Shown here piece after piece: positions 1-64,000 of a stretch of 64,000 nt of DNA; the stretch's first letter is position 1, and each line of letters opens with the position of its first letter. Position numbers and translations under genes: made by a program. The notes below the pieces were generated by a model. That model did not search any database, was not told where the DNA came from, and worked only from the letters and a program-made list of their open reading frames with translations. The DNA is taken from contig NZ_JAAMFM010000002.1 of NCBI RefSeq assembly GCF_013376105.1, positions 124,001 to 188,000 of the forward strand. Direction: 5' to 3'. This DNA is from Arthrobacter wenxiniae. Its GTDB lineage: Bacteria; Actinomycetota; Actinomycetes; Actinomycetales; Micrococcaceae.

Positions 1-58
1 GGGCGATCCCCGCCACCGGGACCAGCGCATACCCGGCCACCACCAGCACATAGATCAT
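1..58 (-). CDS. Membrane protein, N-terminal fragment (cut by window edge)
   Basis: Only the first 19 codons are inside the window. They read MIYVLVVAGYALVPVAGIA, a typical hydrophobic first transmembrane segment without a charged leader. The ATG overlaps the TGA of the upstream gene (ATGA), so the two are almost certainly co-translated. The family cannot be named from so short a piece. Confidence 0.6.
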   Translation of the reverse strand, partial: MIYVLVVAGYALVPVAGIA

Positions 59-810
59 GGGCGCCGCACCACCCGCAGCAGCGTTCCGCACGCCACCAGC
101 CACAAGGCCGTCATGAACCATCGGCTGGAATCACTGTCGAACAAGGGCTGCAGCAGGTCCGTCAACGGCGGGAACACGGCTTCCCCGCCCGGGGAAAACC
201 TGTCGATGAAATACGTTCCCAGCTCCCAAATGCACAGGAAAAACACGACGCCGGCCCACCAGTACGCGGCCCGCCTCACCCGGGCTGCGGGGCGCCCGGG
301 CGGCCGGGGAGGGTCAGGCCAGGCGACGAGCAGCATGGCCGCCCCCACCAGGCCCACGACGGCCGGAATCCCCGTGCTGCTTGCGGGTGCCAGGACCACC
401 ACGGCCAGGGACAGGGCGCCGACAGCGGCGGCAGCTGCGGCCCAAAACCAGCGCGGGAGCGTGCGGGCGGCACGCAGTTCCACCGCCCCGCGGCCCGGGC
501 GGCGGCCCCGGGCGTGCCGCACGGCGGTGTCGATGGCCAGGACCGCACCCGCGGACAGGAAGACCAGTGCGTCCACGGGCACCCCGCGGTACAGGTGGAA
601 CACGCCGGTGACAAGCAGGATCGCGACCCACGGGGTCGAGAGCCACAGCGAGGCCTGGTGCCCAGCGCCGCGGCCGGGCTGCACGCCACGCGACGGCGTC
701 CCGCCCGGGCCGCGGCGAGGGGCCCGTGCGGCACGGGAGCCGTCCGAATGCCCGCCCCCGGGACCGCCGGCGGCATCCGCCGGCCTGTTCGAACTCACAC
801 TTCCAGCCAT
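55..810 (-). CDS. Integral membrane protein of unknown function
   Basis: 251 residues. The first ~50 are a Gly/Arg/Pro-rich, probably cytoplasmic and disordered leader. Hydrophobic segments follow near residues 55-75, 80-95, 120-140, 145-162, 182-200 and 230-247, giving about five or six membrane spans. I see no catalytic motif and recognise no family. It overlaps by four bases with the next leftward gene, which also starts with a membrane span, so the pair may form a small membrane complex. The start is uncertain: the ATG has only GGGAG close upstream, and a GTG five codons in is possible. Confidence 0.6.
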   Translation of the reverse strand: MAGSVSSNRPADAAGGPGGGHSDGSRAARAPRRGPGGTPSRGVQPGRGAGHQASLWLSTPWVAILLVTGVFHLYRGVPVDALVFLSAGAVLAIDTAVRHARGRRPGRGAVELRAARTLPRWFWAAAAAAVGALSLAVVVLAPASSTGIPAVVGLVGAAMLLVAWPDPPRPPGRPAARVRRAAYWWAGVVFFLCIWELGTYFIDRFSPGGEAVFPPLTDLLQPLFDSDSSRWFMTALWLVACGTLLRVVRRP

Positions 811-983
811 GCTCCCAGTCCACCACCAGCGCGCTCCCAGCGCCAGTGGCAGGCAGGACGACCGCCCCGGCCGGGCACCCGGCGTCGTGCCTCAAGGCAC
901 GGGTGGCGGGCCATGGACGCCGCACGTGACGCGGGCATACAGGGGGACCGGCCCTACATTTCCGACGGGCAAGGCGAGAGGCC

Positions 984-1228
984 ATGAGCTACAAAGTGGG
1001 CGTTTTTGTTGGCAGCCTGGCCTCGGATTCCATCAACCGCAGCGTGCCCGGCGTGCTGAAGAACGCCATCGACTGGGGGTCCCGTCCCTGGGGCAGCAAC
1101 TCGTTTGCGAAGAAGCCGACGGCGGCAACGTCCCCGTCCCGGCCACGGCGGAGTTCCTGCGCAGATGGCTGCAGGAATTCCACGTCTTCATCGTCAAGGT
1201 GGTCGGGGCACAGCGGATCACGATTTAG
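984..1228 (+). pseudogene. Decayed NADPH-dependent FMN reductase
   Basis: The reading begins MSYKVGVFVGSLASDSINR, the flavodoxin-like P-loop start of NAD(P)H-dependent FMN reductases. It jumps directly to VPGVLKNAIDWGSRPWGSNSF, the family's 'PGxLKNAIDWxSRP' motif. About 50-60 residues that should lie between are missing. After SFAKKP the frame is lost, and the family's C-terminal helix (ATAEFLRRWLQEFHVFIVKVV) continues in another frame to a TAG at 1226-1228. An internal deletion plus a frameshifting deletion make this a non-functional relic. Its 3' end overlaps the convergent GntR gene. Confidence 0.8.
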
Positions 1229-1928
1229 GGGCCTGGAGGACGTATCGCTGCAGGTCCTCCCGGGTCTGGGTCATGTGGTTGTCCATGGCCACCCGGGCCG
1301 GCTCGGGTTCCCGCGCTGCGAGCGCTTCGAGGATGGACTCGTGCATGGCAATCGCGTTCGCCTGGATCTCGGGGACCCGGGACGTTTCCGCACGGCGGCT
1401 TTCCAGGATGCGGTGCAGCGGCTCGAACAGGACTGCCACGAATATGTTGCCCGAGGCGTGCAGGATGATGTCGTGAAAGGCCAGGTCCGATTCCACGAAG
1501 GCGGTCACGTCATTGGCCGTGTGGGCCGCCCGCATCTGCTCCACCTGGCCGGCCAGCAGGTCAAGGTCCGTCGCGGAGATGCGGGTGGCCGCCAGTTCGC
1601 ACGCACCCGTCTCGAGCATGCGCCGCAGCTCGATGAGTTGGATGGCCACGGCGTCGTCGTCCTCGCCCTCGGAGACGGCGCGGAGCACCGCATGCAGTGA
1701 ACCCCAGCTGCGCAATGGGTTCACGAACGTGCCCCGGCCGCGCTCCACGCGGAGGATGCGCTGGGCCTCGAGGGTCTTCATCGCCTCGCGGACCGTCATG
1801 CGGCTCACGTCGTGCTGGGAACTCAGTTCCAGCTCACCAGGAACGAGTGCATCGGGAGGGAACTCGCCGGCGACGATCCGGTCCAGCAGGTCATCCGCCA
1901 CCATTTCGGTCAGCGACTTGCGCGCCAT
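1218..1928 (-). CDS. FadR-type GntR transcriptional regulator
   Basis: 236 residues. The N-terminal winged helix (residues 1-70) has the GntR signature DDLLDRIVAGEFPPDALVPG, SRMTVREAMKTLE and RGRGTFV. The C-terminal all-alpha FadR/FCD ligand domain (about 90-225) shows its metal-ligand pattern: D in ESDLAFHDIIL and H residues in AIAMHESIL and MDNHMTQT. Such regulators sense small carboxylates or sugar acids. It is divergent from the DUF1537 kinase across 159 bp that contain a FadR-like palindrome, so it is the likely local repressor of the kinase/dehydrogenase pair. The ligand is not readable from sequence. Confidence 0.88.
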   Translation of the reverse strand: MARKSLTEMVADDLLDRIVAGEFPPDALVPGELELSSQHDVSRMTVREAMKTLEAQRILRVERGRGTFVNPLRSWGSLHAVLRAVSEGEDDDAVAIQLIELRRMLETGACELAATRISATDLDLLAGQVEQMRAAHTANDVTAFVESDLAFHDIILHASGNIFVAVLFEPLHRILESRRAETSRVPEIQANAIAMHESILEALAAREPEPARVAMDNHMTQTREDLQRYVLQAPKS

Positions 1929-1994
1929 GTCTGCCCTCCTCCGCGTTGATGTTGCTCCAGTTTAGGGGCCTTCACGCTGTGAGCCGCCTTCCGC

Positions 1995-2024
1995 TTGCAC
2001 AGCCCGTGTGCCTTGTGCCACAAT
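1995..2024 (+). promoter_or_regulatory. Candidate promoter of the DUF1537 kinase gene
   Basis: TTGCAC (1995-2000) and CACAAT (2019-2024), 18 bp apart, resemble -35 and -10 boxes. Transcription would start near 2031, a few bases before the palindrome at 2037-2055. A bound repressor there would block it. Prediction by eye only. Confidence 0.4.
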
Positions 2025-2036
2025 GGCAGTCAAATG

Positions 2037-2055
2037 TTAGATGTCAGACATCTTA
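2037..2055. promoter_or_regulatory. Palindromic FadR/GntR-type operator
   Basis: TTAGATGTC-A-GACATCTTA: seven perfectly paired bases on each side of the centre at 2046, apart from one mismatch in the outer arm. The core TGTCAGACA fits the TNGTNNNACNA pattern typical of FadR-subfamily operators. It sits between the divergent GntR gene and the kinase start at 2088. Confidence 0.6.
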
Positions 2056-2087
2056 CCAAAACGAGGCCCAGGAGGAGGCATGAGGAA

Positions 2088-3554
2088 ATGACCCTGGAAT
2101 CCGAGCTTCTGGCCGCCTACCCCGCCGAGGTCGCCGTGCCCGCCGGCCTGGTGGCAGCCCAGTCCGCCGCCTCGAACCGGGTGCTCATTGTCCTCGACGA
2201 CGACCCCACCGGAACGCAGTCCGTGTCCGGCCTCCCCGTCCTGACCCGCTGGGAAGTGTCTGACTTCGACTGGGTTTTCGGGCACCGGATCGACGGCGTG
2301 GCGGCCAGGGCCGTCTATGTCCTGACCAACACCCGCAGCCTGGACCCTGCCGAGGCGGAGGCCCGCAACCGGGAGGTAGTGGTCAACGCCCTCGCCGCAG
2401 CCCGCGCCGCCGGCATTTCGCTGGGATTCGTCAGCCGCAGCGACTCCACCCTCCGCGGACACTTCCCCCTGGAGCCGGACACCATTGCGGCAACGCTGGC
2501 CGCGGAGGCCGGCGAGATCGTGGACGGGGTGGTCATCGTCCCGGCCTTCCCCGACGCCGGCCGCATCACCGTGGGCGGCATCCACTACGCCCGCGGCGGC
2601 GGCGGGACGCTCCTTCCCGTGGCCGAGACCGAGTTCGCCAGGGACGCCAGCTTCGGCTTCAGCCATTCCTCGCTGGCGGACTACGTGGAGGAGAAGTCCG
2701 GCGGCCGCGTCCCCGCCTCCCGCGTCATCACCGTGGACCTCCAGCTGATCCGCCGCGGCACGCCCGACGCCGGCGCCACCGCCATCGCGGACGCCCTGGA
2801 TGCGGCCTCCGGCTCCACGCCGATTGTGGTGGACGCCGTCACCGAAAACGACCTGCGCGTCCTGGCACTGGGCCTGGAAGAGTCCGAACGCCGCGGAAAG
2901 ACCCTGATCTACCGGGTGGGCCCGCCCTTTGTCCGCGCCCGGATCGGCCAGGAGATCCGTGAGCCGCTCGAGTCCGCGGACATCTTCCCCGCGGAGCGCG
3001 CCGACACCGGCTCCGCCCGCGGCGGTCTGATCGTGGTCGGCTCACACGTCGGTGTCACCACCCGCCAGCTCAAGGCCCTCACGGACGCGCACCGCTCGGC
3101 GTGCATCGTCGCGATCGACGTGGAAGCGCTGCTGACCGACGACGGCGGCGCCCACATCTGCGACGTCGCCGCTGAGGTCGCCGCGGCCCTGGCGACGGGC
3201 GACGTCATCGTCCACACCAGCCGCCTGCTCGTCAAGGCCGGCGACCCCGCGGCCAGCCTGAAAATTGCCCGCACCGTCTCGGCCGCCGTCGTCGAGGTGG
3301 TCAACAGGGTCCTCAAGACAGCGCCCCCGCGCTTCGTCATCGCCAAGGGCGGCATCACCTCCTCTGACGTGGCCGCGCATGGACTGGAAATCCGCCACGC
3401 CATGGTGCGCGGCCCCATGCTCCCCGGAATTGTGTCCCTGTGGGAGCCGGTGGACGGGCCTGCCAAGGGGATCCCGTACGTCGTCTTTGCCGGCAACGTG
3501 GGCGGCGACCGGTCGCTGGCCGACGTCACCCGCAAGCTCAGCGGCACGTTCTAA
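2088..3554 (+). CDS. Four-carbon acid sugar kinase family protein (DUF1537)
   Basis: 488 residues from the ATG at 2088, chosen for the GGAGGAGG nine bases upstream. The N-terminal DUF1537 half has the substrate-site motifs LIVLDDDPTGTQSV and VSRSDSTLRGHFPLE. The C-terminal nucleotide-binding half has RFVIAKGGITSSDVAAHGL and the closing IPYVVFAGNVGG. The family (OtnK, LtnK, DtnK and relatives) phosphorylates 2- or 3-oxo-tetronates, D-threonate or related acid sugars with ATP. The next gene is a LtnD-like dehydrogenase, the classical partner that oxidises the tetronate. The exact substrate cannot be told from sequence. No OtnC-type decarboxylase lies in the window. Confidence 0.9.
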   Translation: MTLESELLAAYPAEVAVPAGLVAAQSAASNRVLIVLDDDPTGTQSVSGLPVLTRWEVSDFDWVFGHRIDGVAARAVYVLTNTRSLDPAEAEARNREVVVNALAAARAAGISLGFVSRSDSTLRGHFPLEPDTIAATLAAEAGEIVDGVVIVPAFPDAGRITVGGIHYARGGGGTLLPVAETEFARDASFGFSHSSLADYVEEKSGGRVPASRVITVDLQLIRRGTPDAGATAIADALDAASGSTPIVVDAVTENDLRVLALGLEESERRGKTLIYRVGPPFVRARIGQEIREPLESADIFPAERADTGSARGGLIVVGSHVGVTTRQLKALTDAHRSACIVAIDVEALLTDDGGAHICDVAAEVAAALATGDVIVHTSRLLVKAGDPAASLKIARTVSAAVVEVVNRVLKTAPPRFVIAKGGITSSDVAAHGLEIRHAMVRGPMLPGIVSLWEPVDGPAKGIPYVVFAGNVGGDRSLADVTRKLSGTF

Positions 3555-3587
3555 ACGACGTACCCCACGGCCTTGAAGGAGACCACC

Positions 3588-4490
3588 ATGACCAGCAAAT
3601 ACACCGTCACCGTCCTGGGACTCGGTGCCATGGGGCTGCCCATGGCGACGCGCCTGGCGTCACAGCTGACCGTCCACGGCTTCGACATCGCCGAGCCCAG
3701 GCTACAGCTGGCCGCGGAAGCCGGAATCACCACCTTCAGCACCGCCCAGGCGGCGGCGAAGGGCGCCGATGCCGTCCTGTTGGCCGTGCGAAACAGCCAA
3801 CAGCTCACCGAGGTGCTCTTCGGGGAAAACGGCGTTGCCCCCGTCCTGGACCAAGGATCGGTGGTCATCCTCACCAGCACGGTCGGCACCGGGGCCATTC
3901 CGGCCACGGTGGAACGGCTGGCTGAATACGGCGTCGAACTCGTGGATGCGCCACTGTCCGGCGGCCCCGTCCGCGCCGGCGGGGGAGACCTGCTGGTCGT
4001 GGTGGGGGCAACCCCTTCCGCGCGGGAACAGGCGGCCCCCGTCCTTGACCTGCTGGCTTCCACGCTCTCGATCGTGGGTGACAAGCCGGGCGACGGCCAG
4101 GCCCTCAAAACCGTAAACCAGCTGCTGTGCGGCGTCCACATCGCCGCCGCCGCCGAGGCCCTGGCCCTGGCCGACGCCCTGGGACTCGACCAGGCCAAGA
4201 CCCTGTCAGCCCTCGAGGCCGGGGCGGCCGGCTCTTTCATGCTCTCCAACCGCGGCCCCCGCATCCTCGAGGCCTACACCACGGGCGGCGCCGAGGTCCT
4301 CAGCCGCCTGGACATCTTCGTCAAGGACATGGGGATCGTGGGCAAGGCGGCCCGTGCCGCCGGCCTGGCCGCCCCCGTTGCCGCCGCCGCCGAGCAGCTT
4401 TACCTGCTGGGCCAGGCGCAGGGCCTGGCCGCCTCCGACGACTCCGCCGTGATCAAGGTCGTCGCCCCCACCCGAAGGCACGCCGGCTGA
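3588..4490 (+). CDS. NAD-dependent beta-hydroxyacid dehydrogenase (LtnD/GarR-like)
   Basis: 300 residues. ATG 3588 is preceded by GAAGGAGA. The N-terminal Rossmann fold starts VTVLGLGAMGLPMATRL (GxGxxG). The substrate-binding signature DAPLSGGPVRAGGGDL lies near residue 125, and the catalytic lysine is in TVNQLLCG (GDGQALKTVNQLL, about residue 170). The family includes 3-hydroxyisobutyrate, tartronate-semialdehyde and L-threonate (LtnD) or D-erythronate-type dehydrogenases. Its position 33 bp after a DUF1537 kinase favours a tetronate 2-dehydrogenase. It converges on the TPI-like gene across 46 bp. Confidence 0.88.
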   Translation: MTSKYTVTVLGLGAMGLPMATRLASQLTVHGFDIAEPRLQLAAEAGITTFSTAQAAAKGADAVLLAVRNSQQLTEVLFGENGVAPVLDQGSVVILTSTVGTGAIPATVERLAEYGVELVDAPLSGGPVRAGGGDLLVVVGATPSAREQAAPVLDLLASTLSIVGDKPGDGQALKTVNQLLCGVHIAAAAEALALADALGLDQAKTLSALEAGAAGSFMLSNRGPRILEAYTTGGAEVLSRLDIFVKDMGIVGKAARAAGLAAPVAAAAEQLYLLGQAQGLAASDDSAVIKVVAPTRRHAG

Positions 4491-4536
4491 CGCCGCCCGG
4501 CATGAACCGCCCAAGGGGCTGCCCGGGAGCGTCAAC

Positions 4537-5298
4537 TCACTGACGGGCCAGCGCCTCGTCCAGGACGCGGCCGAAGTTCGCCGCCTCGTGGGCGAACCGG
4601 CCCAAAAAGAGGCCCGAGACCCCGTTCAGCCGCGGCAGCAGGCCCGGCTTCGCCGAACCGCCGTAGATGATCGGCAACTCCCCCGCGCCGTGCCGCTCCA
4701 GCCGCCGTCTGGTGTCACGGACGACGGCGGTGACGTAGCCCGCGTCGGCGGGCTCGTCCGCGCCGATGGCCCAGACGGGCTCGTAGGCCACCAGAGTGCG
4801 TTCCATGCCGTCCCATCTGCCTGACAGGGCCGCCTCCAGCTGGCCAACCACGTATTCCGCCGCCTCCGAGGGCGTGCCGCGGCGCTCCTCCCCCACGCAC
4901 AGCAGCGCGGTGAGCCCGGCGGAACGGGACTGGTCCACTTTCGCCGCGACCACGCCGTCGTCCTCGCCAAAATGCCGGCGACGCTCGGCATGGCCGAGCT
5001 CCACCAGCTCCACGCCGAGCTCGGCGAGCATGGCGGCGGAGATCTCGCCCGTCCAGGGGCCGGGCGCCGGGCTGCAGTTCTGGGCCCCCAGCACCGCCGC
5101 GGACCCGGAGAGGATCTCCGCGGCCGCGGGCAACACCGGAAAGGACGGGATGATGAACGGGACAACCCGCCCGGCAGCAAGTGCCGGGCGGGCGTCCAGT
5201 TCGGCACGCACTTCTTCCAACCAGCGCAGGCTGTCCCGATACCCCAGGTACATTTTGGTGCTGACGCCTACATACGTGCTCGATCCAGTGCGTGGCAT
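4537..5298 (-). CDS. Triosephosphate-isomerase-like tetrulose-phosphate isomerase
   Basis: 253 residues, a TIM barrel. The TPI catalytic set is present: Lys in STKMYL (near residue 15), His in LGHAERRRHFGEDD (normally LGHSERR), Glu in VAYEPVWAIG, and the phosphate loops IIYGGSAKPG and GLFLGRF. Relatives of this divergent type (EryH, LerI) interconvert L-erythrulose phosphate and D-erythrulose 4-phosphate. The presence of RpiB- and DhaK-type partners in the same operon points there rather than to glycolysis. It is the last gene of the leftward operon, 20 bp after the MFS gene. The Shine-Dalgarno is weak (GGAA). Confidence 0.85.
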   Translation of the reverse strand: MPRTGSSTYVGVSTKMYLGYRDSLRWLEEVRAELDARPALAAGRVVPFIIPSFPVLPAAAEILSGSAAVLGAQNCSPAPGPWTGEISAAMLAELGVELVELGHAERRRHFGEDDGVVAAKVDQSRSAGLTALLCVGEERRGTPSEAAEYVVGQLEAALSGRWDGMERTLVAYEPVWAIGADEPADAGYVTAVVRDTRRRLERHGAGELPIIYGGSAKPGLLPRLNGVSGLFLGRFAHEAANFGRVLDEALARQ

Positions 5299-5318
5299 GT
5301 GGTGGGTGTTCCGTTCCG

Positions 5319-6668
5319 TCAGCTGTCCAGCAGTTCGTCGGCCTTGTTCTTGAACCGGCGGGTGCCCCACATCATGAGGGCTGCCACGAACGGCAGCACG
5401 CCGAGGGCGTAGATGCCCATGGCACCGGATGCGGAGGAGAACGTCTCGTTGATGCTGGTGCGCAGGATCGGCGCGACGAAGCCGCCCAGGTTTCCCAGGG
5501 AGTTGATCAGGCCGATGCCTGCGGCAGCGGCGGTGCCGGTGAGGAACGCCGTCGGGTAGGACCAGGCGATGGGGCCGATGGACAGGAAGCTGCACACGGC
5601 CAGGGTGATGAAGATGATGCCCAGTGCCGGGAGGCCGTTGGCGCCTGCCCATGCGGAGCCGAAGATGCACAGGCCGGTGGAGACGAACAGCCAGGTGCCC
5701 AAAACTCGGCGTCGGATGATGGTGGAGGCGTACTTGCCGATGAAGTAGCAGGCAAACATGCCGAAGAACCACGGCACGGCGGCCAGCAGCCCAACGGTGA
5801 ACCCGACCTTTTGGCCGGTCAGCTGCGCGACCTGCTGCGGCAGGTAGAAGGTGACCCCGTACACGGCGATCTGCAGGCAGAAGTAGATGACGGTGAAGTA
5901 CCAGACCTTGCCGTTGGCCATCGCAGCGAAGACGCCGGACGGACCGGATTCCTTCCGGAGCGCGTCCTCCTGGGCCATGGCCGCCGTCAAGGCGTCCTTC
6001 TCATCCTGGGAGAGGAACCTGGCCTTCGCCGGGCCGTTGATCAGCAGGAAGAACGCGGCGACGCCAGCAATGACGGCGAGCATGCCCTCGATGAAGAACA
6101 TGACCTGCCAGCCCTGCACGCCCGGCACCATGTCGCCGAGGTTGATCAGTCCGCCGGACATCGGCGAGCCGATGAGCTGGGAGAAAGGCTGGGCCAGGTA
6201 GAAGATGGCGAACATCTTCACGCGGTGCTTGTTCGGGAACCACTCGGCCAGGTACATGATGATGCCGGGAAAAAGTCCGGCTTCGGTGACGCCGAGCAGG
6301 AAACGCAGGGCAACGAAGGAATTCTCGCCCTGGACAAAGGCAAAGCTGGCCGCCACGATGCCCCAGGTGATGCCGATGCGGGCCAGCCAGATCTTGGCGC
6401 CCACCTTCTTGAGCATCAGGTTGCTCGGGATTTCGAAGATCGCGTAGCCGATGAAGAGGATTCCGGCGCCCAGCGCGTAGGCGCCTGCGGAGACCCCCTT
6501 GTCGGTTTGGAGGGCAGCCTCGGCGAAGCCGACATTGGTGCGGTCCAGGAAGGCAACCACGTAGAGAATGACAAGCATTGGCATCAGGCGGAAAGTGGCC
6601 TTGTGGACGGCCGACTTCAGCGCGGGTGATTCCAACAGCTCCTTACTGGTACTGGTCAGGCTGGTCAT
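5319..6668 (-). CDS. MFS transporter, anion:cation symporter family
   Basis: 449 residues with 12 predicted spans and a central loop near residues 190-235. The motifs VVAFLDRTNVGFA (TM1 end), SNLMLKKVGAKIWLARIG and LRFLLGVTEAGLFPG are those of the ACS (tartrate/phthalate/hydroxyphenylacetate) branch of the major facilitator superfamily, which imports organic acid anions with protons. AGGAG lies seven bases before the ATG. It is the second MFS carrier of this operon, so the locus may import two compounds or two stereoisomers. The substrate is inferred only from neighbours: a sugar acid. Confidence 0.9.
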   Translation of the reverse strand: MTSLTSTSKELLESPALKSAVHKATFRLMPMLVILYVVAFLDRTNVGFAEAALQTDKGVSAGAYALGAGILFIGYAIFEIPSNLMLKKVGAKIWLARIGITWGIVAASFAFVQGENSFVALRFLLGVTEAGLFPGIIMYLAEWFPNKHRVKMFAIFYLAQPFSQLIGSPMSGGLINLGDMVPGVQGWQVMFFIEGMLAVIAGVAAFFLLINGPAKARFLSQDEKDALTAAMAQEDALRKESGPSGVFAAMANGKVWYFTVIYFCLQIAVYGVTFYLPQQVAQLTGQKVGFTVGLLAAVPWFFGMFACYFIGKYASTIIRRRVLGTWLFVSTGLCIFGSAWAGANGLPALGIIFITLAVCSFLSIGPIAWSYPTAFLTGTAAAAGIGLINSLGNLGGFVAPILRTSINETFSSASGAMGIYALGVLPFVAALMMWGTRRFKNKADELLDS

Positions 6669-6745
6669 GCAGACTCCTCCTTGAAGGTGATGGTGCGTGG
6701 TCGAAGGTGATGCGTTGGTCAGTGCTTGGGATTCGGGGTTGCGGG

Positions 6746-6853
6746 TCAGCGCGGGTAGGCCATGAGAAGGACGGCGCCGACGCAGGCGATGATGCCGACC
6801 AGCAGGTACAGCTTGCGGGCGGTGCTCCAGGCGCCGGGGGTTTGGGGTTCCAT
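6746..6853 (-). CDS. 35-residue single-span membrane peptide
   Basis: ATG 6853 with AAGGAG six bases upstream, TGA at 6746. The peptide starts MEPQTPGAWSTARKLY. A single 20-residue hydrophobic helix (LLVGIIACVGAVLLMAY) follows and it ends in PR. The positive N-side (R, K) predicts a cytoplasmic N-terminus. It lies between the 2-hydroxyacid dehydrogenase (58 bp upstream) and the MFS gene (77 bp downstream), on the same strand. A strong ribosome site, a clean amphipathic start and membrane character make a genuine small gene likely. It may be a small partner of the adjacent carrier. Confidence 0.6.
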   Translation of the reverse strand: MEPQTPGAWSTARKLYLLVGIIACVGAVLLMAYPR

Positions 6854-6911
6854 GGGTTGCTCCTTGGTCAGCGGCAGTGGCCGCCGGGCAGGTGGTCGAT
6901 TGAGCGACGAG

Positions 6912-7979
6912 TCACGCGTGTTGCGCGTCGGCGGGTTGCGCGTCGGCGGGTTGCAGTGATGCTCCGCGCCAGGTGGAAGCGTTCACCAGTCCGCGGCTCA
7001 ACGCCGCATCGGGGACGTTGCCGTGGGACGCCTGGATCACGGACGCGATGACGCTGGCAGAGACATCGCGAGTGAAGTCGGCCGTCCAGCACAGCGCGTG
7101 CGGCGAGAGGATGACGTTGTCGAGTGCGAACAGCGGATCGTCCTTGGACGGTGGTTCCGGGTCGAACACGTCGAGGGCCGCTCCTGCGATCGTGCCGTCC
7201 ACCAGGGCCCGGGTCAGGGCGGCCTGATCCACCAGGGCGCCCCTGGCAATGTTGACGAAGTGGGCGCTGCGCTTCATGGCTGCGAAAAAGTCCGCGTCCA
7301 CCATTCCCCGTGTCTCGCCAGTGAGTGCGGCCGTCACCACAACGAAGTCGGAGCGGCTGGCAAGTTCCAGGAGTGGAAAGCCCGCGATGCCGTGGTCGGC
7401 GGCCCGGCTGGAGTTGCGGTCGGTGGTGATGACCGCAACTCCCAGGTGCCGCAGGTATTCCGCAAGCTGCGTGCCGACGCTCCCAAAGCCGATAATGCCG
7501 ACGGTCCGCCCATCAATGCCCTGCCCCCTGTGCCCGCCGCGTCCGCTCTCCCAGAGCCCGTTCGCGGTCACCCGGTGGTTTTCGACCAGGCGGTGGGCGG
7601 CAGCGAGGATGAGCGTCAGCCCGCTGAGGGCGAGTGGCTTGCGGACCTCGACGGGCGTGGTCGTGACAATCACTCCCTCGGCGGCCAGTCCCTGCGGATC
7701 AATGCCATCGTAGCCGGCGCCGAAGCGCGCCACATGCTTGAGCCGGGGAGCTTGGCGCACCAGCTCCGCATTGAATGGCATGTGTCCGAACGACAGCACT
7801 GCGTCGAGCCCGGCCAGCGCTTCCGCATTGACAGGTCCATGGGGCACCTCCGGCATCAGCCGCCAGGTGATGCCGGCCTGGTCCAACCTTTCCAGGCCGA
7901 CATCACCGAAGATGGTTGACCCGTCCGGGTAGGCCCCGTCGCGGGTCAGCCCGACAACGTAGCCATCTGTGGATCTCAC
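6912..7979 (-). CDS. D-isomer-specific 2-hydroxyacid dehydrogenase
   Basis: 355 residues from a GTG start with AAGGAGAAG upstream. The Rossmann domain (about residues 110-300) has GIIGFGSVGTQLAEYL (GxGxxG). The catalytic Arg is in FVNIARGALVDQAAL, the Glu region is FDPEPPSKDDPLF, and the catalytic His is in ILSPHALCWTADF. The family oxidises D-2-hydroxy acids or reduces 2-oxo acids with NAD(P). The C-terminal tail repeats QPADA because of a 15-bp tandem duplication. In this operon it could act on the sugar-acid substrate or on hydroxypyruvate-like intermediates. Confidence 0.88.
   Translation of the reverse strand: MRSTDGYVVGLTRDGAYPDGSTIFGDVGLERLDQAGITWRLMPEVPHGPVNAEALAGLDAVLSFGHMPFNAELVRQAPRLKHVARFGAGYDGIDPQGLAAEGVIVTTTPVEVRKPLALSGLTLILAAAHRLVENHRVTANGLWESGRGGHRGQGIDGRTVGIIGFGSVGTQLAEYLRHLGVAVITTDRNSSRAADHGIAGFPLLELASRSDFVVVTAALTGETRGMVDADFFAAMKRSAHFVNIARGALVDQAALTRALVDGTIAGAALDVFDPEPPSKDDPLFALDNVILSPHALCWTADFTRDVSASVIASVIQASHGNVPDAALSRGLVNASTWRGASLQPADAQPADAQHA
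6921..6950. repeat. 15-bp tandem duplication in a gene 3' end
   Basis: TTGCGCGTCGGCGGG occurs twice in direct succession. It adds five residues (QPADA twice) to the C-terminus of the 2-hydroxyacid dehydrogenase. This is in-frame slippage, probably neutral. Confidence 0.8.
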
Positions 7980-8019
7980 TGTTGCTTCTCCTTGGGTGTG
8001 GAGGGGGCGGGCGCCACGG

Positions 8020-9342
8020 CTATGCCAGCGCCGGCTTCTTGACGTCGATGGGCTTGGAGACCATCAGCCCGAAGAACAGGGCGCCCAGTGCGGCGATGAC
8101 GCCGGCCAGGATGAACGACGGCGTGTAGGATCCCGTCCTGTCGACGACGATGCCCGTGATCACCGGGGCAAGCGCGCCGCCAAAATAGCCGCCGAAGTTC
8201 ATGATGGAGCCGAAGCGGGCGGCGTGCGTGTCCGGGACGATGTCGCTGGTCAGGGCCCAGGACTGGGACTGGATGATGGCGATCAGGCCCAGGGCCAGGC
8301 ACAGGACCGCAATGGCCCAGGTGAGCGAGTGGACGAACGGAACGATGACCAGCAGGACGCCGGTGAGGATTGCGGCCACGATCAGCACCAGCCTCTTCGA
8401 ACCCATGGCCGACTTCCCCCGGCGGCGGACCAGCATCAAGGTGATGCGCCCGCCGTAGATTCCGGCTATTGCCGCCGCGAGGTAGGGAATGGCCGCCACC
8501 CAACCGGTCTTGCCAATCGAGACGCCGAGGGTGTCCTGCAGGAAGAGCGGCAGGAACGTGATGAAGATGTTCCAGATCCAGATCGAGGTGAAGAATCCAA
8601 GCATCATGCCCCACGTCTGGCGGTACTTGAAGAACGTCAGCCAGGGGATGTCGGCGACGGGAGCGTCGGTTTCGTCGCGGCCGGCCAGGATGTAGCGGTA
8701 TTCCTCGTCGGACAGGTTCTTGGCTTCCTCGGGTGCCTTGTAGAACATGTAGAACGCGATGGCGACAATCAGGCCCAGGATGCCGACCACGATGAACATG
8801 CCACGCCAGCCGAACCCCAGCATGAGCAGCGTGAGGAGAGGCGGGGCGGCCGCTGATCCCCATTTGGAACCGCTGTCCCAGATGCCGCTGGCCTGGCCGC
8901 GTTCTCCGCGGGGGAACCACTGCGTGGTGATCTTCGAACTGTTGGGCGAGTTCGGGGACTCACCGATACCCAGCAGGACCCGGAATGCGACGAAGTGGAC
9001 CATCGACTGGCCCAGGGCCATGAGCGAGCTGGCCACGCTCCAGAGCGCGACTGCTATGAAGTACATCTTCTTCGGGCCGAACTTGTCGATCAGGTACCCG
9101 GCCGGGAGCTGGAAGAATGCGTAGGTCCAGGAAAACACTGTCCCCAAGAGGCCGATGTCCGTCTTGGTCAGACCTAGTTCCTTGATCATTTGGGGCGCCC
9201 CGATGGACACCGCCGACCGGTCCAGGTAATTCAGCAGCCCGGCGACCAGCAGCCATCCAAGCACAAGGTACCGCAGGTTTTTCACCTTCTTTCGGTCCTT
9301 GGTCCGCTGAATGTCCCTGGCGCTTTCCGTTGACTGGCTCAT
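8020..9342 (-). CDS. MFS transporter, glucarate/galactonate-type sugar-acid family
   Basis: 440 residues, 12 spans. VAGLLNYLDRSAVSIGAPQM, AGYLIDKFGPKKMYF and FRVLLGIGESPNSPNSSKITTQWFP are characteristic of the ACS subgroup that contains hexuronate, glucarate and galactonate carriers (ExuT, GarP, DgoT). These are proton symporters for aldonic or uronic acids. AGGAAG precedes the ATG. It lies 40 bp upstream of the dehydrogenase in the same operon. The sugar-acid preference of the subgroup fits the DUF1537 kinase at the other end of the locus. Confidence 0.9.
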   Translation of the reverse strand: MSQSTESARDIQRTKDRKKVKNLRYLVLGWLLVAGLLNYLDRSAVSIGAPQMIKELGLTKTDIGLLGTVFSWTYAFFQLPAGYLIDKFGPKKMYFIAVALWSVASSLMALGQSMVHFVAFRVLLGIGESPNSPNSSKITTQWFPRGERGQASGIWDSGSKWGSAAAPPLLTLLMLGFGWRGMFIVVGILGLIVAIAFYMFYKAPEEAKNLSDEEYRYILAGRDETDAPVADIPWLTFFKYRQTWGMMLGFFTSIWIWNIFITFLPLFLQDTLGVSIGKTGWVAAIPYLAAAIAGIYGGRITLMLVRRRGKSAMGSKRLVLIVAAILTGVLLVIVPFVHSLTWAIAVLCLALGLIAIIQSQSWALTSDIVPDTHAARFGSIMNFGGYFGGALAPVITGIVVDRTGSYTPSFILAGVIAALGALFFGLMVSKPIDVKKPALA

Positions 9343-9471
9343 GACACTTCCTTGTGTGTAGATTCAAAACCGATTGCACCGTCGGTGGTGCTAAAGGAAC
9401 TACCCGGCAGACCGGCCACCGGCATTGCACATGACGTGCCGACAAAGATGGGCACAGGAAAAGCCTCCCTT

Positions 9472-10251
9472 TTAGTGCATGTAGAGCCCCCCATCCACGT
9501 TCAGGGTCTGGCCCGAGACGTATCCGGAGTCCTCGCCGATGAAGTAGTGGATGGCTGCGGCGATGTCGCGGGTGTTGCCGACACGGTTGACCACCAGGTC
9601 CTTGACCATGTCGTCCTTGCGCTCCTGGGACAGCGTGCCGCCCATGATGTCGGTGTCGATGGGGCCGGGCGAGACGCAGTTGACGGTGATGTCGTACGGG
9701 CCCAGTTCGCGTGCGGTGGCACGGGTCAGGCCGATGACGCCGGCCTTCGCCACGGAGTAGGGCGTCTTGGAGAACGTGCCGCCGCCGCGCTGTGCCGAGA
9801 CGGAGGAGATGTTCACAATGCGGCCCAGCCGGTTCTTGACCATGGACTCGGCAACCCGGCGGGTGGCGTAGTGGACGCCGTTGAGGTTGACACCAAGGAC
9901 CCGGTCCCATTCGGCCGGCTCCAGGTCAAGATAGCCGACGGGCGAGCTGACGCCGGCAATGTTGGCCAGGGCCACCACCTGGGGAAGCGCGGCCTCGATC
10001 TCGTCGATGGCGGCCCGGACCGAGGCTTCGTCGGCGATATTGGCCCCGACGCCGTGGGCCTTGACGCCGTAGGTGGCGGTCAGCCCGTCGGCGACGGCCT
10101 TGCAGGCGGCGTCGTCAAGGTCGACGACGCCGATGCTCCAGCCCCGCTCGGCCAGGTAGTTGGCCGTGGCGCGGCCGATGCCGCGTTCGGAGACGGCGCC
10201 GGTGACAATGGCGGTGCGTTCCGCCGGGAATGCTGGGGTGGCTTCGGGCAT
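9472..10251 (-). CDS. SDR-family NAD(P) oxidoreductase
   Basis: 259 residues of classical short-chain dehydrogenase layout. TGAVSERGIGRA is the nucleotide loop, ANIAGVSSPVG replaces NNAG, and the Ser of NISSVSAQ, YSVAK (Tyr/Lys) and the PGPIDTDIM loop complete the active site. The C-terminus YVSGQTLNVDGG is standard. It probably oxidises a polyol or ketose/sugar-acid hydroxyl in the C4 pathway, for example a tetritol to erythrulose. AGGAG lies eight bases before the ATG. It is 45 bp downstream of the hydroxyacyl-CoA-dehydrogenase-like gene. Confidence 0.87.
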   Translation of the reverse strand: MPEATPAFPAERTAIVTGAVSERGIGRATANYLAERGWSIGVVDLDDAACKAVADGLTATYGVKAHGVGANIADEASVRAAIDEIEAALPQVVALANIAGVSSPVGYLDLEPAEWDRVLGVNLNGVHYATRRVAESMVKNRLGRIVNISSVSAQRGGGTFSKTPYSVAKAGVIGLTRATARELGPYDITVNCVSPGPIDTDIMGGTLSQERKDDMVKDLVVNRVGNTRDIAAAIHYFIGEDSGYVSGQTLNVDGGLYMH

Positions 10252-10296
10252 GGGGGACTCCTGGTGGTGTGTGATGGCTTGTCTGGGGGGAAGGTA

Positions 10297-11274
10297 TTAG
10301 TGGATGGGTGCGGGACCGAGGTCGTCCAGGAGCTGCTGCATCGCAACGTAGGCCTTGTTGCGGTAGGCGATCAGCTCCGCGGTGCGCTCGGCGGGGACGT
10401 TGAGGAAGCCGGCGCCCGTCTTGGTGCCCAGCTTCCCGGCGTCGACCAGGTCGCTGAGGATCTTGGGCGTGGCAAAGCGCTCCGGGAATCCGGTCTGCAG
10501 CGACTGGTAGCAGAAGTTGTAGACGTCCAGCCCGGCCATGTCCGCAATGGCAAACGGGCCGAAGAACGGCAGCCGGAAGCCAAACGTGGTGCGGACCAGG
10601 GTGTCGATGTCCTCGGCCGTGGCGATGCCCTGCTCCACCAACTGCGCGGCCTCGTGAAACAGGGCGTACTGGAGGCGGTTGAGCACAAAGCCCGTGACGT
10701 CCTTGACCACGGCCGTCTGCTTCCCGGAGGAGTGGACCAGCTCGCGGATGGCTCCGACGGTGGCGGCCGAGGTTCCCGCGTGCGGGATGACCTCCACGCC
10801 GGGGATGAACGGGGAGGGGTTGGAGAAGTGGACGCCGAGGAAGCGCTCCGGGTGCGCCACCGGGGTGGCCAGGTCAGCGATGGAAATGGTGGAGGTGTTG
10901 GAGCCGATCACGGCGTCGGGGCGGGCCGCCGCGCTGATCCTGGCCAGGGTCTGGTGCTTGATGGCCAGGACCTCGGGAACGGCCTCCTCGATGAACGAGG
11001 CGTCGGACACGGCCTCCTCGATGGTGCCGGCGGCCCAGAGGTTCTTCCGCAGGATCTCGGTGGAACCGGCCGGAAACAGCCCGTCGGCCACGAACTGGTC
11101 CGACTCGGTGAGCAGCCGCTCGTAATTCTTCTGCGCAACCTCGGCGGAAACGTCGGCCAGGGCCACCCGCGCACCGCCCAGGGCCAGGACCTGGGCGATC
11201 CCGCCGCCCATGTAGCCGGAGCCGACGACGGCGAACTTCTTCTGCGTGCCGGCGGTGGAGCTTGATTCAGTCAT
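10297..11274 (-). CDS. 3-hydroxyacyl-CoA dehydrogenase-like / L-gulonate 3-dehydrogenase-like enzyme
   Basis: 325 residues. The N-terminal NAD domain has FAVVGSGYMGGGIAQVLA, SNTSTISIADLA and HFSNPSPFIPGVEVI, and the C-terminal helical domain starts TGFVLNRLQYALFHEA. The family includes acyl-CoA enzymes and sugar-acid 3-dehydrogenases such as L-gulonate or L-carnitine dehydrogenase. No thiolase or acyl-CoA ligase gene is nearby, so a hydroxy-acid (sugar-acid) substrate is more likely than fatty acids. It starts three bases after the stop of the RpiB-like gene, so translation is coupled. Confidence 0.85.
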   Translation of the reverse strand: MTESSSTAGTQKKFAVVGSGYMGGGIAQVLALGGARVALADVSAEVAQKNYERLLTESDQFVADGLFPAGSTEILRKNLWAAGTIEEAVSDASFIEEAVPEVLAIKHQTLARISAAARPDAVIGSNTSTISIADLATPVAHPERFLGVHFSNPSPFIPGVEVIPHAGTSAATVGAIRELVHSSGKQTAVVKDVTGFVLNRLQYALFHEAAQLVEQGIATAEDIDTLVRTTFGFRLPFFGPFAIADMAGLDVYNFCYQSLQTGFPERFATPKILSDLVDAGKLGTKTGAGFLNVPAERTAELIAYRNKAYVAMQQLLDDLGPAPIH

Positions 11275-11277
11275 GGT

Positions 11278-11763
11278 TCAGGAGGCCTTCGTGTAGTCGG
11301 GTTCGTAGGAGCAGATTGCGTCGACTTTTTCGGCCGAGGCGGAGTTTTCGTCAAAGGTGTGGGCAAGCCACTCGCCGACCAGCTTCTTGGCCAGTTCCAA
11401 GCCGATGACGCGCTGGCCCATGGTGAGCACCTGGGCGTTGTTGCTGAGCACCGAGCGTTCCACGGAGTAGCTGTCATGGGCGGTGACGGCACGTATGCCG
11501 GGCACCTTGTTCGCCGCGATGGCCACGCCGAGCCCGGTGCCGCAGATCAGCAGCGCCCTGTCGGCGTCGCCTTCGGCCACCATGCGCGCCCCGTCGACGG
11601 CCACGTGCGGATAGGCCCGGGTGTCGCCGGCCCCCACGCCAATGTCAATGACTGTGGCAACGCGGGGGTCCCCCTCCAGCACGGCCTTGAGCGCGTTCTT
11701 GTATTCCACGCCCGCGGAGTCATTGCCCACCACGATGCGAAGTCCTGCCTTTTTCTCGGTCAT
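11278..11763 (-). CDS. RpiB/LacAB-family isomerase (probable D-erythrulose-4-phosphate isomerase)
   Basis: 161 residues. The RpiB features are visible: [12 protein letters not shown] at the start (the Asp of the 'DHxG' region), [18 protein letters not shown] (the anion-hole GTGxG loop with catalytic Ser/Thr/Cys position) and [22 protein letters not shown]. The family isomerises phosphorylated aldoses and ketoses. The EryI/DerI members convert D-erythrulose 4-phosphate to D-erythrose 4-phosphate, which enters the pentose phosphate pathway. Its ATG overlaps the TGA of the DhaK-DhaL kinase, a strong hint that it acts on the kinase product. Confidence 0.85.
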
Positions 11764-13502
11764 GCCTTTGCTCCTTGTTCCATGGGTTCTGCTTCCAGGT
11801 GGCGGCCGAGGCGTTCGGCGATGAGGGCGAACGACACGGCCCCCGGGTCCGGGTGGCCGAGGCTCCTTTCGGCCAGGGGCCTGGCGCGCCCCTTCAGCGG
11901 CCGCAGCCCGGCGGTCAGGTCCGCGGCGCCCCGGGCCGCGGCCGCGGCCGCCGCCAGGGCCCGGCCCACCGGCGCGCCGCCGGAAATTTCGGTCAGGAAG
12001 GCGTCCCGGAACGGCAGCAGCGCGTCCACCATGGTCTTGTCGCCGGGCCCGGCCTGGCCCAGCGTGGTGATGGCGGAGGCGAAGGCCTCGACGGCTGCCG
12101 CCGCGTCGCGTCCCGTGTAGCGGTCCCGGTTGCCCAGGGCCGCACCGGCTGCGATCACGGCAGTGCCCCACAGGGCGCCGGAGGTCCCGCCGGCCTTTTC
12201 GCTCCAGGCCTCCCCCGCCGCGGCGAGGATGCGGCGCACGGAGGCACCGCCGTCGGACGTGGCGGCGGACTGGGCGGCGGCAACCGCCGCTTCCACGCCG
12301 CGGCGCATGCCGATGCCGTGGTCGCCGTCCCCGGCAATCGCATCCAGCCTGCCCAGTTCCTGTTCGTGTTCGACGACGACGTCGCGCACCGCCGCGATGG
12401 CGGAGAGCGCATGCCGGCCCAGCGCGGCGGCAGCGGGCGTGGGCCGTTCACTGTCCGTGGCCGGGGCGGCCGCATCCGCGCTGACGTCACGGCGGGCCCG
12501 GCGGGCCACGGCCCCCTTCCGGAAGGCAGGAGTGTCCGCCGGCGCGGCCCACAGGCGCTCCAGCTCGTCATCGAGCCACAGCAGCGTCAGGGACAGTCCG
12601 GACATGTCCAGGCTGGTGACAAGTTCCCCGCATTCGGGCTCCACCACGGTCAGGCCGGCGGCGGTGAGCAGCTTTTCCACCTTGCCGAAGAGCAGGAACA
12701 GCTCCTCGTACTTCACGGTGCCCAGGCCGTTGACGATCGGCACAACGCGAGTCCCGGGGTGCTCGGGCCTGTCGTCCAGCAGCCGGGACACCAGCAGCTG
12801 GGCGAGCTCGGACGCCGTCGGCAGGGGGTGTTCGGAAATGCCGGGTTCGCCGTGGATGCCCAGGCCCAGCGCCATGCGCCCGGCCGGGACGTGGAACAGC
12901 GGTGCGGGGCTCCCGGGCAGCGTGCAGCCGTCAAAGGCGACACCGAGGGAGCGGGTGCGGGCGTTGGCCAGGACGGCCAGGCGCTCCACCTCATCCAGGT
13001 CCAGGCCTTCCTCGGCCGCGGCGCCGGCAACCTTGAAAACGGTCAAGTCCCCGGCAATGCCGCGCCGCTTGTCCAGCTGGTCTGCCGGGGCGCTGGCGAT
13101 GTCGTCGGTGACCAGCACCGTGCGGGTTTCGATGCCTTCGGCGTTCAGGCGCACCTGGGCCTGGCCGAAGTGCAGGACGTCGCCGGCATAGTTGCCGTAG
13201 CTGAGCAGCACGCCGCCGCCGTTGTGGGCCGCCTGGGCCACCCGGTAGACCTGCCCGGCCGCCGGGGAGGCGAACATGTTGCCGCAGGCCGAGCCCGCGG
13301 CCAGGCCCGCGCCCACCAGCCCGGCGAAAGCCGGGTAGTGGCCGGAGCCGCCGCCCACCACCACGGCCACCTGCCCCTGGGGGCTGGCCGTTGCGCGGAC
13401 CACGCCGCCGTCCACGCGGGATACATACCGCCGGTTGGCGGCCGTGAAGCCGTCAAGGGCCTCGTCCGCAAAGTCGGCGGGATCGTCGAAAATCTGGGTC
13501 AT
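11760..13502 (-). CDS. Dihydroxyacetone-kinase-family protein (DhaK-DhaL fusion; probable erythrulose kinase)
   Basis: 580 residues. The DhaK domain (1-335) has [17 protein letters not shown] and the covalent-binding His in [10 protein letters not shown]. The DhaL ATP domain (about 385-575) has the Mg-binding [13 protein letters not shown] and the GGTSGALWG loop. An Ala/Asp-rich linker (about 345-375) joins them. ATP-dependent single-chain kinases of this type phosphorylate dihydroxyacetone or, in tetritol pathways (LerK/DerK), erythrulose. The neighbours RpiB-like and TPI-like favour erythrulose. ATG 13502 is preceded by AGAGGAA and the 3' end overlaps rpiB. Confidence 0.88.
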
Positions 13503-13549
13503 GGTTCCTCTTCGAATCCGCAGGGGCCCTGCGGGGTTGAGTGGGTTGT

Positions 13550-14548
13550 TTAGAGGGCCGGGACGGCCACGGGCTGCTGGCGCCCCTGGGCAACCCGGCT
13601 GGTGCCGAGCGCGTAGCCGTCCTGCTTGGGCAGGACCAGCTTGCGCAGGTAGGCCTGGTTGCCGGCGGTCACGCTGAGCCCGTCGCCGCCGTAGTGCTCG
13701 GTGCAGATGATGCCCTGGAAGCCGGCGGAAATGGCCGTGCGGAACGCATCCCGGTAGTTGATGATGCCGCTTTCCATGGGTGCCGGCATGGCAACGTAGC
13801 TGTTGCGGGCCACGTCCTCGTCGCGGAGGTAGTTCTTCACGTGCCAGTAGTTGGAGTACGGCAGGGTCTTCTCCAGCACCTCGCGCCAGTCCTCGATGGG
13901 GCGGTGCAGCCGGACCAGGTTTCCGACGTCGGGGTTGAGGCCCACATTGGCCAGCCCGATGTCCTGGACCAGCTTCACCGAAGAGTCGGCCGTGCCCAGG
14001 TAGGTGTCCTCGTACATTTCCAGGGACAGGAGGACGCCGAGCTCGGCGGCATGCCGGCCCAGTTCGCGGAGGCGGACGACGGCGTCCCGCCATGCTTCCG
14101 TGTTGCCCGCCGGATCGGTGTGCCCCTGGACCGTCCAAAACCACAGCTGCTGTTGCTGCTCGGCGGTCAGGGCCTGGTGCAGGCCGAAGGAGACGACCTC
14201 GCAGCCCAGCTCCGCGGCGGCATCGATCGTGCGGTGGCTGTAGGCCAGGTTGTCTTCCCACTTCTTCGCATCAATGACGCTGCTGCGGATGGCCGAGATG
14301 ACGGGGATGCCCGTCCCCGCCTCCGCTGCGGCCTCCTTGAATTCCGCGAGCCGGGCGGCATCCAGGTCGCCCGGGCGGACCCAGCTGTCGGTGAGGTCCG
14401 CATGGGCGAAGCCGGCATCCCTGACCTCCCGGAACACCTCCAGCCATTCGGAGGCGTCGGCGTCGTTGATGTGCCGGCCGGCGGCGTTGGTGCCCGGGAA
14501 TTGCAGCAAGGCTGCGCTGATGGGCCAGTTGGCGGCTGTGTAGGCCAT
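13550..14548 (-). CDS. Xylose-isomerase-like TIM-barrel sugar isomerase/epimerase
   Basis: 332 residues of the AP-endonuclease-2/xylose isomerase-like TIM-barrel superfamily. Probable metal ligands are Glu in LSLEMYEDTYL, Asp in GLNPDVGNLV, His in YWHVKNYL and Glu in IICTEHYGG. Family members act as ketose epimerases, hydroxypyruvate/2-oxotetronate isomerases (OtnI) or 3-oxo-acid decarboxylases, always metal dependent. It is the first gene of the leftward operon, with AGGAG before the ATG and a 14-bp operator-like motif 28 bp upstream. Its step in the pathway (isomerase or decarboxylase) cannot be decided by eye. Confidence 0.82.
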   Translation of the reverse strand: MAYTAANWPISAALLQFPGTNAAGRHINDADASEWLEVFREVRDAGFAHADLTDSWVRPGDLDAARLAEFKEAAAEAGTGIPVISAIRSSVIDAKKWEDNLAYSHRTIDAAAELGCEVVSFGLHQALTAEQQQQLWFWTVQGHTDPAGNTEAWRDAVVRLRELGRHAAELGVLLSLEMYEDTYLGTADSSVKLVQDIGLANVGLNPDVGNLVRLHRPIEDWREVLEKTLPYSNYWHVKNYLRDEDVARNSYVAMPAPMESGIINYRDAFRTAISAGFQGIICTEHYGGDGLSVTAGNQAYLRKLVLPKQDGYALGTSRVAQGRQQPVAVPAL

Positions 14549-14575
14549 GGTGAAGCTCCTCGCTTGAGATCCTCT

Positions 14576-14589
14576 TTCCTATAGGATCT
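14576..14589. promoter_or_regulatory. Operator-like palindrome, operon copy
   Basis: TTCCTATAGGATCT contains the perfect 10-bp palindrome TCCTATAGGA. It lies 28 bp upstream of the first operon gene. The same 14 bases recur at 15463-15476 before the GntR gene, the usual arrangement for an autoregulated repressor. Confidence 0.7.
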
Positions 14590-14769
14590 ACTATCGCTAC
14601 AGAATATGTCAAGCATCACATTTTTGACAAGGCCGCCGGGCCGTCCCGCCGGAAGTTCACCGCCGCGGAGGCCGGGATGGACTTTTGATCCTGGCTTATC
14701 CGCCTCAAATCTCCGTTTCGTCATCCCCCGGCCCTGCCGGCCCTGGCAACCCCTGCCGGGGCCCGGGCT

Positions 14770-15456
14770 TCAGGCCTCGGGCGCGGCCTGCATGGCCCGC
14801 TGGCGCACCCTGGCCACGTGCTCCGTCATGGCGGCCGCCGCAGCCTCGGGGTCCGCTTGCTCAATGGCGCTGAAGACCGCCTGGTGCTCGGCGATGGCGT
14901 GGTCGGCGTCGGTGATGCCCACCCCACCGAAAAGCCGGAACCGCTGGACCTGCCCGCCGAGGGCCTCGTAGGCGGCGAGCATGAACGGGTTCCCGGAGTT
15001 CTCGGCAATCAGCCGGTGGAAGCGCTCGTCCGCGTCGAGGTAGTCGCGGAATTCGGCAAATGACGGCCCCCGCGGAGCTTCCCGGAGGTCAGTGATTGCC
15101 TGCCGCAGTTCGCCCAGCAGTTCCGGGGTCATCCGCCGGCACGCCAGCTGCGTCGTGACGGGCTCGATGGCCAGGCGCGCATCCATCAGGTTGGCAAAGT
15201 CCTCGCGCGAGAACACGGGGGCCACCCGGTAGCCCTTCAGGGCAACGCGCACCACCAGGCCGGTGTGTTCCAGCCGGGCCAGCGCCTCTCGAACCGGTGT
15301 CGGAGAGACGTCCAGGTCCCGGGCCGTGCCGTCGATGCTGACAGGCGTGCCGGGCTCAAGCCGGCCGTCCATCAGCGATTCGAGAATCTCCTCGTAGACG
15401 TGGTCGGCCAGGACCTGGCGGCTGACGGGACGTGGTCCACGGGAAGGCTTGATCAT
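14770..15456 (-). CDS. GntR-family regulator (FadR subfamily) of the C4 operon
   Basis: 228 residues. The winged helix (about 15-80) reads YEEILESLMDGRLEPGTPVS, SPTPVREALARLEHTGLV and LKGYRVAPV. The FCD-like helical effector domain follows, with metal ligands in YLDADERFHRLIAENSG and AIAEHQAVFSAI. It is upstream of and co-directional with the ten-gene operon, separated from it by 221 bp. The shared palindrome before both suggests it represses itself and the operon and is released by a pathway intermediate. The start ATG lacks a good Shine-Dalgarno, which would keep expression low. Confidence 0.87.
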   Translation of the reverse strand: MIKPSRGPRPVSRQVLADHVYEEILESLMDGRLEPGTPVSIDGTARDLDVSPTPVREALARLEHTGLVVRVALKGYRVAPVFSREDFANLMDARLAIEPVTTQLACRRMTPELLGELRQAITDLREAPRGPSFAEFRDYLDADERFHRLIAENSGNPFMLAAYEALGGQVQRFRLFGGVGITDADHAIAEHQAVFSAIEQADPEAAAAAMTEHVARVRQRAMQAAPEA

Positions 15457-15462
15457 GGTTGG

Positions 15463-15476
15463 TTCCTATAGGATCT
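15463..15476. promoter_or_regulatory. Operator-like palindrome, regulator copy
   Basis: An exact second copy of TTCCTATAGGATCT, seven bases upstream of the GntR start codon. Binding here would cover the ribosome-site/promoter region and autoregulate the gene. Confidence 0.7.
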
Positions 15477-15641
15477 TCGGGGCGGGCGGACACCTTAACG
15501 GTACCTTCCCCCCGCCCGCCAGGGTCCCAACCCTGCCCCCACCCTTCACGCCCGGGCGGGGGCCGCCGAAGCAGAACAGCCATGTGGAATACTCCTGTCC
15601 ATGGCCGACCATCCACCACCGCGCCCCTGAGGAGCCCTCCC

Positions 15642-17270
15642 ATGCCGCACACCGCCGTCCCCCTGCTGCCCCGCCCGCTCGAAGCGGCCGGCGCGCCCGG
15701 CGAGTTCCTGCTCTCCGCCGCCAGCACGGTGTCCGCCGAACCGGGGCTCGAGGCCGTGGCGCTCTGGCTGCAGGGGGCGCTGCGCCCCGCCACCGGCTTC
15801 CTGGTGATGTTCGACGCCGGACCCGCGGACATCGCCCTCTCCCTTGACCACGGGCTGGCACCGGAGGCGTACCGGCTGGAAGCCTCGGCGGACGGTGTGC
15901 ACATCAGCGGTGGCGGCCCGGCGGGCGTGTTTTACGGCTGCCAGTCCCTGCTGCAACTGCTGCCCGCCGCAGTGTTCCGCCGCGCGCCGGTCTCCACTGT
16001 GCGCTGGACCGTGCCCACCTGCACCGTCGAGGATTCGCCCCGCTTTGGGTGGCGCGGCGCCATGCTGGACGTGGTGCGGCACTTCCTGCCCAAGCACGAA
16101 CTGCTGCGTTTCATCGACCTGATGGCCATGCACAAGCTCAACACCCTGCACCTGCACCTGACCGACGACCAGGGCTGGCGCGTGGAGATCCTGCGGTATC
16201 CGCGGCTGGTGGAGGTGGGCTCCTGGCGGCGCGAGTCCCAGGTGGGCGCCGGACCCGACGCCCCGGCTGACGGGCGCCCGCACGGCGGCCACTACACCCA
16301 GGATGACCTGCGCGAAATCACCTCCTACGCGGCCGCGCGGTTCATCACGGTGGTGCCGGAGATCGAAACGCCCGGCCACGTCCAGGCCGCCCTCGCCGCC
16401 TACCCCGAGCTCGGCGTGACCGGCCAGCCCCTGGAAGTCCGCACCCGCTGGGGAATCAACCACCACGTGCTCAACGCCGAGGACGCCACGGTGGAATTCT
16501 TCCGCAACGTCCTTGACGAGGTCATGGACGTGTTTCCGTCGGCCTACATTGGCGTGGGCGGCGACGAATGCCCCAAGGGCCAGTGGCAGGCGGACCCCCG
16601 GTCCCGCGAGCGCGCCCGTGAACTGGGCCTGGCCCGCGTGGACGATCTCCAAAACTGGTTCATCGGCCAGCTCGACCGGCACGTCTCCGTCCGGGGCCGG
16701 CGCATCCTGGGCTGGGACGAGGTGCTCGAGGGCGAGCTCTCCCCCACGGCCACGGTGGCCTCGTGGCGCGGCATGGCCGGGGCCGTGGCAGCGGCCAGGC
16801 GCGGCCACGACGTGGTCTGCTGCCCCGACGACCGGGCCTACCTCGACTACCGCCAGTCCGAACTGCCCACCGAACCGATCCCCGTCTCCATCCCCCTGAC
16901 CGTGGCGGACGTCTACGCATTTGACCCGGCCCCGGCATCCCTGACCCCGGAACAGGCCAAACACATCCTCGGCGGCCAAGCCAACCTGTGGACCGAGCAC
17001 ATCGACTCGCCCCGCGGCCTGGACTACATGGCGTTCCCGCGGCTGTGCGCCATGGCCGAGGCCCTGTGGAGCCAGGCATCCGGCGAGCTGGAGGATTTCA
17101 CCGCGCGGCTGCGGGAGCACCTGCCGCGGCTGGACGCCGTCGGGGTGGAGTACCGCCGCGCCGAGGGGCCCCTGCCCTGGCAGCAGCGTCCCGGAATCCC
17201 CGGCCGGCCCGAAACCAGGGCGGCCCGCGACGCGCACATTGCCGCGCTGGTGGCCTCGATCGAAGCGTGA
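15642..17270 (+). CDS. Beta-N-acetylhexosaminidase, glycoside hydrolase family 20
   Basis: 542 residues from the ATG at 15642, chosen for TGAGGAG upstream; longer in-frame readings lack one. The N-terminal GH20b domain covers 1-115. The catalytic barrel starts at FGWRGAMLDVVRHF and carries HLHLTDDQGWRVEI, the substrate-assisted catalytic pair Asp-Glu in IGVGGDECPKG, and GGQANLWTEHID near the end. The family releases terminal GlcNAc/GalNAc from chitin fragments or glycans. No signal peptide is visible, so it is probably cytoplasmic. It is divergent from the GntR gene and unrelated to the C4 pathway as far as can be seen. Confidence 0.93.
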   Translation: MPHTAVPLLPRPLEAAGAPGEFLLSAASTVSAEPGLEAVALWLQGALRPATGFLVMFDAGPADIALSLDHGLAPEAYRLEASADGVHISGGGPAGVFYGCQSLLQLLPAAVFRRAPVSTVRWTVPTCTVEDSPRFGWRGAMLDVVRHFLPKHELLRFIDLMAMHKLNTLHLHLTDDQGWRVEILRYPRLVEVGSWRRESQVGAGPDAPADGRPHGGHYTQDDLREITSYAAARFITVVPEIETPGHVQAALAAYPELGVTGQPLEVRTRWGINHHVLNAEDATVEFFRNVLDEVMDVFPSAYIGVGGDECPKGQWQADPRSRERARELGLARVDDLQNWFIGQLDRHVSVRGRRILGWDEVLEGELSPTATVASWRGMAGAVAAARRGHDVVCCPDDRAYLDYRQSELPTEPIPVSIPLTVADVYAFDPAPASLTPEQAKHILGGQANLWTEHIDSPRGLDYMAFPRLCAMAEALWSQASGELEDFTARLREHLPRLDAVGVEYRRAEGPLPWQQRPGIPGRPETRAARDAHIAALVASIEA

Positions 17271-17340
17271 GCCGGGGAACGGCGTCGTACCTCCCGCACC
17301 GGCAGTGCGGCGGGCCGTGGAAGAATGAAGCTGATTGACC

Positions 17341-18405
17341 ATGGCAGCCAGCAACCCCCTCCCCGAACAGCTCCCCGACGGCGGCGCCGTGCACCCGGCG
17401 CACAAGTCCCCGGAGCGGCACCGCCACATCCGCCAGGTCCCCGACACGCCGCGGCGCTGGTTTCTGGCCACCATGGCCGCGGCCGCCGCCACCACGGCCT
17501 TCAACGCCAACATTGCCGCCGACTACCAGTTGACGGAGCGCTCCCAGTTCCGCGTCACCACGCCGGACAATGACAAAAACAGGACGGCGGCCAACAGGTT
17601 CCCCGGCAAGACGTGGTACCTGTTGCCCGGCTTCGGGGTGAGCTACCGGGACGCCGGCCGCAAGCTGAAGGCCCTGCAGCCGGCCATGAACCAGCGGGCG
17701 CCGGCGTCGTACATCGGCTATGCCAACGGCGGGATCGACATCGCCCAGTTGTTCATCGCCATCCAGCGCGACACCTTCGAACGCCGGATCGACACCGTCT
17801 ATTTTTACGGCGACAGCTTTGGCGGGATGGCGGCCACCGTGTTGGCGGGGCTGCTGGAGGAAATCGGCATCCACGTCCGCGTCATCGTGATGGGGTCAAG
17901 CCCCAGCAGCGTGCGCGACGTCCTGGACCCCAGCAAGGAATACATCTCCCTCGCCGGCAAGGTTGTCCCCTACCTGGGGCTGGTGGGGCGGCTGGCCGCC
18001 GGGGTGTGGAGCGGGCTGGCCAACCCGAACGGCCAGGGCATGTACGAGGCGGCGCGCGCCGGCATCGGCCGTTCCTTTAACCAGGCCAGCGACTCCCTCA
18101 TCCTGAAGACCACCCAGGCCACGTTCCTGCAGGCGTTCCCGACCCAGTACGACGGCGGCATTCCCAGCAGCACCGGGATCGGCCTGCTGTACGACCCCAA
18201 GGACTTCATCGTCAACGCCCGCCTGGCCATTGTGGGCTGGGAGGCCCTGTTCCCGAAGAACCCGCACTTTGAATACGACATCCCCGACACCGGCCATGCC
18301 AGCCCCGAAATCCATCCGGACGTCTACCGCGTGGCGCTCACCGTCATCCTGGACCAGCTGGACCCGCCGCCGCTGACCACCCGGCCCGTCCAGCCGATCT
18401 TCTAG
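17341..18405 (+). CDS. Alpha/beta-hydrolase-like protein with N-terminal membrane segment
   Basis: 354 residues. A basic leader ends in RRWFLATMAAAAATTAFNANIAA (about 40-60), a possible signal or anchor of twin-arginine-like or Sec type. The remainder resembles an alpha/beta hydrolase: YLLPGFGVS gives an oxyanion-loop position, YFYGDSFGGMAATVL holds the nucleophile-elbow Ser (G-D-S-F-G), and a late IPDTGHASPEIHPDVY offers the His. I cannot assign a substrate. It follows the hexosaminidase by 70 bp. A TTG two codons upstream is an alternative start. Confidence 0.7.
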   Translation: MAASNPLPEQLPDGGAVHPAHKSPERHRHIRQVPDTPRRWFLATMAAAAATTAFNANIAADYQLTERSQFRVTTPDNDKNRTAANRFPGKTWYLLPGFGVSYRDAGRKLKALQPAMNQRAPASYIGYANGGIDIAQLFIAIQRDTFERRIDTVYFYGDSFGGMAATVLAGLLEEIGIHVRVIVMGSSPSSVRDVLDPSKEYISLAGKVVPYLGLVGRLAAGVWSGLANPNGQGMYEAARAGIGRSFNQASDSLILKTTQATFLQAFPTQYDGGIPSSTGIGLLYDPKDFIVNARLAIVGWEALFPKNPHFEYDIPDTGHASPEIHPDVYRVALTVILDQLDPPPLTTRPVQPIF

Positions 18406-18478
18406 GCCCGTGACTGGGCTTGCCGAGATCGGGGTCCCGGCAGGGTTGGCCGCCGGAGCCGCCGGGCCCCGGACCTGC

Positions 18479-19159
18479 CTAGCGGGCCTGGGTCTGGGCC
18501 AGCAGCTGCTCGAACGGCAGGGACGTCATCTGGGAGGTGGCGCGCTCGTGCCGCTTCGCCTTGTGGTCCGGGGAAAAACCGCGGGCAGCCGTGTCCCCGG
18601 GGGCCGGCGTCGTGCTTGGGGAAGGGGCCAGCACGGCGGCAAGTTCGCCGGCGGCCTGGCCGATGCGGTGATCCAGTGCGTCGGTTCCGGACCGGCCCCA
18701 GTCTTCCGGCGAGGCGTAGACGGCGGTGGGCATGGTGCGGGCGCGCAGGTAGCTGAACAGGGGGCGGATGGCCATCTCCAGCACCAGCGAGTGCCGCGGC
18801 GACCCGCCCGTGGCGCCGAACAGCACGGGCATGCCGTCCAGGAACTTGGGGTCGAGCACGTCGAAGAAGGACTTGAACAGGCCGCTGTAGGACGCGCTGA
18901 AGGTGGGGGTGACCGCGATCATGGCGTCGGCCCGGGACACGCGGTCGATGAGGCCGGCCAGGGCTGGGCCCGCGTAGCCGGTGACCATGTTGTTGGCAAT
19001 GTCCACGGCAACGTCGCGAAGCTCGGCGACGTCGAGCACGGCTTCCGCGCCCAGCTCACCCAGGTGTGTCCTGACGGCGGCCGCCAGCTGGTCCGCGAGC
19101 ATGCGCGTGGACGACGGGACGCCGAGACCGGCCGAGACAACAATTATTGTGCGCTGCAT
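18479..19159 (-). CDS. NAD(P)H-dependent FMN reductase (CE1759-like)
   Basis: 226 residues from the ATG with AAGGAG seven bases upstream. The flavodoxin-like fold starts TIIVVSAGLGVPSSTRMLADQL (phosphate-binding loop). AMIAVTPTFSASYSGLFKSFFDVLD is the FMN-isoalloxazine loop region and GTGGSPRHSLVLE (here GATGGSPRHS) the second flavin loop. These enzymes supply reduced FMN to two-component monooxygenases. No monooxygenase is adjacent: it sits 115 bp downstream of the asparagine permease on the same strand. The C-terminal 50 residues are low complexity. Confidence 0.82.
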   Translation of the reverse strand: MQRTIIVVSAGLGVPSSTRMLADQLAAAVRTHLGELGAEAVLDVAELRDVAVDIANNMVTGYAGPALAGLIDRVSRADAMIAVTPTFSASYSGLFKSFFDVLDPKFLDGMPVLFGATGGSPRHSLVLEMAIRPLFSYLRARTMPTAVYASPEDWGRSGTDALDHRIGQAAGELAAVLAPSPSTTPAPGDTAARGFSPDHKAKRHERATSQMTSLPFEQLLAQTQAR

Positions 19160-19273
19160 GGTGACTCCTTTTTGCTGGCACATTGTTCATGCGTTTGCAT
19201 CTAATGGGGTCAACCCGTGGTGCACGGCTGTTATTCCCGAAGGCCGGTCCCGGCGTTCGCTGGTGCGCCAAGA

Positions 19274-20857
19274 TCAGTCCTCGCCGCTGCCTCCAACCCG
19301 GGCGCGCGGGCCCCGGGCGGCGTCGGCGGCGTCCGAGGCATCAGCGGCGAGGGTCGCGTGGCTGTGGTGGGCGATGACCGGGTGGGCGCCGGTGAAGCCG
19401 TCGCGGCCGGCGGCGATCTCCTTGATGCGGCCGCGGGAGGCGTACCAGCCGATCATCAGGGCCGGGACAATGACCACGATCGAGGCCACTGTCCAGGTGC
19501 CCACGGGGTTGTCGAACGCCATGAGGACAATGACGGCCAGCAGGAACGCCAGCGTCAGGTAGCCGGTCCAGGGCGCCCCGATCATGCGGAAGGCCGGGCG
19601 GATGGCCAGGCCCTTCTTCGACAGCCGGAACAGGGCCAGCTGGCAGAGCACGATCATGCCCCACGAGGCGATGATGCCCAGTGCCGCCATGTTCAGCACA
19701 ATTTCAAACGCGGAGGCCGGAACAACGGCGTTGAGGATCACGCCCAGCCCGGCAACAGTCGCTGTCAGGGCAATGCCGCCGTAGGGGACGCCGCGCTTGT
19801 TCAGCTTGGCGGCGAACTTCGGCGCGGAGCCGGCCAGGGACATGGAGCGCAGGATGCGGCCGGTGGAGTACAGGCCCGCATTCAGCGAGGACATGGCCGC
19901 CGTGAGCACCACCAGGTTCATGATGGAGTCCATGCCCTGGACGCCGATGGAACCGAAGAACGTCACGAACGGGCTTTCCCCGGCCTTGTAGGCGGTGTAC
20001 GGCAGGAGCAGCGACAGCAGCACCAGCGAGCCCACGTAGAACACGGCGATGCGGATGATGACGGTGTTGATGGCCTTCGGCATGACCTTTTCAGGGTTCT
20101 GCGTTTCGCCGGCGGCCGTGCCGATGAGCTCGATCGAGGCGTACGCGAACACCACGCCCTGCATGACCACCACCACGGGAAGGAGCCCGTTGGGGAAGAA
20201 CCCGCCGTGGTCCGCAATGAGGCTGAAGCCAATCTGCTGGCCCTCGATCGGCGTGCCGAAGATGACGAAGTAGCTGCCGATGATCAGGAAGCCGACCAGG
20301 GCCACCACCTTGATCAGCGCGAACCAGAACTCCATCTCGCCAAACACCTTCACCGAGACCAGGTTCAGGCCCAGGACCAGCAACAGGGCCGCCAGCGCCC
20401 ACACCCACTGGGGCACGGCGCCGATCCACGGCACGTACTTGGCGAAGAAATGCATGTACAGGGCGATCGCTGTGATGTCCACGATGGCGGTCATGGCCCA
20501 GTTGAGCCAGTACAGCCAGCCGGAGACAAATGCCGCCTTTTCGCCGAAGAATTCGCGGGCGTAGGAGACAAAGGAGCCCGACGACGGGCGGTGGATGACC
20601 AGCTCGCCCAGGGCCCGCAGGATCAGGAACGCGAAGAAGCCGCAGATTGCATAGCTGAACATGAGGGCCGGGCCGGCGCCGGCGAGGCGGCCGCCGGCGC
20701 CCATGAAGAGGCCGGTGCCGATGGCCCCGCCAATGGCGATCATTTGGATTTGGCGGGACTTGAGCCCCTTGTGGAGACCGGCGTCTTCGGCGGTCAGCGC
20801 CACGTTCGGGGCGTCCTGGACGAGGTCGGAGGTGTCCGTGTTGGTGCGGTTGTGCAT
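19274..20857 (-). CDS. ansP: APC-family amino acid permease, probable L-asparagine permease
   Basis: 527 residues, about 12 spans. [23 protein letters not shown] is the AAT-family TM1 signature, and [22 protein letters not shown] and [24 protein letters not shown] follow as in AnsP, CycA and GabP. It is a proton symporter. It lies 47 bp downstream of aspartase and in the same direction as asparaginase, making asparagine the likely substrate. The gene symbol rests on this context. The last 40 residues are Ala/Asp-rich and probably disordered. Confidence 0.85.
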
Positions 20858-20904
20858 ACGCTTGCCTATCGGTGAGTGCGGCCGCGCCTTTGCGGGCCGC
20901 GCGC

Positions 20905-22347
20905 TTAATCGTTGAGGTTGGCCAGGTGTTCCGGACGCAGGAGCTCGTCCAGTTGTTCGGCCGTCAGGAGCTTGTGCTCCAGGACCAGTTCAGCCACGCC
21001 GCGGCCGGAGGACAGCGCCTCAAGCGCGATCCTGGTCGACGCCGCATAGCCCAGGCGCGGGTTGAGTGCGGTGACCAGGCCGATGGAGTGCTCCACCTGG
21101 GCCCGCAGCCTGTCCTCGTGGGCGGTGATGCCCCTGATGCACTTGTCCGCCAGGGTTCGGCACGCCGCTTCCAGGTGGCGCATGCTCTTGGTCAGGCTGT
21201 GCACGATGACCGGTTCAAAGGCATTGAGCTGGAGCTGCCCGCCTTCCGCCGCCATGGTGATGGTGACGTCGTTGCCGATGACCTCGTAGGCCACCTGGTT
21301 CACTACTTCCGGGATCACCGGGTTGATCTTGCCGGGCATGATCGAGGATCCTGCCTGCACGGCCGGCAGCGTGATCTCGCCGAACCCGGCCCGCGGGCCG
21401 GAGGAGAGCAGGCGCAGGTCGTTGCAGATCTTGGACAGCTTGACGGCCACGCGCTTGAGGACGCCGGAGAGGTGCACAAACGCGCCGACGTCCTGGGTGG
21501 CTTCGATCAAGTCCGCAGAGGTCACCAGCGGCAGCCCGGAAATCTCCGCCAAGTGGCGGCAGGCCAGTTCCGAGTAGCGCTTGGGAGCGTTGAGCCCGGT
21601 GCCGATGGCCGTTGCGCCAAGGTTGATCTCGTGGACCAGCAGGGTCGATTCCGCCAGCCTCGCCCGGTCCTCCCCCATGGTGACGGCGTAGGTGTTGAAT
21701 TCCTGCCCCAGTGTCATGGGTACGGCGTCCTGCAGCTGCGTGCGCCCCATTTTCACCACGGTGCGGAACTCCACGGCCTTCTCGCTAAAGGCTGCGCCCA
21801 GGTATTCCATGGCCTTGACGAGCGACTTGGCTGCGAAGATCGTGGCCACGTTCACGGCTGTCGGGTAGACGTCGTTCGTGGACTGGCTGAGGTTGACGTG
21901 GTCGTTCGGGTGGAGGAACTGGTATTCGCCCTTGTTGTGTCCGAGGATTTCCAAGGCGCGGTTGGCGATGACCTCATTGGCGTTCATGTTCGACGACGTC
22001 CCCGCGCCACCCTGGATGACGTCCACCACGAACTGCCCGTGCAGTTCGCCGGCGATGATTTCCTGGCAGGCCTGGATGATCGCGTGGGCGCGCCCGTCGT
22101 CGAGCAGGCCCAGCTCGTGGTTGGCCTGGGCGGCGGCCTGCTTCACCATGGCGAGCCCGTTAACAAGGTGCGTGTTGGTGGACAGCGGCTGGCCGGTGAT
22201 GGGGAAGTTTTCCACGGCGCGCAGCGTGTGGACGCCCCAGTAGACGTCCGCCGGCACCTCCCGATCGCCGATGAGGTCGTGTTCGATCCGGACGCCTGCG
22301 AAGAGCGGGGTGAGGGGGTCCAGGGGTGGGGCGGTCAGGTCGGTCAT
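20905..22347 (-). CDS. aspA: Aspartate ammonia-lyase
   Basis: 480 residues from the ATG with AAGGAG upstream. The fumarase/aspartase superfamily regions are complete: [39 protein letters not shown] and the signature [15 protein letters not shown] with the catalytic Ser loop. It converts L-aspartate to fumarate and ammonia. [20 protein letters not shown] is typical of aspartase rather than class II fumarase. Asparaginase upstream feeds it, and the permease downstream supplies asparagine. Confidence 0.93.
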
Positions 22348-22469
22348 GGTGCTCCTTGGCTGAAGGCGGTGTGAATTGCGGGGCAGGCGCGGCGGTATCC
22401 GGGCTGGGTGGTTGCGCGGGACGGGCACCCGCGCCGCTCGGGAAGTCCGGGCAGGAAGGGGGAAACGTT

Positions 22470-22533
22470 GGGGAAAGGTGGCCCGGTTGCAACCGAGCGT
22501 CGGGGAAAGGTGCCCCGGTTGCAACCGAGCGTC
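22470..22533. repeat. Two tandem 32-bp repeats each holding a perfect 12-bp palindrome
   Basis: The 32-bp unit occurs at 22470-22501 and 22502-22533 with one mismatch. Each unit contains CGGTTGCAACCG (22484-22495 and 22516-22527), a perfect palindrome. Spacing of about three helical turns would place two bound dimers on the same face of the DNA. The repeat lies in the 201-bp gap between asparaginase and aspA, upstream of aspA. It could be an operator pair or a REP-like element. Confidence 0.75.
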
Positions 22534-22548
22534 GGGGATGTGGGGGCG

Positions 22549-23517
22549 TCAGGCGGTGGACGGGAGGCCGTGGAGGGTGCCCACCGGGAGGCCGCCGCCC
22601 AGCACGGGAAGGTTGTTGAACGGCTCCAGCAGGGCCGGTTCGACGCCGAGGGCGAGCAGCGCCGGGACCGCGGCCGGCATGCGCGCCCGGTCGCCGCCGT
22701 CGGATATCTTCAGGGCCACGGCGCTGCCGTCGGACAGGGCGATGAGCTGGATGCCCTCGAAGCCGTCCTTGGCGAGCAGCCCCGGCACCGCCCGCATGAG
22801 CGCGGTGACGTCGCGGCCCTCGCCGGCCACCAGCTCCGGGTGGGCGCGCATGGCGCCGGCAACCCGGTGCTCGGGGGTGCCCGGCATGGCGGTGGTGAGC
22901 CGGCTGAACGCCCGCGCCATGCCGGTCAGCGAGAGGGCAAAGACCTCGGTGCCGCAGCCGTCGGTGCTGATGTCCGTCAGCTCCTCGCCTGTCAGTTCCG
23001 CCACGGTCCCGCGGATCAGCGCGGGCAGCGGGTGGTTGTGGTCCAGGTAGGTTTCCACGGGCCAGCCGTTCGCCACGCAGGTCGCCAGCAGCGCGGCGTG
23101 CTTGCCGGAACAATTCTGCGCCAGGTGCGTGGGGCCCCGGCCGGCGGAGAGCCAGGCCGTGCGTTCGGCGGTGCCGTAGGGCAGGTCGGTGGAGTTGGCG
23201 AGGTTGCCTTCCGTCAGCCCGGAGTCCGCGAGGACCTTGGCGGCGGTTTCCTGGTGGATGCCGGCACCGGAGTGGCTGGCGGCGGCCAGGGCCAGCTGCT
23301 GGTCGGTGAGGACCACGCCGGCGCGCAGCATGGCCACGGCCATGAGCGGCTTCAGGGCCGAGCGCGGGTAGATGCGGGCGGCGGGCTCACCGCGGGACAG
23401 GAGGGTCACGCCGTCGGGCGTCACCGCGGCCAGCGAACCGTAGTGGACGCTTTCCACGATGGCCCCGCGGGTCTGCACGGCGAGGGGCGCGTGGGCCGGG
23501 AATCGGGTGGCTGTCAT
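22549..23517 (-). CDS. L-asparaginase (type II family of the Rhizobium/actinobacterial kind)
   Basis: 322 residues. The family marks are RGAIVESVHYGSLAAV at the start, YPRSALKPLMAVAML (catalytic Ser-x-x-Lys region), ASHSGAGIHQE, LAQNCSGKHAALLATCVANGW (Cys/Lys zinc and active-site region) and STDGCGTEVFALSLTGMARAF. This is the asparaginase family unrelated to E. coli AnsA/B. It hydrolyses asparagine to aspartate and ammonia, and no signal peptide suggests cytoplasmic action. Its ATG overlaps the TGA of the GntR gene. The 201-bp gap to aspA holds the tandem repeat. Confidence 0.9.
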   Translation of the reverse strand: MTATRFPAHAPLAVQTRGAIVESVHYGSLAAVTPDGVTLLSRGEPAARIYPRSALKPLMAVAMLRAGVVLTDQQLALAAASHSGAGIHQETAAKVLADSGLTEGNLANSTDLPYGTAERTAWLSAGRGPTHLAQNCSGKHAALLATCVANGWPVETYLDHNHPLPALIRGTVAELTGEELTDISTDGCGTEVFALSLTGMARAFSRLTTAMPGTPEHRVAGAMRAHPELVAGEGRDVTALMRAVPGLLAKDGFEGIQLIALSDGSAVALKISDGGDRARMPAAVPALLALGVEPALLEPFNNLPVLGGGLPVGTLHGLPSTA

Positions 23518-24221
23518 GCGGTGGTGTCTCCAATAATCAGGGTCAGGGCGGCGTCGACGGCGCGCAGGTGGACGGCCATGGCGCGGCCGGCCGCCTCGGT
23601 GTCCCCACGGGCGATGGCGTCCAGGATGAGGCGGTGTTCGTCGTCGGACTTCTGCTGCCGGCCGGTGAGGAGGTTGATGGTTTCGGACTGGTTCACCATG
23701 GCGTCGCGGATGTCGTGGACCACCCGCTCGAAGACGCCGTTGCCGCTGGCCGTGGCGATGGCCGCGTGGAAGCTGCCGTCCAGGCTGACCCAGATTTCGG
23801 GATCGTCCTCCCCGGCCATGGCCGCGATGATGCCGCGCATCTGCTCCAGCTGCTCCTCGCTGCGGCGGGTGGCGGCAAGCTCGGCGGCGGGCACCTCGAT
23901 GTGCGGGCGGGCCTCCATGAGGCTGCGGGCGGAGAACCGGCCCAGGACCAGGTCCCCCGGCGCGCGGCTGGCGATCACGAACGTGCCCTTGCCGGTCTGC
24001 GTTTCCGTCAGCCCCAGGGCCGTGCAGGAGCGCAGGGCCTCGCGGACCACGGAGCGGCTGACGCCGTACTGGGCGGCGAGCGCGGTTTCGGAGCTCAGCT
24101 TGGACCCGACGGCGAGCTGGCCGCCCTCGATGGCGCCCCGGATCGCCGTGAAGACGGCCTCAGCAGCGCTCACCCGGACAATCTGCTGCTGTCCGGCTGT
24201 CCAGCTGTCTGACAAGTTCAT
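23514..24221 (-). CDS. FadR-subfamily GntR regulator of asparagine/aspartate use
   Basis: 235 residues from the ATG at 24221. The winged helix (about 15-85) has FTAIRGAIEGGQLAVGSKLSS, VSRSVVREALRSCTALGL and TGKGTFVI. The FCD domain has the ligands D in VSLDGSFHAAIATASG and H in DDEHRLILDAI and MAVHLRAVD. It is cotranslated (ATGA) with asparaginase, so it very probably controls that module. A TGTCTGACA palindrome overlies codons 3-6 of this gene and could be its own operator. Confidence 0.88.
   Translation of the reverse strand: MNLSDSWTAGQQQIVRVSAAEAVFTAIRGAIEGGQLAVGSKLSSETALAAQYGVSRSVVREALRSCTALGLTETQTGKGTFVIASRAPGDLVLGRFSARSLMEARPHIEVPAAELAATRRSEEQLEQMRGIIAAMAGEDDPEIWVSLDGSFHAAIATASGNGVFERVVHDIRDAMVNQSETINLLTGRQQKSDDEHRLILDAIARGDTEAAGRAMAVHLRAVDAALTLIIGDTTA
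24206..24214. promoter_or_regulatory. TGTCTGACA palindrome at the GntR start
   Basis: A nine-base palindrome with the FadR-type core (TGT-CTG-ACA). It is the same core as at 2042-2050. Being just inside the coding region, it could act as a roadblock operator. Weak on its own because the motif is short. Confidence 0.3.
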
Positions 24222-24334
24222 GAAACGACTATGACACGGCTCACAGGATGGTGTCAATGCGGAGGTTCCAGCCGTCCGGTGGCCGAGTGGCGGGCGCGGT
24301 GGGGCCCGGGGCCCGCGCCAGGCCCGCCAGAAAT

Positions 24335-24391
24335 CGACGGTGCAGCTCCCGCGACCTGGACCGGGCCCACGTCGCGGGAGCTGCACCGTCG
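24335..24391. repeat. Perfect 21-bp inverted repeat with 15-base loop
   Basis: The left arm 24335-24355 and right arm 24371-24391 are exact reverse complements, and the pairing extends by a wobble and an A-T. The loop is CTGGACCGGGCCCAC, itself containing GGGCCC. There is no T-run on either side, so this is a REP-like element or a factor-dependent terminator/RNA-stabilising hairpin. It lies just past the stop of the DUF5107 gene and 114 bp upstream of the GntR start. Confidence 0.8.
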
Positions 24392-24404
24392 GTCCCCATC
24401 GCGC

Positions 24405-26522
24405 TCAGCGCATGCTGAATTGATACCGCTCGGGCACGTCCTCGCCGGGACAGACGCGCCGCCAGAGATCCGTGATCGAGTTGGCCCCTTCGCGCAGGTC
24501 CGGGACCTCCATCCCTGTCTTTAGGATGGCCGCCGCCGCGGCGGCATCGCCCAACTCCGCGTGCGCCAGGGCCCGCAGGAACGCCGCCTGGCCCAGCGCC
24601 TGCACGGATGCCGGGGCCATCCCCAGGACGTCGAACACCAGCTGCGGCCTGCCGTTGTTGACCGCCAGCGTGGCGGCCTCGAGGATCAGGGCCCGGTTGC
24701 CCGGGTCAGCCCGGCAGGCAGCACTTAGCTGGAGCAGGCCGCCGACGGTGTCGCCTGCGGCCATCAGGGCCAGACCCAGGCCGCGGCGGGCCAGCGCCCG
24801 GCTGCGGGCGCCGAGCGGGGCGCCGGCGATTCCGTCCGGGCGGTCCCCGTCGGCGTCGGGCTCCGCACCGTCGGGCTCCGCACCGTCGGGTACCGCCGCG
24901 TCGGGTTCCGCCCCGGCATCCCCGCCCAGTGCCCGCCGGTACAGGGAGGCCACGGTGGCCATGTCGGCGGCACTGGCGAAGTCGGCCCGGGCGTGGACCA
25001 TGACGGCGTTGTGGAAAGCGGCCTCGGCGCTTTCGTTGCGTGCGGCCGCGAGCAGGTCTTCCCAGTCCAGGCCCCTGACAAACGATCCCGCCCCGCCAAA
25101 CGGCTGGCGCGCCTCCTCCGCAACCGACGCCTCGAACGGCTTCTCCACAATGCCGGCGTTCGCCGTCAGCAGGTCCAGCCACGGCGCCTGGTCGGCGGTC
25201 AGGGTTTCGTCGGCAAACGGCGTGCCGGACTCGTCAATCCAGTCCACGCCGGACGCGCGCCGGCGGGCCCGCTCCAGGGCGCCCCAGCCGCTGCCGGCCA
25301 CCACGAATTCCGACGGCGCCAGGTCCGCCCAGCGGCAGGCATCGGCGAGCGCGGCATCCACGGCAGCGGCGGAAACCAGCGCGTCCACCCGCTCCCCCGC
25401 ATGCCCAATGGCGGCCTCCCAGGCACCGCCCGCCACGGCGGGGTCCAGGCCGGCATTGCCATGGGCCTCCACCCACTGCCACGACGCCGCGGCCGGCATG
25501 GAAACGTGCTCAAACTGCGTCTGCGCCAAGCCGGACTGGATCTCCGCGTACCGCCGCGGCTCTCCGGAAACAGTGGGCGTCAGCCATTCCTGCCACCGGT
25601 GGCCGCCCGCGCTCTCGCCCCAGACGAACAGTTTCCTGCCACGCAGCCGGGGCGAGGAGACCAGCGCAAGCCCGTCCCCCTCGCGATCCATGGCGACCTC
25701 CCAGCGGCGCTGGTCCGGCGCGAGGTCGAAGAAGAAGTCCGCCGCCTGGGTGTTGCAGGCGGGCCAGGTGGCGTCGATTCCGTGGAAGTCGGTGGGCGCC
25801 ACCACGGTCATGGCGCCGTCGTAGCCGGTGGCATAGGCGCGGGCCGCGGGGGCGATGACGCGGGTTTCCGGGGTCTGCGGAATGGCCGCGTTGCTCCACC
25901 AGTACATGGGCACCGCGCGGTCATTGGGGTTGCGAATACGCACCGCCGTGAACAGCACCTTGGAACCGGCCGGCAGCCACGCGTCAATTTGGAACACCAC
26001 CTCGCGCAGGCGGTCAAACTCCCACATGCGCAGCACGGGCTGCCCGTCCGGCGTGTGCACAATGGCGGTGTGCAGCGGCGAGCAGGTGGTGGGCGAGTGC
26101 CCGCGCGTGCCGATGTTCCACTCGATCCCGCCCGCAAACCACGCGTTGCGCAGCGCCAGGTTGGCGAACTGGATCCGGTCCCCGGTGTGCAGCAGTTCCT
26201 TGCCTGTGTCCTTGTCGCTCAGCTGCCACAGCCGCCCGCCCAGCTGCGGCAGGAAGGTCGCCTTCAGGTGCACGTTTTCAAGTACGACAGCGGTCAGTTC
26301 CGTTGCGTTCGTTTCGCGCGTGTAGGCGTCCTGCAGGGTGTAGGGGAAAATGTTTTTCGCCTTGCCCCAGCGGGCACCCTCGACAATTTCCGCGGGAATG
26401 CCGCCGTCCACGGCGTAGGGCGGCTCCAGCAGCGGCTGCACCGCGGGCAGCGGCGATTCCGGGCCCAGTTCGGCCAGCTCGATGGTGCGCGTGGTGACAG
26501 TGATGGAGGCTTCGTTGCTCAT
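24405..26522 (-). CDS. DUF5107 domain protein with C-terminal helical repeats
   Basis: 705 residues. The N-terminal ~330 residues fit the DUF5107 beta-rich domain (VVLENVHLKATFLPQLGGRLWQL, WNIGTRGHSPTTCSPLHTA, NPNDRAVPMYWWSNAAIPQT), which resembles galactose-mutarotase-type carbohydrate-binding folds. The C-terminal third (about 490-680) is helical and TPR-like (RRGLGLALMAAGDTVGGLLQL), interrupted by an acidic low-complexity stretch of repeated PDGAEPD units near residues 545-580. The family is associated with glycan metabolism in actinobacteria. No enzyme activity is established. It is a single gene with no operon partner. Confidence 0.8.
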   Translation of the reverse strand: MSNEASITVTTRTIELAELGPESPLPAVQPLLEPPYAVDGGIPAEIVEGARWGKAKNIFPYTLQDAYTRETNATELTAVVLENVHLKATFLPQLGGRLWQLSDKDTGKELLHTGDRIQFANLALRNAWFAGGIEWNIGTRGHSPTTCSPLHTAIVHTPDGQPVLRMWEFDRLREVVFQIDAWLPAGSKVLFTAVRIRNPNDRAVPMYWWSNAAIPQTPETRVIAPAARAYATGYDGAMTVVAPTDFHGIDATWPACNTQAADFFFDLAPDQRRWEVAMDREGDGLALVSSPRLRGRKLFVWGESAGGHRWQEWLTPTVSGEPRRYAEIQSGLAQTQFEHVSMPAAASWQWVEAHGNAGLDPAVAGGAWEAAIGHAGERVDALVSAAAVDAALADACRWADLAPSEFVVAGSGWGALERARRRASGVDWIDESGTPFADETLTADQAPWLDLLTANAGIVEKPFEASVAEEARQPFGGAGSFVRGLDWEDLLAAARNESAEAAFHNAVMVHARADFASAADMATVASLYRRALGGDAGAEPDAAVPDGAEPDGAEPDADGDRPDGIAGAPLGARSRALARRGLGLALMAAGDTVGGLLQLSAACRADPGNRALILEAATLAVNNGRPQLVFDVLGMAPASVQALGQAAFLRALAHAELGDAAAAAAILKTGMEVPDLREGANSITDLWRRVCPGEDVPERYQFSMR

Positions 26523-26742
26523 GGGCCGAGCCTATCCGACGGCGGGCTTTCGGGGCTGCGGATCGAAAGCGCCTTTTGTCTCGCCGGGGCCGCCGCGCTG
26601 CCGGGGGCATTGGAGCAGACGATGTGAACCCGCTGATCGAACTGGCAGAAGGCATGGCCGACATCCGCGCGGCCCAGGAAACACGCGACGAGATGCGCCG
26701 AACGCAGGCGGAACCGACTCCACGGGAACAGGCATCCAACGG

Positions 26743-26762
26743 GTCGACAGGGCATTGTCGAC
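26743..26762. repeat. Inverted repeat GTCGACA-n6-TGTCGAC
   Basis: Seven-base perfect arms with a six-base spacer, in a stretch without an intact gene. It has the size of a TetR-type operator and may be a relic of the decayed regulator nearby. Confidence 0.4.
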
Positions 26763-26940
26763 ACATTTACGACTCTCCATGACTGGGCCGCGCCGCCGTA
26801 CTTTCACCCTGAGGCTGCGGGACCTTTTACGGGCGGCATCGGGGGCCTTCCGTTCCGCCGGGCGACCATGGGTAAGACAGCGGCACGCCCGATGGCTGCG
26901 CAGCCGGCGCAGCCGGCGCAGCGGCCACGCCGCCAGGACT

Positions 26941-27090
26941 GCCGGCCAACGCGCCGTCCAGGTCCGGATGCCGCCAGGTGAATCCGGCATCCTGCAATGT
27001 GGCGGGCCGCACCCACCGGCTTTTGACCACCGGCAGCCTGGACAGGGAGACGAGCCTGCCGATCAGCGGTGCCGCACCGTCGACCAGGGT
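26941..27090 (-). pseudogene. Possible epimerase (DUF1731-like) C-terminal fragment
   Basis: About 50 residues read LVDGAAPLIGRLVSLSRLPV then VVKSRWVRPATLQDAGFTW and RHPDLDGAL. The pattern 'VRPxxLxxAGFxWxHPDLxxAL' resembles the C-terminus of TIGR01777-type sugar-nucleotide epimerase-like proteins. There is no N-terminal Rossmann part. It follows the TetR remnant in another frame. The assignment is tentative. Confidence 0.35.
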
Positions 27091-27118
27091 GCGCGTGCGG
27101 CGCTGGTCTTCGGAGCGG

Positions 27119-27313
27119 GGGAGCCAGCGCGTCGAGTCCGGCGTGCATGGCAGCCCGGAGCCGGTCCGCAAGCCCCGCCGTGCCGGGGAGGGCTTCGTGC
27201 GCCATGCTCCGCTGCTCCGCGACGGATTCGCGGCAGGGCTCCAGGACCAGCTCGTGCTTGGACGCGAAGTAGTAGTAGGCGCTGCCCAGAAAAACGCCGG
27301 CCTCGGCGGCATA
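27119..27313 (-). pseudogene. Truncated TetR-family regulator
   Basis: AAEAGVFLGSAYYYFASKHE is the recognition-helix half of a TetR DNA-binding domain, followed by LADRLRAAMHAGLDALAP of the effector domain. The first ~35 residues (start and first HTH helix) are gone, and the sequence leaves frame after DALAP. It is divergent from the SnoaL-like relic that begins eight bases away, as in an original regulator-target pair. Not functional as written. Confidence 0.7.
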
Positions 27314-27320
27314 CTGGAGT

Positions 27321-27613
27321 ATGGGCAGCAGCGATGAATTTCCTGCATGGGTCAACTCCGCCTTGTACGAGGCGGAACGGTCCCTCCACAACGGCAACGC
27401 AGGGCCGCGCCGGGCGATCTGGTCCCGCAACGAGCCCGTCAGCATCCTGGGCGCGTGGCGGATGGCATGGCCTATGCCGCAGGCCTGGAGCACATCTCGG
27501 CATCCGTGGACGGCCAGCCGCGCACCTTCACGCTGCGGGCCACCCAGGTCTATCGACGGGAATCAGGGGAATGGAAGGTGGCCCACCGGCATGCCGACAC
27601 CGTCGAGGAGTGA
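27321..27613 (+). pseudogene. Decayed SnoaL/NTF2-like protein
   Basis: The N-terminal part reads EFPAWVNSALYEAERSLHNG and SRNEPVSILGAW in one frame. The C-terminal part, GMAYAAGLEHISASVDGQPR and TLRATQVYRRESGEWKVAHR, follows in another frame and ends at TGA 27611-27613. These are the two ends of a SnoaL-like/DUF4440 fold protein. About 50-60 central residues are deleted at the junction near 27455. Loss of the TetR partner next door suggests both decayed together. Confidence 0.75.
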
Positions 27614-27721
27614 CGGTACGCCCCACTGTGGACCGTGTCCCCGGACCGTGCCGCATGGACCGGGACCGACGTCTGGGCCTCGACGCGCTCGCAGCGCTCG
27701 CTGCTCGCCCACCGGAGTGGG

Positions 27722-28345
27722 TCAGCTGCCGGCGGACGCCAGCTGGACCGGCGCGTCCTGTCCCGCCCACGTCACCGTCAGCACCGGCTCCCCGTGGACG
27801 ACGCCGGACAGGTCCAGGGCGCGGGCGATCCGCAGCGTGAGCGCCCCGGCAGGAACAGTGGTGACGGCGTCCGCCGTCGTCGGTCCAGCGGGAAACAATG
27901 GCGGGATGGACGTGGCAGTTCCGCTGCTGGCAAGCCATGCGGCGGCAGGGAGCGTCTCCATCCGGCCGGCAACTTCACGCAGTTCCACAGCCTGCGGCTT
28001 GCCGGCCAGCAGCGCGGCGGCAAGTTCGCCCACGTAGACGGGATCGGCGGCGGCGTCATAGACCCAGCGGCGCCCGAGCACCGAATGCTCCATGGTGCCG
28101 ACCAGGAACTCCCCGGCACCATCCAGCGGTGCGCCCCGGTAGCTCAGCGGCACCTGGTAGGCACCGGCCCCGGCGCCGGCCAGGATGGTCTCGAGGCCCA
28201 CCTCGCCCGCCGGGTCGTCAAAGCGGAAGGAGCCCAGGCGCGCCAGCGCCCCCGCGTCCCCGCTGAACCAGGGCTGTCGCGGCAGCCATTGCGCCAGCAG
28301 TTCCATTTTCGTGGGCCGCAGCTCGGCCCGGTACACAATTGCCAT
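27722..28345 (-). CDS. Maltokinase N-terminal-cap-like protein (CG0192-related)
   Basis: 207 residues from the ATG at 28345. MAIVYRAELRPTKMELLAQW, GSFRFDDPAGEVGLETILAG, YQVPLSYRGAPLDGA and VGTMEHSVLGRRWVYDA are the conserved elements of the stand-alone maltokinase N-terminal cap domain family. This is a cystatin-like fold found in actinobacteria with no established catalytic role. It is a full-length single-domain protein; no kinase domain follows. The start has no clear Shine-Dalgarno. Confidence 0.8.
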   Translation of the reverse strand: MAIVYRAELRPTKMELLAQWLPRQPWFSGDAGALARLGSFRFDDPAGEVGLETILAGAGAGAYQVPLSYRGAPLDGAGEFLVGTMEHSVLGRRWVYDAAADPVYVGELAAALLAGKPQAVELREVAGRMETLPAAAWLASSGTATSIPPLFPAGPTTADAVTTVPAGALTLRIARALDLSGVVHGEPVLTVTWAGQDAPVQLASAGS

Positions 28346-28436
28346 GCGGCCCAGTCTAGGTCCCTGCCGGTCCGCGCGCGCGGGGCGTATCGTATGACCA
28401 GGTGCCGTGCGTGCCGGCAGGCAGGAGGGATGGGAC

Positions 28437-28805
28437 ATGGCCCGGACATTCACCATTGAGCTGGTGCCGGCGGATCCGGACGGCCGCGTGCCCGACCTCA
28501 TGACTGTCGACCTCGGCCTGCGGGCCAACCGCCTGAAGTACCTGAAGCTGCTGGACAGGCTCACGAATGAGTTTTTGTACCAGGCAAGTCCCATGAAATG
28601 GCCTCCCGAGCCGCGGGGATCGTGGATCTGTTTCCCTGTGGGCGGGCGCATCGCCATATGCCTGTGGGACAAGGGGGAGCCGGATTTATGGAGGTACGGC
28701 CACGGATTCGGCACCTTGACAGTCATGCGCATTGTCAGCGAAGAGACATGCCTGGCGATGCGCAGGCAGGGTGGCCTGCCATGGACGTCGGCACGTCAAA
28801 AGTGA
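28437..28805 (+). CDS. Hypothetical protein
   Basis: 122 residues from the ATG at 28437 with AGGAGGGA eight bases upstream. It is soluble, with mixed charge. KYLKLLDRLTNEFLYQASPMKWPP and WRYGHGFGTLTVMRIVSEETCLAMRRQ are the most structured parts, and the end is GGLPWTSARQK. I recognise no family. Its 3' end overlaps the start of the next membrane protein gene by about 25 bases, so the two are probably cotranscribed. Confidence 0.6.
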   Translation: MARTFTIELVPADPDGRVPDLMTVDLGLRANRLKYLKLLDRLTNEFLYQASPMKWPPEPRGSWICFPVGGRIAICLWDKGEPDLWRYGHGFGTLTVMRIVSEETCLAMRRQGGLPWTSARQK

Positions 28806-29236
28806 AGACTCTCCTTGTCTACGTGGGCGCGCCCCTGGCTGTGGGCACAATCTCGGCGTTTCTCGCCCCGACGCCCGGTTCCGACAACCTCACGGCGTTG
28901 GACCTGGCCGTGTTCTTCTCCACCATGGCAGTAATCATGGCGACACTGCTGGTTGCGCTTGCCCTGCTGTCGGCCTTTCCCGCACGGATAGGCCACAGCA
29001 TCCGCAAGGCATTGAGCCCGGCGACCTTCCTTTGGTTTGCGGTTGGGGAAGCGGGCGGGGTGCTTGGCATGATCCCGACGTGGGCATTTGAGCCGTATCG
29101 ATACTTCTTTGCGGCAACACTGGCTGGCGCGGCAACCGCCGTGGTCACTGTTGTCTACATAGGCATCGTCAACCTTTCGGCTCAACAGCGCGAGGATGAG
29201 GCCTACATGGCGCGGCACCTTGACCCCTCGCACTGA
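28781..29236 (+). CDS. Hypothetical four-span membrane protein
   Basis: 151 residues from ATG 28781; ATG 28748 or GTG 28802 are alternatives, and none has a good Shine-Dalgarno. Four hydrophobic segments are visible at about residues 8-27, 38-63, 76-98 and 108-132, with a charged C-terminal tail (QQREDEAYMARHLDPSH). No motif is known to me. It overlaps the preceding hypothetical gene. Confidence 0.55.
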   Translation: MDVGTSKVKTLLVYVGAPLAVGTISAFLAPTPGSDNLTALDLAVFFSTMAVIMATLLVALALLSAFPARIGHSIRKALSPATFLWFAVGEAGGVLGMIPTWAFEPYRYFFAATLAGAATAVVTVVYIGIVNLSAQQREDEAYMARHLDPSH

Positions 29237-29249
29237 CTCTCGCATTGGC

Positions 29250-30041
29250 CTACCCCAAGGACGCGATCCCGCCCTGCAGCCCGGATTCAAGCAACTGGTA
29301 GGCAACAAACGGGTCATCCTGCTTCGCGCTGTGGGCGATCAATGCCCTATTCAGCTTTCCGACGCTCACCGCGACCACCTTGAATGCGGCGTCGGTTTGG
29401 TGGCGCCCCACCAGCCTGTCCGAGCCGGCATCCACGCCTTTCAGGTCCCCGCCGCTGATGGCCGACAGGCGCTCCTGCGTGACGCGAAGTATCTCGTCCC
29501 GAAATTTCAGCCCGAACAGGCGCTCATTCAGTTGTTGCAGCTCCTCCTGCCGCTTTTCCTGCTCGCCGGAATCAGGGCCGTCAGCCGCCCCCACGGCCTG
29601 AAGGGCTTTCCTCGTGACCTCCTCGGTGAATTGGACAGCCTCCCTTTCCACCTCACCCACCAAATTCGAGCCAATGAGCGGTGCCAGCTCGGTCCATTCC
29701 ACGGCCCAACCCGGTTCCACTGCCTGGCGTTCGTCCGCGGCGTCGACCAACTCCGGCTCCCGGGCAGTGTTCTCCTCCGGTTCATTCTCAAACTCGAGCA
29801 GTGCCTCTGCGAGCGGAATGGTTCGACCTTCCAGGATGGCCGCCTCCGCATTCTTCCGATTCCCGGTGAGTTCCGGTGCGGAGGCAATCAGATAGGCTTC
29901 GGCCTCCTGCTGGTCGATCGACACGAGCGCCGCGACCGGCAGTCCGTTCCTGGTGATGACCAGCGGGTTTCCGCTCGTCTCCAGCTCATCGAAAACTTCC
30001 TTGGCGTGCCGTGCAAGTTCGCGGACTGTGATGGTGGCCAT
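29250..30041 (-). CDS. Phd/YefM-type antitoxin-domain protein with long C-terminal extension
   Basis: 263 residues from the second of two adjacent ATGs (30041), six bases after AGGAG. Residues 1-60 are a prevent-host-death antitoxin domain: MATITVRELARHAKEVFDEL and PLVITRNGLPVAALVSIDQ. The following 200 residues are acidic and helical, with a coiled-coil-like GEQEKRQEELQQLNERLFGL near 180. Ordinary Phd antitoxins are 70-100 residues. No toxin gene is adjacent on the same strand: downstream lie the convergent small genes. It may be an orphan regulator or have its effector fused. Confidence 0.7.
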   Translation of the reverse strand: MATITVRELARHAKEVFDELETSGNPLVITRNGLPVAALVSIDQQEAEAYLIASAPELTGNRKNAEAAILEGRTIPLAEALLEFENEPEENTAREPELVDAADERQAVEPGWAVEWTELAPLIGSNLVGEVEREAVQFTEEVTRKALQAVGAADGPDSGEQEKRQEELQQLNERLFGLKFRDEILRVTQERLSAISGGDLKGVDAGSDRLVGRHQTDAAFKVVAVSVGKLNRALIAHSAKQDDPFVAYQLLESGLQGGIASLG

Positions 30042-30053
30042 CATGATCTCCTA

Positions 30054-30072
30054 TGTCTGACGCTTGTCTGAC
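30054..30072. promoter_or_regulatory. Two TGTCTGAC direct repeats before the Phd-type gene
   Basis: TGTCTGAC at 30054-30061 and again at 30065-30072, 11 bp apart (one helical turn). They begin 13 bp upstream of the start codon. Antitoxins of this fold autoregulate through short repeated sites, so this is a plausible operator. Confidence 0.5.
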
Positions 30073-30142
30073 ATCATACCGCGGCACGCCGTGGAAAGCA
30101 CCGGCCCAAGGCAAAATGCCAGGCGGGCCGACGCCGTCAGGG

Positions 30143-31837
30143 CTAGACGTCCAGGTGGGTGGGCCCGAACATCTTCAGCAGCACGTCAACCACGACGACG
30201 TTCGGCCCGTCCGCGGCGAAGCCTTCCCTGAGCGCGTCCCCGACATCCTCGGGCTTCACGCGCCGGGCCGGGACGCCGAAGGCTTCCGCGAGCTTCACGA
30301 AGTCCGGGCGGGCCAGCTCCGTGTGCGTGGCCTTGCCGAAGGCGCCCACCATGTACTCGCGCAGGATGCCGTAGCCGCCGTCGTCCACGATCAGCCACGT
30401 GACCGGCGCGTTGTGCTGCCTGGCGGTGGCGAGCTCGGCGATGGAGTACATGGCCGAACCGTCGCCGGCCACGGCCAGCACGCGGGCCGGCCTGCCCTGG
30501 CTCTGCAGGCCGAGCGAACCGCCGATGGCGGCCGGGAAGCCGTAGCCGAGGCCGCCGGCGCCTTGGGCGGAGTGGAATTCACCGTCGCGGGCATCCCAGC
30601 AGCTCCAGCCCCAGTACGCCGAAATGGTCATGTCCCAGAACGTCTGCATGTCGGCCGGGACGGCCTCGCGGATGTCCGCCATGAACTTCCGCTCCAGGGC
30701 CAGGTCCTGCCCGTCGAGCCGGGCCTGCACCTTGGCGAGCGTTTCCTTGACGACAGTCTGCGGCCTGGCGCCGTGCCAGTCGGCGTCGGCACTCAGCGAC
30801 GCGTCAAGGGCGTCGTCGAGGGCGGTCAGTGCCTGGCCGGCGTCGGCCCGGATGCCCAGCGCGGGCCGGTTGGACTCCAGGACGCGCGGCTCGGCGTCGA
30901 TCTGGATGATGCGCCCGCGCGGCTCCATGGTGAAGTAGTTGCTGGACACCTCGCCCAGGGACGAGCCGATGACCACCAGGACGTCGGCGTCCTCCAGGAG
31001 CTCGGTCACGTGCCGGTCCTCGACCCACGACTGCAGCGACAGCTCATGCGTCCACGGGAACGCGCCGTTGCCGCCGGGCGTGCACACCACGGGGGCGTTG
31101 AGTTTTTCGGCGATGGACAGCAGCTGCGCCGCGGCCCTGCCCCGGCGCACGCCGCCGCCGGCCACAATGGCGGGCCGCTTGGACGCGGTCAGCCACTTCA
31201 CGGCCTCCCGAACCAGCTCCACGCGGGGCGGGTTGTCGAAGGGCTCGGCCAGCGCGTCCTCGACGGCCGGCACAAAGATCGGGTCCAGCAGCACGTTCTG
31301 CGGCACCTCGATCCACACCGGGCCCTGCGGGGAGGACACGGCCTCGGTCCAGGCGTCCTGGATGGCGGAGGGGATGCCGGAGGCGTGCTGGATGAGCCGC
31401 TGGCTCTTCGTGACGTTCGCGGCCGACGCCTTTTGGTCATCGAGCTGGTGCAGCATGCCCTTGCGCCGGGCACCCAGGCCCTCGAGCGGGATCTGGCTGG
31501 CCACCACGATCATGGGCACGCCCGTCGCGTATGCCTCCTGCAGGCCGGCCAGCGCGGTCAGCGCGCCCGGGCCCGTGGACAGAAACAGCACACCGACCTC
31601 GCCCGTGGCGCGCGAATAGCCGTCCGCCGCGAAGGCGGAGTTGTTCTCCACGCGGGAGGAGACAAAGTGCAGGGGCGAGCGGCTGAGCGCATCGAAGAGG
31701 CCCAGCGCGTGCTGGCCCGGGATGCCAAACACGGTCTTGGCGCCCAGGGCGGCCAGGGTTTCGACGACGAGGTCCCCGCCGTTGCGCTGGACGAAGGTCT
31801 CGACAGGCTCGACCACCGGGCTTTGGAGATTGCTCAC
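30143..31837 (-). CDS. Thiamine-diphosphate-dependent decarboxylase (AruI-like candidate)
   Basis: 564 residues of acetolactate-synthase/benzoylformate-decarboxylase architecture. The Pyr domain (15-185) has the activating Glu in [20 protein letters not shown]. The central domain has [15 protein letters not shown], and the PP domain has [20 protein letters not shown] followed by VDDGGYGIL. The usual NN of the ThDP motif is DD here. The start is a GTG overlapping the agmatinase stop (GTGA). Coupling to a ureohydrolase suggests 2-ketoarginine decarboxylase, as AruI with GbuA in Pseudomonas. Plain acetolactate synthase is unlikely without a small subunit. Confidence 0.8.
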
Positions 31838-32946
31838 TTGGCGGCCCCCGCGGTCTCGCTCCCCGACCGCTCCCCCTGCTCGACCGGCGGGGTCGGCGCG
31901 AAGCCGGCCGGCCGGCGTCGTGCCTCGGCGTCAAGGGCCTGGGCGGCATAGCCGTTCGCGGCGCCGAAGCGGTCGCCTTCACGAACGTTGTCGGCCATGA
32001 GGGTGATGAGCTCAAAGCCCACGTGGCTGGCGGCGACGCCGGTGATTTCGGCGTGGTCGTAGGCCGGGGAGACTTCCACGATGTCGGCGCCGATGAGGTT
32101 CATGCCGCGGAAGCCGCGGATGATTTCCAGGAGCTCGCGGCTCGTGATGCCGCCCGCCTCGGGAGTGCCGGTGCCGGGGGCGTGCGCGGGGTCCAGGACG
32201 TCGATGTCGACGGAGATGTAGAGGGGGCGCGTGCCGATGCGGTCGCGGATTTTGGCCACGGTTTCAAGCACGCCCTGGTGGTAGACGTCGGCGGAGGTGA
32301 CGATGCCGAAGCCGAAGCGGTGGTCGTCGTCGAGGTCCTTCTTGCCGTAGAGCGGGCCGCGGGTGCCTACGTGGGAGATGGCCTCGGTGTCCAGCAGCCC
32401 CTCCTCGACGGCGCGCCGAAAGGGGGTGCCGTGGGTGTAGGCTGCGCCGAAGTAGCTGTCCCAGGTGTCCAGGTGCGCGTCGAAGTGCAGCATGGCCACG
32501 GGCGCGCCGGCCCGCTCGGCGGCGGCGCGCAGGAGGGGCAGCGCGATGGTGTGGTCCCCGCCGAGGGTCAGCAGCTTGGAGCCGCCGGCAGTCAGATCCA
32601 GCGCGTTCTGCTGGATGGTCTCGATGGCCTCGCCAATGTTGAACGGGTTGACGGCCATGTCGCCGGCGTCCGCCACCTGGCAGTTTTCAAACGGCGAAAC
32701 GTCCCAGGCCGGGTTGTACGGGCGCAGCAGCCTGCTGGCCTCGCGGACGTGGTTGGCACCGAAGCGGGCACCCGGGCGGTAGGAGACGCCGCTGTCAAAG
32801 GGGACGCCGACGACGGCCACGTCCGCCTTGGCGACCTGGTCCAGGCGCGGCAGGCGCGCATAGGTGGCAGCGCCCGCGTAGCGCGGGATCTGGGAGGAAT
32901 CGATGGGGCCAAGGTTGCCGTTGGCCTCGATGCGGATCTCTTTCAT
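31834..32946 (-). CDS. Agmatinase/guanidinobutyrase-family ureohydrolase
   Basis: 370 residues. The binuclear manganese ligands of the family are all present: [11 protein letters not shown] (His), [14 protein letters not shown] (Asp, His, Asp) and [19 protein letters not shown] (Asp, Asp). [17 protein letters not shown] is the typical agmatinase start. It removes urea from agmatine, 4-guanidinobutyrate or a similar guanidino compound. The coupled ThDP enzyme favours 4-guanidinobutyrate from the arginine transaminase route. ATG 32946 is preceded by GAAGGA. An A+T-rich island (about 33015-33060) upstream probably holds its promoter. Confidence 0.88.
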
Positions 32947-33232
32947 GGACGTCCTTCGTTTCTTGAAGCAGTAGACCTGCGTCACATGCGGTCTGTGTCT
33001 CCATGCTACAGCCGGAGTTGTCTAATGTGAATCAAAAGTTTTCTAAAAGGGAATTTTGCGGCAGTTCCGCCGATGCAGCCATTCTGGCTCCCGCGGTGGC
33101 CGCCCGCGCAGGAAACACGGACGTCAAGATTTCGTCAAGAGCGGGTTCCACGCCGGATTGCGGTGCTAGTCTCACTGGGCCGCCACTGGGCGGTTCCAAC
33201 TCTTGCGCGTCCATGGGCGAAAGGATCCTCCC

Positions 33233-35212
33233 GTGACTTCCCTCTCCCATCCCCCCGCGGACCCGGGGACACCCGTGCGGCCCACGCGCCGCAAGGCGTT
33301 CCGCGACTGGCTCATGGAGGGCCTGCCGGAAAGCTCGGGCAAGCGCCAGGGCCCGCACGGCAAGCCCGACGCCGAGCACGCCCCCCACAGCTGGTGGCGC
33401 GTCATGTGCCTGACCGGCCTGGACTACTTTTCCACCCTTGGCTACCAGCCCGCCATCGCCGCCCTGGCGGCCGGCGTCCTCGCCCCACTGGCCACGATCG
33501 TCCTGGTGGCTGTCACCCTCTTCGGCGCCCTGCCCGTCTACAAGAGGGTGGCCCGCGAAAGCCCACACGGTGCCGGCTCCATCTCAATGCTCGAGCGCCT
33601 GCTCCCCCGGTGGTGGGGCAAACTGTTTGTGCTGGCCCTGCTGGGCTTCGCCGCCACGGACTTCATGATCACCATCACGCTGTCCGCCGCGGACGCCTCC
33701 GCGCACCTTATTGAAAACCCGTTTGCCCCCAGCTTCCTCCACGGGCAAAACGTCATCATCACCCTGGTGCTCGTGGCCGCACTGGCCGCCGTGTTCCTGC
33801 GCGGCTTCAAGGAAGCCATCGGCATCGCGGTCGTCCTGGTCGTGATTTTCCTGGCGCTCAACCTGGTGGTCGTCGCCGTCGCCCTCGTCAAGGCCCTGGC
33901 CAGCCCCATCCTCACCACCGACTGGTGGACGGCCCTGACCACCCAACACGGCAACCCCATCATGATTATTGCCATTGCCCTGCTGGTCTTTCCGCGCCTG
34001 GCCCTTGGCCTGTCCGGCTTTGAGACGGGCGTGGCCGTCATGCCGCAGATCAAGGGCCGCCCGGGCGACACCGAGCAGAACCCTGTGGGCCGGATCGCCG
34101 GTGCCCACAAGCTGCTGACGACGGCGGCCGTCATCATGAGCGCCTTCCTCATCACGTCCTCACTGGCCACCACCATCCTCATTCCCGCGGCTGAATTCCA
34201 GCCCGGCGGTTCGGCGAATGGCCGCGCACTGGCCTACCTGGCCCACCAGTTGCTCGGGCAGGGCTTCGGGACGGCCTATGACATCAGCACCATCGCCATC
34301 CTGTGGTTTGCGGGGGCGTCGGCCATGGCCGGCCTGCTGAACCTGGTGCCCCGGTACCTGCCCCGCTTTGGCATGGCCCCCGAGTGGGCCGGGGCGGTGC
34401 GGCCGCTGGTGCTCGTGTTCTCCGTGATAGCGGTTGTCATCACGCTGGTGTTCAACGCCAGCGTCGATGCCCAGGGCGGCGCGTACGCCACAGGCGTGCT
34501 GGTCCTGATCACGTCCGCCGCCATCGCGGTCACGCTGTCGGCCCGGCGCAAGAAACAACGCGGTGCCACCATTGGATTCGGCATCGTGTCCGTGGCGTTC
34601 ATCTACACCACCGTGGCCAACTCGATCGAGCGCCCTGACGGGCTGAAGATCGCTGCCCTGTTCATTGTCGGCATTGTGGGCGTCAGTCTCCTCTCCCGGA
34701 TCCGGCGGGCCTTTGAGCTGCGGGCCACCTACATCCGGATGGATGAGGCGGCCATGCGGTTTGTGGCCGCCGTGGACGACGACACCATCCGCTTCATCTC
34801 CCACGATCCCAAGACCCGCGACGCCGCCGCCTACCGCCGCAAGCTCAGCCACGCCGCCACCGTCAACGAGATCGGCGACCCCAGGGACGCCCTGTTCCTG
34901 GAGGTCATCGTGGACGACTCCTCCGACTTCGAGACCGCCCTGGAGATCCGCGGCATCGAGGTCGAAGGCTTCAGGATCCTGGAGGTCCACGGTTCCACCG
35001 TCCCCAACACGGTCGCCGCCGTCCTTCTCCACGTGCGCGACGTCACAGGGATCATCCCGCACATCTATTTCCGCTGGAATGAGGGCAACCCCATCACCAA
35101 CCTGCTCAAGTTCCTCTTCTTTGGCGAGGGCGAGATCGCGCCGGTCACGCGCGAGGTGCTCCGCGAGGCCGAACCCGACCTCACCCAGCGCCCCTGGGTC
35201 CACGTGGGCTGA
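33233..35212 (+). CDS. APC-superfamily permease with cytosolic C-terminal domain
   Basis: 659 residues from a GTG with AAGGA upstream. About 12 spans lie between residues 60 and 490. [20 protein letters not shown] is TM1, with the helix break typical of APC carriers, and [21 protein letters not shown] lies near TM6. The last ~170 residues are soluble ([40 protein letters not shown]), a layout like amino-acid or potassium permeases with regulatory tails (KimA-like). The substrate is unknown. It stands alone: divergent from agmatinase across 286 bp and convergent with the redox module. Confidence 0.78.
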
Positions 35213-35309
35213 ATGGGCGCTCCCGGGGCGGACCTGCCGGGATTGCCGCGGCATCCGGCCATCAGACGCGTCGGGCAAAACGCCGTCGAAAGTGATGCGG
35301 CGTCGGGCG

Positions 35310-35558
35310 TCAGGGCCCGGTGATGCGCAGGGCAAGGAGCGGGCAGAGCTTGACGGCGTCCACGGCCGCACCCAGTTCCGCGCCGGTGAGCGGAACGTTC
35401 GACGCATCGGCCCGGGCCCGGACACGACCCGGCGCGGCGAGCGGGTAGCCCCAGTCGTCACGCGTCAGGGCCTCCGGCAGCAGCTCCGTGCACAGCCCGC
35501 GCCCGTCGCACATGGTCCAGTCGATGTGCAGCCGCGCCGCAGGCCCGGCGACGCTCAC
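35310..35558 (-). CDS. Three-cysteine ferredoxin
   Basis: 82 residues from a GTG overlapping the TGA of the NuoF-like gene. LHIDWTMCDGRGLCTELLPE and AVKLCPLLALRI give a C-x5-C ... CP pattern. The middle Cys of a normal CxxCxxC is Arg, as in the [3Fe-4S] ferredoxins that serve actinobacterial cytochromes P450. It probably carries electrons to or from the NuoF-like subunit encoded just upstream. Confidence 0.8.
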   Translation of the reverse strand: MSVAGPAARLHIDWTMCDGRGLCTELLPEALTRDDWGYPLAAPGRVRARADASNVPLTGAELGAAVDAVKLCPLLALRITGP

Positions 35559-36832
35559 AGCGCGCCGCCCGTCTCCTGGCACTGCCCGGCCAGGTGCCAG
35601 CGGACGTCGTCGGCAAACGTTTCAAGGGCGCTGCCAACCAGCTGGACCGTGCCGTCCGGGTGGTGGCAGGCCCCGCGGCCGGCCACCAGCCCGGACAGCC
35701 GCCCCACCTCGCGTACCAGTTCCGGTCCGCCGCGCCCCGCGGCCAGCCGCTCCATGGCGCCGGCGAGGGCCGGCAGTCCGAACATGCACGGACCGCATTG
35801 CCGTGCCGACTGCCCGGCCAGGTACTCCACCATCCGGGCCGTCGCCGCCAACCCGCACCGGCCACGCGCCAGGACGTGGACGACGCCGGCACCCGGCCGC
35901 ACGCTGCCGGATTCCGGGCCGCCCCCGGGGACACCTCCCCCACCCAGCACCACCCCCGACGGCCTGACCCACCGCCCGTGGTACCCGCCCACCAGGACGG
36001 CGGAGACGGCGTCGCCCGCCACCCCGGCGGACGCCAGCACGCCGTCCAGGCGCGACCCGCCGGGCACCTCGAGCACCACCTCGGACGGCACATCGCCGGT
36101 GACGGACACCAGGCGGGTGCCCGGGTCCTCCGCGGTGCCTTCCGCACGGAACCAGCCGGCCCCGTACCGGGCCACGAGGGCGATGTGCGCCCACGTTTCA
36201 ACGTTGTGGACCAGGGTGGGGCGGCCCTGGAAGCCGCCGTCGGCCAGCCGGCCGGCCACGTCCCGCGGCAGGGCCCTGCCCGTCTCCAGGAAGCTGACCA
36301 CGGCGCTGGACTGCCCCGCCACGAAGGCGTCGGGGGCCTCGAGCAGGGCAATGTGCCGCGCATCGGAACGTTCGGCGAGCGCGGCCGCCAGTGCCGGCAG
36401 CCGTGCGGCGCCGGCGTAGATGAACAGGCTGCCGGCCCCGAGCGCCTCCGCCGCCGCGAGCAGGCCGTCGATGACCAGGTGCGGGGCGTTGTGCAGGAGT
36501 GTGGCGTCCTTGAAGCTGAGCGGCTCGCCCTCCGCGCCGTTGGCGATCAGCACGGACCTGCCGGCCCGGCCCGCATACCTGGCGGGCCTGCGGGCACGGT
36601 CCACGGCGGCGAACTTGCGCCACGCCGAAAACCCCGCGCCGCCGCGCCCCGTCAGCCCCGAGGCCTCCAGTTCCTGCGCCAGCGACCAGTCCCGGCCGTG
36701 CCGCGGCACCGGCCCATAGGCCGCCAGGTGGGCTGCATGCCCGGCAGCGGCCCCGGCCGCAAAGAGCCGCGATCCGGCCGGCCGGCCGGACGGGGCGCCC
36801 GCCAGGGGCTCCGTGGCAATGGCCGCGCTCAC
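35555..36832 (-). CDS. NuoF-like flavin/iron-sulfur oxidoreductase subunit
   Basis: 425 residues from a GTG. TGRGGAGFSAWRKFAA and NGAEGEPLSFKDATLLHNAPH are the NADH/FMN-binding Rossmann-like signature of the 51-kDa (NuoF/HoxF) family. The SLBB-like domain is VVLEVPGGSRLDGVLASAG. The cluster end has SARQCGPCMFGLPAL and a further Cys in GRGACHHPDG, so C-x2-C plus one Cys rather than the usual four. It probably passes electrons between NAD(P)H, FMN and the ferredoxin. It overlaps both neighbours by four bases. Confidence 0.82.
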   Translation of the reverse strand: MSAAIATEPLAGAPSGRPAGSRLFAAGAAAGHAAHLAAYGPVPRHGRDWSLAQELEASGLTGRGGAGFSAWRKFAAVDRARRPARYAGRAGRSVLIANGAEGEPLSFKDATLLHNAPHLVIDGLLAAAEALGAGSLFIYAGAARLPALAAALAERSDARHIALLEAPDAFVAGQSSAVVSFLETGRALPRDVAGRLADGGFQGRPTLVHNVETWAHIALVARYGAGWFRAEGTAEDPGTRLVSVTGDVPSEVVLEVPGGSRLDGVLASAGVAGDAVSAVLVGGYHGRWVRPSGVVLGGGGVPGGGPESGSVRPGAGVVHVLARGRCGLAATARMVEYLAGQSARQCGPCMFGLPALAGAMERLAAGRGGPELVREVGRLSGLVAGRGACHHPDGTVQLVGSALETFADDVRWHLAGQCQETGGAL

Positions 36833-37404
36833 GGCCGGCCCCAGTCCCTGCGGGCGCCGCCACGCCGCGCGTCCGCCGTCTCGAGGAAGCCGGCGGAGAC
36901 CCGCCACGCGGCCGCTGCCAGCACCGCCACGCAAAGCACGACGGCGGCAGCCACGGCGGGCGCGCTGGTCGCGTCCGTGCCGTTCCCCACGGAGTGCGCC
37001 AGCGCCAGCGGCCACATCGCGTAGCTGAGCCAGTGCACGGCCCTAAACGTCCGCCGACCCAGCCGGTGCCGCAGCAGGCCGGTGGCCACCACTGCCGCCA
37101 TCAGGTCCAGGGCCACCGTGCCCAGGCCCTGCCAGAACGCCTTGTAGCTGCCCAGGAACGGCACCACAACGTCCACCAGGTTCACCCGTGCATAGGCATC
37201 GAGCAGCAGCGGCGCCACGTGGAACACCAGGAACACCACGGCCAAAAGGGAGATGTTGCGGTGCAGCAGCATCAGGGATACCCGGGGAAGGGCCGGCAGG
37301 GGCCGCCCGGACCGGGTGAGGATGCCCAGCAGCACGGACCCGGTCAGCAACACCATGTCCACCAGTCCGCTGACCCGGGCAAAGGCCCACAGCGCGTCAT
37401 CCAT
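36829..37404 (-). CDS. Ferric-reductase-like transmembrane heme protein
   Basis: 191 residues, five to six spans. The His pattern of the ferric-reductase-like domain is clear: MLLHRNISLLAVVFLVFHVAP holds two, and RAVHWLSYAMWPLALAHSVG two more on another helix, giving bis-His sites for b-type heme in the membrane. There is no flavin/NAD domain in this chain, so the NuoF-like protein may be its electron donor. ATG 37404 overlaps the end of apbE by eight bases. Confidence 0.83.
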   Translation of the reverse strand: MDDALWAFARVSGLVDMVLLTGSVLLGILTRSGRPLPALPRVSLMLLHRNISLLAVVFLVFHVAPLLLDAYARVNLVDVVVPFLGSYKAFWQGLGTVALDLMAAVVATGLLRHRLGRRTFRAVHWLSYAMWPLALAHSVGNGTDATSAPAVAAAVVLCVAVLAAAAWRVSAGFLETADARRGGARRDWGRP

Positions 37405-38398
37405 GGAAGCCCACCCCCACGGGTTCGGCGGCGGGCCAGCCCGACGTCGTGACGACCCGGCGGCGCTGGTCCACCAGGCGGGCACTGACAGCGGCTTCCC
37501 TCAGCCAGGGAACGGCGGCATGGCCCTTGACAATGGCGGCCGTGCTGTAGGCGTTCGCCTCCAGCGCACTGGGGGCGGCAACACTGGCACTGCGCCAGAC
37601 GTCCTCGGCCGGCAGGCCAAACCGCGGGTCCAGGATGTGGTGGCGCAGCGCGCCGGCCTGTTCCCAGCGCCGCTTGGACGTGCTGGAGGTGGCGAGTGCG
37701 TGGCCCGCCGGCAGCGAAACCTGTTGGGCGGGGTCGTCCGGCAGGTCCTGGACCAGGACCTGCCAGTGCCCGGCCGGGCAGTCAGGGGTGGAGCCGTCCG
37801 GGGCCGGGCCCGCCGTGGCGATGTCCCCGCCCAGGTTCACCAGCACGCCGCAGCCAAGTTCGACGGCGGTGCGCGCCGCGGCCATGTCCGCCGCCACGGC
37901 CTTGGCGCTGGCCCCCAGGTCCACCGTGACATCGGCCGGCACCACCAGCCGCCTTCCGTCCAGGCGGATGCGCTGCCAGCCGGGGACCCGGGGCGCGCGG
38001 GGCCGGGGGGAGCGGGCGGCCAGGCGCCCTGTCCCCGGGCCGGCGTCGTGCCTGGGGGACGGTGGCAGCGCGGCGAAGTCGGCGTCGTAGCCCAGGCTGA
38101 TGAGATCCGCGCCCAGGGTGGGGTCAACGGCGCCTGCGGTCCAGCGGGCGGCGGCCAGTGCGGATTCCATGAGGGTGGCCAGCAGCGGCGATACGGTCGC
38201 GCCGTGCACCAGCTCCCGGCGCAGCACGGCCAGTTCCGAGTCCGCGCGGAAGCGGCTGCAGGCGAGGTCGACGGCGTCGAGCACGTGGCGCACCAGGGCC
38301 GCCGCGGCGTCCGCCTGCCCGGGCTCCGTGACGACCACCGAGGCCGCCATCCCCCACACCTGCCAGGACCGCTGGCCGGCGGCGTGCCTCGCGGCCAT
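37397..38398 (-). CDS. FAD:protein FMN transferase (ApbE family)
   Basis: 333 residues. WQVWGMAASVVVTEP is the start of ApbE proteins. VDPTLGADLISLGYDADF, VDLGASAKAVAADMAA and LVNLGGDIATAG form the FAD/Mg site, and RHHILDPRFGLPA is the C-terminal metal loop. ApbE attaches FMN covalently to a Thr/Ser of extracytosolic FMN-binding domains. No DGxSGAT-type acceptor motif is visible in the products of this window, so the target is elsewhere or unrecognised. Confidence 0.85.
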   Translation of the reverse strand: MAARHAAGQRSWQVWGMAASVVVTEPGQADAAAALVRHVLDAVDLACSRFRADSELAVLRRELVHGATVSPLLATLMESALAAARWTAGAVDPTLGADLISLGYDADFAALPPSPRHDAGPGTGRLAARSPRPRAPRVPGWQRIRLDGRRLVVPADVTVDLGASAKAVAADMAAARTAVELGCGVLVNLGGDIATAGPAPDGSTPDCPAGHWQVLVQDLPDDPAQQVSLPAGHALATSSTSKRRWEQAGALRHHILDPRFGLPAEDVWRSASVAAPSALEANAYSTAAIVKGHAAVPWLREAAVSARLVDQRRRVVTTSGWPAAEPVGVGFHG

Positions 38399-38399
38399 G

Positions 38400-38687
38400 T
38401 CAGGACCCCGCCGACTGCGCGTGGCTCGACCCGCCGTTGCCGGGCAGCAGCTGCGTGCCGGATCCCGGGGAGGAACCCAGCTGCCAGCCGGACTGCGGGC
38501 CGGAGTCCGCCGAGGAGCCCGAGAACGTGTCAGGCGTGGTTTGGCTGGTGGCAGCCTTGTTTGCACTGGCCGCCGCAATGGTGCCGTACATCGCGACGCC
38601 GCCCAGCCCTGCCGCCCCCAGCGCGCCCATGGCCACCACGGAGGTGACTGTCTTGGCGATCTTCCTGCCGTCCGCTGTTGGTGCCAT
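38400..38687 (-). CDS. Small Ser/Gly-rich secreted or membrane-anchored protein
   Basis: 95 residues. The N-terminal basic segment (MAPTADGRKIAKTV) and hydrophobic helix (VVAMGALGAAGLGGVAMYGTIAAA) form a signal peptide or anchor. The rest is a Ser/Gly/Gln-rich exposed tail (SGPQSGWQLGSSPGSGTQLL). There is no CxxCH and no known cofactor motif. It ends two bases before the apbE start on the same strand and is the first gene of the redox operon. Its conserved place would make it a structural or acceptor subunit; this is inference. Confidence 0.65.
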   Translation of the reverse strand: MAPTADGRKIAKTVTSVVAMGALGAAGLGGVAMYGTIAAASANKAATSQTTPDTFSGSSADSGPQSGWQLGSSPGSGTQLLPGNGGSSHAQSAGS

Positions 38688-38834
38688 GACGGTTCCCCGC
38701 TCTCAAAGTCCTGCTGCCGGTGGTTGTTGCTTCAACAATCCACGCCCAGGCTTTGAGTTTGCCGTGAGGGGCCCGGTGGCAGCTTAGGTATCCGCCGGAC
38801 GACGCACGGGGGCTGCCGTGCCGCACAGGGGCTG

Positions 38835-39416
38835 CTAGCCCGAACCGGATGCGGCCGGCACCAGGATGAACAGCGCCTCCACCGGCTCCGCGGAGCGGTT
38901 TTCCCAGGAATGCGGCTCGCGCCCGGGGAAGGAGAGCGTGTCCCCGGCCTTCAGCTCGTAGGATTCCTGGGTCATGATCAAGGTCAATTCGCCGCTGATG
39001 ATGTGCAGCACGTCCACGTCGCAGTCCACGGCGTACAGCTCCGATTCGCCTCGGCCGTGTGGCGCGATGGTGGCGCCGAGGATTTGCAGGCGCCGCTCCG
39101 AGCGGGCGGTGAGCAGCCGCTCCACAATGCCCTCGCCGCCGAGCGAGATCCGCGGGCCCTCGCCGCGCCGGGTGAGGTGCGTCTCCGGGACGGCAAACAG
39201 CTCGCCGATGGAGATCGACAACACCTGGCACAGGGTCACCAGGGACGCCACGCTGGGAGAGGTCAGGTCGCGCTCCACCCGGCTGAGGAATCCCTTGGTC
39301 AGTCCCGTGGCGTCGGCCACATGCTCAATGGTGAGCCGCTGGGACTGGCGGGCGGCACGGATCCGGGACCCGATGGCGACCGGTGCCAGACTTGGTTCAA
39401 CGGGCAGTGCCTTCAT
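38835..39416 (-). CDS. XRE-family regulator with cupin sensor domain
   Basis: 193 residues from the ATG with AAGGAG upstream. The helix-turn-helix (about 17-70) reads IRAARQSQRLTIEHVADATG and LTKGFLSRVERDLTSPSVAS. The C-terminal cupin (110-185) reads DVLHIISGELTLIMTQESYE and SFPGREPHSWENRSAEPVEA. Such HTH-cupin proteins (SutR/PuuR type) respond to small metabolites and often control a divergent transporter. The divergent gene is a sodium:solute symporter, with two palindromes between. Confidence 0.88.
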   Translation of the reverse strand: MKALPVEPSLAPVAIGSRIRAARQSQRLTIEHVADATGLTKGFLSRVERDLTSPSVASLVTLCQVLSISIGELFAVPETHLTRRGEGPRISLGGEGIVERLLTARSERRLQILGATIAPHGRGESELYAVDCDVDVLHIISGELTLIMTQESYELKAGDTLSFPGREPHSWENRSAEPVEALFILVPAASGSG

Positions 39417-39486
39417 CTTCACTCCTTGGATGTCCGGGCGGTGCGCCCCCACCGTGACTCTATCCGGGCTGGCCGGTCATTTTCAT

Positions 39487-39547
39487 ATTGACTGTTACGT
39501 CAATCACAGTTTAGCCTAATGGACAACGAATGTTGCCTGTAAGGCAA
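39487..39547. promoter_or_regulatory. Divergent promoter/operator region with two inverted repeats
   Basis: ATTGAC-n6-GTCAAT (39487-39504) and TTGCCT-GTA-AGGCAA (39533-39547) are perfect inverted repeats. For the rightward symporter gene, TTGACT (39489-39494) and TAGCCT (39512-39517) are 17 bp apart and make a good promoter, with its -35 inside the first repeat. TTGACG on the other strand (39503-39498) may serve the regulator. Binding by the XRE-cupin protein here is inferred. Confidence 0.6.
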
Positions 39548-39597
39548 TTTCTTTATTTTCGCCCGTAAAGCCCCGTCATCGCACACTGGAGCACCAC

Positions 39598-41124
39598 ATG
39601 AGCTTGAACGTTGCCATAGTCATCATCTACCTGGTGGCCATGCTGGCCTTTGGCTGGTGGGGAAAGTCGCGCACCAAAAACAACAGCGACTACCTCGTGG
39701 CCGGCCGCCGCCTGGGCCCCTTCCTCTACACAGGCACCATGGCCGCCGTCGTGCTGGGGGGTGCCTCCACGGTGGGCGGGGTGGGGCTCGGCTACAAGTT
39801 CGGGATCTCGGGCATGTGGCTGGTGGTCGCCATCGGCGTGGGCGTGCTGCTGCTGAGCCTGCTCTTCGCCGGCACCATCCAGCGGCTGAAGATCTACACC
39901 GTCTCCCAGATGCTCAGCCTGCGCTATGGCCAGGAGACCACCAAGATGTCCGGCATCGTCATGCTCGCCTACACCATCATGATCTCGGCCACCTCCACGG
40001 GCGCCTATGCCACCATTTTTGTGGTGCTGTTCGGCTGGGACCGCTGGCTCGCCATTGCCGTGGGCGGCGCCATCGTGCTGGTCTACTCCACGATCGGCGG
40101 CATGTGGTCCATCACGCTGGCGGACCAGGTGCAGTTCGTCATCAAGACCGTGGGCGTGTTCCTGCTCATGCTCCCGTTCGCGTGGAACGCCGCCGGCGGC
40201 CTGGCCGGCATCCAGTCCAGGGTGGAGACCAGCTTCTTCCAATGGAACGGGATCGGCCTGCAGACCATCATCACCTACTTTGTCATCTACACCCTGGGCC
40301 TGCTGATCGGCCAGGACATCTGGCAGCGCGTGTTCACGGCCCGGACGCCCACGGTGGCGCGCTGGGGCGGCGCCACGGCCGGCATCTACTGCATCCTCTA
40401 CGGCGTGGCCGGCGCGCTGATCGGCCTGGCCGCCCGCGTGGCCCTGCCCTCCATCGACGTCGCAACCCTGGGCAAGGACGTGGTCTACGCGGAGGTCGCC
40501 ACCCACCTGCTGCCCATCGGCCTGGGCGGGATCGTCATGGCAGCGGCCGTCGCCGCCATGATGTCCACCGCGTCCGGCGCCCTGATCGCCGCCGCCACCG
40601 TGGCCCGCAAGGACGTGGTGCCGTTCGTGGCCAGCTGGTTCGGCAAGGACGTGGACGCCTCCGACACCTCCAACCCCGAGCACGACATCAGGGGCAACCG
40701 CTGGTATGTCCTGGTGCTGGGCGTGGCCGTGGTGCTGATCTCCATCATCGTCAGCGACGTGGTCTTCGCCCTGACCATCGCCTACGACATTCTGGTGGGC
40801 GGGCTGCTCGTGGCCATCATCGGCGGCCTGGCCTGGAAGCGCGGCACCGGCCTGGGCGCCGCGTGGTCCATGTGCGTGGGCTGCGCGCTGACCCTGGTGC
40901 TGCTGGTCCTCTACGCCACCGGCGTGATCTCCAGCGCCGACGGCATTTACGCCAACGAACCCATCTACTACGGCCTGGCCGCCTCCCTGGTGGTCTACGT
41001 GGCCGTCTCGCTGGCCACCCCGCGGACCCCGGCCCACATCCGCGAGGCCTGGGACCGCCGCCTCGCCGCGGCCGCCACGGACTCCAACGTGGACGACATC
41101 GAGGCGGTGACCGCCAACGGGTAG
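39598..41124 (+). CDS. Sodium:solute symporter (SSS family)
   Basis: 508 residues, 13 predicted spans. SDYLVAGRRLGPFLYTGTMAA, LGGASTVGGVGLGYKFGISGM and IGGMWSITLADQVQF are the SSS (PutP/PanF) core. The Na+-site region AAAVAAMMSTASGALIAAATV lies near TM8. It imports an organic solute with Na+. The substrate is unknown; proline, pantothenate, polyamine or carboxylate are all possible. It is divergent from the XRE-cupin regulator and ends ahead of a strong terminator, so it is a single-gene transcript. Confidence 0.9.
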   Translation: MSLNVAIVIIYLVAMLAFGWWGKSRTKNNSDYLVAGRRLGPFLYTGTMAAVVLGGASTVGGVGLGYKFGISGMWLVVAIGVGVLLLSLLFAGTIQRLKIYTVSQMLSLRYGQETTKMSGIVMLAYTIMISATSTGAYATIFVVLFGWDRWLAIAVGGAIVLVYSTIGGMWSITLADQVQFVIKTVGVFLLMLPFAWNAAGGLAGIQSRVETSFFQWNGIGLQTIITYFVIYTLGLLIGQDIWQRVFTARTPTVARWGGATAGIYCILYGVAGALIGLAARVALPSIDVATLGKDVVYAEVATHLLPIGLGGIVMAAAVAAMMSTASGALIAAATVARKDVVPFVASWFGKDVDASDTSNPEHDIRGNRWYVLVLGVAVVLISIIVSDVVFALTIAYDILVGGLLVAIIGGLAWKRGTGLGAAWSMCVGCALTLVLLVLYATGVISSADGIYANEPIYYGLAASLVVYVAVSLATPRTPAHIREAWDRRLAAAATDSNVDDIEAVTANG

Positions 41125-41189
41125 CGGCCCGGATTCAGTGCGTCAGTCGGCACGGGCGCACCGTTGTGCGCACTGAGGTTTTTATCACC

Positions 41190-41246
41190 GTCCGACGGCG
41201 GGTGGTGACGTAATTTATTACGCCACCACCCGCCGTCGGACTTTTT
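41190..41246 (+). terminator. Strong intrinsic terminator after the symporter gene
   Basis: Arms 41190-41207 and 41224-41241 pair perfectly over 18 bp. After one mismatch a further six pairs (CGTAAT/ATTACG) close on a two-base loop, giving about a 25-bp stem, followed by TTTTT (41242-41246). A T-run also precedes the left arm (41179-41183), so it could work in both directions. Confidence 0.85.
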
Positions 41247-41390
41247 GCCGGTAATCTTGAGCCAGCTTCAAGAGATGCGGCGCCAAGCTCCGACTGGCCG
41301 CGCACCAACCCCATGTTCACAGGGTGGTTCGGATGAGGAAGCGGCCCGCGGTGACAGGATCCGCGGGCAAGAGCACTCTCAAAGGCATTC

Positions 41391-41693
41391 ATGATGACTG
41401 TTGTCTCCGTCAACCGCATTCCCTCCAACCGCACCGCCACCCGGGCGGCGACGCCGGCGCAGGGCATCCCCGTGCTGCCGGCCGTGGACATCAACTACGG
41501 CACCGTCACGTTCTTCACGCCCAGCGGACACCACAGCCATTGGTCCGCTGAGCCGGGCCTGCTGGTGGACGCGCTGGCCCAGGCCGTCCGCTCGCCGCAG
41601 TGGATTCCGGAAATCGGCACGCTCGTGATCACCGTGGCAGAGACCGGGGTCAGGTCCGGGCGCAGACTCGGCTTCAAGCTCCAGGCGTTCTGA
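41391..41693 (+). CDS. Hypothetical protein, about 100 residues
   Basis: 100 residues (99 from the second ATG at 41394, which is better spaced from AAAGG at 41382-41386). It is a small soluble protein with a Pro/Ala/Thr-rich start and a compact end containing DINYGTVTFFTPSGHHSHWS and WIPEIGTLVITVAETG, which looks like a beta-rich domain. I recognise no family or catalytic motif. It stands alone between the terminator and the PH/SHOCT gene. Confidence 0.55.
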   Translation: MMTVVSVNRIPSNRTATRAATPAQGIPVLPAVDINYGTVTFFTPSGHHSHWSAEPGLLVDALAQAVRSPQWIPEIGTLVITVAETGVRSGRRLGFKLQAF

Positions 41694-41827
41694 GCCGGCC
41701 GCGCGTCCGCCGTGTCCCGGCATCCATGAATGCAGGCCTTGCCACGCCGGTGCCAGGTACCCATTCACTGGAATCAAAGTCAATTAAATGCCTGTCGGCC
41801 GTCTTCGGGCGGACGTACAATGACCCC

Positions 41828-42436
41828 ATGGACAAGTCGACGGGCAGTCAGAAGTTCCATAAAAGTTTCGTGGCTTTCCTCACCACCGCGGTGGTCGCGG
41901 GCGTGCTGGTGACGATCTTAACCTCAATCGCCGCGAGCACCTCGGGAGGCGTCAAATCCTTGTGCCAGGTCGTCTCCACCTTGATTTTCCTGTGGGGCCT
42001 TTACCGGCTCATTTACCTCTTCACCGTCCGCTGGCTTGTGGACCAGCAAGGCGTGACGATTTCAAGGGGAATCCTCCCGTGGCGACGGTCGTCGTTCTTC
42101 GTGCCCTATGACAACATTTTTGAAGCGTTCTCCCAACACGGCTTTTTTGGGTATTTCCTGCAGTACGGCACAGCCACCTTGCGGCGGACGGAGGGCTCGA
42201 CCACCGCGCTTAGCGACACCCGGATGCACCGCAGCAAGAAATTAACCGGCCTCATCAATGCCGCTGTCCAGCAACTGCACGCACAAGCCAGGGTGCAACC
42301 GCAGCCTGCCGTGCCGGTTTCTGGAACGGGAACCAGCGACGTTGAGAAGCTGGGCCAGCTCTCCCTCATGAGGGCCAACGGTGACATCACGGAAGCCGAA
42401 TACGCCGTGTTGAAGGCCCGCATCATCGGATCCTAG
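41828..42436 (+). CDS. Membrane-anchored PH-like (bPH2) protein with C-terminal SHOCT motif
   Basis: 202 residues. Two hydrophobic helices (about 13-35 and 45-65) precede a bPH2/DUF304-like domain (QQGVTISRGILPWRRSSFFV and YGTATLRRTEG). A Gln/Pro linker leads to a SHOCT-like end (VEKLGQLSLMRANGDITEAE then YAVLKARII), a short helical oligomerisation module common at protein ends. The role is unknown. ATG 41828 has no strong Shine-Dalgarno. Confidence 0.7.
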   Translation: MDKSTGSQKFHKSFVAFLTTAVVAGVLVTILTSIAASTSGGVKSLCQVVSTLIFLWGLYRLIYLFTVRWLVDQQGVTISRGILPWRRSSFFVPYDNIFEAFSQHGFFGYFLQYGTATLRRTEGSTTALSDTRMHRSKKLTGLINAAVQQLHAQARVQPQPAVPVSGTGTSDVEKLGQLSLMRANGDITEAEYAVLKARIIGS

Positions 42437-42459
42437 CGGTCCAGCGCTCATTCAATCGC

Positions 42460-42690
42460 TCATTCAATGACGGCGATCACCGCGCCCTGCGCCACCTCGT
42501 CGCCCTCCTGGATCCGCAGCCTGACGGTGCCGGCCACGGGGGCGTAGATTTCGGCGTCGACCTTGTCGATGGCCACCTCGGCGAGCAGGTGCCTTTCGGC
42601 CACCGTGTCGCCGTCGGCCACGTACCAGGTGGCGAGCACGCCGGGCTCCGACGCGTCGCCTGTCATCATCGGGAAGAGGATTTCCTTCAT
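42460..42690 (-). CDS. Stand-alone lipoyl domain protein
   Basis: 76 residues forming a single biotinyl/lipoyl domain. The lipoylated Lys is in LLAEVAIDKVDAEIYAPVAG, at the hairpin tip as in 2-oxoacid dehydrogenase E2 subunits. A normal E2 continues with a subunit-binding and a catalytic acyltransferase domain, and none follows. Its ATG overlaps the E1-beta TGA (ATGA), so it is the swinging-arm partner of that E1. Confidence 0.85.
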   Translation of the reverse strand: MKEILFPMMTGDASEPGVLATWYVADGDTVAERHLLAEVAIDKVDAEIYAPVAGTVRLRIQEGDEVAQGAVIAVIE

Positions 42691-43751
42691 GCAGTTACCG
42701 CCGTCCGGACCGCGGCCTCAATGCGTGCGGCCGTTGGCAACACAGCATATTCGAGTTCGCGGGCATAGGGAATGGGCACGTCCGGCACGCACACGCGGCT
42801 GAAATGCTTCAGCAGGGCGGGGTCATGCTCGGCGATTGTCGCCGCGATTTCCCCGGACAGGCCGAACGACTGGTAGTCCTCATCCACCACGATGACCTTG
42901 CCGGTCTTGGTGGCCGTGGCGATGACGGCCTCCCGGTCCAGCGGAACCAGCGAGCGCAGGTCCAGCACTTCCACGCTGATGCCCTCCCCCGCGAGCTGCT
43001 CCGCAACGTCCAGGCTGTGGTGCACCGAGAGCGAGAGCGTCACCAGGCTGACGTCGCTGCCCTCGCGGACCACCTTGGCCTTGCCGATCGGCACCACGTA
43101 GTCCTGCTCCGGCACGGCGCCGATGGAGCGCCGGTTCTTCGCCATCCATGCCAGCCCCATGACGCCCTTGTGGAACATGTACACCACGGGGTCGTCGGAG
43201 CGGATGGCCGCCGTCATGAGCCCCTTGGCGTCGTACGGGTTGGACGGGACCACCACCTTCATCCCCGGCAGGTGCGCGAAGGTGCCCCACAGCGTCTGGG
43301 AGTGCTGGGCGCCGTCGGAATAGCCGCCGCCCACGGCCGTCATGAGCACCATGGGGACGCGGACGTTGCCGCCGGACTCGTAATGGATCTTCGCCATGTG
43401 GTTGTAGATCTGGTCCATGCACACGCCGAAAAAGTCGACAAACATGAGCTCCACGATGGGCCGCATTCCCTCCACGGCCGCCCCGATGCCGAGCCCGATG
43501 AACGCCGACTCGGAAATCGGCGTGTCAATGATGCGCTGCGGGCCGAACTTCTCCAGCAGCCCCGTCGTGGAGGAGAAGATGCCGCCGTACGCCGCCACGT
43601 CCTCGCCCATCACGAACACCGAATCGTCCTGCTCCATTTGCGAGCCGATGGCCTCCTGCAGCGCCTTGGCCGTGTTCAGCCGGCGGCTCCCCGCCTCCGG
43701 CTCGACCGGCAGGGACTGGCGTGCCCGTGCGGTTCCTGTTGAAATGCTCAT
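42687..43751 (-). CDS. 2-oxoacid dehydrogenase E1 beta subunit (acetoin/pyruvate-type)
   Basis: 354 residues. The transketolase-like pyrimidine domain has VFVMGEDVAAYGGIFSSTTG, IDTPISESAFIGLGIGAAVEG with the ThDP-activating Glu, and GGGYSDGAQHSQTLWGTFAH. The C-terminal domain starts near residue 225 (EVLDLRSLVPLDREAVIATA, VDEDYQSFGLSGEI). It pairs with the E1-alpha encoded two bases upstream to decarboxylate a 2-oxoacid or cleave acetoin and load the lipoyl domain. Confidence 0.88.
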   Translation of the reverse strand: MSISTGTARARQSLPVEPEAGSRRLNTAKALQEAIGSQMEQDDSVFVMGEDVAAYGGIFSSTTGLLEKFGPQRIIDTPISESAFIGLGIGAAVEGMRPIVELMFVDFFGVCMDQIYNHMAKIHYESGGNVRVPMVLMTAVGGGYSDGAQHSQTLWGTFAHLPGMKVVVPSNPYDAKGLMTAAIRSDDPVVYMFHKGVMGLAWMAKNRRSIGAVPEQDYVVPIGKAKVVREGSDVSLVTLSLSVHHSLDVAEQLAGEGISVEVLDLRSLVPLDREAVIATATKTGKVIVVDEDYQSFGLSGEIAATIAEHDPALLKHFSRVCVPDVPIPYARELEYAVLPTAARIEAAVRTAVTA

Positions 43752-43753
43752 GG

Positions 43754-44770
43754 CTATTCCCCTTCCACGAAAACGTACTTGAGTGCCTCGGCCGGGTTCG
43801 GCGCCGGTGCGGCCTTGGCATGTTCGACGGCGTCCTCCACCCGGGTGCGCGCCTCGCCTTCCATCTCAGCCAGGTCCGCCTCGCTGAGCAGGCCGGCGTC
43901 GCGCAGTTTTCGCTGGTAAGCCGGGATCGGGTCGCGTCCGGGCACGTCGGCGAGCTCGGGCCGGTAACCCTGGGCGTCGCCCTCAAAGTGGCCCCACAGG
44001 CGCAAGGTGTGCACCTCGATCAGGCTCGGTCCGCCGCCTGCCCGGGCACGCGCCACGGCCTCGCCGGCGGCGGCGTGAACGGCCTCGACGTCGTTCCCCT
44101 CCACCCGGACGCCCGGCATGCCGTAACCGGCGGCGCGGACGGCATTGGTGGGGACCGAGGTGGATGCGTTGCGGGCCACGGAGATGCCCCAGTCATTGTC
44201 CTCAATGACGAAAATGACGGGCAGCTTCCACAGCGCGGCCAGGTTCAGGCTCTCGTGGAACGGGCCGGCATTTGCCGCCCCTTCCCCCGCCACAGCCGCG
44301 GCAACATTGCTGGTGCCGGCCCGCTGAAACGCGAACGCCTGCCCCAGCGCGGCCGGGAAGCCCTCGGCCACAATGCCGGAACAGGAAAAATGCGTGGCCG
44401 GATCGAAGAGGTGCATGTGGCCGCCGCGGCCGTGTCCCAGCCCCGATTCCCGCCCGAAGATTTCCCCGGCCAGGGAGCGCAGGTCCATGCCCTTGGCGAT
44501 GGCCAGGTGGTGCGGGCGGTGCGTGGCCGTCAGCGCGTCGCCCGTTTCCAGGTGGGCGCACAGGCCTGCGGCCACGGGTTCCTGCCCGGCGGACAGGTGC
44601 ATTTCGCCCGGGATCAGGCCCTTGCCAATATCGAATCCAGGGCTCTTGTCCGCATGGTATTCGCGCAGGACGGCCTCCTCAAAGGTCCTGATCAGAATCA
44701 TCTCCCGCAGCAGCGCCAGCCGCTGTCCGGTGCTCAGATCCGCTGTGACCTCAGTTGTTTCCATGGTCAT
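43754..44770 (-). CDS. 2-oxoacid dehydrogenase E1 alpha subunit (acetoin/pyruvate-type)
   Basis: 338 residues from ATG 44770; ATGs at 44773 and 44764 are alternatives after AAGGAGG. The E1-alpha core is RTFEEAVLREYH, THRPHHLAIAKGMDLRSL (ThDP His), GRGGHMHLFDPATHFSCSG, and the Mg-ThDP motif GEGAANAGPFHESLNLAALW followed by IEDNDWGISV. The usual GDG is GEG and the usual NN is DN. It acts with the E1-beta and the lipoyl domain encoded downstream. The neighbours do not fix the substrate. Confidence 0.87.
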   Translation of the reverse strand: MTMETTEVTADLSTGQRLALLREMILIRTFEEAVLREYHADKSPGFDIGKGLIPGEMHLSAGQEPVAAGLCAHLETGDALTATHRPHHLAIAKGMDLRSLAGEIFGRESGLGHGRGGHMHLFDPATHFSCSGIVAEGFPAALGQAFAFQRAGTSNVAAAVAGEGAANAGPFHESLNLAALWKLPVIFVIEDNDWGISVARNASTSVPTNAVRAAGYGMPGVRVEGNDVEAVHAAAGEAVARARAGGGPSLIEVHTLRLWGHFEGDAQGYRPELADVPGRDPIPAYQRKLRDAGLLSEADLAEMEGEARTRVEDAVEHAKAAPAPNPAEALKYVFVEGE

Positions 44771-44893
44771 CATCCCTCCTTGGCTACGGCCACGGCACCT
44801 GGGAAACGTGGATGTTGCGTGCACCAGTTTCGCAGCTCCGCCCGGCCTTGTTCCCTGAGCGTAGGCACAATCCGGGGGCGGGGGCACGGTGCG

Positions 44894-45709
44894 TTATTTC
44901 AGCACGTGAAATGGTTGCCCTTGACCGGGCCCGGGGTGGATGCCCAGCACCATCGAAAGCTGCGCGGCCCCGGCCTGGAGCACCTTGGCGTACCCGGCAC
45001 TGTTTTCGCGGTCACTGTTTTCGCGGGCACGGCCCGACGGGAAGGAAATGGCCAGGGCCCCGAGCCACGACGACGACGCCACCGGCACGGCAAGGCAGGT
45101 GAACCCCAGGGCGTACTCCTGGTCATCCACGCTCACGGCGGGCCGGGCCTCGAGCCGGTGCAGGAACTCCCGCGGGGAACTGACGGTGTAGGGCGTGAGC
45201 TCATGCAGCGGGTGCCGCGTGATGTAGTCGCGCCGGGCCGCGGGGTCCAGCACCGCCAGGATCTGCTTGCCGAAGGCGGTGGCGTGGGCACCGTCCTGCA
45301 ACCCCACCCACAGGTCGACCCGGGGCGACAGCGGCCCGTCGACAATGTCCACCATCTCAATCTCGCCATCCACGTAGCGGCTGAGGTAGGCGGCCACCCG
45401 GAGTTCGTCGCGGATCCCGTTCAGCACGGCACGGCCCTGGGCCAGGGCGACGGCGCCGCCGTCCGCGGCCAACGCCGGATGGGCCGGGCCGAGGACAAAC
45501 CCGTCGGCGTCCTGGACCACGTAGTTGGAGTGCGCCAGGGTGCGCAAAACGTTGTAGGTGGTGCCCAGGCTCAGCGCCGTGGCCCGCGCAATGACCTTGG
45601 CCGACAGGGGCCGGGAGGCGGAGCCTATGCAGTCCAGCACGGCCAGGGCGCGGCCGACCGAGGCAATCAACGTGGGCGTTCGTTCAGCACGGGCGAATGT
45701 GGGCTCCAT
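44894..45709 (-). CDS. IclR-family transcriptional regulator
   Basis: 271 residues from the ATG after GGAGGAGCG. The N-terminal winged helix is SVGRALAVLDCIGSASRPLSAKVIARATALSLGT in segments, with TTYNVLRTLAHSNYVVQDAD as the recognition part. The GAF-like effector domain runs 85-260 (LWVGLQDGAHATAFGKQILA, GFTCLAVPVASSSWLGALAI). IclR proteins sense organic acids or aromatics. It lies 120 bp upstream of and co-directional with the E1/lipoyl operon, which it probably controls. RENSDRENSA comes from a short tandem duplication. Confidence 0.88.
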   Translation of the reverse strand: MEPTFARAERTPTLIASVGRALAVLDCIGSASRPLSAKVIARATALSLGTTYNVLRTLAHSNYVVQDADGFVLGPAHPALAADGGAVALAQGRAVLNGIRDELRVAAYLSRYVDGEIEMVDIVDGPLSPRVDLWVGLQDGAHATAFGKQILAVLDPAARRDYITRHPLHELTPYTVSSPREFLHRLEARPAVSVDDQEYALGFTCLAVPVASSSWLGALAISFPSGRARENSDRENSAGYAKVLQAGAAQLSMVLGIHPGPGQGQPFHVLK

Positions 45710-45949
45710 CACCGCTCCTCCACTGCCAGATTACCGCAGTTGCTCCGCACCCGCCGAGGTAGCGGGTCGGCGCCGGGAGCCGGGGAGGTTCCGGCAGGTT
45801 TCGACGCCTTCCGGCGGCTTCGGCGCCGGACGTGCACGGCCCGCCGGCGGCGCGGTTGCGGTTCCCCGAAACTTTTTTTCGAGGACTACCGGCGAGTAAT
45901 TCGCAGTGGAAAGGGCTACAGTGATGGCTGAATTGAGGAGTTGTCCACC

Positions 45950-47041
45950 ATGCCTGAGCGCATTCCCACCCCCGCGGAAATCAAGCGGTGGCGGCAGTAT
46001 CTGGCCGATGAGCGCGCCGAGGCCGCCGTCTACCGCGATCTCGCAAAGCGCCGCGACGGCGAGGAGCGGGCCATCCTGCTCTCCCTGGCCGAGGCCGAGG
46101 GCCGGCACGAGCAGCACTGGCTGGGGCTGCTGGGCGGGCACGCGGGACCGCCCAGGCGAGCCTCCGTCCGCAACCGGCTGCTGGGGCTGCTGGCCCGCCG
46201 CTTCGGCTCGGTCTTTGTGCTGGCCCTGGCGCAGCGTTCCGAGTCGCGCTCCCCCTACGCCACCGACGCCGACGCGACCAAGGCGATGGCCGCCGACGAA
46301 TCCATCCACGAGGAGGTGGTCAGGGGGCTGGCCACCCGCGGCCGCAACCGGCTGGCCGGCTCCTTCCGGGCCGCCGTGTTTGGCGCCAACGACGGGCTGG
46401 TGTCCAACCTGTCGCTGGTCATGGGCATGGCCGCCACAGGGGTGGGCAGCAAGGTGGTGCTGTTCAGCGGCATCGCCGGCCTGCTCGCCGGGGCGCTGTC
46501 CATGGGTGCCGGCGAATTTGTCTCGGTCCGGTCCCAGCGCGAGCTTCTGGACGCGTCCACGCCCACCCAGGTGACGCTGACCGCGGCGCCGTCCCTGGAT
46601 CTGAAAGACAACGAGCTGGTGCTGGTCTACCTGGCGCGCGGCATGTCCCGTGACGCGGCCGAACACCGCGCGGCCGAACGGCTGGGCCAGTTCAACTGCG
46701 ACTGCGACCCCAGCCTGTCGCTGCGCCCCGACATCTTCGAGAAGGCCGACGAGCACGAGACGCTGGGCACCGCGTGGGGCGCGGCTTCCTCGAGCTTCTG
46801 CTTTTTTGCCTCCGGCGCCATCGTGCCGATCATCCCGTTCCTGTTCGGGATGACCGGCATCGGTGCGCTGGTGCCCGCCTGCGCCCTGGTGGGCCTGGTG
46901 CTGCTGGGGACGGGCGGCGTCGTCGGGCTGCTTTCCGGGGCGTCGCCGCTGTGGCGCGGCCTGCGCCAGCTGGCCATCGGCATGGGGGCGGCAGCGGTCA
47001 CTTATCTGCTCGGACTGGCCTTCGGCTCCGTGGTGGGCTAG
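45950..47041 (+). CDS. Ferritin-like/VIT1 (MbfA-type) iron transporter
   Basis: 363 residues. Residues 10-140 form a ferritin-like diiron domain: Glu in YLADERAEAAVYRDLAKR, EAEGRHEQHW and MAADESIHEEVVRG. Residues 140-363 are a CCC1/VIT1 transporter with FRAAVFGANDGLVSNLSLVM and LLAGALSMGAGEFVSVRSQ, five spans in all. The fusion is that of membrane-bound ferritin A, which exports iron from the cytoplasm and protects against iron/peroxide stress. ATG 45950 has GAGGAG nine bases upstream. Confidence 0.9.
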   Translation: MPERIPTPAEIKRWRQYLADERAEAAVYRDLAKRRDGEERAILLSLAEAEGRHEQHWLGLLGGHAGPPRRASVRNRLLGLLARRFGSVFVLALAQRSESRSPYATDADATKAMAADESIHEEVVRGLATRGRNRLAGSFRAAVFGANDGLVSNLSLVMGMAATGVGSKVVLFSGIAGLLAGALSMGAGEFVSVRSQRELLDASTPTQVTLTAAPSLDLKDNELVLVYLARGMSRDAAEHRAAERLGQFNCDCDPSLSLRPDIFEKADEHETLGTAWGAASSSFCFFASGAIVPIIPFLFGMTGIGALVPACALVGLVLLGTGGVVGLLSGASPLWRGLRQLAIGMGAAAVTYLLGLAFGSVVG

Positions 47042-47460
47042 CCAGGGCTGCGCCGGGATTGGCGGCGGTCCGGCTTGACCGCGACCACCGGGCAGTCAGC
47101 ATTAAGCAGCACTTCCTGCGCGGTGCTTCCGAAGAGGATCTTGCCCACCGGCGAGCGGCGCCGCAATCCGATGACGATGAGCGACGCCGCGTCCGCCGCC
47201 GCTATGCTGAGCAGCTCGTCCGCGGGTGAACGGCTTCGCTGGGGTTGGCGGATCTCGTGCTCGATTCCCGCATTTTCCAGCTGGCCCGCCACCCGGGACA
47301 CGGCCGCGGCGGCGGCGAGCGCCGAGTCCCCTTCGACGGCGTCGCCGGCGGAGGCGTTGACTATGATCAGCCGCTCCCCCCGCAGGCTCGCCTCGTGGAT
47401 GCCCCGCTCGAGGGCCGCCTCGCCGACGGCGGTCGGCACGTACCCGACGATGACCGGCAT
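47038..47460 (-). CDS. Universal stress protein (UspA family)
   Basis: 140 residues. VIVGYVPTAVGEAALERGIHEA opens the fold. GLRRRSPVGKILFGSTAQEVLL is the ATP-binding G-x2-G-x9-G-S motif, and it ends CPVVAVKP. It probably binds ATP and acts in stress survival. It converges on the iron transporter with a four-base tail overlap. ATG 47460 follows GGAGG; the GTG just before it is an alternative. Confidence 0.9.
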   Translation of the reverse strand: MPVIVGYVPTAVGEAALERGIHEASLRGERLIIVNASAGDAVEGDSALAAAAAVSRVAGQLENAGIEHEIRQPQRSRSPADELLSIAAADAASLIVIGLRRRSPVGKILFGSTAQEVLLNADCPVVAVKPDRRQSRRSPG

Positions 47461-47534
47461 CACGGCCTCCCGCGGTATCGGGTCATGGTGTTGCTCCTTG
47501 TCCGTGGTCCGTCATCGCGGCGGTGCCCTGTGCC

Positions 47535-47579
47535 CAGTTGTTGGCCCGGCTCAGTTGTTGGCCCGGCTCAGTTGTTGAC
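47535..47579. repeat. 17-bp tandem repeat across a stop codon
   Basis: CAGTTGTTGGCCCGGCT occurs twice in succession (47535-47551, 47552-47568), and a third partial copy runs into the NCS1 gene. The stop codon of that gene lies in the third copy. Because 17 is not a multiple of three, gain or loss of a unit next to it would alter the reading past the stop. Confidence 0.75.
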
Positions 47580-49130
47580 CAGGTCCGCGGGGACTGCCGG
47601 CTCCGGGGTGGACCCCGGCGCGGCCGTCCCTGACGGTGCGTCCTGGATCGTGCCGGCGCCCTGGACCTTGTCGCTGGCGTACCGTGCGTGGACCCGCGGA
47701 CCCAGGATGGCGTACACCCCCGCGGCAACCAGGCCGCCGGCCAGCCAGGACAGGTCCACCCCACCCATGGCGGTGGCGATGGGTCCCTGCATGATGGGAA
47801 GCACGCCGTACATGAACAGCCAGGTGGCGAAGATGCCGACCACCAGGGCGGTCAGGCCGGCCCAGTTGAAGGCCGGAAGGCGGCGGGTGCCGACGGGGTC
47901 GAACAGTCGCTCAACGGCGACGGGCTGGCGCTTGTCCACCCAGAAGTAGTGCACCAGCATGATTCCGCCCCAGGCGGCAACCCAGGCCACGAGGCCGCCG
48001 AGCCAGGTGCCCAGCGCGGAGGCAAAGTCTGCCTGGAGGATGAAGAAGACCACCCCGGCGAGCGCCAGGATGCCCACAAAGAGGTTCAGGCTGCGGCGCT
48101 TGGCCTTGATGTCCAGGGCCTGGGCGGCCACGGAGAAAGTGTAGATGTTCAAGATGTTGGTCGCGATGGGGCCGTGGAGCACCAGGAACAGCACGGGGAT
48201 GGCGAGGACGCCGAAGTTGTCAACGATCAGGTGGCCCGGATCGGCCGTGCCACTCCTGGTGGCCAGGCTGGCGCCCAGGATGCCCAGCCAGACGACCGGG
48301 AGGAACTGTCCGAACACCGAGGCAAGGTAGACCTTGCGGCGCGGCACGGAACGGCTGACGAAGCGGGAGTAGTCCGCGGCGTAGGTGAACCAGGTGATGC
48401 CCCAGCCGATCCCGATGACCGTCATGACGGTGGTCATCGCCGCGATGCGGGCCCCGCCTTCAAGGACGGCCCCGGGAGGGCCGGCGTAGCTCCAGTCGAT
48501 GTTCATGCCGAACCATGCCACGGCGGACATGGCCACCAGGACGACGATGGTGGGCGGCACTGTCCACTTTTCAAAGGCCGCAATGGCCTTGTAGCCGAAC
48601 CAGGCAATGGTCACCTGGGCGGCCATGATGAGCCCGGCCACCAGCACCTTGGGACCGATGTTTGCCGCGTCGGGGTTCACCAGGCCCAGCTTGCCGAGCA
48701 GGGCCATCACCAGGTCCAGGATGATCCAGGTGTTCACGGCGCACCAGCCGATGCCCAGCGTGGCCTGGATGGCGCTGGGCAGGTAGTTGCCGCGACGGCC
48801 AAACACCGCACGGGCCAGGACCATGCCCGTGGCGCCCGTGCGTTGTCCGAGCAGGACAAAGAGCCCGAACAACGCCATGCCGATCAGGTTTCCGGCAACC
48901 AGCACGGTGACCGTGTCTGCGAAGCTGAGTCCCAATTGAATGCCCAGGGCCCCCAGAACCCAGTTGATGGGGGCGAGGTTCGCCCCGGCCCAGATCCAAA
49001 ACTGTCCGGAAACGCTTCGGGTGCGTGACGATTCAGGGATCGCCTGCAGGTTTTGTTCAACGTCGCCATCGGGCGACGGGTGCTTGCCTTGGGCGACGCT
49101 GCCCGGCAAGGAAGTGTTGGTGTCTCGCAT
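47568..49130 (-). CDS. NCS1-family permease (cytosine/allantoin/creatinine type)
   Basis: 520 residues, 12 spans. SGQFWIWAGANLAPINWVLG is the NCS1 TM1 signature and GWGITWFTYAADYSRFVSRS is TM5-6. GPIATNILNIYTFSVAAQAL follows. The family imports nitrogen-rich ring compounds with H+ or Na+. It is a close paralogue of the permease at 60596-62134, with long identical blocks (for example FVLLGQRTGATGM versus FVILGQRTGATGM). It lies downstream of purU beyond a hairpin, so it is probably a separate transcript. The C-terminal 40 residues are low complexity. GGAGG precedes the ATG. Confidence 0.87.
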   Translation of the reverse strand: MRDTNTSLPGSVAQGKHPSPDGDVEQNLQAIPESSRTRSVSGQFWIWAGANLAPINWVLGALGIQLGLSFADTVTVLVAGNLIGMALFGLFVLLGQRTGATGMVLARAVFGRRGNYLPSAIQATLGIGWCAVNTWIILDLVMALLGKLGLVNPDAANIGPKVLVAGLIMAAQVTIAWFGYKAIAAFEKWTVPPTIVVLVAMSAVAWFGMNIDWSYAGPPGAVLEGGARIAAMTTVMTVIGIGWGITWFTYAADYSRFVSRSVPRRKVYLASVFGQFLPVVWLGILGASLATRSGTADPGHLIVDNFGVLAIPVLFLVLHGPIATNILNIYTFSVAAQALDIKAKRRSLNLFVGILALAGVVFFILQADFASALGTWLGGLVAWVAAWGGIMLVHYFWVDKRQPVAVERLFDPVGTRRLPAFNWAGLTALVVGIFATWLFMYGVLPIMQGPIATAMGGVDLSWLAGGLVAAGVYAILGPRVHARYASDKVQGAGTIQDAPSGTAAPGSTPEPAVPADLVNN

Positions 49131-49277
49131 GGAAAACCTCCAGTGTTGAGGGGACTTTCCAAGCCTATGTGTCATGGATCACAGCCAACAAGATACATTG
49201 TGTACCCGGAATTGCCAAGAAAATTCACTTTTAGTCATGGCCTTGAGGGTGGGTGCCGTACCCACCGTGAAACGATC

Positions 49278-49311
49278 CATGGCCCGCAAGCCGGGGGGCT
49301 TGCGGGCCATG
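49278..49311. terminator. 15-bp stem-loop between purU and the NCS1 gene
   Basis: CATGGCCCGCAAGCC (49278-49292) and GGCTTGCGGGCCATG (49297-49311) pair perfectly around a GGGG loop. It starts 30 bases past the purU stop. There is no T-run, so it would be an atypical terminator or an mRNA end-stabiliser. Toward purU a 9-bp unit (GCCATGCGG with small changes) is repeated about four times. Confidence 0.5.
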
Positions 49312-49340
49312 CGGGTCATGCGGGCCATGCGGGCCGTGCG

Positions 49341-50264
49341 TCAGCGGAGGACTACGGTCCGGTTGCCCTGGACGATCACTCGCCCTTCGCAGTGCCAGCG
49401 GACGGCGTTGCTCAGCGCCTTGCACTCCGTGTCCCGGCCGGCCGCGACCAGGTCTTCGGGTCCGTAGGCGTGGTCCACCTCGATCACCTGCTGGGAGATG
49501 ATCGGTCCCTCATCCAGTTCGCTGTTCACATAGTGTGCCGTGGCGCCCACTGTCTTCACCCCGCGGGCATAGGCCTGGTGGTACGGCTTGGCCCCCTTGA
49601 AGCTGGGCAGGAAGGAGTGGTGGATGTTGATGGCGCGCCCGTCCAGCCGTCGCGTGAGCTCATCGCTGAGCACCTGCATGTAGCGGGCCAGCACCACCAG
49701 TTCAACGTCGTGGGCGTCGACGAGCTCGAGGAGCCTGGCCTCCGCCGCCGGTTTCGTCTCCGCCGTGACGGGCACATGGTGGAACGGGATGCCGTGCCAT
49801 TCCGCCAGCCGCTGGTGGTCCGTGTGGTTGGAGACCACCGCCACCACCTCCACCGGCAGTTCCCCGGTCCGGGTGCGGAACAGCAGGTCGTTAAGGCAGT
49901 GCTCAAACTTCGAGACCATGATCAGCACCCGCCGCCTGGCCCCGTGCTCGCGCAGCGCCCAGCGCATCCCGAATTCCGCCGCCAGCTCCTCCATCCGGCC
50001 GTTCAGCGCCTTGAACGTCTCCTCCCCCGGCGGCGCGGCGAAGTGCAGGCGCATGAAGAAGTGGCCGTCCGGCTCAAGGTGGTTGTGTCCGGGGCCGTGG
50101 CGCAGGTGCAGGCGGTCGCTGAACTGCCGGTTGTCGATGATGTCGCAACCGTGTTCAAGCAGGACGCCGGAGATCCGGTGGACCAGCCCCGGGGTGTCCG
50201 GGCAGTCCAGGGTCAGGACGTACTGGGCGCATTCAGGCGGCAGGGCCGCGGGCAAGGTGTCCAC
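49341..50264 (-). CDS. purU: Formyltetrahydrofolate deformylase
   Basis: 307 residues. An N-terminal ACT domain (YVLTLDCPDTPGLVHRISGV) covers 1-90. The formyltransferase-fold hydrolase part follows, with VVSNHTDHQRLAEWHGIPFH, the catalytic Asn/His/Asp set in INIHHSFLPSFKGAKPYHQA and the late Asp in ISQQVIEVDHAYGPEDLV. It hydrolyses 10-formyl-THF to formate and THF, regenerating THF for sarcosine oxidase. GTG start three bases after the sdaA stop: the last gene of the sox operon. Confidence 0.92.
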   Translation of the reverse strand: MDTLPAALPPECAQYVLTLDCPDTPGLVHRISGVLLEHGCDIIDNRQFSDRLHLRHGPGHNHLEPDGHFFMRLHFAAPPGEETFKALNGRMEELAAEFGMRWALREHGARRRVLIMVSKFEHCLNDLLFRTRTGELPVEVVAVVSNHTDHQRLAEWHGIPFHHVPVTAETKPAAEARLLELVDAHDVELVVLARYMQVLSDELTRRLDGRAINIHHSFLPSFKGAKPYHQAYARGVKTVGATAHYVNSELDEGPIISQQVIEVDHAYGPEDLVAAGRDTECKALSNAVRWHCEGRVIVQGNRTVVLR

Positions 50265-50267
50265 GGC

Positions 50268-51641
50268 TCAGCACTCAATCACATTCACGGCCAGGCCGCC
50301 GCGGGAGGTTTCCTTGTACTTGCTCATCATGTCGGCACCTGTCTCTCGCATGGTCTTGATGGCCTTGTCCAGTGACACCTTTTGGCTGCCGTCCCCGTGC
50401 AGGGCCAGCCGCGCGGCGTTGATCGCCTTGACACTGGCAATCGCGTTGCGTTCGATGCATGGAATCTGCACCAGGCCGCCCACCGGGTCGCACGTCAGGC
50501 CCAGGTTGTGTTCGATGCCAATTTCGGCGGCGTTCTCGGCCTGGACCGGCGTGCCGCCCAGCACCTCGCACAGGGCCCCGGCAGCCATGGAGCACGCTGA
50601 GCCCACCTCCCCCTGGCAGCCCACTTCGGCACCGGAGATGGAGGCGTTGAGCTTGAACAGGATGCCGATGGCGGCGGCCGTGAGCAGGAAGCGCACCACC
50701 CCGTCCTCATTGGCGCCCGGCACAAACTTCATGTAGTAGTGCAGCACTGCCGGGACGATGCCGGCGGCCCCGTTGGTGGGCGCGGTGACAATCCGCCCGC
50801 CCGCCGCGTTTTCCTCGTTGACGGCCAGGGCGAACAGGTTCACCCACTCCATGGCCCGCAGCGGGTCGTCCCCGTTGTCGGGCTTTTCAAGGGTGCGCAG
50901 CAGCCCCGGCGCCCGCCGGGTGACCTTCAGCCCGCCGGGCAGGATCCCCTCGGCCGCGCAGCCGTTGCTGACGCAGTCCTGCATGACCGCCCAAATGTGC
51001 AGCAGCTTCCCCCGCAGTTCCTCCTCGGTGTTCCAGACCATCTCGTTGGCCAGCATGACCTCCGAGATGTCCATGCCCTCCCGGGCACAGATGGCCAGCA
51101 GCTCGTCCGCGGTGCTGAACGGGAACGGCAGGACCGTCTCGTCCATGACCACGCGGTCGGCACCCACGGCGTCGTCGTCCACGACGAAGCCGCCCCCCAC
51201 GGAATAGTAGGTGCGTTCGCGGACCACGGCACCGCCGTGGTCCAGCGCGCGGAAGGTCATGCCGTTGGGGTGGGCCGGCAGGGACTTGCGCCGGTGCAGC
51301 ACCACGTCCTCACCGTAGTTGAAGTCGACGCGGTGCGTGCCGTCCAGCATCAGTTGCGCATCCAGGGCCGCCGCGGCGACCTGGTCGTCCGCGGTGGCCG
51401 TGTCCACGGTTTCCGGGTCCAGCCCCTGGAGCCCGAGCACCACGGCCTTGTCTGAACCGTGGCCGCGGCCCGTGGCGCCCAGGGAGCCGAACAGCTCGGC
51501 CTGGACGCGGACCACCCCGGCCAGCTGGCCGTCGGCCTTGAGCCCCCCGGCGAAACGCTTGGCCGCCCGCATCGGGCCCACCGTATGGGAGGAGGAGGGC
51601 CCGATGCCGACAGTGAACAGGTCAAGGACACTCAGAGCCAT
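50268..51641 (-). CDS. sdaA: L-serine ammonia-lyase (iron-sulfur type)
   Basis: 457 residues, a single-chain fusion of the beta and alpha serine dehydratase domains. [20 protein letters not shown] is the classical N-terminus. The [4Fe-4S] ligands are Cys in [28 protein letters not shown] and [12 protein letters not shown]. It converts serine to pyruvate and ammonia, the last step of creatinine or sarcosine carbon use here. Its ATG overlaps the soxG end by ten bases. Confidence 0.93.
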
Positions 51642-52264
51642 GATGGGTTCCGGTCCGAGGCGAACTCCTTCAGGCCGTCCAGGAGCCACCGGCCCAGATG
51701 ATCGGCAAGGGATGCCCGCGGGAAGAGCATGAACGTCTCCTCCCCCGTCTTCCACAGCGGGGTGGGCACTTTCCCGACCTCGGTGGTGATGGCGGTGCCG
51801 ACGGCGAAGGAGCGGGGGTGCAGGTCCGCCGCGCAGCTCTTCTCGAGCACCGCCCGGGCGCTGGGCCCGGACAGCTCAAAGGTGGTGCGGTTGCTGGAAA
51901 GGTCCACAACCTGCCCGGCCCCGTCGCCGAGTGCGGCCACCAGGAGTCCCGGCAGGCGGTCCTGGGCGTCCCCGGGGGCAATCGCCAGGAAATCGTCCGG
52001 GCCCAGCCAGAGCACGGACACCCCGGCGGGGCCGGTCGTGACCTCCCCACAGCGCACGGGCAGTCCACCCGTGACGTCCGCCAGGCGCACGCCCGCCTCG
52101 GAGACCGGGTCGACGCGGATGCCCACCATGGTCTGGAACGGCACCTCACGCAGCGTCACGCCACGTTCCCCGGCCACCGAGCCGACAGTGAAGTCGGTCC
52201 AGAGGTGTTCGGCGGGGCTGCGGCGCAAGGCCGCGACCCCCGTGTTGTTTACTGAATTAGCCAT
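51632..52264 (-). CDS. soxG: Sarcosine oxidase gamma subunit
   Basis: 210 residues, about the usual length. [36 protein letters not shown] and [20 protein letters not shown] are typical of SoxG, a small subunit with a GcvT-like partial fold. It completes the heterotetrameric oxidase encoded by the adjacent soxB, soxD and soxA. It overlaps soxA by eight and sdaA by ten bases. Confidence 0.9.
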
Positions 52265-55205
52265 CTCGGCGCTTCCCTTCGGCATCAAAAAGTACGGTTT
52301 CTCCAACAGTGACATCCACCAGCTGCGATCCGACGGCAGCCACAAGGCGCTCGCCGATCCGGTTGCGGCCGTTCTTGATCAGGGCCAGCCCGAAGGACCG
52401 CCCCAGTGCTGCGCTGTGGTAGCTCGAGGTCACGAAGCCCTGCATGGGCACCGGGCCGTAGGCCGGGTTGATGGCCACCCCGGCCTCCACCAGCTGGGTG
52501 CCTTCAGGCAACCTGATGGAGCCGTCCACCGGCAGCACGCTGACCAGGTGCTTGCGGCCCTCGCGGGTCGCATCGGCCCGCTGGTAGGAGCGCTTGCCGA
52601 TGAAGTCCTTGGCCTTGGAGACCACCCAGTCCATGCCTGCATCCTGGGGGGTGACGGTGCCGTCGGTGTCCTGGCCGACGATCGGGTAGCCCTTTTCGGC
52701 GCGCAGCACGTGCATGGTTTCGGTGCCGTAGGGGGTGATGTTGAAATCCTCCCCGGCCGCGGTCACGTCCTTCCACGTGGCCAGCCCGTACCAGGCCGCG
52801 ACGTTGATCTCGTAGGCGAGTTCGCCGGAGAAGGAGATGCGGCAGACCCGGGCGGGAACGCCGGAAGCCAGCACGGTTTCCTGGAACGTCATGAACTTGA
52901 AGGATTCGTTCGAAAGATCCAGCTCCGGGGCCACCTTGGCCAGCACGGCCCGGGACTTGGGCCCGACGACGGCGATGGTGGTCCACTGCTCCGTCACCGA
53001 GGTGAACGTGGCATCCAGTTCGGGCCATTCGGTCTGCCGCCATTCCTCCAGCCAGTCCAGCACCTTGGCGGCGCCGCCGGTGGTGGTGGTCATGAAGTAG
53101 CGGTCCTCGTCCAGGCGCAGCGTCACGCCGTCGTCGAAGATCATGCCGTCCGGGGTGCACATGACGCCGTAGCGCGCGGAGCCGGGGGCCAGCTTCTTGA
53201 ACGCGTTGGTGTAGATCCGGTTGAGGAATTCACCGGCGTCCTTGCCGCGGATTTCAATCTTGCCCAGCGTGGTGGCGTCCATGTAGCCCACGGAATCGCG
53301 CACGGCCGCGCATTCGCGCAACACCGCCGCGTCCATGTCTTCCCCGTCCTGCGGGTAGTACCAGGGCCGCTTCCACTGCCCGACGTCCTCAAACAACGCC
53401 CCCCGCTCCACATGCCACGGGTGGATCGAGGTCAGGCGGGCGGCGTCAAAGAGCTCGCCGCGCTCGCGCCCGGCCAGGGCCGCGAAGGCCACCGGCGTGA
53501 ACGGGGCGCGGTAGGTGGTGGTGCCGATCTGGCCGATGTCCGGGTCCACGACGCTGCCCTGCTGGCGGAACGCGGCGGCGATGACGCCGATCGCGTTCAC
53601 GCCGGAGGTCTTGCCCTGGTCGTTGGCCGTGCTGATGGATGTATAGCGCTTGACATGCTCCACGCTGCGCATGCCGGCACCGGTGGAACGCCAGACGTCG
53701 GCCACGGTCTGGTCGCGCTGGAAGTCCACGAAGTGGTGGTGCCAGTCCGACGCCGTGCCTTCGGTTCCGCCGACGAGCCACAGGGCGCGGGTCGGTGCCG
53801 TGGGCCGGGCCGGGCTGGCCGGACGGGCCGCGGCGGCCGTGGCGGCAGCGACGGCGCCGGCCGTGGCGAAGCCGGCGTTGATGGCGGCCGTGGAACCGGC
53901 TGCCGCCCCTTCGGCGACACAGTCCGCCAGGGCATAGCTGCCGCGGCAGGCGCCCACGTTCTGCTGGTTGCGCACCGTGGAGGAGGGCACAAAGCCCGCC
54001 AGCGCCTCGTCCCAGCGGACCTTGCCCTGCGCCTGGCTGTGCAGGTGCACCACGGGGCTCCACCCGCCGGAGACGGCGAGCAGGTCTGCCTCGATTTCCT
54101 CGACCTGCCCCACGGGCGAGCCGTCGGCGTCGATGGCCGAGACAACGACCTGGGCCAGGCGGGTGTCGCCGGCGGTGTTGACCACGGCGCTGCCGCTGAT
54201 GACGCGGAGGTCTTCGCTATGTGCGGCGTCCTCGGCCAGCGGGGAGAGCTGGGTCCGGGCGTCGACAACGGCGGCCACCTCGACGCCGGCGGCGAGCAGG
54301 TCGGCTGCGAGCTGGTAGGCGCTGTCGTTGGTGGTGCCGATGACCACGCGGTTCCCGGGGGCGACGCCGTACCTGTTCAGGTAGCTGCGTGCCGCCGAGG
54401 CGAGCATGATGCCGGGGCGGTCATTGTTTTCAAAGACGATCGGACGCTCGTGGGCGCCGGTGGCCAGCACCACCTGCTTGGCACGGATGTGCCAGATGCG
54501 CTGGCGGGACACGCCCTCGGCGGGCGCGGCGTCCAGGTGGTCCGTGCGGTTTTGCACGGCCAGCACGAAGTTGCTGTCATAGGAGCCGAAGGCGGAGGTG
54601 CGGGTCAGCACCGTGCATTCGGCCGCGGCCTCAAGTTCTTCCCGGATGCCGGCCACCCAGTCAAGGGCGGGAGTGCCGGACACCTGCTCGCCGCGTCCGG
54701 AAAGCAGGGACCCGCCGAGTTCCGGCTGGTCGTCCATGAGGATGACCCGGGCCCCGGTGCGTGCGGCGTCCCTGGCCGCTGCCAGGCCTGCCGGTCCCGC
54801 ACCCACGACCAGTACGTCCGTGTGGACGTACTTCTTGTCGTAGACGGCTTTGTCATCCTTGGGGTCAAGCTTGCCCAGACCGGAAAGGAATTCGACGTCG
54901 AGCCCGTCCACCAGGGGCACGATCGTGGCCGGCAGCATTGATTCGGCGACGTCCCCCGGGAAGCGGGCGGCGACCTTCACCAAGGCGTTGGATTCCTCCA
55001 CGCCGGCGGACATGATGCCGCGGGGGCGCGCCTCGTACAGCGAGTCCCCGGCGGCGATCCGTCCGTTGGCGAGCAGTGCCGAGGCGACGGTGTCGCCCGG
55101 GTGTCCGGTAAAGGCGGTGCCGTCCACCGTGAAGTTCAAGGTGGTGCTGCGGTCGATCCGTCCGCCGTCGGCAAGCCTGTTGGGCTGGCTGGTCTCGGTG
55201 GTCAT
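52257..55205 (-). CDS. soxA: Sarcosine oxidase alpha subunit
   Basis: 982 residues. The N-terminal 2Fe-2S-like beta domain ([20 protein letters not shown]) covers 20-110. The FAD/NAD Rossmann region has [20 protein letters not shown], followed by [19 protein letters not shown]. The C-terminal half is a GcvT-like THF-binding domain ([31 protein letters not shown]). With THF it passes the sarcosine methyl to 5,10-methylene-THF. Its ATG overlaps the soxD stop (ATGA). Confidence 0.94.
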
Positions 55206-55534
55206 GACTTTGCTCCTTCCGGTGCGCTGATGGAGGTGGGCTGGTTGGACACTGGCTCCGCCAGCGCGGGGGGCTGCTCACCCATCCGGTAAACGGCCTT
55301 GACGTCGTAGCTCACGGTGTCCCGGAGCATGTTGAACCACTGGCGGCAGCCGGTGGAGTGGACCCACCGTTCAGCGAAGATGCCCTTGGTGTTCTCCCGG
55401 TAAAAAAGGTACTCGGCCCATTCCCTGTCGGTGAGCTGGTCGGGGTGTTCGGGGTAGGGCACATGGGCCTGTCCCCCGTAGTGGAATTCGGTTTCGTTCC
55501 GCGGCCCGCAGTTGGGGCATGTAAACAGCAACAT
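55202..55534 (-). CDS. soxD: Sarcosine oxidase delta subunit
   Basis: 110 residues. [20 protein letters not shown] carries the CxxC and His that bind zinc in SoxD, and [20 protein letters not shown] is the conserved end. It is a small zinc structural subunit of heterotetrameric sarcosine oxidase. AAGGAG precedes the ATG. It lies 21 bp after soxB and overlaps soxA by four bases. Confidence 0.93.
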
Positions 55535-55555
55535 GGCAAAGGGCTCCTTGCTTGG

Positions 55556-56776
55556 CTAGTGGGCCACGGCTGCGGCGCCGTGTTCGTCGATGAGTGCGCC
55601 GGTTTCAAAGCGCTCCATGGAAAAGGGCTTGTTCAGCTCGTGGGGTGCGCCCGTGGCAATGGTGTGGGCGAAGGTCAGCCCGGCTGCGGGGGTCCCCTTG
55701 AACCCGCCGGTCCCCCAACCGCAGTTCACATACATGTTCTCCACCGGGGTCAGGCCCACGATCGGGGAGGCGTCCATGGTGGTGTCCACGATCCCGCCCC
55801 AGGTGCGCAGCACGTGGGCCCGGGCGAAGATGGGGAACAGTTCCACGGCGGCCGCCATCTGTTCCTCGATGACGTGGAAGGATCCGCGCTGGCCGTACCC
55901 GTTGTAGGAGTCGACGCCGGCGCCCATGACCAGCTCGCCCTTGTGGGCCTGGGAGACGTAGACGTGCACGTGGTTGGACATGACCACCGTGGGGTGCACC
56001 GGCTCGTGCAGTTCCGAGACCAGGGCCTGGAGCGGGTGGGACTGGATCGGCAGGCGGAACCCTGCCATCTCGGCCAGCACCGAACTGTGGCCGGCGGCGC
56101 ACAGGCCCACCTTTTCGGTGTTGATGGTGCCGCGGGTGGTCTGCACGCCCGTGACCTTGTTGCCGTCCTTGAGGAATCCGGTGACTTCACAGTTTTGGAT
56201 GATGTCCACACCGAGCTCGTCACACTTGCGGGCGAACGCCCACGCCACGTGGTCGTGCTTGGCGATGCCGGCCCGGGGCTGGTACGTGGCGCCCATGACG
56301 GGGTAGCGGATGTTGTCGCTGATGTTCAGGATCGGGCACAGTTCCTTGACCTGCTTGGGGTCCAGCCATTCGGCGTCCACCCCGTTGAGCTGGTTGGCGC
56401 CAACCCGGCGGACGCTTTCGCGCACGTCGCCGAGGGTGTGGGCCAGGTTCATGACGCCGCGCTGGCTGAACAGGAAGTCGTAGTCGAGTTCCTCAGGCAG
56501 GATCTCCCAGAGCTTGAGCGCGTGCTCGTAGATGGCCGCGCTTTCATCCCACAGGTAGTTGGAGCGGATGATGGTGGTGTTGCGGGCCATGTTGCCGCCG
56601 GCCAGCCAGCCCTTTTCCAGAATGGCGATGTTCGTCATGCCGTGGTTCTTGGCCAGGAAGTAGGCCGTGGCCAGGCCGTGCCCGCCGCCGCCGACGATCA
56701 CGGCGTCGTAGGATTTCTTGGGGTCCGGATTGCGCCAGAGGAATTCCGGGTGCTCGGGCAGGTGTTCTGTGGTCAC
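55556..56776 (-). CDS. soxB: Sarcosine oxidase beta subunit
   Basis: 406 residues from a GTG overlapping the glyA TGA (GTGA). [20 protein letters not shown] is the FAD-binding DAO-type Rossmann start, and [19 protein letters not shown] is the region of the substrate and covalent-FMN site. [20 protein letters not shown] and [14 protein letters not shown] close the fold. It is the catalytic amine-oxidising subunit that turns sarcosine into glycine with soxA, D and G. Confidence 0.94.
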
Positions 56777-58089
56777 TTTGCCTCTCCGTTCGTGAGGTTG
56801 TCCGCTGCGGCGTTGCCGGAGAGGTTGGGGTACAGGGGGAATTTGTCGGCCAGGACCCGCACGCGGTCCCGCAGGAGGGTTGCGGACTCCTCGCTGAGCT
56901 CGCCCTTGAGGGCCTCGGCAATGATGTCGGCAACCTCGGTGAACTCGGCCTTGCCGAATCCGCGGGTGGCCAGGGCCGGGGTGCCGATCCGCAGGCCGGA
57001 GGAGATCATCGGGGGGCGCGGGTCGAAGGGGACTGCGTTGCGGTTCACGGTGATGCCGATCCGGTGCAGCCTGTCTTCGCCCTGCTGGCCGTCCAGCTCG
57101 GAGTTGCGCAGGTCCACCAGGACCAGGTGCACGTCGGTGCCGCCGCCCACCACGGAGATACCGTATTCGCCAACATCGGCCGCGAGCAGCCGGTCGGCAA
57201 GAATCCTGGCGCCGTCAAGGGTGCGCTGCTGGCGGTCCTTGAACGTCTCGCTGGCAGCGATCTTGAAGGAGACGGCCTTGGCCGCGATCACATGCTCCAG
57301 CGGCCCGCCCTGCTGGCCGGGGAAAACGGCTGAGTTGATCTTGCGGGCCAGCGATTCGCGGCTGAGGATGACGCCGCCGCGCGGGCCGCCCAGGGTCTTG
57401 TGCGTGGTTGTGGTGACGACGTCGGCGTACGGCACCGGGTTCGGGTGCAGCCCCGCCGCCACCAGCCCGGCAAAGTGGGCCATGTCCACCATCAGGTAGG
57501 CCCCGACCAGGTCGGCGATGCGGCGGAACTCGGCAAAGTCGAGCTGGCGGGTGTAGGCGGACCAGCCGGCCACAATCAGCTTCGGCTTGTGTTCAAGTGC
57601 CAGGGCCTCCACCTCGGCCATGTCAACGACCATGTCCGATTCGCGGACGTGGTAGGGCACCACGTTGTACAGCTTGCCGGAGAAGTTGATCCGCATCCCG
57701 TGGGTGAGGTGGCCGCCGTGGGCCAGGTCCAGGCCCATGATGGTGTCGCCCGGATCCAGGAGCGCAAACATCGCCGCGGCGTTTGCCTGGGCGCCGGAGT
57801 GCGGCTGGACATTGGCCGCCTCGGCGCCGAACAGGGCCTTGATCCTGTCGATGGCCAGCTGTTCGATCACGTCGACGTGCTCGCAGCCGCCGTAGTAGCG
57901 CTTGCCGGGGTAGCCTTCCGCGTACTTGTTCGTCAGCACCGACCCCTGGGCCGTCATGACGGCTGTGGGTGCGAAGTTCTCTGACGCAATCATCTCCAAC
58001 GTTGACTGCTGGCGGAGCAATTCCGCCGTGATGGCCTCGTCAACTTCATTGTCAACGTCGGCCAATGCGGCCGTCATCACATCTACCAT
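56773..58089 (-). CDS. glyA: Serine hydroxymethyltransferase
   Basis: 438 residues from ATG 58089, six bases after [62 protein letters not shown] and the PLP Lys in [20 protein letters not shown] are all canonical. It condenses glycine with the methylene-THF made by sarcosine oxidase to give serine. It leads the sox operon and is probably a pathway-dedicated copy, besides a housekeeping glyA elsewhere. GntR is divergent upstream. Confidence 0.94.
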
Positions 58090-58126
58090 CAAGTTCTCCT
58101 CTGCTCGGCAGTCCTGGCGGGCTGCT

Positions 58127-58159
58127 GTCCAACTGGTGTCTAACTGGTGTCTAACTGAT
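58127..58159. promoter_or_regulatory. Three 11-bp direct repeats in the glyA-GntR intergenic region
   Basis: GTCCAACTGGT, GTCTAACTGGT and GTCTAACTGAT follow each other without gap (58127-58137, 58138-58148, 58149-58159), then an A+T-rich ATATATTAGATTG. The 11-bp period puts all three on one DNA face. It starts 38 bp upstream of glyA and is probably the operator/promoter of the sox operon and the GntR gene. Confidence 0.65.
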
Positions 58160-58276
58160 ATATTAGATTGAGTGCAACAATATGGTGCAGATCACTAGGA
58201 GTCAAGACGGCCGGACAAAAGTCTTGAACCAACAATGGAAACAGGACCGCGCACGACTACAGGAAAGGGGTGCAGG

Positions 58277-58948
58277 ATGAGCCTTTCGCTCGAGGACCTC
58301 CGAACGGGCCCGACCGACGTTTCAATGGCCGAGCAGGCCTACCGGCAGCTGCGCGACCGGCTGATCATGCTGGAAATCCGGCCCGGGGAAGCAATCAACG
58401 ACGGCGCGCTCGCCACGGAATTTGGCATCGGGCGCACGCCCGTGCGCGAAGCGCTCAAGCGGCTCGAGGGCGACCGGCTGGTGGTTTCCTACGCCCGCCG
58501 CGGGACGTTCGCCACCAATGTGGACATCACCGAGCTGGCCGACGTTTCCGACATCCGGGAACGCCTGGAACCGCTGGCGGCCGAACGCGCCGCCAAGTTG
58601 GCCACCCCCGCCATGCGGGCCGAACTCCTGGGCGTCGCGGCCGCCATCGCGGACATGGACACCGCCGTGTCGAACCAGCGCGAGCTGATGCGCTACGACA
58701 TCCGGGTCCACCGGCTGATCTACGCCGCGGCAGCCAATCCCCATCTGGAGGACGTGCTCATCCGATACGACAACCTGGCCACGCGCATCTGGTGCCTGGT
58801 CCTGGACAAGATCCCCTCCGTGGCCGGGCACATCGCCGAGCACATCGAGCTGCTCGAGGCCATAGCCGGCGGCGACGACCAGCTGGCCGGCAGCCTGGCC
58901 CTGGAACACGTGACCAGCTTCGAGAAGTCGGTCCGCAGCGTGCTCTAG
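58277..58948 (+). CDS. GntR-family regulator of the sarcosine operon
   Basis: 223 residues from ATG 58277 after GGAAAGGGG. The winged helix (15-80) reads YRQLRDRLIMLEIRPGEAIN, IGRTPVREALKRLEGDRLVV and ARRGTFATNVD. The FCD effector domain has D/H ligands in MRYDIRVHRLIYAAAANPHL and HIAEHIELLEAI. It is divergent from glyA with the 11-bp triple repeat between, so it very probably controls the sox operon. Its 3' end overlaps the convergent PucR gene by four bases. Confidence 0.88.
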   Translation: MSLSLEDLRTGPTDVSMAEQAYRQLRDRLIMLEIRPGEAINDGALATEFGIGRTPVREALKRLEGDRLVVSYARRGTFATNVDITELADVSDIRERLEPLAAERAAKLATPAMRAELLGVAAAIADMDTAVSNQRELMRYDIRVHRLIYAAAANPHLEDVLIRYDNLATRIWCLVLDKIPSVAGHIAEHIELLEAIAGGDDQLAGSLALEHVTSFEKSVRSVL

Positions 58949-60453
58949 GCCCTGCGCGCAGCTGTGCGCGGGCCGGCCGCCGCGGTTGCGGCAGCCGCCT
59001 TGGCGGCGAGGTGGAGGTCCAGCAGTCCGCCGGAGTCGCGCGGATCCCCGCCCAGCAGGTCAGCGATCTTGTTCAGCCGCTTGTGCATGGTCTGCCGTTC
59101 CACGTTCAAGGCGAGCGCCGACGCCGTCGTGTTGCACCCCGAGTCCAGCCAGCACAGCAGGCTTGCCGTCAGGGCCGTGCCGTGCTTTTGGTCCCAGTCC
59201 AGCACCTCACCGACACTCGAGCGAACATACAGTTCCAAAAGTTCCGGCTCGGGGACCACCGCGAGGATCCGCAGGGCCAGGAACTCCATGGCGTCCAAGA
59301 CCTTGCCCGCCGCAGGCAGCCCCAGTCCCAGCGTTGCCTGCGCCTCCACGTAGGACTGGTTCGCGCGGAGGCCGTCGTCCACGTGGGGACCGAACGCCGC
59401 GCAGGCGTCCGTCCCCCGCACGGCGTCCCGCGCCGCACGGAGCAGGGCCTCGCGCGCCTTCCGCGCGTTGCCGCGGGGCAGGATGAACAGCATGGCCAGC
59501 TCGCCGTCCCACAGGTGGGAACGGGCATTCGCACCGCTCGCACGCAGGGCACGTTCGACGGCGGAGAAGCTGACCTCCCTGCCCAGGCTGCGAAAGACGG
59601 CCATGACCGCGCCCTGGCCCGGCCGCAGTCCGGCCTGCACCCACAGCCGCTCGAGCGTTCCGGCGCCGCTGCCCTCGATCACGGATTCCATCAGGCGCGC
59701 ATTGGCGACCTGGGCCGGCGTCGGGCGAAAAGCCTGTGCCAGGGCCAAGGCCAATATGCCCGAGAGCCGTTCGGCAGCCAGATTCAGCAGGAACGGGTCC
59801 GGCGACGCCGAGCGAAGGGTCAGCTGGGCCGCGAGCTGGCCGCCAACCACAATGCCGGCCACCGCCGTCGTCCCTTCCCCCTCGACGGCGCTGCCTGCAT
59901 GGCCCAGGGAGGCGCCGTCGGCAGCCGCCAGGGACACCTCTGCCGCCAATGAGGTGGCGACCACGTCAAGAATGGTCGGCAGGTGGGGGCCCCTGTCGGT
60001 GATCTGGCGGGCAATGCGCCGGGAGACGTCGTCGACCACCAGGTGGGCGTCCGCCTGTTCATTGACCACCAGGCGGTTTACCGCCTCGGCGATGTCGACG
60101 AAGGGCGCCACCGCGCGAAGGTCGATCAGCGGCAGCCCCTGCTCATTGGCCACGGCAATGAGCCGTTCCGGCAGGGGGGAGGCGTGGCCCGCCGTCTGCA
60201 GGGCCAGGGCGGCGATGTTCCGTCCTGCCAGGCTGCGGACATACTCTTCCTGTTCCTGCGGCGGAAGGGCCAGCAAGGCCGCACCGCCGGAGAGCAGCAG
60301 CTCCCCTCCGCGCAGGAGCGGGGCAATCTCGAGGACCTCGCTGGAATGCACCCACCGGACCACGCGGTCCAGGGTGCCCGGCACGTTGCCGCACAGCTTC
60401 GGGTCAGCAGCGGACATGGACGCGGACGCAAGGACGTCTGCGAGTGTAATCAT
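58945..60453 (-). CDS. PucR-family transcriptional regulator
   Basis: 502 residues from ATG 60453 (MITLADVL, a common PucR start); an ATG nine codons earlier (60480) is possible. The N-terminal purine-catabolism-regulator-like domain covers about 1-125 (VRWVHSSEVLEIAPLLRGGE, a signature of the family). A GGDEF-like middle follows, and a C-terminal HTH ends in TTASALALNVERQTMHKRLN. PucR members sense purine or related N-compounds. It is divergent from the NCS1-creatinase-creatininase genes, so it probably activates them. Confidence 0.88.
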   Translation of the reverse strand: MITLADVLASASMSAADPKLCGNVPGTLDRVVRWVHSSEVLEIAPLLRGGELLLSGGAALLALPPQEQEEYVRSLAGRNIAALALQTAGHASPLPERLIAVANEQGLPLIDLRAVAPFVDIAEAVNRLVVNEQADAHLVVDDVSRRIARQITDRGPHLPTILDVVATSLAAEVSLAAADGASLGHAGSAVEGEGTTAVAGIVVGGQLAAQLTLRSASPDPFLLNLAAERLSGILALALAQAFRPTPAQVANARLMESVIEGSGAGTLERLWVQAGLRPGQGAVMAVFRSLGREVSFSAVERALRASGANARSHLWDGELAMLFILPRGNARKAREALLRAARDAVRGTDACAAFGPHVDDGLRANQSYVEAQATLGLGLPAAGKVLDAMEFLALRILAVVPEPELLELYVRSSVGEVLDWDQKHGTALTASLLCWLDSGCNTTASALALNVERQTMHKRLNKIADLLGGDPRDSGGLLDLHLAAKAAAATAAAGPRTAARRA

Positions 60454-60595
60454 GGAGGTCCCCCCGTCAAAGGGCGACATTTTGTCACCGTATGTTGAAT
60501 TAGTATACCCACAATGTCTCTATCTTGTGTCCCAGATCACCCATAAGCTGGTGCAACCTTCCACTCCCATCACGACGCAGTGAATAGAGACCCGC

Positions 60596-62134
60596 ATGAA
60601 CCGAACAAGACAACGGTCGCACGAATCCTCGACCGTCGAGGTCGAAGACGTCCTGCAGCCCATTCCCGAATCCGCGCGGACCACAAAGCTGTCGGGCCAG
60701 TTCTGGATCTGGGCAGGCGCCAACGTTGCCCCCATCAACTGGATCCTCGGGGCCCTCGGCATCCAGCTGGGGCTGGGCCTGCGGGACACATTGATCGTGT
60801 TGATCGTGGGAAACCTCATCGGGATGGCCGGCTTTGGCTTCTTCGTCATCCTGGGCCAGCGCACCGGGGCCACCGGGATGTTGCTGGCACGCGGCGCCTT
60901 TGGCCGGCGCGGCGCCTATCTCCCGGCCGCGATCCAGGCGACCATCGCCATCGGCTGGTCGGCCGTGAACACCTGGGTCATCCTTGACCTGGTCATGGCC
61001 CTGTTCGGCATGATCGGCTGGGTTGACCCCCACCAGCAGAACATTCCGGTGCGCATCCTCGTTGCCGCCGTCATCATGTCCATTCAGGTGGCGATTTGCT
61101 ACCGGGGGTACCGTGCCATCGCCAAGTTTGAACGCATCACCATGCCGCCAACCATCATTGTCCTGGTCGCGATGTCCATCATCGCCTGGACACACCTTGA
61201 CATCAATTGGGGCTATGCGGGTCCGGCCGGCCACGTGCTGGAGGGCATGCCACGCCTGGCCGCGATGTCCGCGATCATGACCGTGATCGGCATCGGCTGG
61301 GGGATCGGCTGGTTCACCTACGCCCCCGACTACTCCCGCTTCGTCAGCCGCAGTGTCAAACCGGCCAAACTGTTCATCGTCAGCGTCCTGGGCCAGTTCC
61401 TGCCGGTGGTCTGGCTGGGCATCCTCGGCGCCAGCCTCGCCACGAAAAACGGGCAGGCCGATCCCGGCCAATTGATCGTCTCGAACTTCGGCACCATGGC
61501 CATTCCCGTCATCCTGTTGGTGATCCACGGCCCCATCGCCACCAACATCATCAACCTGTACACCTTCGGCGTCGCCTTCCAGGCCCTGGACGTCAAGCTG
61601 TCCCGGCGCAAGCTGTCCATCCTGGTGGGCGTGCTGTCCATGGGTGCGGTCATCGCGTTCATGTTCGCCTCGGACTTCGCCATGATCCTCGATTCCTGGC
61701 TGGGCACGATCGTTGCCTGGGTGGGCACCTGGGGCGGCATCATGGCCGTCCACTACTTCGTCTTCGAACGGCACCACAAGGACTTCTCCTACCTGTTCCT
61801 GGACCCGAGGTCCACCTCGCTGAAGTCCGTCAACGCACCGGCATTCATCGCCTTCTTCACCGGCATCGCCATGACGTGGCTGTTCATGTACGGCGGCATG
61901 CCCATACTCCAGGGCCCCATCGCCACGGCCATGGGAGGAATCGACCTCTCCTGGCTGGCAGGCACCCTCACCTCCGCCGGCGTCTACTTCGCCCTCGGCT
62001 ACCCGCGTTTCCGCAGGCGCATCTCGGCCGGCGTGCCCCTGGGCATCCGCACCAGCTTGCAGGAAGAGGACGTGCTGGCCCAGCACGGGGACGCCTGCGA
62101 GGAAAAGTTCCTGGAGCCGGCGCAGCCCGCCTAG
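60596..62134 (+). CDS. NCS1-family permease, probable creatinine/creatine importer
   Basis: 512 residues, 12 spans. SGQFWIWAGANVAPINWILG, GWGIGWFTYAPDYSRFVSRS and GPIATNIINLYTFGVAFQAL are NCS1 signatures. It lies 57 bp upstream of creatinase and shares its direction, so creatinine or creatine is the likely cargo; this is inference from context. It is closely similar to the permease at 47568-49130. The Shine-Dalgarno is weak. Confidence 0.87.
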   Translation: MNRTRQRSHESSTVEVEDVLQPIPESARTTKLSGQFWIWAGANVAPINWILGALGIQLGLGLRDTLIVLIVGNLIGMAGFGFFVILGQRTGATGMLLARGAFGRRGAYLPAAIQATIAIGWSAVNTWVILDLVMALFGMIGWVDPHQQNIPVRILVAAVIMSIQVAICYRGYRAIAKFERITMPPTIIVLVAMSIIAWTHLDINWGYAGPAGHVLEGMPRLAAMSAIMTVIGIGWGIGWFTYAPDYSRFVSRSVKPAKLFIVSVLGQFLPVVWLGILGASLATKNGQADPGQLIVSNFGTMAIPVILLVIHGPIATNIINLYTFGVAFQALDVKLSRRKLSILVGVLSMGAVIAFMFASDFAMILDSWLGTIVAWVGTWGGIMAVHYFVFERHHKDFSYLFLDPRSTSLKSVNAPAFIAFFTGIAMTWLFMYGGMPILQGPIATAMGGIDLSWLAGTLTSAGVYFALGYPRFRRRISAGVPLGIRTSLQEEDVLAQHGDACEEKFLEPAQPA

Positions 62135-62191
62135 GCCACCCCAAGCCCTCCCTCCCATCAACAAAACACCACACATGCAAAGGACCCACCC

Positions 62192-63448
62192 ATGACCGTC
62201 ACCACTTCCTCGCCCGCGTCCTCCGTTTCCGAGCTGGAGCGCCTGAAGACCCTGCACAACGGGTCGAAGCAGCCCCTGACGTTCACCGACGCCGAGTTCG
62301 AACGCCGCCTGGGCGGGCTGCGCACCATCATGGCCGAAAAGAACCTCGACGCCGTGGTCCTGACCAGCTACCACAACATCAAGTACTACTCCGACTACCT
62401 CTTCACCTACTTCGGCCGCTCCTACGCCCTGGTCGTCACCGCCGACGACTCCGTTTCCATCACCGCCAACATCGACGCCGGCATGCCCTGGCGCACCAGC
62501 TACGGCGACAACATCGTCTACACCGACTGGCGCCGCGACAACTTCTACTTCGGCATCCAGGAAGCCCTGCGCCGCCGCGGCATCAAGGCCACCCGCCTCG
62601 GCGTCGAGGACGACACCCTCCCCGTCCTGCTCCGCGACAAGCTCCAGGCCGCCTTCCCCGACGCCGCCCTCACCGACATCTCCCAGGCCGCCATGCGCCA
62701 GCGCATGATCAAGTCCGCCGAGGAAATCGAAGTCATCAAGCACGGCGCCCGCATCGGGGACCTCGGCGGCGAAGCCATCAAGGCCGCCATCGCCGAAGGC
62801 ATCACCGAATACGAAGTCGCCCTCATCGGCACCGAAGCCATGGTCCACGAAATCGCCCGCACCTTCCCCGACCAGGAAGTCCGCGACACCTGGGTCTGGT
62901 TCCAGTCCGGCATCAACACCGACGGCGCCCACAACTGGGCCACCACCCGCAAGCTCCAGCGCGGGGACATCCTCTCCCTGAACTGCTTCCCCATGACCAG
63001 CGGCTACTACACCGCCCTGGAACGCACCCTCTTCCTCGGCGAACCCGACGCCCGCTCCCTGGAACTGTGGAACGTCAACGTCGAAGTCCACGAACGCGGC
63101 CTGGAACTCATCAAGCCCGGCGCCGTCTGCAAGGACATCGCCGCCGAACTCAACGAGATCTACATCAGCCACAACCTCCTCCCCAACCGCACCTTCGGCT
63201 ACGGACACTCCTTCGGCGTCCTCTCCCACTACTACGGCCGCGAAGCCGGACTGGAACTGCGCGAAGACATCGACACCGTCCTGGAACCAGGCATGGTCGT
63301 CTCCATGGAACCCATGATCACCGTCGCCGACGGCCAGCCCGGCGCCGGCGGCTACCGCGAACACGACATCCTCGTCATCAGCGAAAACGGCGCCGAAAAC
63401 ATCACCAAATTCGGCTACGGACCCAACAACAACATCATCAACCCCTAA
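62192..63448 (+). CDS. Creatinase
   Basis: 418 residues, close to known creatinases (about 400-411). The pita-bread fold starts near residue 150 (MIKSAEEIEVIKHGARIGDL). Active-site residues stand as in creatinase rather than metal aminopeptidases: FGYGHSFGVLSHYYGREAGL supplies the catalytic His region, and GMVVSMEPMITVADGQPGAG the late Glu. It hydrolyses creatine to sarcosine and urea. Codons end in C almost throughout, more than in neighbouring genes, which suggests high expression. A hairpin follows. Confidence 0.92.
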   Translation: MTVTTSSPASSVSELERLKTLHNGSKQPLTFTDAEFERRLGGLRTIMAEKNLDAVVLTSYHNIKYYSDYLFTYFGRSYALVVTADDSVSITANIDAGMPWRTSYGDNIVYTDWRRDNFYFGIQEALRRRGIKATRLGVEDDTLPVLLRDKLQAAFPDAALTDISQAAMRQRMIKSAEEIEVIKHGARIGDLGGEAIKAAIAEGITEYEVALIGTEAMVHEIARTFPDQEVRDTWVWFQSGINTDGAHNWATTRKLQRGDILSLNCFPMTSGYYTALERTLFLGEPDARSLELWNVNVEVHERGLELIKPGAVCKDIAAELNEIYISHNLLPNRTFGYGHSFGVLSHYYGREAGLELREDIDTVLEPGMVVSMEPMITVADGQPGAGGYREHDILVISENGAENITKFGYGPNNNIINP

Positions 63449-63462
63449 CACCCCACCCAGCA

Positions 63463-63484
63463 GCGGCGGCCACCCGGCCGCCGC
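63463..63484 (+). repeat. Intercistronic hairpin between creatinase and creatininase
   Basis: GCGGCGGCC (63463-63471) and GGCCGCCGC (63476-63484) pair perfectly around ACCC. There is no T-run. A G+C stem between cotranscribed genes could stabilise the upstream mRNA or partly terminate. Confidence 0.5.
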
Positions 63485-63510
63485 AGCTGCACTTGACGAG
63501 GAGCACCACC

Positions 63511-64000
63511 GTGGACAAGTCAGTATTTCTGGAAGACATGGACGCCTTTGCCTACCGCGAAGCCCTGGCGTCCGGGGAGGCGATGGTCCTCATCCCCGTC
63601 GGGTCGCTGGAGCAGCACGGACCGCACCTGCCGCTGGGGACGGACACCCTCCTTTCCACGCATTTCGCGGCGGCGGCGGCCAGGCGGCTGGGGGCACTTG
63701 TTGCCCAGCCCATCTCCTATGGCTACAAGTCACAGCAGAAGTCCGGCGGGGGAAACCACCTCCCCGGAACCACCAGCCTGGATGGCACCTCCCTCATTGG
63801 CATGGCGCGCAACCTGGCCAAGTCCTTCCTCAACCAGGGCGTCCGGCACGTGGTCTTCGTCAACGGGCACTTCGAGAACTACCAGTTCCTCTACGAGGGG
63901 ATCGACCTGGCACTGGAGGAACTCGGGATCAAGCCGGGGGCGGAGCAGAGCGTGTTGCTGCTGTCCTATTGGGACTTTGTCAGCCAGGACACGCTGAACC
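63511..64000 (+). CDS. Creatininase, N-terminal part (cut by window edge)
   Basis: 163 codons are present, from a GTG with GAGGAGC seven bases upstream; an ATG nine codons in is possible. VLIPVGSLEQHGPHLPLGTD carries the Glu, His and Asp metal ligands of creatininase, FVNGHFENYQFLYEGIDLAL carries the next His and the Glu, and SYGYKSQQKSGGGNHLPGTT is the substrate loop. It opens creatinine to creatine. The missing part is about 90-100 residues. Confidence 0.9.
   Translation, partial: MDKSVFLEDMDAFAYREALASGEAMVLIPVGSLEQHGPHLPLGTDTLLSTHFAAAAARRLGALVAQPISYGYKSQQKSGGGNHLPGTTSLDGTSLIGMARNLAKSFLNQGVRHVVFVNGHFENYQFLYEGIDLALEELGIKPGAEQSVLLLSYWDFVSQDTLN

Follow-up and report, generated by a model that had tools for sequence, protein, structure and literature searches.

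A candidate flavin-carrying tether protein encoded in an MsrQ-like redox operon of Arthrobacter wenxiniae

A five-gene operon of Arthrobacter wenxiniae, found in the 64-kb stretch of DNA analysed here (the window), probably encodes an MsrQ-like module whose ApbE flavinylates the terminal serine of a disordered arm, tethered to the membrane. Judging from sequence comparison, the small protein forming this arm is likely to be a natural flavin carrier of a new kind, with a wide occurrence among actinobacteria.

All five genes lie on the minus strand. Their coordinates were read from the sequence, and the start codons are our own choice. The features are the following:

38400..38687, (-): small tether protein, 95 aa, with a charged N-terminus, one hydrophobic segment, a Ser/Gly-rich tail and a C-terminal tag
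38586..38648 (approximate), (-): hydrophobic segment of the small protein, putative membrane anchor; best Kyte-Doolittle window 1.67, limits set by eye
38403..38423, (-): C-terminal tag H-A-Q-S-A-G-S-COOH, conserved end [S/T]-x-[G/A]-S
38403-38405, (-): codon of the last Ser, proposed FMN acceptor according to the motif rule in PMC12052999
37397..38398, (-): apbE, ApbE-family FMN transferase; ATG start, 333 aa, PF02424 E 6e-43
37553..37555, (-): Asn codon, where other ApbEs have the Mg-binding Asp, by alignment
36829..37404, (-): FRD, PF01794 (MsrQ-like/FRD) heme membrane protein; ATG start, 191 aa, E 8e-9; His48, 62, 124 and 137, numbered from the Met at 37404, are invariant in 108/108 aligned homologues
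35555..36832, (-): nuoF, NuoF-like flavoprotein/Fe-S subunit; GTG start, about 425 aa, PF01512 + PF10589
35310..35558, (-): fd, 3-Cys single-cluster ferredoxin, Fer4_15; presumed GTG start at 35558

The original prediction of a five-gene membrane redox module was confirmed, the genes forming a real operon in the order small protein, apbE, FRD, nuoF, fd. The overlaps of 4-8 bases, which it reported between the genes, were found at three junctions (8 nt for apbE/FRD, 4 nt, GTGA, for both FRD/nuoF and nuoF/fd), but not at the fourth, where the small-protein gene and apbE are separated by a 1-nt gap. Conservation of the order had been proposed as a check, and the four enzyme genes are indeed arranged in the same way in the 15 further genomes of the genus that have NuoF, each with a small-protein ORF upstream of apbE (its 3' part is masked in one, L027). 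Of 80 named loci, located via ApbE, 71 gave a match for FRD, 72 for NuoF and 72 for Fd.

The proposed compact path from NAD(P)H through the NuoF-like subunit and the ferredoxin to membrane hemes is supported by the families to which the proteins belong (Complex1_51K and NADH_4Fe-4S, E 8e-26 and 5e-15; Fer4_15, E 2e-8). Conservation was evaluated on the FRD, NuoF and Fd matches, available at 108, 102 and 103 of 123 loci, respectively. In the NuoF-like subunit, Cys325 is found in 99/100 aligned sequences and Cys345, 348 and 388 in 100/100 each; in the ferredoxin, Cys25 and Cys31 are present in 103/103 and Cys80 in 101/101 (numbering of the 90-aa ORF). The predicted structure of the PF01794 protein is a low-confidence model (pLDDT 68.5) with six main helices, and its Foldseek matches to STEAP/NOX are weak (best E 0.05). 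No export signal was seen in the NuoF-like protein, the ferredoxin or, by inspection, ApbE.

The small protein has no Pfam or NCBIfam match. Its tail is rich in Ser, Thr and Gly and drifts in sequence between relatives. Contrary to the initial impression that no flavinylation motif is visible in the operon, a degenerate one is present at the extreme C-terminus of this protein. The motif rule for ApbE substrates is D-x-x-[ST]-G-A-[ST], and replacing the motif Asp made only a minor difference, according to PMC12052999. The window protein, ending in H-A-Q-S-A-G-S, does not match the canonical form; the tag of many relatives, D-A-T-T-T-G-S, corresponds to it with Ala replaced by Gly. The form D-x-x-[ST]-x-G-S, with Asp at -6, is found in 22/78 relatives, and a full SGAS stands at the C-terminal end in L231. 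The four remaining proteins encoded at the genus loci showed no conserved canonical motif within the extracted stretches, some of them incomplete. In 78 of the 80 named loci apbE is adjoined by an ORF that combines a TM-like segment with the tagged end [S/T]-x-G-S-COOH, the remaining two being unreadable (L027 masked, L068 at a contig end). The refuting outcome named beforehand, absence of the small protein from homologous clusters, was therefore not observed in this set, and the small protein is supported as the candidate flavinylated partner.

The analysis was extended to 123 non-redundant loci (of 136), which were partly picked for the resemblance of their ApbE to the query and are therefore not a random sample. 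A same-strand candidate ending in [ST]x[GA][ST] was found in 112 of them. The terminal residue is Ser in 112/112 although Thr was allowed, -1 is Gly in 106 and Ala in 6, and -3 is Ser in 85 and Thr in 27. Choosing ORFs without regard to the motif (TM-like, same strand, end between -180 and +30 nt of apbE), 107 of the 113 loci with a qualifying ORF have one with this ending. The corresponding figure is 0/8 among 30 control ApbE loci, 22 of which lack such an ORF, and 200/12,993 for ORFs at large. Shuffled tails end in this way in 5.1% of cases, and a chance ending of a Ser/Gly-rich tail was set aside; the zero entropy at positions 0 and -1 in the shuffling analysis results from the selection and is not used as evidence.

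The count of 112 was lowered to 111 by dropping as spurious the L243 candidate near apbE. The 123 loci are thereby divided as follows: 111 carry their tag near apbE, rearranged loci among them, 4 carry it at a detached FRD-NuoF locus (L151, L152, L242, L243), 2 are unreadable, 2 are Cys-ended and 4 lack a tag. A different, Cys-containing tether end was found in L245, L246, L180 and L182 (four genomes of one genus). No tag was found in L247-L250, whose ApbEs carry E, D, E and E at the Mg-binding position. When 1.5-kb flanks were searched in a phylum set of 29 loci (L172-L200), 12 were accepted as tagged, the ORFs of L173 and L199 being left out as spurious.

The ApbE of the window matches solved ApbEs by profile (best 3pnd, E 9e-28), and its AlphaFold2 model (pLDDT 89.3) has Foldseek matches to ApbE/Ftp/FmnB. 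The active-site His and Ser are each retained in all 123 ApbEs. The Mg-binding position (Asp285 in Vibrio, Asp301 in FmnB) is occupied by Asn in 113, Glu in 9 and Asp in 1 of them, and by Asp in 29 and Glu in 1 of the 30 controls. In a tree of 183 tips, where some genomes occur twice, the Asn ApbEs form a single clade of 127 (support 0.938), 110 of which are labelled tagged. Six loci with terminal tags have ApbEs of the Glu type. Most of the 30 control ApbEs have an N-terminal hydrophobic stretch. By inspection, the window ApbE has no signal peptide, so that its presence alone does not imply flavinylation outside the membrane, as had been supposed. The other ApbE of the genome, on contig C14, is likewise without a visible signal.

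In the mechanism that we propose, NAD(P)H would reduce the NuoF-like protein, and electrons would move from its Fe-S cluster to the 3-Cys ferredoxin, then to the two hemes expected of a PF01794 protein, and across the membrane. The cotranscribed ApbE would attach FMN to the terminal Ser of the small protein, and the tail, presumably a disordered arm held at the membrane by the N-terminal segment, would shuttle the flavin from the outer heme to an extracytosolic acceptor and back. The N-terminal net charge, which is at least +2 in 73/78 small proteins when their starts are assigned by a rule, suggests an N-in/C-out orientation. Because ApbE has no visible export signal, modification of the Ser would probably precede the passage of the tail through the membrane; this assumption about timing, needed to reconcile an ApbE that seems cytosolic with a tail that apparently points outward, speaks against the mechanism. 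So do the departure of the tag from the canonical motif, with Gly for Ala and Asp at -6 in only 22/78, and, by analogy with FmnB, where the Mg ligands matter, the loss of the Mg-binding Asp from most paired ApbEs. The Cys-containing ends in one genus, the untagged loci L247-L250 and the FMN_bind proteins encoded elsewhere in 35/49 named genomes also count against it.

The altered Mg site could also mean that the tag is a docking peptide: ApbE would bind or cleave FAD, or attach a group different from FMN, and its recruitment to the membrane complex would be the task of the small protein, itself remaining unflavinylated. Asn or Glu at this position in 122/123 clade ApbEs favours such a role, as do the Ala substitutions of Mg ligands that greatly lowered or abolished the activity of Listeria FmnB (PMC8906456) and one E. 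coli point mutant that gains FAD hydrolysis (PMC4767422). However, the catalytic His and Ser are intact, and the tag resembles an acceptor motif and ends exactly on Ser. Moreover, the tag gene lies beside FRD and NuoF, with apbE elsewhere, in 4/4 genomes checked, and is therefore not merely an ApbE anchor. Docking is unlikely on balance. Conversely, 8 Curtobacterium loci keep tag and apbE without FRD, NuoF or Fd nearby (PF10589 is found in 0/8 of these genomes vs 4/4 controls), which argues against the small protein serving the heme/NuoF complex as a subunit for structure or assembly. In that case the true flavinylated partner would be an unlinked FMN_bind protein; none is encoded in the cluster (Pfam, six window proteins), and the genome's single PF04205 match lies on a different contig (G000:C14:26838). 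Proteins of this type do occur elsewhere in the genome in 35/49 named genomes, but they are absent in 14/49 and in 11/16 cluster-bearing congeners. The C14 protein, with the motif DTVSGGT (Gly at -1), was set aside as a partner, its gene adjoining an apbE of its own; a structural role appears decidedly improbable.

An arm on the cytosolic side, serving as electron carrier between NuoF/ferredoxin and the inner heme, would eliminate the timing problem and fit the lack of export signals on ApbE, the NuoF-like protein and the ferredoxin; the N-terminal charge points the other way, and NuoF and ferredoxin already supply a cytosolic path, making this arrangement rather improbable. The conserved end might finally reflect the ribosome-binding site of apbE instead of protein function, since the stop codon is a few bases from the apbE start in many loci and GGG/GGA at -1 could act as a Shine-Dalgarno sequence. 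Yet the codons vary, both at -1 (GGG 45, GGA 35, GGC 16, GGT 10, GCG 5, GCC 1) and at the terminal Ser (TCC 72, TCG 26, TCA 11, AGC 3), and the tag is retained with the stop 145-170 nt (L069, L092, L109) or about 750-850 nt (L093, L155) from apbE, where the gene follows apbE (L244), and at loci without apbE. Codon and distance data refute this constraint as the main cause, and it is hardly tenable.

Beyond flavinylation of the tether itself, we tentatively consider, with considerable doubt, that natural C-terminal flavin tags form a large class in Actinobacteria and are recognized by a dedicated ApbE clade, and that in the Asn type the carboxylate of the substrate's terminal Ser replaces the lost Asp at the Mg ions (substrate-assisted flavinylation). 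This would explain why the acceptor has to be the last residue. The 6 loci with Glu-type ApbEs and terminal tags, and the Asn-type ApbEs of one genus paired with a different end, speak against the carboxylate standing in for Asp. The metal or quinone acceptor first suggested is neither supported nor contradicted: no acceptor enzyme recurs among the locus neighbours, where the recurring families are genome context (dgt and dnaG, in our reading), a sensor kinase and a response regulator.

If flavinylation of the tag is true, a covalent redox cofactor would need no folded domain, an anchor and a linker with a short tag at the end being enough, and the pair could offer an orthogonal tag/enzyme combination as well as a simple test of ApbE function without the conserved Asp. 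PMC8238504 counts 670 genomes (4%) with ApbE yet no known substrate and states that less prevalent substrates are still to be identified; for actinobacteria, the tagged tether offers a concrete candidate. The open-access literature searched yielded no account of a protein of this type.

The module type is not as poorly described as was first thought: MsrQ-like flavinylation clusters with a NuoF-like protein have been published, 31 in number (Meheust et al. 2021, PMC8238504). The operon shares with them the PF01794 gene clustered with apbE and, as in a subset of these systems, a NuoF-like (PF10589) partner on the NAD(P)H side. An FMN-binding-domain gene is typical of such clusters, though not required by the definition in that paper; here it is lacking, and the tagged tether is in its place. 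The ApbE of the window has the fold, and the clade ApbEs the catalytic His/Ser, of canonical ApbE/FmnB/Ftp; the clade differs from them in having Asn or Glu in place of the Mg-binding Asp, and the window ApbE also in lacking a visible N-terminal signal. According to PMC8238504 and PMC11334425, the known substrates FMN_bind, DUF2271, DUF3570, Flavodoxin_4 and FMN_red are likewise clustered with apbE and carry a motif ending in Ser/Thr; they are either folded domains or extensions attached to folded flavoproteins, the sites of L. lactis FMN_red being on an unstructured C-terminal extension. In the small protein, by contrast, no domain was found apart from the anchor, linker and tag, and its last residue would act as acceptor. 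A likeness also exists to the engineered flavin tags of Tong et al., for which, as told in the review PMC12052999, seven residues are enough, best at a protein terminus; those short motifs are artificial, and the tether would be their natural counterpart.

The operon, on the minus strand of the window, is composed of five genes, separated by a 1-nt gap followed by overlaps of 8, 4 and 4 nt, according to the start codons chosen in this analysis. Domain searches recognized ApbE, Ferric_reduct (PF01794, in the heme protein FRD), the FMN and Fe-S domains of NuoF and Fer4_15 (in the ferredoxin, Fd), and gave no match for the product of the first gene, a small protein of 95 residues. A NuoF-like protein is found in 16 of the 23 genomes of the genus; in all the 15 further positive congeners the four enzyme genes keep the same order, and an ORF for a small protein precedes apbE. 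Named genomes were scanned with an ApbE alignment and the best 80 of 94 relatives were kept as loci, from Arthrobacter, Pseudarthrobacter, Paeniglutamicibacter, Specibacter, Curtobacterium, Leifsonia, Frondihabitans, Subtercola, Cryobacterium and other genera. FRD was detected in 71/80 of these, NuoF and Fd in 72/80 each.

An XRE-type regulator with a cupin domain (38835-39452, minus strand) lies upstream of the operon, co-oriented with it, and has a counterpart beside the cluster in five (L023-L026, L029) of the 15 congener loci. Upstream of the clusters of the named genomes (L041-L120), sensor kinases (17/72 loci) and response regulators (13/72) were identified by sequence inspection. Arthrobacter-like clusters also occur in L059 and L068, in records titled Sporosarcina beigongshangi and Acidobacteria MAG; either these names are wrong or the bins are mixed, probably.

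The original prediction regarded the small protein as the sole flavinylation candidate encoded here, which was a good guess, and reported no visible flavinylation motif, a statement that fails: a motif-like C-terminal end, [ST]xGS, is found, whose last Ser is the proposed FMN acceptor. Anchor and linker vary across relatives, and this end is constant (HAQSAGS in the window; VHGRSSGS and SDATTTGS are other typical forms). Selecting ORFs by the motif, one with a TM-like segment and the [ST]xGS end was found by apbE in 78 of the best 80 of 94 named loci; of the two exceptions, L067 is masked and L068 begins inside apbE. Tagged proteins are 77-134 residues long (median 103), and the region past the hydrophobic segment contains 29.5% Ser, 16.5% Thr and 15.5% Gly. 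Under motif-blind selection, an end of the form [ST]x[GA][ST] was observed at 107/113 loci, versus 0/8 controls and a background of 1.5% among ORFs in general. A looser selection, permitting Gly/Ala and Ser/Thr, gave Ser as last residue in 112/112 cases, one of which (L243) was judged spurious.

The search for other flavin carriers covered the FMN_bind family. Such a protein was found in none of 11 of the 16 congeners bearing the cluster, of 14 of the 49 named genomes (from 49 of the 80 loci, the best of 94), and of seven congeners devoid of the cluster. Two further features were located in the window genome:

G000:C14:26158-27056 (L001, L039): second flavinylation locus; FRD with a reductase-like C-terminal part, FMN_bind (DTVSGGT), Asp-type ApbE
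G000:C34:124020-124253 (L004, L040): third ApbE-like match, short, perhaps a fragment; 114-codon open frame

According to PMC12052999, the ApbE substrate motif is D-x-x-[ST]-G-A-[ST], replacement of the Asp costs little, and engineered flavin tags perform best when terminal. Since DTVSGGT belongs to a bona fide FMN_bind protein of the same genome, a Gly preceding the acceptor does occur there.

The window ApbE resembles solved ApbEs by profile match, and its model (pLDDT 89.3) has T. pallidum Ftp as top Foldseek match (E 3.9e-18). The active-site His and Ser are conserved in 123/123 non-redundant relatives. At the Mg-binding Asp position these carry Asn (113), Glu (9) or Asp (1), and 30 control ApbEs of the phylum carry Asp (29) or Glu (1); the second ApbE of the window genome (C14) has Asp. 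Asn-type ApbEs form one clade in the tree. The corresponding Asp of FmnB ligates both Mg ions (PMC8906456). Either Asn alone is enough for the enzyme, or the terminal carboxylate of the substrate assists; the latter, the boldest reading offered here, is weakened by Glu-type ApbEs paired with terminal tags.

The tag gene is linked to apbE and to the heme/NuoF genes alike, as two sets of loci show. Eight Curtobacterium loci hold the tag gene and apbE without FRD, NuoF and Fd; a NuoF-type protein (PF10589) was found in 0/8 of these genomes (positive controls 4/4), which encode a different PF01794 protein, about 1.5 kb or less from FMN_bind in all seven of these genomes that were also searched for the latter. 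The clade ApbEs of L151, L152, L242 and L243 have no tag beside them, and the NuoF sites of these genomes encode a tagged protein with a hydrophobic segment (4/4), which ends in GHSSGS or TVSRGS and whose gene immediately precedes the FRD gene or overlaps it; no ApbE match was found in the 4/4 detached FRD-NuoF stretches read.

Of 396 genomes drawn from the phylum, 181 match the ApbE profile at E <= 1e-10, other ApbE types included. A tagged protein lies near apbE in 12 of the 20 larger regions read, the remaining eight having the tag elsewhere (2), a Cys-containing end (2) or no tag (4). The tagged protein of L231 ends in SGAS, and in L244 the tag gene is downstream of apbE. Two distinct tagged proteins precede a single apbE in L234 and L238. 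In four genomes of one genus (L245, L246, L180, L182) a Cys-flanked end, e.g. CYTTPSGSTVCS, replaces [ST]xGS; the ApbE is nonetheless of the Asn type.

A VIT1-like protein, identified by inspection, occurs in 6/72 loci (L062 and five other named loci), which is reminiscent of MsrQ-like clusters, some of which are linked to VIT1 (PMC8238504).

Four His of the PF01794 protein are invariant (108/108), NuoF Cys345, 348 and 388 are present in 100/100 sequences and Cys325 in 99/100, and all three ferredoxin Cys in every aligned sequence. These residues are consistent with a predicted path, in which electrons would pass from NADH to FMN/Fe-S, to the ferredoxin and to two hemes. The same path is proposed for MsrQ-like systems (PMC8238504); the module is of this known kind, and its flavin carrier probably of a new one.
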